This document shows positions 1 through 37,442 of a stretch of 37,442 nucleotides of DNA, piece by piece. The notes below the pieces were generated by a model, which did not search any database, was not told the DNA's origin, and saw nothing but the letters and a program-made list of their open reading frames with translations. Within the stretch, counting starts at the first letter, position 1. Each line of letters starts with the position of its first letter. The position numbers were made by a program, and so were the translations under genes. This DNA is from Solirubrobacterales bacterium (GTDB lineage: Bacteria > Actinomycetota > Thermoleophilia > Solirubrobacterales > 70-9), in NCBI GenBank assembly GCA_019694145.1, contig JAIBCJ010000010.1:1-37442 (forward strand). Direction: 5' to 3'.

Positions 1-753
1 TGGAAGACCGACACCCACGGGGCCGAGCTGACCGAGACCTCGATCGAGTCGAAGGCGGTACCTGGCGAACACCCGGTTTCGGTGGTCGTGCCGGATGGTG
101 CCGATGACGGCGAGCGGGGGATGCTCGTGTTCCTCCACGGTCGCAGCGGTGACGACGGGAGCTACACGGATGACGAGGAGTTCTTCGAGGCGCTGGCAGG
201 CCAGGGCGGGGACGCACCGATCGTGGTCTTTCCCGACGGAGGCGAGTCCAGCTACTGGCATGACCGGGACACCGGAAACTGGGGCAGCTACGTCACTGAC
301 GAGGTGATCCCGCAGATGGCAGGGAAGTTCGGGGCCGACCCGGACCGGGTTGCGATCGGTGGAATCTCGATGGGCGGTTTCGGTGCGCTCGACCTGGCGA
401 TCCAGAACCCGGGGATGTTCTGCGCTGTCGGCGGTCACTCGCCGGCCCTATTTCTGAGCGGCGGGGAGTCGGCTCCCGGCGCCTTCGATGACGCCGAGGA
501 CTTCGACGACAACGACGTGCTCGCTACCGCCGCAGCCGACCCGGATGCTTTCTCGTCGCAACCCCTCTTCCTCGACGCCGGCAAGAGCGACCCCTTCGTA
601 CCCGGCGTCACCGAACTGGCGAACTCGCTCGAAGCGGCCGGGGTCGACGCCACCGTGAAGCTGAACTGGCCCGGCGGCCACGATGAGGATTACTGGAACG
701 CCCACTGGGACGAGTACCTCGCTTTCTACGCCGACGCCCTCGCTGACTGCTGA
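1..753 (+). CDS. Putative esterase, alpha/beta hydrolase fold (5' partial)
   Basis: The reading frame is open from base 1, so the true start lies outside the window; 250 residues are visible. The protein belongs to the putative-esterase (esterase D-like) group of alpha/beta hydrolases. The nucleophile elbow is GISMGG near codon 119, and an oxyanion-type segment FLHGRSGDDG lies near codon 42. The likely acid is in DAGKSDPF and the likely base in GGHDEDYW close to the C-terminus, so the triad appears complete. The substrate cannot be told from sequence. An internal GTG at 82 is a poor start because coding sequence continues upstream of it. The stop is followed directly by the SRP RNA promoter. 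Confidence 0.85.
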   Translation, partial: WKTDTHGAELTETSIESKAVPGEHPVSVVVPDGADDGERGMLVFLHGRSGDDGSYTDDEEFFEALAGQGGDAPIVVFPDGGESSYWHDRDTGNWGSYVTDEVIPQMAGKFGADPDRVAIGGISMGGFGALDLAIQNPGMFCAVGGHSPALFLSGGESAPGAFDDAEDFDDNDVLATAAADPDAFSSQPLFLDAGKSDPFVPGVTELANSLEAAGVDATVKLNWPGGHDEDYWNAHWDEYLAFYADALADC

Positions 754-769
754 ACCCTGCGCGGGGCGC

Positions 770-775
770 TAGGAT
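770..775 (+). promoter_or_regulatory. -10 element of the SRP RNA gene (TAGGAT)
   Basis: TAGGAT lies seven bases before the first base of the SRP RNA closing helix (783). This is the -10-to-start distance expected for a housekeeping sigma factor. No convincing -35 is visible. Confidence 0.5.
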
Positions 776-782
776 TCCAACC

Positions 783-1053
783 GGACCGTGCTAGGCGGGG
801 AGTCAGCGGTGCCCTGTCACTTGCAATCCGCTTTAGCAAGGCCGAATGCCGTTCTGAGGGTCTGGCCATCGGGGTCAGTACACCGAGGGAGGTGTTGACG
901 GTCAGGTCCCGCGCGACGCAAGCCCGTGAATCAGGTCAGGTCCGGAAGGAAGCAGCCTTAAGCGGAAACTACGGGTGCCGCGGGTGAGCCTAACCCGAGC
1001 CGAACTCGACGGACACGCCCGATGACTTCGTTTCGAAGGCGGTTGCACGGTCC
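783..1053 (+). ncRNA. ffs: Signal recognition particle RNA, bacterial large type
   Basis: This is the RNA scaffold of the signal recognition particle, which binds Ffh and targets nascent membrane and secreted proteins. The universally conserved Ffh-binding loop GGTCCGGAAGGAAGCAGCC is at 937-955. The 5' part (CTAGGCGGGGAG, then GCAATCCGCTTTAGC) resembles the Alu-domain region of the long SRP RNAs of Thermus, Deinococcus and Bacillus types. The ends pair perfectly: GGACCGTGC (783-791) with GCACGGTCC (1045-1053). A T-rich tail ATTTTCTTT follows and probably ends transcription. At about 271 nt it is far longer than the roughly 100 nt 4.5S type. The exact ends are inferred from the closing helix. 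Confidence 0.93.
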
Positions 1054-1073
1054 ATTTTCTTTCCCTTGACGGG

Positions 1074-1079
1074 TAGGTT
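1074..1079 (+). promoter_or_regulatory. -10 element of ytoQ (TAGGTT)
   Basis: TAGGTT stands six bases before the ATG at 1086, which suggests a leaderless transcript. No Shine-Dalgarno sequence fits in this gap. Confidence 0.45.
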
Positions 1080-1085
1080 GGGCAC

Positions 1086-1541
1086 ATGTCTGAACGAACG
1101 TGGCGCGTCTACCTTGCCGGCGAAATTCACTCCGACTGGCGGGATCGGGTCGAGGCCGCTTGCGAGGGGCTACCGGTCGTTTTCACCGCCCCGGTGACCG
1201 ATCACCCTGCTTCGGATGCGGCCGGAACCTCGACCCTCGGAGACGAGGAGAAGAAGTTCTGGGCCGATCACAAGGGTGCCGGGGTGAACTCGATCAGGAC
1301 CCAGACCTTCATTCAGGAGGCCGACGTCGTCGTTGTCCGCTTCGGCGACAAGTACCGCCAGTGGAACGCTGCCTTCGACGCCGGATTCGCTTCAGCGCTG
1401 GGAAAGCCCGTAATCACCCAGCACGACGAGGAACTCGATCACGCCCTCAAGGAAGTGGACGCCGCCGCCCGCGCCACCGCCCGCACCCCGGAGCAGGTCG
1501 CGGCCGTTCTCCGGTACGTGATCACCGCCGAACTGGCGTAA
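1086..1541 (+). CDS. ytoQ: YtoQ family protein
   Basis: This 151-residue protein matches the YtoQ family in full length, about 150 residues in Bacillus subtilis. Family hallmarks are VYLAGEIHSDWRD at the N-terminus, the central IRTQTFIQEADVVVVRFGDKYRQWN, and GKPVITQHDEELDHALKEVD near the end. The fold resembles nucleoside 2-deoxyribosyltransferase-like proteins, but to my knowledge the function is not established, so none is assigned. The start is set by the family N-terminus and by the TANNNT element six bases upstream. The gene lies between the SRP RNA and a secreted protein and has no obvious functional partner. Confidence 0.9.
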   Translation: MSERTWRVYLAGEIHSDWRDRVEAACEGLPVVFTAPVTDHPASDAAGTSTLGDEEKKFWADHKGAGVNSIRTQTFIQEADVVVVRFGDKYRQWNAAFDAGFASALGKPVITQHDEELDHALKEVDAAARATARTPEQVAAVLRYVITAELA

Positions 1542-1556
1542 CCGGACACTGTTCGC

Positions 1557-1562
1557 TATGCT
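1557..1562 (+). promoter_or_regulatory. -10 element of the LamG protein gene (TATGCT)
   Basis: TATGCT is eight bases before the ATG at 1571. A weak -35-like CTGGCG sits 18 bases upstream at 1533-1538. The arrangement suggests a leaderless transcript. Confidence 0.45.
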
Positions 1563-1570
1563 TCCGCGAG

Positions 1571-4429
1571 ATGATCTCGGGGGCTAGGCAAATTGTGAGG
1601 CTGGCGGCCATCTTTCTGGCCATGTCGGCGGCCTTGGCTTTTGGTGCCAGCGGCGCTCAGGCAGCGTCGATAAACGTCAATTCCGCTTTCCCTTACATCA
1701 CAGGCAACGACGGGTGGGGCCTGAGCGGCGATGCCAGTGCCAATTTTCTCGTTTACGAGCCCACCGTGAACGTGTACGCCTACAAATTGCCCTACAGCTT
1801 TGGAGATCCGATCGTCTCGAACGGCACGGGCAATGTCGAGGCGTTCACCGGCGACTGGTCGCTGACCATGCACAACCTCGGGACCACCCACATTCTGCCC
1901 GAAGGCAAATACCGCCTCGACATGATTCAGGATCCGCTACTTCCCTACAAGACCGGTGGTATGGCTTCAATCGGGGCGGACGCGGTGATCTATGTGGACC
2001 GGACGGGTCCTCAGACATCGATCAACAGCGTGGTGCCCAACCCGACCGCCTCGACCAACGCGAACTTCACCTTTAGCGCTAACGACTTCAACGCAGCCTT
2101 CAGCGAGACTGGTTCCGGCGTTGCCAGCTTCCAGTGCAGCAAGGACGGCGGGGCCTGGTTCACTTGCGGCAACGACGATGCTTTCGCTTCAATAGGCGAA
2201 ATCACCTACGTGGCTCCCGAGGGCATCCGGAATTTCCGGGTTCGGGCAATCGACCGGCTGGGCAACATCGGGGACCCTGCGAGCTTTGACTGGCTTGTTG
2301 ACCTGACCGACCCCGAGATCCACCTGCCTGCGATCTCCCAAGACGCAAACCAGAACGTCGTACCGGCCTATGTTCTGGGTGAAAACCCGCCAGCCTCGGG
2401 AACCTGCTCCGACCCGCTCGCTGGATCGCCCGCGGGGGCTTCGGGCATTCGTAGCTGCGTAGTGGACCCGGTCAGTACCTCACAGCTCGGTAACTTTTCC
2501 CGTGCTGCGTCGGCAGAGGACAAGGTTGGTCATACCGCGAGCACTCACGGCGCTTACAGAGTCGTGCCGCCGAGGTACAGAGATCTGGTCGCCCAGGATG
2601 ACCCGATCGCCTGGTACCGGCTCGATGATCCGCTCGGGTCCTCGACCCTTATCGACAGTTCCGGTCACAACCACAACGGTGACGCGAAAAACGGACTCGT
2701 GCTCGATCGTGCGCCAGCCCTCGCCTGTCATCAGGTCGTCCGACCCAACGGATGTGAGGTTGCTCATGACATTCGTGGCCGGGCTGCCTACTTCGACGGA
2801 AAGGGGGCCCAGGGAAGGGTGGACGGAATCGTCGCCCCTGCTGGCGGGTTCACCCTTGAGGCCTGGGTCAGGCCGCTGGACGGCGGCAAGATGATGATCG
2901 CCCAGCACGGCGGTTCCGGCGCGCTCTGGATTGACGGGGGCAAGGTCAGTTTCCGGAGCAGTTTCGACAATCCGATCACCGGAGGCCCTGCCTTGATCCC
3001 CGGCGAATGGGCCTATGTGGCCGGTACCTGGGCGAACGGAGTGGGAAGGCTTTATGTGAACGGCGCGCTGGTTGCTTCCGGTTCCATGCCTCACCCACCT
3101 TCTGGCATTTCTACTTTCTATCTCGGTTACGGCGACCAGGCTCCCTGGCTCCACGGGGATCTCGATGAGGTCGCCTATTACGACCACGCCTTGCCGGCTG
3201 GCCGGATCGGCATGCGAAACGCGGTCGGCAGGTACATCGAAACTCCCTCGGCTCCTGGCGGTCCGGATACCACCCGGCCTGACGTGGAGATCAAGTACCC
3301 GCAAAAGAACGCGCTGTATGTCAGGACCAAGGCACCGAAGGCAGCCTTCACGTGCTCCGACCCTGACGGTGACGTTGACATTGCTTCATGTGAAGCGGAC
3401 GTGGACGGAACTCCGATCAATTTTGGCGCTCCTCTTCCCGACTCACCAGGCGCGCATTACCTGCGGGTCGTAGCGAAGAGCCAGAGCGGACTTACCACGG
3501 TCGACATCCACGACTACAAGATCACCAGCTTCGATCAGGTTGTCCTCAAGGATCAACCGGAAGCCTATTTCCGCTTCGACGAATCGTCTGGCTCCGGGGT
3601 CCTGGTCGATCAGACTGCAAGTCACAACGGCGCCTTCAAGAACGACAACGCTCCCGGCGGAACTGGCATCTCGGGTGATGGCAGTGCAACACGCGCCTTT
3701 TTCGGGAAGGGCGGGTACGCGTTTGTCAATGGAATACCGGCTTCCCAGACCGGCTCCACACTCGAGGCCTGGGTCAAGCCGGACGATGCCGGGGACATGG
3801 CGATTCTCGAACATGGCGGCGCCGGGGCACTGTTTATCCGAGGCGGCAAGGTGGTTTTCCGTCACGTAGGAAGCGAGATCGAGTCGCCTCTCGGTGCGGC
3901 ACCAGTCGGGCAAACGACTCAGGTGGTCGGAGTCTGGGACGGCGTCAACATGATCCTTTACGTCAACGGGGTGGAAGTCGCCTCTAAGGAAGCCCCCGGT
4001 CAGCCTTCCGGCTCCTCGACTCTCTATCTGGGATTGGCCAACGTCGGGCTCGCCTCACCGTGGCTGCGCGGCTCACTCGACGAGGTCTCTGTTTACAGCC
4101 ATGCCCTTGAAGCTGGTCAGGTCGACCAGCACTTCAGGGCAGATCCTCCACCCCCAGCGGAGGACAACCCGTCGAGCCACGACCCCGACCAACCTGCCAT
4201 GGATGACCACGTAGTGGACGACCCCGACCAACCGGTCGGCGACGACCCTGACCAGTCGTCCACAGATGACCCGGTCGGTAGCGTGGAAGCCGAGAGCGGC
4301 GGATCGTCACCGAAGTCCGGCGTCAAGTCGAACTCCAAGGCCAGAAGGTCCGCATTGAAGAAGTGCCAACGAATGAGCAACCGCTCGAAGCGCAACCGCT
4401 GCCTGCGCCACGTTCGTAACCGGTTCTAG
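1571..4429 (+). CDS. Secreted protein with two LamG-type (concanavalin-like) domains
   Basis: A 952-residue exported protein. A signal peptide with a hydrophobic core (LAAIFLAMSAALAFGASGAQA) ends near residue 33. Residues about 143-246 form an Ig-like repeat typical of actinobacterial surface proteins (FQCSKDGG, FRVRAIDRLGN). Two LamG jelly rolls follow at about 339-553 and 656-855, each with AWYRLDD/AYFRFDE, TLEAWV, LYVNG and LHGDLDEV/LRGSLDEV signatures. Such domains bind carbohydrate or protein ligands outside the cell. The tail (about 857-952) holds DPDQP-type acidic repeats and then a Lys/Arg-rich segment with two Cys. The frame extends upstream over ytoQ, but that part is not coding. 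GC content looks somewhat lower than in neighbours, judged by eye. Confidence 0.85.
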   Translation: MISGARQIVRLAAIFLAMSAALAFGASGAQAASINVNSAFPYITGNDGWGLSGDASANFLVYEPTVNVYAYKLPYSFGDPIVSNGTGNVEAFTGDWSLTMHNLGTTHILPEGKYRLDMIQDPLLPYKTGGMASIGADAVIYVDRTGPQTSINSVVPNPTASTNANFTFSANDFNAAFSETGSGVASFQCSKDGGAWFTCGNDDAFASIGEITYVAPEGIRNFRVRAIDRLGNIGDPASFDWLVDLTDPEIHLPAISQDANQNVVPAYVLGENPPASGTCSDPLAGSPAGASGIRSCVVDPVSTSQLGNFSRAASAEDKVGHTASTHGAYRVVPPRYRDLVAQDDPIAWYRLDDPLGSSTLIDSSGHNHNGDAKNGLVLDRAPALACHQVVRPNGCEVAHDIRGRAAYFDGKGAQGRVDGIVAPAGGFTLEAWVRPLDGGKMMIAQHGGSGALWIDGGKVSFRSSFDNPITGGPALIPGEWAYVAGTWANGVGRLYVNGALVASGSMPHPPSGISTFYLGYGDQAPWLHGDLDEVAYYDHALPAGRIGMRNAVGRYIETPSAPGGPDTTRPDVEIKYPQKNALYVRTKAPKAAFTCSDPDGDVDIASCEADVDGTPINFGAPLPDSPGAHYLRVVAKSQSGLTTVDIHDYKITSFDQVVLKDQPEAYFRFDESSGSGVLVDQTASHNGAFKNDNAPGGTGISGDGSATRAFFGKGGYAFVNGIPASQTGSTLEAWVKPDDAGDMAILEHGGAGALFIRGGKVVFRHVGSEIESPLGAAPVGQTTQVVGVWDGVNMILYVNGVEVASKEAPGQPSGSSTLYLGLANVGLASPWLRGSLDEVSVYSHALEAGQVDQHFRADPPPPAEDNPSSHDPDQPAMDDHVVDDPDQPVGDDPDQSSTDDPVGSVEAESGGSSPKSGVKSNSKARRSALKKCQRMSNRSKRNRCLRHVRNRF

Positions 4430-4447
4430 AGCCACGCTAAACCGCAC

Positions 4448-4472
4448 TTTTTCCACAAATGATGTGGGAAAA
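4448..4472 (+). terminator. Hairpin terminator after the LamG gene
   Basis: Arms TTTTTCCACA and TGTGGGAAAA form a 10-bp stem (one G-U pair) around a five-base loop, AATGA. The stem is flanked by T on one side and A on the other, so it could act in either direction. It lies 18 bases after the LamG stop codon. Confidence 0.5.
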
Positions 4473-4493
4473 CGACAGCTTCACGGCGCCGAT

Positions 4494-4499
4494 TAGTCT
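4494..4499 (+). promoter_or_regulatory. -10 element of the thioredoxin-fold gene (TAGTCT)
   Basis: TAGTCT lies exactly six bases before the ATG at 4506 and directly after the hairpin terminator, consistent with a new leaderless transcript. Confidence 0.45.
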
Positions 4500-4505
4500 G
4501 GTCCC

Positions 4506-4787
4506 ATGAAACTCTACGTCTGCTGGGGAACTTTTCAGGTGCCGGGAGCGCGGGAGCATCCCTGCAAGATCGCCTATGACGCACTGGTTCAGGCTGACTT
4601 CGAGCCGGAGGTCATCAAGGCCCACAGCGTCGGTTTCCTGCCCCGCGCCGTTCAGACCGGCGCCCGGAAAAAGGTAGAGGACGCCACGGGAAGCAAGTGG
4701 GTGCCGGCGTTGGAAACAGACGAGGGAGAATGGATCTCGGGATCCAGAGAGATAGTCGCCTGGGCCGAGCAGCACGCCCGGGTCTGA
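4506..4787 (+). CDS. Small thioredoxin-fold protein (glutaredoxin / GST N-domain-like)
   Basis: This 93-residue protein has the layout of a glutaredoxin or glutathione S-transferase N-terminal domain: a first strand KLYVCWGTF, a helix starting at HPCKIAYDAL, and the late motif WVPALETDEGEWISGSREIVAWA. The last motif matches the cis-Pro strand and the substrate-binding Ser turn of GST N-domains. There is no CxxC pair; Cys6 and Cys20 are the only cysteines. It may act in thiol exchange or bind a low-molecular-weight thiol, but this is inferred from the fold alone. It converges on the reverse-strand gene ending at 4791, with a three-base gap. Confidence 0.75.
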   Translation: MKLYVCWGTFQVPGAREHPCKIAYDALVQADFEPEVIKAHSVGFLPRAVQTGARKKVEDATGSKWVPALETDEGEWISGSREIVAWAEQHARV

Positions 4788-4790
4788 CCT

Positions 4791-5171
4791 TCAGTCGCTC
4801 TCGATCCTGATCACGTCGCCCAGTTCGATGCAGCCGGACTTGTCGTAAGGGGAGCTGGAGGTTCCGGAGGTGCTTGTGTCGGCGCCCGGCAAGGTGGCGT
4901 CCCAGCAGCCCAGCCAGTCGACGCTCACCTCGTAACGTCTCCAGGATCCATCCGGAGGGGCGAAGTTGCAGGTCCAGTTTCCATCAGCTTCCTTGCGGCA
5001 ATTACTGCCGCCGCTCGGCGAGGTGGTGTTGGCCAGCGAGTGGGCCAGGTCATCAGCTGAAACGCCGACCAGAAGTGCAGGCCGAGTGACCATGATCAGA
5101 ATGAAGATGAACAGGAGCCCCAGGACGACGGCGCTCAAGGCCCCGAGGATCTTTACGCCCTTCCACCACAC
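4791..5171 (-). CDS. Small membrane-anchored protein with four cysteines, unknown function
   Basis: 126 residues, family not recognised. One N-terminal membrane segment (about residues 8-32, rich in Leu, Ile, Phe and Val) is followed by a polar, probably extracytoplasmic domain. That domain has four Cys (NCRKE, WTCNF, GCWDA, GCIEL), which may form two disulfides. The start lies six bases after the stop of the upstream glycosyltransferase gene, so the two are probably cotranscribed. The pairing suggests a role in the same envelope process, but nothing in the sequence states which. Confidence 0.7.
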   Translation of the reverse strand: MWWKGVKILGALSAVVLGLLFIFILIMVTRPALLVGVSADDLAHSLANTTSPSGGSNCRKEADGNWTCNFAPPDGSWRRYEVSVDWLGCWDATLPGADTSTSGTSSSPYDKSGCIELGDVIRIESD

Positions 5172-5177
5172 GGTGGC

Positions 5178-6740
5178 TCAGCCCGCCAGGCAGCTGGTGT
5201 AGAGCACCCAGGACCGGTTGCGGGCGACCTCCTCGAAACCGGGGGGAGGCGTGGTGACGGCACGGCCCGGCTCGCCCGGGTCGAGGATGAAGTTTTCGAC
5301 CGTGAACTCGTTGGCCGGGGCGAGGAAGAAGCCGGAATCTGGTTGTTCGTCCGCGGCGGCGATCGACACGACATCAGATGGCCGAATGTCCAGCCAGAAG
5401 GCGAGACGGGGCACGGCCCGATGGTTCGGGACCGAGATCGGCAGGCAGTCCTCAACCGAGGTCTCCCCAGGGAGGTCGCTCGGGGGATTGAAGGCACCGT
5501 CATCGACAAGGGCCTCGAGGTCCCTTTCGACCAGGGCCTGATCGCTCAGGTCGGTGTCGACGGTGCTGAGCAGGTCGTACTGGTTGGGCAGCCAGATCAG
5601 CCAGAGCGCGACCGTGATTGCGGCTGCCACCTGCCAGATTCGCCGCAGCCTGTGACCGGGCTCGAGCAGCCGCCAGCCTAGTACCGCGGCAGCCGTGAAT
5701 ATGAACAGGATCGCCGCGGCCAGCATCGTGTAGCGGGGGATGATCGCCAGGCCCGAAGCACCCATCAGGGCGAAGGCGACCAGGGCCAGGAAAGCCGAGA
5801 TCACCCCGATAGCGGCCCGCTTCGGCATCGCCCAAAGGGTCAGGATTACTCCGAAGAAGGCACCTACCATGCCCGGCCACTGCATCACTTCGCCAAGCCG
5901 GCGTGGTCCGTAGATGATCACGTCGAGTGGTCCGGTGTCTCGCTCCAGCGTCTCGACCGTCTCGCGGGTGCCGGTGAAGGAGTAGAGGGGGTTCGAGGTT
6001 GTGATCAGGTCGAAGAGAACCCAGATCACCGGTCCGGCCGCCGTCAGGCAGGCCATCAGGATCAGGTTCCTGTCAATCCCTGACTCCCTCAGCTGGATTC
6101 TCAGGCGTCCGAGGCTGATCCCGGCGCGTCGAGACGGAGCTGAGGTGTCGGCGCCCTCCGCAGGCGACACGTGGAAATCGAGGGCGAGCCAGAGGAAGTA
6201 GAAGCCGGAGAAGAGCCAGGCCTCCGGTCTGAGCAGGCCGGCCAGGGCAAGCAACACGAGTACGGGCCAGCCAGCCTTCGGCTTCTTCGTTTCGATCAGC
6301 AGGGCGGCAAGGCAGAGCACCATGTACGGGATGTCGATGTATGCCCGGAGACCATTGCTCAGGACCGGTGCGCTCGTCATCACCAGAAACGCGGCGAGGA
6401 CCCCGATCCAGCGATCGAACCATTCCGAGCCCAGCCGGTAGACCAGCCAGGCCAGCAGGCCGAGGCTTACGTAGGCGAGGACGACCGCGACGGTGATCGA
6501 GCCGTCGCCCAGCGGTGAGAAAAGCGCCCCGAGAAGGTCGTAGAGCGGGTGCGGGGTTGGGGCGAGCGGGGCGCCGTAATCCGGGCTGAGGCCATCGGCG
6601 ATCTCCCGGCCCCAGAGCAGGTAATAGATCGTGTCGTAGTTCGGGAAGCCCTTGGGAAAGATCGCCAGCAGGACCGCCGAGATGACGGCGATGAAGGCAA
6701 GCGGCGGCCCCCAGGACCGGAGTCGGTGAGACGTCGTCAT
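5178..6740 (-). CDS. Putative GT-C-type membrane glycosyltransferase
   Basis: A 520-residue integral membrane protein with about ten hydrophobic segments and two short soluble stretches. The first external loop, GFPNYDTIYYLLWGREIADG, has the acidic residue and aromatic-rich pattern of the PMT/ArnT class (GT-C fold), which uses polyprenyl-phosphate-linked sugars. The C-terminal 130 residues form a soluble domain containing two Cys. Donor and acceptor are unknown, and assignment beyond the GT-C fold is tentative. It is divergent from dnaX: only 42 bases separate its start codon from the upstream ORF before dnaX. I found no TANNNT element close to its start. Confidence 0.65.
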   Translation of the reverse strand: MTTSHRLRSWGPPLAFIAVISAVLLAIFPKGFPNYDTIYYLLWGREIADGLSPDYGAPLAPTPHPLYDLLGALFSPLGDGSITVAVVLAYVSLGLLAWLVYRLGSEWFDRWIGVLAAFLVMTSAPVLSNGLRAYIDIPYMVLCLAALLIETKKPKAGWPVLVLLALAGLLRPEAWLFSGFYFLWLALDFHVSPAEGADTSAPSRRAGISLGRLRIQLRESGIDRNLILMACLTAAGPVIWVLFDLITTSNPLYSFTGTRETVETLERDTGPLDVIIYGPRRLGEVMQWPGMVGAFFGVILTLWAMPKRAAIGVISAFLALVAFALMGASGLAIIPRYTMLAAAILFIFTAAAVLGWRLLEPGHRLRRIWQVAAAITVALWLIWLPNQYDLLSTVDTDLSDQALVERDLEALVDDGAFNPPSDLPGETSVEDCLPISVPNHRAVPRLAFWLDIRPSDVVSIAAADEQPDSGFFLAPANEFTVENFILDPGEPGRAVTTPPPGFEEVARNRSWVLYTSCLAG

Positions 6741-6770
6741 CGGGCCGTAAAGCCTGTCACATGAGGCGGG

Positions 6771-6776
6771 TACACT
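6771..6776 (+). promoter_or_regulatory. -10 element of the dnaX operon (TACACT)
   Basis: TACACT is six bases before a GTG at 6783 that opens a 14-codon ORF, and 47 bases before the dnaX ATG. The position argues against starting dnaX at the upstream in-frame ATG (6761), which would be untranscribed. Confidence 0.5.
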
Positions 6777-6782
6777 GGGCTG

Positions 6783-6827
6783 GTGCCGCCCCGGGAGACT
6801 GTTCCGTTGCGGCGGACCAGCTCATGA
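6783..6827 (+). CDS. Leaderless upstream ORF before dnaX (14 residues)
   Basis: GTG at 6783 follows the TACACT -10 element by six bases, the spacing seen at other leaderless starts here. The ORF encodes MPPRETVPLRRTSS. Its TGA stop (6825-6827) overlaps the dnaX start as ATGA (6824-6827). Ribosomes that load on the leaderless mRNA would therefore end exactly at the dnaX start, which suggests translational coupling. The peptide has no recognisable domain and is probably not functional itself. The same arrangement occurs at 33029. This is an inference from sequence layout. Confidence 0.45.
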   Translation: MPPRETVPLRRTSS

Positions 6828-8557
6828 GCGAATCGACCTCCCTCTACCGGCGACACCGGCCCCACTCCTTCGACCAGGTGGTCGGACAGCAACATGTGGT
6901 CCGGACCCTGTCCAATGCGATCACCCAGGACAAGGTCCATCACGCCTACCTGTTCGTCGGCTCACGGGGTACCGGCAAGACATCGATGGCGAAGATCCTC
7001 GCCGCCTCGCTGAACTGCGAGAACGGCGGTCCGACCCTCACCCCCTGCGGCACCTGCGAATCCTGCCGCTCGATCGCGGCCGGCAATTCGGTCGATGTGA
7101 TCGAGATGGATGCAGCCTCCAACCGCTCGGTCGACGACATCCGCGAACTGCGGGACCGGGTCGCCTTCGCCCCGACCGCCGGCCGCTGGAAGGTCTACAT
7201 CCTCGACGAGGCGCACATGCTGACCAAGGAGGCCTGGAACGCCTTCCTCAAGACTCTCGAGGAACCGCCGCCGAACACGGTCTTCATCCTCGCCACGACC
7301 GAGGCCCACAAGGTGATGCCGACCATCGCCGACCGTTGCCAGCGCTTCGATTTCCAGCGACCCTCGATCGAACAGCTCTCCGAGGTGTTGACCCGCGTCG
7401 CGGCCGCCGAGCAGATCACGATCGGCGCTCCGGCGATCTCAATGATCAGCCGCTCCGCTTCGGGAAGTTTCCGCGACGCGCTCGGCACTCTGGACCAGCT
7501 CGTCTCCTACAGCGGGAACGAGATCGCGCTCGACGACGTGCTCGAGGTGCTGGGGGCGGCCGACGCCGACCTGCTCTTCGGTGTGGTTGACAAGGTGATC
7601 GAGGCCGACCCGGCCGGCGTCCTGACCGCGGTCGAGCAGATGGCCCGGTCCGGTCGCGACCCGGCCCGCTTTGCCCGCGACCTCCTGGGCCACCTTCGGG
7701 TGCTTCTGGTCACCCAGACAACCGGCCAGATCCCCGAGGCATTCGCGGTGACTGCCGCCGACCCGGACCGTCTGGTCCGCCAGGCGAAAGCGATCGGACC
7801 AGCCAACCTGATTCGCACGATCGACGAGCTGTCTGCCGCCCTGGGCCTGATCCGTGACGGGGACGAGGCGAGACTCGCGGTGGAAGTGGCGCTGCTGAAA
7901 GCTGCCCGTCCCGACTTCGATCCGTCAAGTGAAGGATTGGCGCGACGGCTGGAAAGGCTCGAGTCGGGAGTCCGCCCCGTGGCCCCGCCTCCGATCCAGG
8001 AATCGCCGCCGGCGCCGTCCGCCGCCCCGACTCCGCCGGCGTCTGAGGCAGCTGCGTCGTCAGCGCCACCATCGCCGCCCGCTGTCGCAGAGGCGGAGGC
8101 AGCCGCTCCGGCCGTCGCGCCCGAACCACCCAAACCCCAAGCTGCACCAACACCACCCGAACCATCAGCTGCGCCGACACCGGCCCCAGAACCGGAGCCT
8201 TACGACCTGCCGAAGTTGGAGCAAGTCTGGCCGGCCGTGCTGGATTCACTCGGGGCTTCGGCGTCTGGAATGGTCGCGTCCTACTTCGACGGCACAGTGC
8301 CGGTCGCCCTGGATGGCACGAAGCTCAGCATCGGCTTTCCGGCCGACGCCGCTTTCAGCCGCAGGAACGCCGAGCGGCCTGAATGTCGCCAGCAACTGGC
8401 CGAAGCGATCAAGGTCGTGACCGGAGATCAGTTTCAGGTCGAATACGCAAGTCTTGACAGCGGCCAGGAGGTGGCCGACCCGGAATCGGAAGTGATGGAG
8501 GAAGAAGACTTCATCGCCCGGGTCAAATCCGAATTCAACGCAGAGGAGGTCATCTGA
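6824..8557 (+). CDS. dnaX: DNA polymerase III subunit gamma/tau
   Basis: The clamp-loader ATPase, which loads the sliding clamp onto DNA at the replication fork. The 577-residue protein begins with the classic MSESTSLYRRHRP. It shows Walker A GSRGTGKTS at 46-54, four zinc-binding Cys at 65, 75, 78 and 81, Walker B ILDEAH at 126-131, sensor ATTE near 157-160, and the arginine-finger region DRCQRF at 170-175. A Pro/Ala/Glu-rich linker (about 390-465) leads to a C-terminal domain of tau type. I saw no obvious slippery sequence for a short gamma form. A GGCGGA 8 bases upstream could serve as a ribosome site beside the coupled upstream ORF. The stop overlaps the ebfC start by one base. Confidence 0.97.
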   Translation: MSESTSLYRRHRPHSFDQVVGQQHVVRTLSNAITQDKVHHAYLFVGSRGTGKTSMAKILAASLNCENGGPTLTPCGTCESCRSIAAGNSVDVIEMDAASNRSVDDIRELRDRVAFAPTAGRWKVYILDEAHMLTKEAWNAFLKTLEEPPPNTVFILATTEAHKVMPTIADRCQRFDFQRPSIEQLSEVLTRVAAAEQITIGAPAISMISRSASGSFRDALGTLDQLVSYSGNEIALDDVLEVLGAADADLLFGVVDKVIEADPAGVLTAVEQMARSGRDPARFARDLLGHLRVLLVTQTTGQIPEAFAVTAADPDRLVRQAKAIGPANLIRTIDELSAALGLIRDGDEARLAVEVALLKAARPDFDPSSEGLARRLERLESGVRPVAPPPIQESPPAPSAAPTPPASEAAASSAPPSPPAVAEAEAAAPAVAPEPPKPQAAPTPPEPSAAPTPAPEPEPYDLPKLEQVWPAVLDSLGASASGMVASYFDGTVPVALDGTKLSIGFPADAAFSRRNAERPECRQQLAEAIKVVTGDQFQVEYASLDSGQEVADPESEVMEEEDFIARVKSEFNAEEVI

Positions 8558-8904
8558 TGGCACGCAAGGGAATGGGCGGTATGCCCGGTGGAATGGACAT
8601 GAACAAGCTGCTTCAGCAGGCCCAGCAGATGCAGGCCGAGATGATGCAGGCCCAGGAGTCACTCAAGGACGAAGTCGTCGAAGCCAGCGCCGGCGGCGGC
8701 ATGGTCAAGGTGAAGATCAGCGGCGACCTGGTTGTCCAGGACGTGGTGATCGATCCCGACGCCGTTGATCCCGAGGATTCGGAGATGCTCGCGGAGATGG
8801 TCCAGGCCGCGATCAACGAGGCCATTCGCTCCGCCCAGCAGCTGGCCGAATCGAAAATGCCCCAGATGCCGAACATGCCCGGCATGCCCGGGCTCGGTGG
8901 ATGA
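8557..8904 (+). CDS. ebfC: Nucleoid-associated protein YbaB/EbfC family
   Basis: A small DNA-binding protein of the YbaB/EbfC family that forms a tweezer-like dimer. It is encoded between dnaX and recR in many bacteria. The 115-residue length fits. The core runs from MNKLLQQAQQMQAEM through VEASAGGGMVKVKISGD to PDAVDPEDSEMLAEMVQAAINEA. Met/Gly/Pro-rich ends (GGMPGGMDM, MPNMPGMPGLGG) flank it, common in actinobacterial members. The start ATG shares its A with the dnaX stop, and its stop overlaps the recR start as ATGA, so the three genes are probably translationally coupled. Confidence 0.95.
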   Translation: MARKGMGGMPGGMDMNKLLQQAQQMQAEMMQAQESLKDEVVEASAGGGMVKVKISGDLVVQDVVIDPDAVDPEDSEMLAEMVQAAINEAIRSAQQLAESKMPQMPNMPGMPGLGG

Positions 8905-9497
8905 GCGACGGCCCGGCACCACTGGCCCGCCTGACCGCCGAGCTCTCGCAGCTGCCGGGAATCGGGCGCCGCACCGCCCAGCGACTCGCCTTCCACATAC
9001 TCAGGTCGGATGAATCCGACGCCCGGAGCCTCGCGCAGGCAATCGTCGAGGTCAAGGAGAAGGTCGGTCTCTGTGAGATCTGTTTCAACCTGGCCGAAGG
9101 TCCGCGTTGCCGGATTTGTGAAGACCACTCGAGGGACGAATCACTGATCTGCGTCGTCGAGGAACCCGCGGACGTGATTCCGATCGAGCGGACCCACGAA
9201 TACCGGGGCCGCTACCACGTGCTCGGCGGAGCGCTCTCCCCGATCGACGGCATCGACGCCGAGGACCTGCGGATCGCGGAGCTGCGTCGCCGGGTCGAGG
9301 CGGGAGGGATCAGCGAGGTGATCCTCGCCACCAACCCGACCACAACCGGAGAGGCGACCGCCTCACACATCGCGGACCTGCTCCGAACCCAGACGAAGGT
9401 GACCCGCCTGGCCGCCGGGCTGCCGGTCGGCGCAGACCTCGAACATGCCGATGAGGTGACACTTGGCCGGGCGATGGCTGGCCGAGGGTCGATCTAG
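8901..9497 (+). CDS. recR: Recombination mediator RecR
   Basis: RecR acts with RecF and RecO to load RecA on gapped single-stranded DNA. The protein is 198 residues, the usual size. An N-terminal helix-hairpin-helix LPGIGRRTAQRLAFHIL (about 18-34) is followed by a four-Cys zinc motif (58, 61, 70, 73). A Toprim domain follows, from ICVVEEPADV through YHVLGGALSPIDGI. The C-terminus has the family's RLAAGLPVGADLEHADEVTLGRAM. The start overlaps the ebfC stop by four bases. It is the last gene of the dnaX-ebfC-recR operon and converges on the reverse gene ending at 9506. Confidence 0.97.
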   Translation: MSDGPAPLARLTAELSQLPGIGRRTAQRLAFHILRSDESDARSLAQAIVEVKEKVGLCEICFNLAEGPRCRICEDHSRDESLICVVEEPADVIPIERTHEYRGRYHVLGGALSPIDGIDAEDLRIAELRRRVEAGGISEVILATNPTTTGEATASHIADLLRTQTKVTRLAAGLPVGADLEHADEVTLGRAMAGRGSI

Positions 9498-9505
9498 ATC
9501 GGGCC

Positions 9506-10555
9506 TCAGACCAGGACCCCCCGGCGGGCAAGGGCAGTCTTCAGGGGTTCCGGTTCGATGAATTCATCGAGGTCCACGGGTCGCTCGATGATTCCGCGGT
9601 CGAGCAGGAAGTCGTGCTGTTCCCGGAGATCAGCGACTTTGTCCATTCTCAGGTCCACGCCGAGTTGCCGGCTGACCCGAGGGCTGTAGGCCGCGTCCAG
9701 GAGGTCCTCGTGGATGCCCGCGTCGAGGGCGATCAGGCGCCTCGCTTCAGCCTCTTCGTCTATTGACCACTCGGCGGCGGCAAGGATCTGGACCAGAACG
9801 CTGGTGACCAGACCCGGCCCGCGGTCGAGCAGCCCGCCACTTACCGTTACCGCCAGCAGCGAGCGGTTGTTGAGGTCGCGGTTGACTGCTCTGCCGGGCT
9901 CGAGGGTGGTCAGGCCGAACGTCGAGGCGATGATCGCCGCGGTCGAGCCCTCGGATGCGATCGCATCGACCTCACCCCTGATCAGCGCGAGCAGCTCATT
10001 GCTGTGCGCGGAGGAAACCTGAAAGGCGACGCCTTCCCTGGGGGCATCGGCGATCGGCTCACCCGGCTTCGCCCTCGCCTCGAAGTAGGAGCCCTCGACC
10101 GGGATTGCCACGAGCTCCACGTCGTTCAACGTGAGGCCGGCCGAGGCGAGCAGGTTGCTGACTGTCCGGAGGGCTGTGGCCCTCGGGATGTCGACCACGG
10201 CGTTCTTCCTCACAGGAATCGCGATGCGGCGGCCGAGAAGGTCCGCTGCTGTCCGGTAGCCGGACTCCGGGAGGGCGAGCACCGGGTGAATGCTCGAGGT
10301 GCGCGAAAGGCCGATCAGCCTCACGTCGTTTCCTCGGGAGCGGGCGATGAGCGGAGCTACGTTTCCGCCCTGGCGAAAGGCCCTGGGGGAGGTGCGCTCG
10401 CGCCTCAGGCGCTGGACATCCGGGTCAGACGAGGCCGCCAGGGCCCTGACCTCGACTCCGCACCGGGCCATCTCCTCATGGATCCAGCCCTTCCTCAGGG
10501 CAATCCCGAAAGCAGTGGGTGACGGGGCGTGTGTGTACCAGATGTGCTCGCTCAT
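9506..10555 (-). CDS. DszB-like / NMT1-type substrate-binding-fold protein without the desulfinase Cys
   Basis: 349 residues with the two-lobed periplasmic-binding-protein fold. Relatives are 2'-hydroxybiphenyl-2-sulfinate desulfinase (DszB) and sulfonate or nitrate-type ABC binding proteins. DszB-like segments include RQGGNVAPLIA, DLLGRRIAIPV, NDVELVAIPV and the closing FLLDRGIIERPVDLDEFIEPEPLKTAL. Aligned from memory, the DszB Arg in RFGG is kept (RQGG), but the catalytic Cys in SNCPVP is Ala here (THAPSP) and the catalytic His is not evident. No signal peptide or lipobox is present and no ABC permease genes adjoin, so neither desulfination nor transport is well supported. MSEHIW is chosen as the start because TACAAT lies seven bases upstream. 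Confidence 0.7.
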   Translation of the reverse strand: MSEHIWYTHAPSPTAFGIALRKGWIHEEMARCGVEVRALAASSDPDVQRLRRERTSPRAFRQGGNVAPLIARSRGNDVRLIGLSRTSSIHPVLALPESGYRTAADLLGRRIAIPVRKNAVVDIPRATALRTVSNLLASAGLTLNDVELVAIPVEGSYFEARAKPGEPIADAPREGVAFQVSSAHSNELLALIRGEVDAIASEGSTAAIIASTFGLTTLEPGRAVNRDLNNRSLLAVTVSGGLLDRGPGLVTSVLVQILAAAEWSIDEEAEARRLIALDAGIHEDLLDAAYSPRVSRQLGVDLRMDKVADLREQHDFLLDRGIIERPVDLDEFIEPEPLKTALARRGVLV

Positions 10556-10562
10556 TCGGGGC

Positions 10563-10568
10563 ATTGTA
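10563..10568 (-). promoter_or_regulatory. -10 element of the DszB-like gene (TACAAT)
   Basis: On the reverse strand TACAAT precedes the ATG at 10555 by seven bases. A -35-like ATGACT lies 18 bases further upstream. This fixes the start at MSEHIW rather than at upstream in-frame codons. Confidence 0.55.
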
Positions 10569-10636
10569 GTCAAACTTGACCAAGAAAGTCATAAATGTTG
10601 GCTAAAGGATGAAGCGGCTTGGTCGGACCCTGGGGA

Positions 10637-11449
10637 TCAGCCCAATGGGTGCCGTAGGAGAGCCATTTGGCGCGCCTTGGCGAGCAGCTTGCCATCCCGG
10701 CTCCAGAGCTCGGCATCCTCGGTGAAGTGGCCTTCGGTTCCCTCTTCGGCGGTCAACCGGATCAGGTTCCAGTCCGGCGGACCGGGCTCGGGGATGGTTC
10801 GCGGGAAGTGCACCGTGTACTCCAGGGTCGGAGCAAAGGGAATCTTCTCGAAAACGACGAACGGCGCCGGATACCAGACGTCGAGCACCGCGGCCGCGAG
10901 GACGGGGTCGACCGGCTGCTCATCACGCAGCCGGATCCAGCCCATGGTTTCTGCCCTCTCACCGGCTTCTCCGGGAATGCCCTTGATCATCATCGCGCGG
11001 TAACGGCCGAAAACCGCGACCGGGGCCTGCTCGGTGTCCCATTCCTCGAGTTCTTCCGGGGGCGGAACCTTCGGCATCAGGGAATTGTCAAAGGCCGGCC
11101 CTTCACGCTCACCCGAGAAAACTGCCATCGCCTTCGCTTTCACTTCACCGCTCTGGACCATGCGGGCAGAAAGAAACGCGGTCACTCTTCCCGCATGCTC
11201 GACCGTGACCTCGATCTCAGCAGGACCGGCTTCGGGCCGGAGCAGGAAGTGGACGCTGAGCGACCTGGGAGGCAGTGCCGCCTCCGGTTCCATCGACGCT
11301 ACCTCACCGGTCATTGCCCGGAGCATCAAGGCTGCGACATAGCCGCCGTTGGGTCCGCGACCAACCCACCAGCGGTCACTCAGGTTGATCGCGTAGCGAC
11401 CCTCGCCCAGCGGCTCGGCCGCCGTGTCCTGCTCGAACCCGGTCGGCAT
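10637..11449 (-). CDS. Acyl-CoA thioesterase family protein (double hotdog)
   Basis: 270 residues with the double-hotdog layout of TesB-like thioesterases, which hydrolyse acyl-CoA to free acid and CoA. Recognisable parts are WWVGRGPNGGYVAALMLRAM in the first hotdog, PRSLSVHFLLRPEAGPAEIEV with VTAFLSARMVQSGEV, and in the second half TLEYTVHFPRTI and AELWSRDGKLLAKARQMALLR. The last motif is the typical closing strand of this family. Substrate chain length is not predictable. The start lies two bases after the stop of the upstream phnA-like gene, so both share one transcript. Confidence 0.85.
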   Translation of the reverse strand: MPTGFEQDTAAEPLGEGRYAINLSDRWWVGRGPNGGYVAALMLRAMTGEVASMEPEAALPPRSLSVHFLLRPEAGPAEIEVTVEHAGRVTAFLSARMVQSGEVKAKAMAVFSGEREGPAFDNSLMPKVPPPEELEEWDTEQAPVAVFGRYRAMMIKGIPGEAGERAETMGWIRLRDEQPVDPVLAAAVLDVWYPAPFVVFEKIPFAPTLEYTVHFPRTIPEPGPPDWNLIRLTAEEGTEGHFTEDAELWSRDGKLLAKARQMALLRHPLG

Positions 11450-11451
11450 TC

Positions 11452-11808
11452 TCAGGCCTTCTTGACCACGCTGGACTTCAGCTGCATCTGCCCGAAACCA
11501 TCGATCCGGCAGTCGATGTCATGGTCGCCGACACCGTTGACCAGCCGGATTCCCTTCACCTTGGTCCCCGCCTTGATCGGCCCCGAAGCCCCCTTGACCT
11601 TCAGGTTCTTGATCACAGTCACCGTGTCACCGTCGGTGAGCACGTTCCCGACCGAGTCACGAATCTCGGGGGCCGAATCCCCGGCGATCTCGGTGCGGTC
11701 GTGAGCCGGATCCCACTCGTGGGCGCAAAGCGAGCAGACGGAAAAACCGCCAAGTTCATAGGTATGTTCGCTGCCGCATTCCGGGCAGCGGAGAGATCCG
11801 TCGGTCAC
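11452..11808 (-). CDS. phnA: PhnA/YjdM family zinc-ribbon protein
   Basis: 118 residues matching the PhnA (YjdM) family. An N-terminal zinc ribbon with two Cys pairs (LRCPECGSE and [11 protein letters not shown]) is followed by the compact C-terminal domain [17 protein letters not shown] and [26 protein letters not shown]. Despite the old name, members lie mostly outside phosphonate operons and the cellular role is unclear. The start is GTG at 11808, seven bases after TATCCT on the reverse strand, again without room for a ribosome-binding site. It is the first gene of a two-gene unit and diverges from lysC. Confidence 0.9.
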
Positions 11809-11815
11809 CCGGCGC

Positions 11816-11821
11816 AGGATA
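11816..11821 (-). promoter_or_regulatory. -10 element of phnA (TATCCT)
   Basis: Reverse-strand TATCCT stands seven bases before the GTG start at 11808, indicating a leaderless transcript. It lies back to back with the lysC promoter. Confidence 0.5.
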
Positions 11822-11859
11822 TTGAAATGCGCTTGGGGACCCGGTTAACCGGTGATCCG

Positions 11860-11865
11860 TATGCT
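11860..11865 (+). promoter_or_regulatory. -10 element of lysC (TATGCT)
   Basis: TATGCT is eight bases before the ATG at 11874 and five before an in-frame GTG at 11871. The lack of a leader leaves no room for a lysine riboswitch. Confidence 0.5.
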
Positions 11866-11873
11866 CAGGGGTG

Positions 11874-13157
11874 ATGCCTGAAAGAGATGACATCGTCGTA
11901 ATGAAGTTCGGCGGGACCTCGGTCGCCGGCCCGGAAGAGATCAAGCGTGCCGCAAGGCGAATGGTCGCTGCCCGCGAAGCCGGCAACAGCGTCGTCGCGG
12001 TGCTATCCGCCCGGGGCAAGACGACCGATGAACTGGTCGCCTCGGCCTACGAGATCTCCGATCGTCCCGATCCCCGCGAGATGGACATGCTGCTCTCGAC
12101 CGGTGAGCGAATTTCCTGCGCCCTGGCCGCGATGGCGATCAACGACATGGGGCACAAGGCGGTCTCACTCACCGGCTCGCAGGCCGGAATCGTGACCGAC
12201 TCCTCCCATACGAAGGCCAAGATCATCGACGTCAAGGCCGACCGCATCCGTGAGGGGCTGGGGGAAGACAAGATCGTTCTGGTCGCCGGATTCCAGGGTG
12301 TATCAACCGACAGTCGGGACGTGACCACACTCGGACGCGGTGGGTCAGACACGACCGCAGTCGCGCTCGCGGCCGCCCTCGGTGCGTCAGTTTGCGAGAT
12401 CTACACCGACGTGACCGGCGTCTTCAGCGCTGACCCCCGCATCGTCCCCGACGCGAGAAAACTTCCTGTCGTCTCCTTCGAGGAAATGCTCGACATGGCC
12501 GCCTCCGGCGCCGGAGTACTCCAGCTCCGTTCGGTCGAGTACGCCCGCAACTACAACATCCCGATCCACTGCCGAAGCAGTTTCGAGGACCTCCCCGGTA
12601 CCCTCGTACTTCCCGAAAGCGAAACCATGGAACGACCGATCATCACAGCCGTCACCCACTCCACCGACGAAGCCCGCGTGGCCGTCATCGGAGTAAAGGA
12701 CGAGCCCGGAATTGCCGGCCGTATCTTCGGCGCGCTAGCCGATGCGAACGTCAACGTGGACGTGATCATCCAGAACGAGCCGGTGCACGAGGGTGCTCTC
12801 GCGGACCTCTCGTTCACGGTCGAGACCGGTGATCTGGCCACGGCCACCGACGCGATCGCCAGCCTGGGCGACATCAGCCAGGAAGTCCGCACCGACGAGC
12901 AGATCGGCAAGGTGTCCATCGTCGGCGCCGGAATGCGCAGCCACCCCGGCGTTGCAGCCAAGGTTTTCGAGGTTCTGGGCGAAAAGGAGATCAACATCGA
13001 GATGATCTCCACCTCGTCGATCCGGATTTCATGTGTTATCCAGGCCGATCAGGTGCCGGAAGCGGTGCGGTCCCTCCACGCCGCCTTCGACCTCGGCGAG
13101 GAGCAGATCCTGGCCGAAGCGCCGACTGGCGAACATCGTCCCGTAACCCCGTCCTGA
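11874..13157 (+). CDS. lysC: Aspartate kinase
   Basis: Phosphorylates aspartate, the first step toward lysine, threonine, methionine and diaminopimelate. 427 residues. The kinase domain has KFGGTSVAG at 11-19, [21 protein letters not shown] and [16 protein letters not shown]. The C-terminal part (about 265-410) holds two ACT domains with [15 protein letters not shown] and [22 protein letters not shown], which usually bind lysine or threonine for feedback control. Length and layout match the actinobacterial Ask, whose gene also makes a smaller beta subunit from an internal start; I did not identify such a start here. ATG 11874 is preferred over GTG 11871. asd follows after two bases. Confidence 0.97.
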
Positions 13158-13159
13158 TC

Positions 13160-14188
13160 ATGGATGAATCCAGGTACAGGGTCGGCGTCCTCGGCGCCAC
13201 CGGAGCGGTCGGCTCGACCATCCTCGAGATCCTTCACGAGCGTTCATTCCCGGCCAGCGAGGTGGTGGCTTTCGCCTCCGAACGCTCGGCCGGCAAGAAG
13301 GTTCCCTTTGGCGAGGGAGAACTGACCTGCGTGGTTCCTGACGACGAGTCGATTCAGGGCATCGACATCCTGATCTCCTCGGCGGGCGGATCCGTGAGTG
13401 CCGAATGGGCTCCGAAGTTCTCTGAAGCCGGCGCGGTGGTGGTTGACAACACCTCTTACTGGCGCATGCATGAAGACGTCCCGCTGGTGGTGGCCGAGGT
13501 CAACCCGGAGGCCGCCAGGGACCACAAGGGGATCATCGCCAACCCGAACTGCACCACCATGGTGATGATGCTCGTGCTCGCTCCGATTCACCGTGAGGCG
13601 CGCCTCGAGCGCCTGATCCTTTCGAGCTATCAGGCGGTTTCGGGTACCGGTCAGAAGGCAATCGCCGAACTGACCGAGCAGGCCGGGCAGGTGCTGGCCG
13701 GCGAGACGGTCTCTTACCCTGCCGTCTACCCCCACCAGATCGCCTTCAACGTCATCCCGCAGGTCGAGACCTTCAAGGACGGCGACGATTACACGACCGA
13801 AGAGCGCAAGGTGATGGCCGAGACCCGGAAGATCCTCGGTCTCGGTGACGAGGTGAAGATCTCCGCTACCTGCGCCCGCGTGCCGGTCTTCACCGGCCAT
13901 TCGGAGTCACTCAACATCGAGACCCGCGAAGACCTGAGCCCGGACCGTGCCCGCGAGATCCTCGGCGCAGCCGAGAACGTGATCGTGGTCGACAATCCGG
14001 GTGCCGGCAAGTATCCAACCGCTCTCGATGCCGCCGGCCGCGACGAGACCCTGGTCGGCCGGATCCGCCGTGACCCCGGCCAGGAAAAGACCCTGAACCT
14101 CTGGCTGGCCGGCGACAACCTCCGCAAGGGGGCAGCCACCAACGCCGTCCAGGTCGCCGAGCTCCTGGTCAAGAACGACTGGCTCTAG
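13160..14188 (+). CDS. asd: Aspartate-semialdehyde dehydrogenase
   Basis: Reduces aspartyl phosphate to aspartate semialdehyde with NADPH, the step after LysC. 342 residues. The dinucleotide-binding loop GATGAVG is at 12-18. The catalytic Cys131 sits in NPNCTTM, and the substrate-binding region includes SSYQAVSGTGQKA and RVPVFTGHSES. The frame is open far upstream, over the end of lysC, but the start MDESRYRVGVLGATG agrees with the family and lies two bases after the lysC stop. Its stop shares a palindromic CTAG with the stop of the convergent gene. Confidence 0.97.
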   Translation: MDESRYRVGVLGATGAVGSTILEILHERSFPASEVVAFASERSAGKKVPFGEGELTCVVPDDESIQGIDILISSAGGSVSAEWAPKFSEAGAVVVDNTSYWRMHEDVPLVVAEVNPEAARDHKGIIANPNCTTMVMMLVLAPIHREARLERLILSSYQAVSGTGQKAIAELTEQAGQVLAGETVSYPAVYPHQIAFNVIPQVETFKDGDDYTTEERKVMAETRKILGLGDEVKISATCARVPVFTGHSESLNIETREDLSPDRAREILGAAENVIVVDNPGAGKYPTALDAAGRDETLVGRIRRDPGQEKTLNLWLAGDNLRKGAATNAVQVAELLVKNDWL

Positions 14189-15024
14189 CCGGTCGGGTCG
14201 TACCTGGAAAACAGGTCTGCTACCGCGGCCACGAACCCCGGCAGGCCCGGTTCGCCCCTTCGCCCCGGGCTGTCCGGGCCGGCCCAGCGGGCGACCACGT
14301 CACGCCTCAACTCGAGCATCACGGCGGCGATTCGTGATTCCGACTCCAGAAACGAGAGTGGCACGTAACAGCCTCTGAAGGGCTGGTCCAGTTCGACCGT
14401 GTCCGGCCAGAGACCGGAGATGGCGTCGACCAGCCACTGGGGCGTATGGAACTTGTCGGTGCCGATGCAGAGCGCAGGCCTTGCCTCGCCGGAGTGAAGT
14501 TCGTAAGGGAGCGGATCTCGGGGAAACGAGTGCACGTCAATCAGCAGCACGCGCCCAAGACGCTCCAGCCTCTGTTCAACCAGCCGCTCGAAGGCGCTCG
14601 CATACGGCCGGTAGTACTCGGACATGAGACGTTCATCATCGGCCTCGTCTGCGCGGCGAAACTCCGCCCCGGTCGTCGTCTTGAGATAGACGGGGCCCAT
14701 ACCGGCCTCCAGCATCTCCTCGCGATCATCAGGAAAACGTTCGGGATCGACCAGCAACCGGGAGTAGCGGTTCTCGAATATCCAGGGACGAAGTTCGGCG
14801 AGTCCGGCGGCTTCTGCGGCGAGTCGTTCGGTGTCGGCGTCGGTGATCGCGTCCAGCTCTGCGTCCAGGCCCTCCCGGTCGACCACCAGCCTGTTGAGTT
14901 CCCTGGTCGGGAAGGCCCTCGAGGCATGGGGGACGTGGAGGATGACCGCGCTCTCCGGGTCTCCCTCGGTGATCAGCCAGTTCCCGTCCATCTGGTCGGC
15001 CGGTTTTTCTGCGTTCCAGGGCAT
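14185..15024 (-). CDS. N-formylglutamate amidohydrolase family protein
   Basis: 279 residues from the chosen ATG. The N-formylglutamate amidohydrolase (HutG2-type) family shows as HVPHASRAFP near residue 30, ITDADTERLA, ENRYSRLLVDPERFPDD, VLLIDVHSFPRDPLPYE and LDQPFRGCYVPL. These supply the His/Asp/Glu residues expected to hold zinc. In histidine breakdown such enzymes cleave formylglutamate, but no hut genes are nearby, so the substrate is open. The frame extends upstream into the CBS gene; ATG 15024 lies 40 bases after that gene's stop and is the first plausible start outside it. It is probably the last gene of an operon with the CBS protein and the permease. Confidence 0.8.
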   Translation of the reverse strand: MPWNAEKPADQMDGNWLITEGDPESAVILHVPHASRAFPTRELNRLVVDREGLDAELDAITDADTERLAAEAAGLAELRPWIFENRYSRLLVDPERFPDDREEMLEAGMGPVYLKTTTGAEFRRADEADDERLMSEYYRPYASAFERLVEQRLERLGRVLLIDVHSFPRDPLPYELHSGEARPALCIGTDKFHTPQWLVDAISGLWPDTVELDQPFRGCYVPLSFLESESRIAAVMLELRRDVVARWAGPDSPGRRGEPGLPGFVAAVADLFSRYDPTG

Positions 15025-15064
15025 TTGCGTAGAGTCGCCCCGGGCTCCCGAACCTGACAGGGCT

Positions 15065-15541
15065 CTAGTCGCCGAAGTCTTCGGCGATGTCGGCGATTCT
15101 CTCGTAGAGCGCCTGGAAGAACTCGCTTCTGGGTACGACTGCATGGACCCGGCCTTCGGTTGCGATCGGGACCACCATCACCCGGTGATGGAGGAAGGTT
15201 TCCGCCAGCTGCGTGTCGGCGTAATCGTCCTCGACCAGGACCGGGTCCGTGGTCAGGTATCCGCGCACCGGTTCCTCCTGACTTCCGATCCGTCGCTCGA
15301 TCGTTTCGTCGAGTGAGCGCCGGATCATGCGGGCGCTCATGAGGGTTCCCACGTATCCGGGGAAGACTGCGGTCATGAACTCCCGCTCGCCGAAGAGCCC
15401 GGCGTACTTGCCGTGCTCATCGACCACCGGAAGAGCCGGCAGGCCGGACTCGATCACCAGCCGCGCCGCGTACCCGACCGGGTCGCTGGTCTTGAGCGGC
15501 TTGACCTCCCGGATGACCGAACGGACTATGTGGTCTGCCAT
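15065..15541 (-). CDS. Stand-alone CBS-domain pair protein
   Basis: 158 residues made almost entirely of two CBS motifs, a module that binds adenine nucleotides and senses energy or ligand state. The first spans SVIREVKPLKTSDPVGYAARLVIESGLPALPVVDEHGKYAGLFGEREFM. The second runs from YLTTDPVLVEDDYADTQLAETFLHHRVMVVPIATEGRVHAVVPRSEFF. There is no enzymatic domain. It sits 35 bases downstream of an ion-transporter-like permease on the same strand, so a regulatory role on that permease is plausible but inferred from position only. Confidence 0.85.
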   Translation of the reverse strand: MADHIVRSVIREVKPLKTSDPVGYAARLVIESGLPALPVVDEHGKYAGLFGEREFMTAVFPGYVGTLMSARMIRRSLDETIERRIGSQEEPVRGYLTTDPVLVEDDYADTQLAETFLHHRVMVVPIATEGRVHAVVPRSEFFQALYERIADIAEDFGD

Positions 15542-15576
15542 TTGCCCATCTCGCAGAAACTAGCCGGTTTCATCGG

Positions 15577-16830
15577 TCAGAACCTCAGCAACACGTAGGC
15601 GGTTGCCATGACGGTCGACGCCACGGTCACCGGGAAGCCGACCTTGAGAAAAGTCCAGAACCCGATCGGCCTCCCTGCCTTCTCCGCCATCCCCGATGCG
15701 GCGACGTTGCAGGCGGCCGAGATCAGGGTCAGGTTGCCTCCGAAGCAGGCGCCAAGCGAGAGCGCCCACCAGTATGCGTGATCGGTGCTGCCAGCCTTGA
15801 TGTCTTCGACCACCGGGATCATCGCGGCGGTCAGGGGGATGTTGTCGACGATCCCGCCGACCAGTGATGAGGTCCAGATGATCCCGACCAGTTCGGCGTC
15901 CCGGTTTCCGTTGGTGACGCTGGTGATTCCCTCGGCCAGCTTCTCGATCGCGCCTGTCACCTCCAGGGCACCAACCATCACGAAGAGCCCGATGAAGAAG
16001 AAGAGCGTCGTCCACTCGATCTTCTCCAGGGCCTCCTCGATTGGTGTTTTCGTGACCATCAGTCCGACTGCCGCTCCGGTCAGGGCGATCGTCGCCGGCT
16101 CGACGTGGATGTACTGGTGGAGGAAGAAAAGGATGATCGTCCCGATCAGGACCGGAAGGGTGCGCCGGAGCTCGTCGTGGTCCCTGATCGATGCGGCTGC
16201 GTCCAGTTCCTGGACGTACTTCCGGTTCTCCTCGGCCACCTGGAGCTGGCTCCGGTAAGCGAAGTAGAGGCCCACGGTCACGGTAGCGAGGATCACCACG
16301 ACGCCGGGCATGTTGTTGATCAGGAAGTCGTTGAAGCTCAGGTTTGCCGAGTTGCCGATCATGATGTTCGGCGGGTCACCGATCAGGGTCGCAGCACCGC
16401 CGATGTTCGCGGCCATCACCTCGATCAGGATCAGTGGCATGGGGTTGATGTCCAGGGTGTCGGCCAGCAGGAAGGTGATGGGCACGATCAGAAGGATGGT
16501 CGTGAGGTTGTCGAGGAAACCCGACATCACCGCCACGGTGGTGACCAGCATCACCACCAGCAGGAATGGCCGGCCGCGCGAAAGCTGGCCGGCCTTGACT
16601 GCGATGTAGTCGTAAACCCCGCTCTGCTGGGTCAGGTAGACCAGGATCATCATTCCGGCGAGCAGACCAAGCGTGGCGAACTCGACGGATTCGATCGCCA
16701 GTTCCTCGTTGTACTGACCAACGAAGAGCACCACGATCGCGGCACCGAGCAGGGCCACCTTGGTCCTGTGGACCCGTTCGCTCGCGATCAGGGCGAGGAC
16801 GATCAGAAATGTTGCGACTGCCAGTGCCAG
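15577..16830 (-). CDS. ArsB/NhaD superfamily permease with a likely CTG start
   Basis: 417 residues from CTG 16830, with about eleven membrane segments. It belongs to the ArsB/NhaD ion-transporter superfamily: LTTILLIVPITFLLAD, MAANIGGAATLIGDPPNIMIG and, in the second half, GGIVDNIPLTAAMIPVV and SLGACFGGNLTLISAACNV, the paired re-entrant loops of the fold. The ion is not predictable (arsenite, Na+/H+ or an anion). The first ATG/GTG/TTG-type codon is GTG 16758, which would cut the first membrane helix. The 24 codons upstream (LALAVATFLIVLALIASERV...) restore it. The CTG follows TAGACT by six bases and an in-frame TAG lies three codons further upstream. Confidence 0.8.
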   Translation of the reverse strand: MALAVATFLIVLALIASERVHRTKVALLGAAIVVLFVGQYNEELAIESVEFATLGLLAGMMILVYLTQQSGVYDYIAVKAGQLSRGRPFLLVVMLVTTVAVMSGFLDNLTTILLIVPITFLLADTLDINPMPLILIEVMAANIGGAATLIGDPPNIMIGNSANLSFNDFLINNMPGVVVILATVTVGLYFAYRSQLQVAEENRKYVQELDAAASIRDHDELRRTLPVLIGTIILFFLHQYIHVEPATIALTGAAVGLMVTKTPIEEALEKIEWTTLFFFIGLFVMVGALEVTGAIEKLAEGITSVTNGNRDAELVGIIWTSSLVGGIVDNIPLTAAMIPVVEDIKAGSTDHAYWWALSLGACFGGNLTLISAACNVAASGMAEKAGRPIGFWTFLKVGFPVTVASTVMATAYVLLRF

Positions 16831-16836
16831 ATACCG

Positions 16837-16842
16837 AGTCTA
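16837..16842 (-). promoter_or_regulatory. -10 element of the permease operon (TAGACT)
   Basis: Reverse-strand TAGACT precedes CTG 16830 by six bases. No ATG, GTG or TTG lies between this element and the hydrophobic N-terminal helix, so the -10 position supports a CTG start. Confidence 0.5.
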
Positions 16843-16877
16843 TGTAGTGCGCCGGTTGAAGGCGGCGAGGTCGTAAA

Positions 16878-18026
16878 TCAGGCCTGAAGAGCCCGGCCGA
16901 GCTGCTCGACAGTCACCACGCCGGCCAGTTTCCCCTGGTCGTCGGTCACCATCAAGGCCCCGAAACGGCGTAGCTGGGGGTTCCCGAGCAGCCGGTCGAG
17001 GCCGGCGTCGGAGCGCACCGAAAAGCCCGGATTGATCTCGACCAGCGAGATCACCGGGGTCGCGTCCCTTTCGACCTCGGGTACCGCTTCAAGCCGGTCC
17101 CTGACCGCCATTCCGAGGAACGAGCCGTGCCGGTCGACCACCGGGAACCAGGACCAACCGAAGCGGAGGAAGTACTCCTCGAGGGCCCTGGCACAGTCGA
17201 TCTCGGCCGGGATCGAAACCGGTTCGGTGTCCATCACCTGCGAGACGGTGATCCCTTCGAGCTTGTCTCCGACCGTGCTGCGGCTGGCCGCCCGGGCCGA
17301 GCTGTTGACGAGGAAACCGATCATCGCCAGCCAGAGGCCGCTGAACAGGTTTCCGTTGAAGATCCAGAGCAGGCCCAGCCCGATGAAGATGAACCCGAAG
17401 ATGCGACCAAGACCGGCAGCGAACCGGGTCGCGGCGCTGCGCTTGCCGGTGATCTTCCAGGCGATCGAGCGGACGATCCGCCCACCGTCCATTGGGAAGG
17501 CGGGGAGCAGGTTGAAACCGAGAACGAGGATGTTGACCGCTGCCAGCCAGGCGACCATGGTGATCGGGCCGTTGGTCTCCGCGGTGATCCGCATCTCGAG
17601 GGCGTCACGGAAGTTGTCGAACCCGGCCGCCTGAATCCCGATCACGCAGAGGATCACGGCGATCAGCAAGGTCACCACCGGTCCGGCGATCGCCACTCTG
17701 AATTCCGTTCCCGGCGACTCGGACTCCTGGTCCATTTCTGCGACCCCGCCGAACAGCCAGAGGCGGATCGTCCGGATGCCGATCCCGCTGCGCTTCGCCT
17801 CGAATGCGTGACCGAGTTCGTGGAGCAGGATCGAGCCGAAGAAACCGATCGCGCTGGCCAGGGCCAGTCCGTAGGACTGGGTGCTCCCGGGCTCGTCCAG
17901 GATGTCGCCGTAGAAGCCCGAGAGCCAGACGATCACGATGAAAAGGAAGATGAACCACGACCAGTCGACCGCGATCCGGATTCCGGCTACCCGGAAGAGA
18001 GTTATCGAGTTTGCGCCACCGAACAC
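16878..18026 (-). CDS. Site-2 protease family metalloprotease with CBS pair
   Basis: An intramembrane zinc protease of the M50 (SpoIVFB-like) group, 382 residues from the chosen GTG. The first part has about six membrane segments with the active site HELGH at 69-73 and the third zinc ligand in NLLPAFPMDGGR. The last roughly 130 residues hold two CBS motifs (VSQVMDTEPVSIPAEIDCARALEEYFLRFGWSWFPVVD and the closing TDDQGKLAGVVTVEQLGRAL). Such proteases cut membrane-bound regulators, and the CBS pair may sense nucleotides. The start at GTG 18026 follows TACGAT by six bases; a longer in-frame version to 18089 would lie upstream of that promoter. No substrate gene is evident nearby. Confidence 0.88.
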   Translation of the reverse strand: MFGGANSITLFRVAGIRIAVDWSWFIFLFIVIVWLSGFYGDILDEPGSTQSYGLALASAIGFFGSILLHELGHAFEAKRSGIGIRTIRLWLFGGVAEMDQESESPGTEFRVAIAGPVVTLLIAVILCVIGIQAAGFDNFRDALEMRITAETNGPITMVAWLAAVNILVLGFNLLPAFPMDGGRIVRSIAWKITGKRSAATRFAAGLGRIFGFIFIGLGLLWIFNGNLFSGLWLAMIGFLVNSSARAASRSTVGDKLEGITVSQVMDTEPVSIPAEIDCARALEEYFLRFGWSWFPVVDRHGSFLGMAVRDRLEAVPEVERDATPVISLVEINPGFSVRSDAGLDRLLGNPQLRRFGALMVTDDQGKLAGVVTVEQLGRALQA

Positions 18027-18032
18027 CCCCAC

Positions 18033-18038
18033 ATCGTA
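18033..18038 (-). promoter_or_regulatory. -10 element of the site-2 protease gene (TACGAT)
   Basis: Reverse-strand TACGAT stands six bases before GTG 18026. It decides the start in favour of the shorter protein. Confidence 0.5.
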
Positions 18039-18073
18039 TGGACCCGCGTGAACGGGGCGGGCCAAGCAACGGC

Positions 18074-18079
18074 TATCTT
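18074..18079 (+). promoter_or_regulatory. -10 element of the M28 peptidase gene (TATCTT)
   Basis: TATCTT is eight bases before ATG 18088. It is divergent from the site-2 protease promoter, with 35 bases between the two -10 elements. Confidence 0.45.
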
Positions 18080-18087
18080 GCTCCTCC

Positions 18088-19314
18088 ATGGCAAACGGGA
18101 CACCGATGAAACTTGCCGCGCCGCACGGCGAAGCGGACCAGAACTGGCTCCGTGCCCGACTCGAGGAGCTCGAGCGAATCGATCGTCCTTCGGCTTCGGC
18201 GGGGGAGCGCGCTGCCGCCGAGTGGCTGGTCAGCCGGTTCTCTGAACTCGGAGCGGAAGCCCGGATCGAGACCGAGAAGGCCCACGGAACCTACTGGTGG
18301 CCGATCGGTATCGGGACGGCGCTCGGAGCCGCGGGCGGCATTGCGGCGACCCGTGGCAGGCGCCTCGCCGGTGCCCTGCTCGGGGCGGCCGGTGCCGCGG
18401 CGATCGCCACCGACTTCCCGCCCCGGCCCCGCTACCTCAGAAGGTTCCTGCCGAAGCGCGACACCTTCAACGTGGTCTGTGAACTGGGCGACCCCGAAGC
18501 GGAACGCACCGTCGTTTTCGTCTCCCACCATGACGCGGCCAACGCCGGCCTGGTTTTCCACCCGGGCATTCCCGATCTAGTCTCGAAGACCGGCGCCTTC
18601 CAGCACCTCGACACTTCACCGATGCTGATGGCCCCGGTGATCGGTGGCCCGCTGCTCAGCGCGATCGGCGGTCTGACCGGGAGCCGGAAGCTGGCAGCGG
18701 CCGGGCTCCTGCTTTCGGCCGGATCGACCGCCTCGATGGTCGACATCGGCCTGAGGAAGGTCGTTCCGGGGGCCAACGACAACGGCACGGCCGTGATCGC
18801 CCTGCTCGAACTCGCCCGCCGGTTTCTCGCAGACCCTCCCGAGGGTCTCCGCCTGATCCTTCTCTCGGCGGGCTCCGAGGAGTCATTCAGCGAGGGAATG
18901 AAAGCCTTCGGGGAACGACACTTTCCGAACCTGCCGGTCGACTCAACCTTTTTCATCAACATGGACACGATCGGCTCCCCGTACTTGACGGTGCTGCGCG
19001 GGGAGGGTTTCCTGAAAATGTTCGAGTACCCGCCTGAAGCCCTGATCCTGGCCGATCGGGCCGCCGAAGAGGAAGGCATCGAGTTGATGCCGAACCTGAG
19101 GATCCACAACGGGACCGATGGTCTGGAGGCACTAGCGGCCGGTTACCCGGTGGTCTCGATCTGTTCGTGTACCGAGCACAAGCAGCCGGCCAATTACCAC
19201 TGGCCGAATGACGTTTCAGAGAACGTCGACTTCGACACCGTCGAGTCCGGCATCCGCCTTGCCGAAGCTATGGCCCGCCGCCTCTCCCGGGACTGGGTCA
19301 GCCTCCCGGGCTGA
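18088..19314 (+). CDS. M28 family zinc peptidase
   Basis: 408 residues of the M28 (aminopeptidase Y/S-like) family. Likely metal ligands and catalytic residues appear in order: SHHDAAN (about 147-152), GANDNGTAV (about 228-236), AGSEES (about 260-264), NMDTIGSPY (about 290) and a closing His in NYHWPND (about 369). A glycine- and alanine-rich hydrophobic stretch of about 40 residues (about 71-112), with two possible helices split by RGRR, precedes the catalytic core and may attach it to the membrane. The absence of a signal peptide suggests a cytoplasmic active site, but topology is uncertain. An MFS gene follows after eight bases, probably in the same transcript. Confidence 0.85.
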   Translation: MANGTPMKLAAPHGEADQNWLRARLEELERIDRPSASAGERAAAEWLVSRFSELGAEARIETEKAHGTYWWPIGIGTALGAAGGIAATRGRRLAGALLGAAGAAAIATDFPPRPRYLRRFLPKRDTFNVVCELGDPEAERTVVFVSHHDAANAGLVFHPGIPDLVSKTGAFQHLDTSPMLMAPVIGGPLLSAIGGLTGSRKLAAAGLLLSAGSTASMVDIGLRKVVPGANDNGTAVIALLELARRFLADPPEGLRLILLSAGSEESFSEGMKAFGERHFPNLPVDSTFFINMDTIGSPYLTVLRGEGFLKMFEYPPEALILADRAAEEEGIELMPNLRIHNGTDGLEALAAGYPVVSICSCTEHKQPANYHWPNDVSENVDFDTVESGIRLAEAMARRLSRDWVSLPG

Positions 19315-19322
19315 ACGCTTCC

Positions 19323-20567
19323 GTGGCGCCCGCGCTGACACTTCCTCTCCGGAACAGTGTCTATCGCCGTCTGTTTTCCGCGCAGATCGTCGGGCTGCTT
19401 GGAACCGGAATATCGACGGTCGCTCTGGGCCTGCTGGCATTCAGCATGGGAGGAGGCAACGCAGGTCAGATTCTTGGAGTGGTACTCGCCCTGAAAGTTG
19501 CCACCTATGTTCTCGTTTCCCCGGCAATAGCCGCATTCGCCGCCGGTGTCTCACGAAAGAAGTTGCTTGTCACGATGGACGTGGTCCGGGCGCTGGCCAT
19601 CGGTTCGATCGCTTTCGTCGGTGAGATCTGGCAGGTCTACGTCCTGATAGTGATCGTCAGTGCGGCCTCGGCGGGGTTCACCCCGGCATTCCAGGCCTTG
19701 ATCCCCGACATCTTCACCGACGTGGACACCTATACCGAGGCACTATCCCTCAGTCGCCTGGCCTACGAGCTGGAAGCTCTCGTCAGCCCTTTGATTGCCG
19801 GGTTGCTTCTGGCTGTGGTCGGCTACACGGAGCTGTTCACCCTGAATTCCCTGGCCTTCCTGACCTCCGCGGGACTCGTGTTGACCACCGCTGTCCCGGC
19901 TGTCCGGGATGACGCCCTGGCCGCCAGAAAGTTGTCTCAGGTTTCCCAGGGCATTCGCCAGTTTCTGCGTACCCCACGGCTCCAGGGTCTCTTTCTCCTC
20001 GACTGGGCCGCTGCGGCCGCCGGCGCCATGGTCCTCATCAACACGGTGATCTACGTCAAGGGACAGCTTGGATTCGGTGACTCCGACGTCGCCTGGGCTC
20101 TGGGGGCGTTTGGTGCGGGATCGATCGTTATTGCCCTGCTCCTGCCGACTCTGCTTCGTCGCTTCACCGATCGGTCGCTGATGCTCCTTGGTGGCCTGAT
20201 CCTGGCGGCTTCGATGTTCCTGTTTGTCGCAGTTGGATCGCTGACGACACTGATGGCCTGCTGGGCACTCGCTGGAATCGGAACTTCCGCGGTCCTGACT
20301 CCTTCAGGCCGTCTGATCCAGAGAAGCGGCGACTCGGCCGGTCGGCCAGCCCTCTTCGCCGCCCAGTTCTCGCTTTCACACTTCTGCTGGCTCTTTACGT
20401 ACTTGATCGCCGGCTTCGCAGGAGAAGCTCTGGGGCTTTCCGAGGTTGCCCTGATTCTCGGCGCGATCGCCGCCGGCGCGAGTGTCCTGGCAGCGATGGT
20501 GTGGCGGCCCGAGCCGCCTGCGCGTCAGGCCTCGTCTACGGGGTCGCCCCAGCGGTTGTCCCGGTAA
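19323..20567 (+). CDS. MFS transporter
   Basis: 414 residues with twelve hydrophobic segments in two halves, the major facilitator layout of the drug/enterobactin-exporter-like group. The N-terminus LRNSVYRRLFSAQIVGLLGTGISTVALGLLAF and the loop AAFAAGVSRKKLLVTMDVVRAL (motif A-like) fit that group. Substrate is unknown. The start is GTG 19323, eight bases after the M28 peptidase stop, so the two genes are likely coupled. The last 43 bases overlap the end of the convergent gene on the reverse strand. Confidence 0.88.
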   Translation: MAPALTLPLRNSVYRRLFSAQIVGLLGTGISTVALGLLAFSMGGGNAGQILGVVLALKVATYVLVSPAIAAFAAGVSRKKLLVTMDVVRALAIGSIAFVGEIWQVYVLIVIVSAASAGFTPAFQALIPDIFTDVDTYTEALSLSRLAYELEALVSPLIAGLLLAVVGYTELFTLNSLAFLTSAGLVLTTAVPAVRDDALAARKLSQVSQGIRQFLRTPRLQGLFLLDWAAAAAGAMVLINTVIYVKGQLGFGDSDVAWALGAFGAGSIVIALLLPTLLRRFTDRSLMLLGGLILAASMFLFVAVGSLTTLMACWALAGIGTSAVLTPSGRLIQRSGDSAGRPALFAAQFSLSHFCWLFTYLIAGFAGEALGLSEVALILGAIAAGASVLAAMVWRPEPPARQASSTGSPQRLSR

Positions 20568-20860
20568 TCGCGGTCGCGCTGGTCCTCGACGGCCTTGCCG
20601 TCCGGCCCGTATCCCGCTTCGCTCAGCATCCGCCGGATGTCGACCAGCTGCTGGCGGTTGATCTCCTTGCCGTGGGGAACTTCGAAGGTCTCGGTTTCCG
20701 GACCCACCTCCACCTTCAGGTGGCCGTTGTGCTTCCTGGTCACCGTGCCGACCGCGTTCAGCAGCGATTCGACCTTGCGCCACTCGATCGAGTGCTTCTG
20801 GTGATCAAAGATCTCGGCGAGGGTGCTGCTGTGGTGGTTGCTCAGACCGTGGTCGGCCAT
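20525..20860 (-). CDS. Small conserved-looking protein, possibly HicA-like fold
   Basis: 111 residues, function not recognised. The N-terminal half (LAEIFDHQKHSIEWRKVESLLNAVGTVTRKHNGHLKVEVGPETETFEVPHGKEI) resembles small actinobacterial proteins with a helix-strand-strand layout like HicA-type double-stranded-RNA-binding folds, including W-x6-LL and a later His-Gly-Lys. No antitoxin gene sits beside it, so a toxin role is unsupported. The C-terminal tail is charged (EDQRDRDYRDNRWGDP) and encoded in the overlap with the MFS gene. A good ribosome site, AAAGGAA, precedes the ATG, unlike the leaderless genes around. Confidence 0.7.
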   Translation of the reverse strand: MADHGLSNHHSSTLAEIFDHQKHSIEWRKVESLLNAVGTVTRKHNGHLKVEVGPETETFEVPHGKEINRQQLVDIRRMLSEAGYGPDGKAVEDQRDRDYRDNRWGDPVDEA

Positions 20861-20941
20861 GGAGTTCCTTTCGAAGTTGACGGAAGGATGAATATCACCT
20901 GCCCACCTGCGAACAGGTGGCCATGGCCCGTCGGTTATCGA

Positions 20942-22615
20942 TTAGACCGGGGGAGCGGAGCGCTGGATGATCGTCTTGAAATCGGTTCCGGCGGGAAGGG
21001 TGCCGAAGGCCTCGCCCCAGTCGCCGGCCAGACGGGAGGCGCAGAAGGCGTCGGCCACAGCAGGGTCACCGTGGCGGACGAGCATCGACCCCTGGAAGGC
21101 GAGTCCCATGCCTTCGACTACGCGGCGGGCCCTGATCTCGAGCGTCTCGGGTTCACCGGTGATCTCCTGCTGGAGCTTCTCGACAAACGAATCGAGACGT
21201 GAGTCAGCGCCGGCGGCCTCGCCGACCTCGCTGAAGAACGCCTCGTAGGAAGCGGGGCTCTTGACCATCGCTCGCAGTGCGTCGAGGCACTGGACGTTGC
21301 CGGAGCCTTCCCAGATCGACATCAGCGGGCTCTCCCTGAACAGGCGGGGCATTCCCGACTCTTCCGCGTAACCGTTGCCACCGAAGCATTCGAGCGATTC
21401 GACGGCATGCCACGGGGCGCGCTTGCAGATCCAGTACTTGAGGACCGGAGTGGCCAGGCGCTGAAGGAGAGCGGCACCTTCGTCACCGGCCGCGGCCTCG
21501 TCGTATGCCCGGGCCAGACGCATGACCGTTGCGGTTGCGGCCTCGGACTCAACACAGAGGTCGGCCAGCACGTTCTCCATCAGCGGCTGGTCGATCAGCT
21601 TCTTGCCGAAGGCGGAACGGTTCATCGCGTGGTGGGTTGCCTGCGCCACGCCGGTTCGCATTCCTGCGCTCGAGCCGATCGCGCAGTCAAGGCGGGTGTG
21701 GCTGACCATTTCGATGATGGTCCGGATGCCCCGGCCGTCCTCGCCGATCATGCGTGCCCACGCTCCCCGGAACTCGATTTCAGATGAGGCATTCGACTTG
21801 TTGCCCAGCTTCTCCTTCAGACGCTGGATGTGGAACCGGTTGCGCTCGCCGTTCGGGGTGAAACGCGGCAGAAGAAAGCAGGAAACGCCGGCATCGGTCT
21901 GGGCGAGAACGAGGAAGGCGTCGCACATCGGGGCGGAGCAGAACCACTTGTGACCGGTGATCTCGTATTCGCCGCCGGGGCCGCCACCGTTCAGCGGAAC
22001 CGCGCGAGTGGTGTTTGCCCGGACGTCGGAGCCACCCTGCTTCTCGGTCATCGCCATCCCGGCCAGGCAGCCAGGCTTCTGGTCTGCCGGCTTCAGCTTG
22101 CCGTCGTACTCGAGGGAGGTGAAGCGGGGCTCCCATTCCTCGGCGACTTCAGGCTGATTTCGAAGTGAGGGGATCACCGAGAAGGTCATCGAGATCGGGC
22201 AGCCGACGCCGGCCTCTACCTGGGTCAGCTGGGTGAACAGGGCAGCCCGGGCCACATTGGCGCCGATTCCCGGCTCTCGCCACGGCAGGGCATGGAGGTC
22301 GTGCTCGATCCCGAGCGCCATCAACTCGTGCCATGCCGGGTGGAACTCGACCTCGTCGATCCGGTTGCCAAAACGGTCGAAAGCCTTCAGCCGGGGCGGA
22401 AACTCGTTCGCATCCCGGCCGGCCAGAAGCACCTCGGGCTGGCCACAGATTTCACCGAGGGCCTTGATCCGGTCCTCGGCCCAGCCTGCACCCTCCCTGT
22501 TGACGGCCTCCTGAAGCGGAAGGTCGATCTCGTAGAGGTTGACGTTCTCCAGCGGAGTCGACTGATTGAAGACCGTATGGGTCTCGTGCTGCGGAGCTTC
22601 GGCGGTTTCCAGCAT
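20942..22615 (-). CDS. aidB: AidB-like acyl-CoA dehydrogenase
   Basis: 557 residues, aligning over nearly its full length with Escherichia coli AidB, a flavoprotein of the acyl-CoA dehydrogenase family tied to the alkylation-damage response. Shared stretches are VFNQSTPLENVNLYEIDLPLQEAV, VEFHPAWHELM, MAMTEKQGGSDVRANTTRA, GHKWFCSAPMCDAFLVLAQT, RLKEKLGNKSNASSEIEF, ECFGGNGYAEESGMPRLFRESPLMSIWEGSGN. The FAD and active-site regions look intact. Enzymatic substrate and protective mechanism are not settled even for the E. coli protein. It is a single gene, divergent from icd. Confidence 0.92.
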   Translation of the reverse strand: MLETAEAPQHETHTVFNQSTPLENVNLYEIDLPLQEAVNREGAGWAEDRIKALGEICGQPEVLLAGRDANEFPPRLKAFDRFGNRIDEVEFHPAWHELMALGIEHDLHALPWREPGIGANVARAALFTQLTQVEAGVGCPISMTFSVIPSLRNQPEVAEEWEPRFTSLEYDGKLKPADQKPGCLAGMAMTEKQGGSDVRANTTRAVPLNGGGPGGEYEITGHKWFCSAPMCDAFLVLAQTDAGVSCFLLPRFTPNGERNRFHIQRLKEKLGNKSNASSEIEFRGAWARMIGEDGRGIRTIIEMVSHTRLDCAIGSSAGMRTGVAQATHHAMNRSAFGKKLIDQPLMENVLADLCVESEAATATVMRLARAYDEAAAGDEGAALLQRLATPVLKYWICKRAPWHAVESLECFGGNGYAEESGMPRLFRESPLMSIWEGSGNVQCLDALRAMVKSPASYEAFFSEVGEAAGADSRLDSFVEKLQQEITGEPETLEIRARRVVEGMGLAFQGSMLVRHGDPAVADAFCASRLAGDWGEAFGTLPAGTDFKTIIQRSAPPV

Positions 22616-22665
22616 GGAGTAATGGTCTCACAGCCCCGGCGCATTGAGGCACGGATAACTACCCA

Positions 22666-22696
22666 TTGACGACTGCAAGGCGTTTCGCTCTATAGC
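22666..22696 (+). promoter_or_regulatory. Candidate promoter of icd-mdh
   Basis: TTGACG (22666-22671) and TATAGC (22691-22696) are 19 bases apart; CTATAG one base earlier gives 18. The predicted leader of about 45 bases ends in a purine-rich GAAGGGAAG ribosome site before the GTG start, so this gene is not leaderless. Confidence 0.4.
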
Positions 22697-22745
22697 ATCG
22701 CTGCCTGCAAGAGCCTTACGCCAAAATCGAAGGGAAGTACCAGTC

Positions 22746-23960
22746 GTGTCGAAGATCAAAGTGACCAACCCGATCGTCGAGCTGGATGGCGACGAGATGA
22801 CCCGCATCATCTGGTCGTTCATCAAGGAGCAGCTGATCCTTCCCTATCTCGACGTCGATCTGAAGTACTACGACCTCGGGATCGAAAGCCGCGACGACAC
22901 CGATGACCAGATCACGGTCGACGCCGCCAACGCGATCAAGGAGCACGGGGTCGGGGTCAAGTGCGCGACCATCACTCCGGACGAGGCCCGGGTCGAGGAG
23001 TTCGACCTGAAAGAGATGTACCGCTCGCCGAACGGCACGATCAGGAACATCCTCGGCGGCGTGATCTTCCGCGAGCCGATCGTGATCTCGAACGTGCCGC
23101 GCCTCGTGCCCGGCTGGACCAAGCCGATCATCATCGGGCGTCACGCCTTCGGCGACCAGTACCGCGCCACCGACATGGTGGTCGAGGGCGAAGGCACCCT
23201 GACCATGACCTTCACCCCGAAGGACGAGGGCGAGCCGATCGAGATGCATGTCCATGACTTCCCCGGTGGTGGCGTCGCGATGGCGATGTACAACCACGAC
23301 GATTCGATCCGTGACTTTGCCCGGGCTTCCTTCCGTTACGGCCTCGAGCGCGGCTACCCGGTCTACATGTCGACCAAGAACACGATCATGAAGCGCTACG
23401 ACGGCCGGTTCATGATCCTCTTCCAGGAAGTCTTCGATGACGAGTTCAAGGACGAGTTCGACCAGGCCGGGCTCACCTACGAGCACCGCCTGATCGACGA
23501 CATGGTCGCCTCGGCCCTGAAATGGGAGGGCGGCTACGTATGGGCCTGCAAGAACTACGACGGCGACGTCCAGTCCGACACCGTGGCCCAGGGCTTCGGC
23601 TCACTCGGCCTGATGACCTCGGTCCTGATGACCCCGGACGGAAAGACGGTCGAGGCGGAAGCCGCCCACGGCACCGTGACCCGCCATTACCGCGAGCACC
23701 AGAAGGGCAACGCGACCTCGACCAACCCGATCGCCTCGATCTTCGCCTGGACCCGGGGGATCGCCGCCCGGGGCCGCATGGATGAGACCCCCGAGGTCAG
23801 CCAGTTCGGCGAGACCCTCGAGAAGGTCTGCATCGAGACGGTCGAGTCCGGCAAGATGACAAAGGACCTCGCCCTGCTGGTCGGTCCCGACCAGGAGTGG
23901 CAGACCACCCAGGAATTCCTGGCCTCAATCGACGAGAACCTCCAGAAGGCGATGGCCTAG
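22746..23960 (+). CDS. icd: NADP-dependent isocitrate dehydrogenase, homodimeric type
   Basis: Oxidises isocitrate to 2-oxoglutarate with CO2 release. The 404-residue protein is of the eukaryote-like homodimeric class rather than the E. coli class: [13 protein letters not shown] at the start, [16 protein letters not shown], the substrate loop [53 protein letters not shown] and [18 protein letters not shown] for cofactor binding. NADP preference is assumed from the class. The start is GTG 22746. mdh follows after 30 bases. Confidence 0.97.
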
Positions 23961-24977
<1,017 letters not shown>

Positions 24978-25001
24978 GCCCAAGCAGTTCGCCGTTTCAT
25001 G

Positions 25002-25027
25002 AAAGCCCGGGCCACGACCCGGGCTTT
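25002..25027 (+). terminator. Terminator of icd-mdh
   Basis: A perfect 10-bp stem, AAAGCCCGGG and CCCGGGCTTT, with a six-base loop CCACGA, lies 24 bases after the mdh stop. The run of T is short, but stem and position are typical. Confidence 0.75.
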
Positions 25028-25033
25028 CGTGGT

Positions 25034-25039
25034 TATGGT
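25034..25039 (+). promoter_or_regulatory. -10 element of the first collagen-like gene (TATGGT)
   Basis: TATGGT is six bases before ATG 25046 and only six bases past the mdh terminator stem, indicating a leaderless transcript. Confidence 0.5.
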
Positions 25040-25045
25040 GGAAAC

Positions 25046-25819
25046 ATGCGGGGGAAGTTCCGGAAACCGACCTATGCAGAAATTGTCGCGACGCTGGCGC
25101 TCTTCATCGCCCTCGGCGGCATTTCGTACGCGGCGATCAAAATCCCGAACAACAGCGTCGGCACCAAACAACTGAAGAAGAGCGCGGTCAACTCGGCCAA
25201 GGTCCGGGACCGCTCGCTGCTCGCCAAGGATTTCAGGAAGGGCCAGATTCCCCGCGGGGCCACCGGCGCCCAGGGTGCTCCGGGCATGATCGGCCCGACC
25301 GGCGCCGCAGGGGCCACCGGCGCCAGCGGAATCCCCGGTGCGGTCGGTGCTACCGGCCCGACCGGTGCGGCCGGGGTCACTGGCGAGAACGGCGATCCGG
25401 GGCAACCCGGGGGTGCCGGACCAACCGGTCCGACCGGGGTGACCGGGCCCAGCACGACCGCGGTCAGTTCCGGGGTCGTGGTCAATCTCGGGCTCGGCCC
25501 CGACTACTTCCCGATCAGCGGGGCTTCCTCGCCTCAGGGAGCGCCCGACACCGTGGCCTCACTCTCGCCCGGGGTTCCCGTCACCGCTTCCAACCTCGAC
25601 GTGAAACTGACCGCCGCCCCCTTCGCGGGATTTCCTCGCATCGTCAGCCTCCTGGATGATGGTATCGCGGTGCTCAGTTGCGTCATAGCCTCGGGTACCA
25701 CTTGCCACGCGGATACTTCAGCGCTGATCGATCCCGGAAGCGAGCTGGTGATGGTCAGCTCGGTCCTGGCGTTCCCGAGCATCACCACCGCGCGCTTCGG
25801 CTTCACGCTCGGGCCATGA
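25046..25819 (+). CDS. Collagen-like repeat protein 1
   Basis: 257 residues. A short basic start and one hydrophobic helix (about 11-30, [20 protein letters not shown]) anchor or export the protein. A conserved linker follows ([17 protein letters not shown]...RSLLAKDF), then 22 uninterrupted Gly-X-Y triplets at 71-136, rich in GAT, GPT and GAA, which should form a collagen-like triple helix. The C-terminal domain (137-257) is beta-rich with two Cys ([14 protein letters not shown]) and ends in ARFGFTLGP; it may trimerise the molecule or bind ligands. The linker module is common in Thermoleophilia. Function is unknown; surface adhesion or structure is a guess. Confidence 0.85.
25128..25190 (+). 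repeat. Direct repeat, copy 1, in the collagen-like gene pair
   Basis: This stretch encoding the [14 protein letters not shown] linker is nearly identical in DNA to 25983-26045 in the second paralogue, with only a few base differences. It marks a recent duplication or strong conservation. Confidence 0.6.
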
Positions 25820-25857
25820 TCCGATCGAAGGCTCTGGCAATTTCCGGGCTCTGCGGG

Positions 25858-25863
25858 TAGGGT
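25858..25863 (+). promoter_or_regulatory. -10 element of the second collagen-like gene (TAGGGT)
   Basis: TAGGGT is six bases before ATG 25870. A -35-like CTGGCA lies 18 bases upstream (25834-25839). The second paralogue can thus be expressed on its own. Confidence 0.5.
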
Positions 25864-25869
25864 CGGCAC

Positions 25870-26670
25870 ATGGGGAACCGGGGGAAGGGCCTGAAGGGAT
25901 TCAAGTCGAAGCTTCGTCGGCCGAACTTCGCCGAAACGATCGCGGTCATTGCGTTGTTCGTTGCGCTGGGCGGCGCCTCGTATGCGGCGATCAAGATCCC
26001 GAAGAACAGCGTCGGCACCAAACAGCTGAAGAAGAACGCGGTGACCAGCGCCAAGGTCAAGAACCGTTCGCTGCTCGCGGCCGATTTCAAAGCCGGCCAG
26101 CTGCCGGCCGGAGCGACCGGTGCGACCGGACTGGTCGGCCCCAGGGGGGCGACCGGAGAACAGGGAATTCCGGGATTCCCCGGGACGCCGGGGACGCCCG
26201 GGATAAACGGCATCGACGGTTTGCCCGGTTCGCCAGGCCCCGCGGGAGCGACGGGAGCGACCGGAGCCACCGGTTCCACCGGTGCGACCGGTACTGGCGG
26301 ATTCTCGGCGATGACCGGACGTACCTCGCTTGGCAGCTCGACTCAGTTCTTCGCGGTTTCGGGGTCCAGTGTCGCCGGCGCCACCGCAACCGGCCTGGGG
26401 ATGATTACGCCGGCAGTTCCGGTCACGCTCAAGAACCTGATGGTTGTCACCGACACCGCGCCCGGCACCGGAATCACCCGGACTTTCGTGATTCAGGAAG
26501 ACGGAATCAACGTGATCAGTTGCACCCTGGGCGGCATTGCCACTGCCTGCTTCAACACTTCCGGTGGCGGCGTCATCAACGCGGGAAGCACCCTGACGAT
26601 GTTTGACACGGTGACCGGCGGCTCGGCGGCTCCTTCCGAAGCCCGCTGGGGATTCACGATCGGTTCCTGA
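25870..26670 (+). CDS. Collagen-like repeat protein 2
   Basis: 266 residues, a paralogue of the preceding gene with the same order: basic start, hydrophobic helix (about 21-40), linker [17 protein letters not shown]...RSLLAADF, 21 Gly-X-Y triplets at 81-143, and a beta-rich end domain with a Cys pair (ISCTLGGIATACFN) closing in ARWGFTIGS. The triplet region differs from copy 1 and has more GTP, GFP and GLP units, while the linker is almost unchanged. The two could form heterotrimers. The gene has its own leaderless-type promoter. Confidence 0.85.
   Translation: MGNRGKGLKGFKSKLRRPNFAETIAVIALFVALGGASYAAIKIPKNSVGTKQLKKNAVTSAKVKNRSLLAADFKAGQLPAGATGATGLVGPRGATGEQGIPGFPGTPGTPGINGIDGLPGSPGPAGATGATGATGSTGATGTGGFSAMTGRTSLGSSTQFFAVSGSSVAGATATGLGMITPAVPVTLKNLMVVTDTAPGTGITRTFVIQEDGINVISCTLGGIATACFNTSGGGVINAGSTLTMFDTVTGGSAAPSEARWGFTIGS
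25983..26045 (+). repeat. Direct repeat, copy 2, in the collagen-like gene pair
   Basis: Counterpart of 25128-25190. It encodes the same linker with nearly the same DNA, in direct orientation, 855 bases downstream. Confidence 0.6.
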
Positions 26671-26683
26671 GGCGCCGGCCGTG

Positions 26684-26689
26684 TAGCGT
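26684..26689 (+). promoter_or_regulatory. -10 element of the 2-hydroxyacid dehydrogenase gene (TAGCGT)
   Basis: TAGCGT lies seven bases before GTG 26697, fitting a leaderless transcript separate from the collagen-like genes. Confidence 0.45.
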
Positions 26690-26696
26690 CTGGCCT

Positions 26697-27662
26697 GTGA
26701 GCGAACGGGGGAAAGTCGTGATTCTGCGCGAGCTGCTGCCGGCCGGGCGCCAGTTGCTCGAGGAGAAATTTCAGGTGACTTCGCTGGGTCTCGACGCCGA
26801 CCGGTCACAGATGAAAGCCGCGGCTGCCGGAGCCGATGGCCTTGTCACCGACCTGACCTTCGCGGTCGATGACGAGCTGCTGGGTGCCGCCGGCCCGCAA
26901 CTCAAAGTGGTGGCGAATTTCGGGGTGGGCTACGACAACGTCGACCTTGCCGCCTGTGCCGCGCGCGGAGTCACGGTGACCAACACGCCCGGTGCCCTGA
27001 CCAACGCCACGGCGGAGCTTGCACTCGCGCTGGCGATGGCTGCGGCCCGCGACCTGCCGGCAGCCGAGAAGGACCTGCGGGAAGGGGCCTGGCAGGGGTG
27101 GGACCCGAGGCGATGGCGCGGCTTCGAACTCAGCGGGGCGAGCATCGGAGTGGTCGGTGCCGGCCGGATCGGTGGCCGCTTCATGGAACTCGTTGCCGGT
27201 TTCGGCGGGGAGCGGCTCTACACCTCGCGCCAGCCCAAGCCCGACCTTGAAAACCGGCTGGGAGCCGAAAGAGTTGAACTCGACGAGCTGCTCGCCCGCT
27301 CGGACCTGATCAGCCTTCACCTGCCGGGCAGCCGGGAATCCCGCCACCTGATCGACGAACGCGCGCTGAGGTTGATGAAACGGACCGCGGTGCTGGTCAA
27401 CACCGGTCGCGGCACCCTGGTTGATTCCGCGGCCCTGATCAGGGCGCTGAAGGAAGACCGGATCGGCGCGGCGGGGCTCGATGTGTACGAGGGCGAGCCT
27501 GATTTCGATCCCGGGTTCCTGACCGCGCCCCGGGTTGCGCTGGCTCCCCACATCGGCTCGGCAACCTACCGCTCGCGGGACGAAATGTCCCGACTGGTTG
27601 CCGCCAACGTGATCGCCGTCCTCGAGGGCCGGGAACCGCCAAACCCGGTACCGGGCGTTTGA
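26697..27662 (+). CDS. D-isomer-specific 2-hydroxyacid dehydrogenase
   Basis: 321 residues of the D-2-hydroxyacid dehydrogenase family, close to glyoxylate/hydroxypyruvate reductases. NANFGVGYDNVD-like VVANFGVGYDNVDLAAC is followed by the Rossmann loop VGAGRIGGRF, then catalytic Arg in VNTGRGTLVDSAAL, Glu in DVYEGEP and His in LAPHIGSAT, so the triad is complete. The pair R-Q after the second beta strand (LYTSRQPKP) suggests NADP use. The substrate is probably glyoxylate, hydroxypyruvate or a similar 2-oxoacid. It converges on the hydroxylase gene that ends at 27711. Confidence 0.9.
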   Translation: MSERGKVVILRELLPAGRQLLEEKFQVTSLGLDADRSQMKAAAAGADGLVTDLTFAVDDELLGAAGPQLKVVANFGVGYDNVDLAACAARGVTVTNTPGALTNATAELALALAMAAARDLPAAEKDLREGAWQGWDPRRWRGFELSGASIGVVGAGRIGGRFMELVAGFGGERLYTSRQPKPDLENRLGAERVELDELLARSDLISLHLPGSRESRHLIDERALRLMKRTAVLVNTGRGTLVDSAALIRALKEDRIGAAGLDVYEGEPDFDPGFLTAPRVALAPHIGSATYRSRDEMSRLVAANVIAVLEGREPPNPVPGV

Positions 27663-27710
27663 TCATTTCGGCCTGCTGAAGACCAGCGACCGTTCGCCCG
27701 GGAAGGCCGG

Positions 27711-28349
27711 TCAGGATCCGCGATCGGCCTTGCGCGAACGCGGAACGGTGCGGAAGACGTGGTCCCAGAACGGGGTCGAGACGCCGTACCCGTAGTGATG
27801 GTCCTGGAAGTGATGGCGCATGTGATGTTCACGCACCTTCTTGCCGATCGATGACTTCGGTACGAAGTGATGAAGGTAGTAGTGCGTGTAGTCGTAGCCG
27901 AGGTAGCCGGTCAGGAAACCGGCGAAAAGGACGAAACCGTACGGGGAGCCGAAGATCAGCATGAACGCCGCGTAAAAGATCAGGGCCAGCGGGATGCTGG
28001 CGGCCGGGGGCATGACCAGCCGCATCTTGTCGTTCGGATGGTCGTGGTGAACCCCGTGAATGATGAAGTTGATCTTGTCGCCGCCCCTGAACTTCGGCGT
28101 CCAGTGGAAAAGCAGGCGGTGGAGCCAGTACTCGGAAAGGGTCCAGATCAGGATTCCGCCGACGAAAAGGCCGACCGTGGCGAGGGCCGAGAGGCCGCGA
28201 TCGACGCCGAGCCAGACCAGCAGCGCGATGATCGGCCCGTAAATCAGCAGGGGCACGACCGGGTGGACCCGGGAGAAGAAATTGAGCAGCCGGTTCTCGA
28301 AGAGGTCAGGGGAAGCGGCGAGCCTCTCGGTGCGTTCGGACGATCCCAT
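27711..28349 (-). CDS. Fatty acid hydroxylase / sterol desaturase family protein
   Basis: 212 residues with about four membrane helices and the His clusters of the diiron FA2H/Scs7-type lipid hydroxylases: [20 protein letters not shown] and [15 protein letters not shown]. The family hydroxylates fatty acyl chains of membrane lipids at the 2 position using O2 and an electron donor; no cytochrome b5 domain is fused here, so an external donor is needed. The start [10 protein letters not shown] is chosen since the longer open frame runs back across ahcY. Ten bases upstream is TACCAT on the reverse strand, overlapping the ahcY promoter. Confidence 0.88.
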
Positions 28350-28359
28350 TGCCTGTGGA

Positions 28360-28365
28360 ATGGTA
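28360..28365 (-). promoter_or_regulatory. Candidate -10 element of the lipid hydroxylase gene (TACCAT)
   Basis: Reverse-strand TACCAT is ten bases before ATG 28349, giving a leader of only a few bases. It overlaps the forward TAGCGT by two bases. Confidence 0.35.
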
Positions 28366-28369
28366 GCGT
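28364..28369 (+). promoter_or_regulatory. Candidate -10 element of ahcY (TAGCGT)
   Basis: TAGCGT would start transcription near 28376, leaving a leader of about 30 bases that carries AGGAG (28390-28394). The leader is too short for an S-adenosylhomocysteine riboswitch. Confidence 0.4.
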
Positions 28370-28406
28370 GATTGGTCACCCTAACTCTCAGGAGAAACCC
28401 GCAGTG

Positions 28407-29876
<1,470 letters not shown>

Positions 29877-29884
29877 CCCAGCAG

Positions 29885-29913
29885 GCCCCAGCAGGACCCG
29901 GCGGTCCTGGGGC
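29885..29913 (+). terminator. Candidate hairpin after ahcY
   Basis: GCCCCA pairs with TGGGGC and the inner GGACC with GGTCC around CGGC, with a three-base bulge on the 5' side. No run of T follows, so action as an intrinsic terminator is uncertain. It lies nine bases after the ahcY stop. Confidence 0.4.
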
Positions 29914-30031
29914 GGCCGCTGGCATCCACCCGCTGAAGTGCGGGAGATATTCCCATTCCGCGAGATCCCGGTTTCTGCCGGATAGCTCCCCCAACTCCGA
30001 TCTCGCCCGTCTCCCGACCCAGATCCGCGGT

Positions 30032-30078
30032 AGGTGCCGCACGTTTAGGCCCATCAAGGGCCCAAACGCGCGGCACCT
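30032..30078. repeat. Long hairpin A in the ahcY-GDPD intergenic region
   Basis: Arms 30032-30052 and 30058-30078 form a 21-bp stem with two A-C mismatches around the loop ATCAA. The stem is GC-rich, read equally from both strands, and lies between two convergent genes. No reading frame or known RNA family was recognised in it. Confidence 0.7.
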
Positions 30079-30124
30079 CCCGAAACACTTTGTGCCGGTA
30101 GGCGGCACAAAGTGGGCTTTCGGG
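30079..30124. repeat. Long hairpin B in the ahcY-GDPD intergenic region
   Basis: CACTTTGTGCCG (30086-30097) pairs perfectly with CGGCACAAAGTG (30103-30114) around GTAGG. The stem extends by CCCGAAA (30079-30085) with TTTCGGG (30118-30124) across a three-base bulge, GGC. It begins on the base after hairpin A ends, and both stems contain GTGCCG. The rest of the 305-base gap shows no gene. Confidence 0.75.
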
Positions 30125-30181
30125 ACCACAAGCCTCCCGCTGATGCCCGCCCGAACCCGAGGTGCAACTGCAGATGCGCAA

Positions 30182-32515
30182 TCAGCTAACGCAGTTGGCC
30201 CGGTGCTTCTTTGGCGGGAACGGGAGGTCGGCGATGGCGGCTGTTTCGAGGTAGCGGTTCTCCATCTTCTTGCCGCTGGCCGCCAGCAGGGCAGCGCCGG
30301 TCTTGCGCAGCTCGGCCCGGGAGCCGTCCTTGCGGACCCAGGGCGCCAGGGTGATGAACTGGCGCTTGGGGCCGGCATACCCCGCGTATGAGGGGTCGTC
30401 CTCGGCCAGCAGCTTGCGGTTGCCGACGTAGTTGCATTTCTTCTTTCCGAGCAGGCCGCGCTGGGTGATCGCGGTCTGGCCGTCGAAGGGCAGGTCGCCG
30501 AGGTTGCCGACCATGTGCGGGGTCACGTTGTAGGTGAACTTGACTCCCGGGTCGACGACCGAGCGCCAGGTCGAGCCCATCCAGTCGAGCGGCTGCCAGT
30601 AGGTGCCTTCGGGGGAAGCCCATTCACCGGGGTTGGCTTCATCCTGCATGACCAGATTGGTCCCGAGGTGGCTGAGGCAACGCATGTAGGTGACGGTGAC
30701 GTCAGCGCAGGGCGCGTCGGTGGAGACCGGGCTGCCGAGGTCGTATCCGAACCGGAAGGCGGGGAGACTGGTCGCGAAGCCGACCCTGGCCTTGGTCCCG
30801 GGGATCCGGTACGGCTTCAGGTTGGCGATCGCGTCGGCACCGGTCGCGGGCCCGGCGGTCACCCCCAGCCCCTGTTCGATCGGGGTGAGCGGCACCTTCA
30901 GGTTGCTGGCGACCACGTTGCGGAGCGGCCGCGGGCCCTCCTGGGTGACCAGCTTCGGCCCCCACATGAAGGCCTCGTTATAAACCTCCGGGCCGGTCGC
31001 CACGTAAACGCTCTTCGGTTTCGGCAGGTCCGGGTCCCGGAACAGGTTGATCTCGGCCGGATCCTGCGATTCACGGAACCTCGGCTGGGTGTTGGAACCG
31101 ACTATGTAGATCCCGTAGCGCCGGGCCATGTCGGAGAAAACCTGCATCCAGCCGCGGGCGTCGGTGTCGGCGGCGGCGACGAAACCGCGAGTGAACGGAT
31201 TCGGGATCGAGTAGCGCGAGGTGTATTCGCCGTCCGGTCCCGCGTAGGCGGCGGTGACCTGCATCAGCGAATAGATCGCCCGGCAGGGCGGCGCCTCACC
31301 GGTGCAGGAAGTGACCGAAGAGGGTTTGGCGAAAGCGGCGCGGGCCGCTGCTCCCCGTGAACCGGTGCCAAGGGTCATCAGACCGACGTCCTCGTTGAAG
31401 GCGACCAGATTCGGCCGGCCCTTCGCCTTGTACGGCACGACCCACTTCCTGATCATGCATTCGATCTTCTTGCGGAAACTCGCGTAGGTCTTGATGTGCC
31501 GGGCTTCCTGCTTGAACTGCATCGCGAACACGCGGGGGCCGCCCCTGGCGTCCTTGCGGCCCAGCATCGCCAGGGCAGGCCGGCGGGTGTCGCGGGCGAA
31601 GGTCGCGTTGCATGACTTGAGGTTCGGAGCCTTCGGGATCGCGGCCAGCGGCGGTGCGACCTTCCTGACCTGGGCCCGGGCCATCAGGGGATCGTTGGTG
31701 ATCAACGCGTCGACTCCGAGCCTGGTCGCTTCCCTGACCCCGGCCGCGTCATCAACCGTCCAGGGAACGACCTGAAGGCCGGCGTGGTGGGCGTCGGAAA
31801 CGAAGGCCTGGTCAATCGGCCACTCCGGTGAAACCCAGTCGATCCCGTTGTCCCTGGCGGCGCTGATCGCGATCGGGTTGACCAGATTGATCGTCAGATA
31901 TGAAGTCTGGGGATCGGGGTCGATCGACTTGAACGTGGTCAGGTTGTCGATCAGGAAGGACTGGATGATCAGCTGCGAGGAAGGGACCCCGGAGTTCTTC
32001 ACCGTGTTGGCGACGATCTCCGCGAACTCGAAGGTGGGGTCCCAGTCGTTGTCGGTGGGGAGGTTCTTGATCTCGATGTTGGCCTTGGCTCCCGTTCTCT
32101 TCAAAACCTGGAGAAATGCCGCCAGGGTGGGGATGCGGGGAGTCGGTCCCGGGTAGCCGGCTCGCAGGTTCGTTGCGGCGTCGCCGATCCCCTTCACATC
32201 GAGCGCGCATTCGGACTCGATTTCGTCAAGGGTCTTGGCCGAAACGGGGCCGGTACAGGTCGTGGTGCGGTCGAGGGTGTCGTCGTGGATGATCACCGGC
32301 ACCTTGTCCGAGGTCAGTTTCACGTCGGCTTCGAGGACGAATCCCCGTTCAATCGACGCGGCGAAGCCACTGCTCGAGTTCTCGGCCTGGGCCGCCTTGC
32401 CGTTTTCAAGCGGGCCGCCGCGGTGAGCGTGGATCCACGGTGAAGCCGATGCCTCGGCCGCGCTGAAAGCCATCGCGACAAGCGCCATGACGAGAATCGA
32501 GAACCTGAACCTCAC
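30182..32515 (-). CDS. Secreted glycerophosphodiester phosphodiesterase fused to a nitrilase-like domain
   Basis: 777 residues. A signal peptide (MRFRFSILVMALVAMAFSAAEASA) leads to a GDPD TIM barrel (about 27-280) with His31-Arg32 in HAHRGG, ENSSSGF, LEADVKLTSDKVPVIIHDDTLDRTT and a second His at 77, the usual general acid/base and metal residues. GDPD enzymes release glycerol phosphate from phospholipid head groups. Residues about 310-777 resemble the carbon-nitrogen hydrolase (nitrilase) family, with a candidate Glu in VAFNEDVGL (about 375) and a candidate nucleophile Cys in MRCLSHLGTNLVMQDEANPGEW (about 611); the Lys is not certain. The start is GTG 32515 after a G-rich AGGGGG. It converges on ahcY. 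Confidence 0.8.
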   Translation of the reverse strand: MRFRFSILVMALVAMAFSAAEASASPWIHAHRGGPLENGKAAQAENSSSGFAASIERGFVLEADVKLTSDKVPVIIHDDTLDRTTTCTGPVSAKTLDEIESECALDVKGIGDAATNLRAGYPGPTPRIPTLAAFLQVLKRTGAKANIEIKNLPTDNDWDPTFEFAEIVANTVKNSGVPSSQLIIQSFLIDNLTTFKSIDPDPQTSYLTINLVNPIAISAARDNGIDWVSPEWPIDQAFVSDAHHAGLQVVPWTVDDAAGVREATRLGVDALITNDPLMARAQVRKVAPPLAAIPKAPNLKSCNATFARDTRRPALAMLGRKDARGGPRVFAMQFKQEARHIKTYASFRKKIECMIRKWVVPYKAKGRPNLVAFNEDVGLMTLGTGSRGAAARAAFAKPSSVTSCTGEAPPCRAIYSLMQVTAAYAGPDGEYTSRYSIPNPFTRGFVAAADTDARGWMQVFSDMARRYGIYIVGSNTQPRFRESQDPAEINLFRDPDLPKPKSVYVATGPEVYNEAFMWGPKLVTQEGPRPLRNVVASNLKVPLTPIEQGLGVTAGPATGADAIANLKPYRIPGTKARVGFATSLPAFRFGYDLGSPVSTDAPCADVTVTYMRCLSHLGTNLVMQDEANPGEWASPEGTYWQPLDWMGSTWRSVVDPGVKFTYNVTPHMVGNLGDLPFDGQTAITQRGLLGKKKCNYVGNRKLLAEDDPSYAGYAGPKRQFITLAPWVRKDGSRAELRKTGAALLAASGKKMENRYLETAAIADLPFPPKKHRANCVS

Positions 32516-32564
32516 TTGAACCCCCTCTGTCTCCAGTCGCCCCGCGGGCGCCTCTCCGTCCGTG

Positions 32565-32570
32565 AGGATA
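32565..32570 (-). promoter_or_regulatory. Candidate -10 element of the GDPD-nitrilase gene (TATCCT)
   Basis: Reverse-strand TATCCT lies 49 bases before GTG 32515, giving a leader of about 42 bases ending in a G-rich ribosome site. No -35 was evident. The rest of 32516-32757 shows nothing recognisable. Confidence 0.3.
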
Positions 32571-32757
32571 ACCGCGGCGGCGTCCGGGCGGGCGGATCGC
32601 CCGGTGCATCATTCTGTCCGGACCCTGGTTCGCCCCCTCGGGCCGGGTCGGCCCGCCGCAAAATGCGGGGCTTGTTGCAGACCTGTGAAACAAGAAAGCT
32701 GCGATTTGCGGAATCGCTGCCGACGCGATCCGGCGGGGCTTGCTTGGATGGCCCGCG

Positions 32758-32952
32758 GTGTCCCGCTCAAGCAAAAAGGTCCCCTCCTGCGAAGACTGCT
32801 ACTTCCGCCAGAAGATGCTCTGCGCACTGGATCTCGAAGGGCCCTGCGGCACCTTCCGCGAGAGCCGGCCGGAAGGGCTGGTTCCGCCGCGCCAGCCGAT
32901 GCTGCTGCTGCGCCCGCCCCGTTGGGCAGACCGGCAAATCGGCGCCAGCTAA
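32758..32952 (+). CDS. Small four-cysteine protein, possible zinc-binding
   Basis: 64 residues from GTG 32758 (TTG 32740 would add six). The spacing C-x2-C-x7-C-x7-C in CEDCYFRQKMLCALDLEGPC, followed by TFRESRPEGLVPPRQPMLLLR, is regular enough to suggest a metal-binding knuckle. I believe similar short proteins occur in other actinobacteria but cannot verify this. No close promoter hexamer or ribosome site is visible and the start is uncertain. The gene stands alone between the GDPD promoter and the metallo-hydrolase. Confidence 0.5.
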   Translation: MSRSSKKVPSCEDCYFRQKMLCALDLEGPCGTFRESRPEGLVPPRQPMLLLRPPRWADRQIGAS

Positions 32953-33015
32953 CCAGGCGGACGGCGACGAACATTCACGGATGGTTCACCGGGCTCCGCT
33001 TTCGGTTGTCCGGAG

Positions 33016-33021
33016 TAGCAT
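33016..33021 (+). promoter_or_regulatory. -10 element of the metallo-hydrolase unit (TAGCAT)
   Basis: TAGCAT is seven bases before ATG 33029, the start of an eight-codon ORF, and 30 bases before the metallo-hydrolase ATG. Confidence 0.5.
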
Positions 33022-33028
33022 CCGCTTG

Positions 33029-33055
33029 ATGAACGGAATCGGGTTCCTGTCATGA
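33029..33055 (+). CDS. Leaderless upstream ORF before the metallo-hydrolase (8 residues)
   Basis: ATG 33029, seven bases after TAGCAT, opens the peptide MNGIGFLS. The TGA stop (33053-33055) overlaps the metallo-hydrolase start as ATGA (33052-33055). No clear ribosome site lies just ahead of that second ATG (nearest GGA about 15 bases away), so initiation may depend on ribosomes finishing the upstream ORF. The layout repeats that found before dnaX. Whether the peptide has its own role is unknown. Confidence 0.45.
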   Translation: MNGIGFLS

Positions 33056-33843
33056 AGCTGACCGTGCTGGGCAAGTCGCCGGCGTGGCAGGACGCGGACG
33101 GGGCATGCAGCGGCTACCTGGTCACCGAGGGCGATACGACGCTGCTTCTCGACTGTGGCAACGGGGTCTTCGGCAAGCTGAGGAAGTTCGTCGATTACGT
33201 GGATGTCGATGCGATCGTCATTTCGCACCATCACGTGGACCACATCATCGATCTGATCCCCTACGGCTTCGCCTTGAAGTTCGCTCCCCGGCAGCAACCG
33301 GTCCCGGTTGACCGGTGGCCCGGGACCGGGAACCCGGCCCGGCCGAAACTGTTCGTTCCCCCCGGGGCGACCGGTTTCTTCAACCGGGTTTCGGACAGCT
33401 GGGGTACCGGCAACCTGCTCGAGGACGCGTTCGACACGGCCGAATACGACCCCGAAGGCAGGCTCGAGATCGGCCCGATATCGATCAGCTTCACCGAAGT
33501 CCCTCACTACATAACCACCTACGCGATGGACCTGACCGGCCCGGATGGTTCCCGCATCACCTACGGCGCCGACTGCTGCCCCAACCCGGCCCTGGTCGAG
33601 CTGGCATCCGGCACCGACCTGCTGATCGCCGAGTCCACGCTGCCCCGTCCCGAGCGGACCGGAGTCCGCGGGCATCTGACCCCGGCCGAAGCGGGTGAAC
33701 ATGCGAAGCTCGCCGGGGCCGGGGAACTCATCCTCACCCACATCTCGGACGAGCTCGATCCCGGCTGGGCCGTCGAACAGGCGAGTTCCGTCTACGAAGG
33801 GCCTGTTCAGGTTGCCTACGAGGGTCTTCAAGTCGAAGTTTGA
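33052..33843 (+). CDS. Metallo-beta-lactamase-fold hydrolase (RNase Z-like)
   Basis: 263 residues of the metallo-beta-lactamase superfamily. The two-metal site begins with SHHHVDHIID (about 60-69); further ligands are likely His in EVPHYITTY, Asp in TYGADCCPN and His in ILTHISDE. The pattern ITYGADCCPNPALVELASGTDLLIAEST and GHLTPAEAGEHAKLAGAGELILTH is typical of RNase Z/ElaC-like or phosphodiesterase-like members. The long exosite arm of true tRNase Z is not evident, so tRNA processing is not claimed. It probably depends on the overlapping eight-residue ORF for translation. hsp20 follows with its own promoter. Confidence 0.87.
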   Translation: MKLTVLGKSPAWQDADGACSGYLVTEGDTTLLLDCGNGVFGKLRKFVDYVDVDAIVISHHHVDHIIDLIPYGFALKFAPRQQPVPVDRWPGTGNPARPKLFVPPGATGFFNRVSDSWGTGNLLEDAFDTAEYDPEGRLEIGPISISFTEVPHYITTYAMDLTGPDGSRITYGADCCPNPALVELASGTDLLIAESTLPRPERTGVRGHLTPAEAGEHAKLAGAGELILTHISDELDPGWAVEQASSVYEGPVQVAYEGLQVEV

Positions 33844-33868
33844 GCCGGAAGTGCTGCGTTACTAAGCT
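33840..33868 (+). promoter_or_regulatory. Promoter of hsp20-lon
   Basis: TTGAGC (33840-33845) and TAAGCT (33863-33868) are separated by 17 bases, the best -35/-10 pair in the window. It spans the stop codon of the upstream gene. The hsp20 ATG follows the -10 by eight bases. No CIRCE or HspR-type inverted repeat was found. Confidence 0.6.
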
Positions 33869-33876
33869 TCGAGGTC

Positions 33877-34336
33877 ATGTCAACGCGCGACCCATTTGCC
33901 AACTTTGCCCGGATGCGCCGGGAGATGGACGAACTACTCGGCGGGACCTGGGGCCGGGCCACCTACATAAGCCGGCGGTCAAGCGGCTTTTCCCCCAACG
34001 TCGACGTGTATTACAGCGGCGATCCCCAGCGGGCGGTGGTCAAGTGCGACCTGGCCGGGATTGATCTGGGCTCGGTCGGGATCGAGGTCAGCGGACGCGA
34101 ACTGACGATCGTCGGCGAGCGGCCGGTCCAGGAAACCGAAGGCCGGGTGTATCAACAGGTCGAGATACCGACCGGGCCCTTCCGCTACGTGGTCGAACTC
34201 CAGGTCGACGTCGATTCGGAGCGGGCCACCGCCACCTATGACGACGGGGTGTTGCGGGTTGAACTGCCACTCAAGGAAGAGGCCGAGGTGACCCGGCGGG
34301 TTCCGGTCGACCGTTCCCGCAAGGGGCGCGTGATCG

Positions 34337-34344
<8 letters not shown>
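33877..34344 (+). CDS. Small heat shock protein, Hsp20/alpha-crystallin family
   Basis: An ATP-independent holdase chaperone, 155 residues. The alpha-crystallin domain (about 42-140) includes SPNVDVYYSGDPQRAVVKCDLAGIDLGSVGIEVSGRELTIVGERP and the closing ATYDDGVLRVELPLKEEAE, where the GVL motif of the family reads DGVLRVELP. A short C-terminal tail carries VTRRVPVD, close to the I/V-x-I/V contact motif. The start sits eight bases after the -10 hexamer. Its last eight bases overlap the lon start in another frame, so chaperone and protease are made from one heat-shock-type transcript. Confidence 0.93.
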
Positions 34345-36763
<2,419 letters not shown>

Positions 36764-36796
36764 GCCGGTTCGTTTTTCTTTGCAGCGGGGTACCGC

Positions 36797-36802
36797 TATT
36801 CT
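36797..36802 (+). promoter_or_regulatory. Candidate -10 element (TATTCT) of the last gene
   Basis: TATTCT lies 33 bases before ATG 36836. The resulting leader of about 27 bases carries GAGGAA near the start codon, so this gene uses a ribosome-binding site. Confidence 0.4.
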
Positions 36803-36835
36803 CGACAGACAACCATTCGATCAAGCGAGGAACAC

Positions 36836-37297
36836 ATGGGAACAGAGAACATCTCGGGTAAGGCCTCCAGGGCGTACTCGTCGGCGCGCGAGAACCAGCA
36901 TGTCCGTCGCCTGATCGAGGACGAAGAGCTTCGTGCGAGCCTGATCGCTGCCGCCGTGGCCGGTCGCAAGGCCTTTCAGCGGGTCCAGTCAAACCGGAGT
37001 TCCGCGGTCGAATCGGTGACCCAGGACAAGAAGGTGAAGAAGGAACTTTCGAGCGCGGCGGAATCGCTTCGTGATGCCGCCGACCGCCTCAAGGCGCCGC
37101 CGAAGAAGAAGCGCCACCCGATCCGCAACCTGCTCCTGGTCGGTGTCGTGACCGGCGGCCTGGTTCTGGTCTTCAGTGAGTCGGCCCGCAAGAGCCTGCT
37201 CGATGCGATCTTCGGCGCCGAGGAAGAGTTCGTCTACACCTCGACGACCTCCACCGAGACCGCCCAGACCAACGGAACCCCGGTCGGAACCGAGTAG
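36836..37297 (+). CDS. Putative membrane-anchored protein, unknown function
   Basis: 153 residues, family not recognised. The first about 100 residues are helical and charged with possible coiled-coil stretches (ENQHVRRLIEDEELRASLIAAAVAGRKAFQRV; KKELSSAAESLRDAADRLK). A Lys-rich PPKKKRHP precedes one membrane helix (NLLLVGVVTGGLVLVF, about 103-118). A short acidic, Thr-rich tail (TSTTSTETAQTNGTPVGTE) follows, probably on the outside. GAGGAA seven bases ahead gives a good ribosome site. The gene is monocistronic with its own promoter and terminator. The layout resembles small stress or envelope proteins, but no role can be assigned. Confidence 0.75.
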   Translation: MGTENISGKASRAYSSARENQHVRRLIEDEELRASLIAAAVAGRKAFQRVQSNRSSAVESVTQDKKVKKELSSAAESLRDAADRLKAPPKKKRHPIRNLLLVGVVTGGLVLVFSESARKSLLDAIFGAEEEFVYTSTTSTETAQTNGTPVGTE

Positions 37298-37319
37298 ACC
37301 CGGTTCCGCAACCAGTTTC

Positions 37320-37347
37320 AAAGGGCCCCGGGAAACCGGGGCCCTTT
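37320..37347 (+). terminator. Intrinsic terminator after the last gene
   Basis: A perfect 12-bp stem (AAAGGGCCCCGG with CCGGGGCCCTTT) closes on a GAAA tetraloop and is followed by CTCTTTG. It lies 22 bases after the stop codon at 37297. The remaining 95 bases to the window end hold short inverted repeats but no gene. Confidence 0.85.
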
Positions 37348-37442
37348 CTCTTTGCATCCTCGCCGGCGCGGAGTCTCTTCTCCGAAGAGGACGAAACTCG
37401 ACCCGCTTTCGCGGGCAATCGCGGAAACCGCGAGGTTCCATT

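What the first reader, a model, noticed from the sequence alone, without database searches (positions are those of the whole stretch)
30182..32515. Secreted fusion of glycerophosphodiesterase and nitrilase-like domains
GDPD barrels and carbon-nitrogen hydrolases are both common but rarely fused. Together outside the cell they could strip a glycerophosphodiester and then an amide or nitrile from one substrate, for instance an ethanolamide- or amino-acid-linked lipid. Candidate catalytic residues are visible in both halves.
Basis: partly seen in the sequence, partly recalled or inferred. Interest (0 to 1): 0.58.

Follow-up and report, generated by a model that had tools for sequence, protein, structure and literature searches.

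The report
Secreted phosphodiesterase fused to serine nitrilase
An actinobacterium carries an exported protein that joins a phosphodiesterase to a nitrilase-shaped domain in which the cysteine that normally does the chemistry is a serine, a swap shared by some thirty relatives, so it may be an unusual enzyme rather than an ordinary nitrilase.

Summary
The 777-aa ORF at 30182-32515 (-) is real and kept in relatives: signal peptide (by eye), glycerophosphodiester phosphodiesterase domain (PF03009, E 1e-31) and a nitrilase-fold C-terminal domain (aa ~310-777). That half has no family hit of its own, but its AlphaFold2 model (pLDDT 94.0) matches only nitrilase-superfamily structures in the 50 rows listed (best Z 23.8), and 11 of 33 relatives hit CN_hydrolase. 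The fusion is confirmed. The Glu-Lys-Cys triad is not: the nucleophile position holds Ser583, with Glu375, Lys540 and second Glu547 kept. Of 37 genomes with the family, 34 have Ser there (one gene broken by stops), one Cys, one Gly (Glu and Lys lost too), one is unreadable. The ten cysteines of the mature protein are the same in 8 of 8 fusions, as expected for disulfides. The domain is under strong purifying selection (dN/dS 0.13-0.17). I favour a secreted two-activity protein whose second domain is a serine variant of the nitrilase acyl-enzyme machinery; a non-catalytic binding domain is the main rival. The substrate is unknown. The domain also occurs alone and with a BNR-type C-terminal region.

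The parts
30182..32515 (-). gene for the 777-aa GDPD + nitrilase-fold protein (GTG start, stop at 30182-30184)
   Evidence: full-length relatives aligned
32521..32527 (-). Shine-Dalgarno-like GAGGGGG, 5 nt before the GTG
   Evidence: read from sequence
32441..32515 (-). signal peptide, aa 1-25 (by eye)
   Evidence: basic start, hydrophobic core, ASA-type end; similar N-termini in relatives; no predictor run
31688..32425 (-). GDPD domain, aa 31-276, with H31, R32, E62, D64, H77 and E148 kept
   Evidence: PF03009 E 1e-31; the residues are invariant in 8 of 8 fusions; aligned to 2pz0 from aa 43 on
31589..31687 (-). proline-rich linker, aa 277-309
   Evidence: between the GDPD match and the conserved C-terminal block
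30185..31588 (-). nitrilase-fold domain, aa 310-777
   Evidence: model pLDDT 94.0, Foldseek and VIA matches
31391..31393 (-). Glu375, predicted general base
   Evidence: invariant in 33 of 33 rows of A5
30896..30898 (-). Lys540, predicted oxyanion lysine
   Evidence: invariant 33 of 33; aligned to the Lys of NitFhit/Nit2
30875..30877 (-). Glu547, second glutamate of the nitrilase tetrad
   Evidence: invariant 33 of 33; 7 residues after Lys, as read in the NitFhit segment
30767..30769 (-). Ser583 at the position of the catalytic Cys
   Evidence: alignment to ICYD / VCYD; invariant 33 of 33

Best explanation
An exported two-domain protein. Shown by sequence and model: a GDPD domain with its catalytic residues, joined to a nitrilase-fold domain that keeps Glu375, Lys540 and Glu547 but has Ser583 in place of the catalytic cysteine. 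Inferred: the GDPD domain releases glycerol phosphate from an extracellular glycerophosphodiester. Inferred: the second domain is a serine version of the nitrilase acyl-enzyme machine, with Glu375 activating Ser583, attack on an acyl carbon (ester or amide), the oxyanion held by Lys540, and release by water or transfer to an acceptor. Inferred: the thiol was given up because the protein works in an oxidising place where all its cysteines are paired. The substrate is unknown; an acylated glycerophosphodiester lipid or polymer would suit both domains.
For: Fold. Ser on the Cys position: two profile alignments; 29 of 30 ordinary CN-hydrolases taken from related genomes have Cys in that column. 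Conservation: Glu/Lys/Glu/Ser invariant in 33 of 33 aligned rows down to 23% identity. The 33 rows come from 37 genomes found; of the four dropped, G397 (broken by stops) also reads E/K/E/Ser, G527 has Cys, G503 is cut by a frameshift at the site and G460 has lost Glu, Lys and Ser together, A/R/G. Joint keeping in nearly all and joint loss in one is what a working site predicts. Selection: dN/dS (dN over dS) 0.125-0.168 for the nitrilase-fold domain against 0.29-0.32 for GDPD across three pairs. Secreted setting: signal peptide (by eye); ten Cys in the mature part of 8 of 8 fusions, the same ten columns. GDPD residues invariant in 8 of 8.
Against: No activity data. Engineered Cys-to-Ser changes in ordinary nitrilases are used to disable them; for MtCPA C158S the authors write that reactivity was strongly diminished (PMC4812014, passages). 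No coordinates were available, so the Glu-Lys-Ser distances are not measured. A conserved site can also be a binding site. The shared substrate of the two domains is pure inference, and the domain often occurs without GDPD. The dN/dS values rest on three genes of one genus.
Confidence: 0.5

Rival explanations
1. Non-catalytic ('pseudo-nitrilase') binding domain: the fold binds an acyl, amide or carboxylate ligand with the Glu/Lys/Glu/Ser pocket and steers the GDPD or BNR-type partner to its target, without turnover.
For: Loss of the thiol nucleophile; a Cys-to-Ser nitrilase still binds ligand (MtCPA C158S with putrescine, PMC4812014 passages); one relative has lost the whole site yet is an open gene (G460).
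Against: All four catalytic positions stay invariant in 33 of 33 rows across three architectures, more than ligand binding alone would ask; Ser rather than Ala or Asn each time.
Confidence: 0.33
2. Ordinary Glu-Lys-Cys nitrilase, with one of the conserved cysteines (for example Cys603 or Cys613) as nucleophile.
For: Eight cysteines are conserved in the C-terminal half of the fusions.
Against: Profile alignments put Ser583 at the site; no Cys is invariant in the 33 rows, and Cys603/Cys613 lie in an insertion absent from the BNR-type rows; the Cys count is even and fixed, as for disulfides.
Confidence: 0.05
3. Two unrelated extracellular functions that merely share an export signal; the pairing with GDPD has no joint substrate.
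For: The domain also occurs alone and with a BNR-type partner.
Against: GDPD-fused genes sit together in the tree and span several families of the order (12 of the 37 genomes), so the pairing has lasted.
Confidence: 0.3

Closest known systems
Nitrilase superfamily (CN_hydrolase, PF00795), e.g. beta-ureidopropionase 2vhi, NitN amidase 3hkx/4izt, Nit2, NitFhit 1ems
   Same: Fold (Z 23.8 to 2vhi, 267 aligned residues, rmsd 3.2, 12% identity); catalytic Glu, Lys and second Glu in order
   Different: Ser in place of the catalytic Cys; about 200 residues longer; exported; no sequence-level hit for the window protein itself
GDPD family (PF03009), e.g. 2pz0 and the GP-PDE domains 9f49/9euf
   Same: Whole domain and the catalytic residues
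   Different: Fused to a nitrilase-fold domain
NitFhit (1ems) and other nitrilase fusions (NAD synthetase, DRT1 reverse transcriptase, Lnt)
   Same: Nitrilase fold joined to another domain
   Different: Cys387 in Lnt (PMC5500890, passage) and Cys1116 in DRT1 (PMC13275509, passages) are the nucleophiles there; none has a GDPD partner as far as I recall
Laboratory Cys-to-Ser nitrilases (5nz5 NitN C145S, 4hgd Nit2 C169S, 5h8k MtCPA C158S)
   Same: Same residue swap in the same fold (titles)
   Different: Engineered; here the swap is natural and conserved

Membership tests
GDPD (PF03009) | profile match above the curated cut-off | tested here: met
   111.4 bits against 23.6, aa 31-276
GDPD (PF03009) | catalytic and metal residues (His-Arg, Glu-x-Asp, His; roles recalled) | tested here: met
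   H31, R32, E62, D64, H77, E148 present and invariant in 8 of 8 fusions; the E62-H77 stretch aligned to 2pz0
GDPD (PF03009) | glycerophosphodiester hydrolysis | not testable with these tools
   needs an assay
Nitrilase superfamily | alpha-beta-beta-alpha nitrilase fold | tested here: met
   model pLDDT 94.0; 50 of 50 listed PDB rows are nitrilase-superfamily in both searches
Nitrilase superfamily | sequence match to PF00795 CN_hydrolase | tested here: inconclusive
   window protein none; 11 of 33 aligned members match at E <= 0.01, best 4.6e-7
Nitrilase superfamily | catalytic Glu and Lys (and second Glu) | tested here: met
   E375, K540, E547; 33 of 33; Lys aligned
Nitrilase superfamily | catalytic Cys nucleophile | tested here: not met
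   Ser583 at that position; therefore a nitrilase-fold relative, not filed as a Glu-Lys-Cys nitrilase
Nitrilase superfamily | Glu, Lys and nucleophile close together in space | not testable with these tools
   no coordinates are returned; each lies at most 3 residues after a strand of the model (strands 69-72, 234-239, 277-280; residues 75, 240, 283)

The most novel reading that the evidence does not exclude
A natural branch of the nitrilase superfamily that works outside the cell with a serine nucleophile (Glu-Lys-Glu-Ser), used alone and joined to GDPD or BNR-type domains, so that the superfamily's textbook cysteine is not strictly required.
Probability: 0.5. Interest if true: 0.75.

Novelty: new variant of a known kind. 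Interest (0 to 1): 0.55.

Why it matters
The cysteine is the residue by which nitrilase-superfamily proteins are called enzymes, and changing it to serine is a common way to disable them in the laboratory. A conserved natural serine family would show how the fold supports oxygen-nucleophile chemistry, could suggest enzymes that resist oxidation, and would warn annotators either way (serine enzyme or pseudoenzyme). One labelling experiment can decide between these.

Tried and rejected
Rejected: a Cys nucleophile in the fusion. Rejected: an operon or fixed partner genes for the window gene. Its neighbours are AdoHcyase, a metallo-beta-lactamase-fold protein, Hsp20 and Lon; in the part of the output that I could see, only the two same-genus loci share them, and the BNR-type loci share another set of neighbours. 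No sign of a defence role (PADLOC none) or of mobile origin (no match in plasmids, phages or viral contigs at the limits used). No tRNA in the window, and no promoter-like site and no more terminator-like sites than shuffles give around the gene.

Profile A4 found no PDB chain and profile A2 only chance-level hits. The order of G527 gave no second Cys-type relative (1 of 18 genomes, G527 itself). Nine literature searches were made. Eight returned 0 papers: nitrilase superfamily + pseudoenzyme, nitrilase + catalytic cysteine + replaced by serine, carbon-nitrogen hydrolase + serine nucleophile + nitrilase, nitrilase + C145S, glycerophosphodiester phosphodiesterase + nitrilase + fusion, nitrilase + cysteine to serine + inactive, carbon-nitrogen hydrolase + pseudoenzyme, nitrilase + glycerophosphodiester + domain architecture. 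One broad search listed 30 of 129 papers. These cover only the open library and exact phrases, so they do not show that the swap is unpublished.

Rows dropped before the 33 of 33 count: G397 (two stops; reads Ser), G460 (A/R/G at the sites), G503 (frameshift at the site), G527 (Cys, broken at a contig start). Among the 30 ordinary CN-hydrolases, one (L141) has Gly at the Cys column. More CN-hydrolase matches were listed than these 30; only those for which a locus was kept were examined.

Full report
What was reported.

The gene. An open frame of 777 aa runs from GTG at 32515 to the stop at 30182 on the minus strand. A GAGGGGG sequence lies 5 nt upstream of the GTG. The N-terminus reads as a Sec signal peptide (by eye). 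The genome is a 2.55-Mb, 81%-complete assembly. The nearest named relatives are Solirubrobacterales MAGs, one of them 88% identical over the C-terminal half. The window gene is therefore an intact member of a kept family, not a chance frame.

GDPD half. PF03009 matches aa 31-276 at E 1e-31. H31, R32, E62, D64, H77 and E148, the residues I recall as catalytic or metal-binding in the family, are invariant in 8 of 8 full-length fusions. The E62-H77 stretch aligns with 2pz0. This domain is probably active.

C-terminal half. The window sequence alone hits nothing in Pfam or NCBIfam. Relatives make the link. L011 (G052) hits CN_hydrolase at 4.4e-6, above the curated cut-off, and 11 of the 33 rows of alignment A5 hit it at E <= 0.01. 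NCBIfam's deaminated glutathione amidase model is hit by 7 of 33. The model of aa 301-777 has mean pLDDT 94.0 and pTM 0.94. Its 50 listed Foldseek matches and 50 listed VIA-align rows are all nitrilase-superfamily chains, best Z 23.8 with 267 residues aligned at rmsd 3.2.

The nucleophile. Profile A3 of seven BNR-type relatives aligns with NitFhit (1ems, E 0.0045) and Nit2 (2w1v, E 0.01). Its conserved Lys falls on their Lys, and 'tskd' falls on 'ICYD', so Ser lies on the catalytic Cys. An hhalign run of A5 against 30 ordinary CN-hydrolases from related genomes (E 1.1e-6, probability 91%) gives the same pairing, GFATSLPAF on GLTVCYDVRF. In those 30 the column is Cys in 29 and Gly in one, L141. 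In the window protein this is Ser583, with Glu375, Lys540 and Glu547.

How general. The family was found in 28 of 232 genomes of the order, 22 of 399 of the class sample (all within the order) and 15 of 396 of the phylum sample, in all 37 different genomes. Thirty-three were aligned (A5). All four positions are invariant in 33 of 33, and no cysteine is invariant. The four left out: G397, with two stops, still reads E, K, E, S; G460 reads A, R, E, G; G503 is cut by a frameshift at the site; G527 is Cys-type, broken at a contig start, but shares the 'FEGQSSI' region with this family. So Ser is read in 34 of 37, Cys in one, Gly in one, and one cannot be read.

Architectures. GDPD-fused: 12 of 37 genomes (the window, G001, G010, G018, G021, G036, G049, G300, G364, G399, G415, G416). 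Alone: several, e.g. G047, G267, G367. Followed by a long C-terminal region with weak BNR hits: L011/G052 (0.026), L012/G055 (0.0011), L113/G410 (0.0018), L104/G790 (0.00025); other rows of that clade carry a similar extension but were not all scanned, and the truncated L013 gave no BNR hit. In the tree the GDPD rows and the BNR rows each need one change among labelled rows, though the unlabelled rows are not counted and long branches meet.

Selection and cysteines. Between the window gene and its two same-genus relatives, dN/dS (dN over dS as printed) is 0.125, 0.168 and 0.133 for the nitrilase-fold domain and 0.32, 0.30 and 0.29 for GDPD. The domain that lacks the textbook nucleophile is the more constrained one. 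After aa 25, every one of 8 fusions has exactly ten Cys, in ten invariant columns. An even, fixed set fits five disulfides and leaves no obvious free thiol.

Reading. I take the C-terminal domain to be a nitrilase-fold enzyme or binding domain in which Ser replaced Cys near the base of this family while the rest of the tetrad was kept. I put about 0.5 on a working serine nucleophile and 0.33 on a binding role. For catalysis: invariant tetrad, joint loss in G460, strong constraint. Against: in MtCPA the C158S change strongly diminished reactivity (PMC4812014, passages seen), and there are no activity data. An oxidising extracellular setting gives a reason for dropping a thiol, but this is inference; extracellular Cys nitrilases such as vanins exist (recalled).

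Substrate. GDPD plus an acyl-hydrolase could strip an acylated glycerophosphodiester, for example an N-acyl glycerophosphoethanolamine or an ester-decorated glycerol-phosphate polymer. Nothing here tests that, and the partner swapping speaks against one fixed joint substrate.

Status. It is a new variant of a known kind: a GDPD member by every feature tested, and a nitrilase-fold relative that fails the defining cysteine, so it is not filed as a Glu-Lys-Cys nitrilase.

Noticed in passing
L102:2425-4413 (+) (G460): Open gene of the same family that has lost Glu, Lys and Ser of the site together (A/R/G), a natural example of a fully non-catalytic member.
   Followed up: partly
L107:1-1324 (+) (G527): Cys-type relative (ICYD, FEGQSSI) followed by a divergent InlB B-repeat domain (PF18998 E 9e-17); broken at the contig start. 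A possible outgroup for the Cys-to-Ser swap.
   Followed up: partly
L141 (G003): An otherwise ordinary CN-hydrolase with Gly at the catalytic Cys column (KVGIAIGQD).
   Followed up: no
window 1100-4429 (+): 1109-aa ORF with two Laminin_G_3 (concanavalin A-like) stretches, E 9e-40.
   Followed up: no
window 25046-25819 (+): 257-aa ORF with a collagen triple-helix repeat match (E 7e-9) in an actinobacterium; antisense frames overlap it.
   Followed up: no
L050, L052, L053, L054, L055, L056: The BNR-type genes sit in a partly conserved neighbourhood (rhomboid-like, CBS/CNNM-like and cobalamin-binding-like proteins by eye) across two families of the order.
   Followed up: partly
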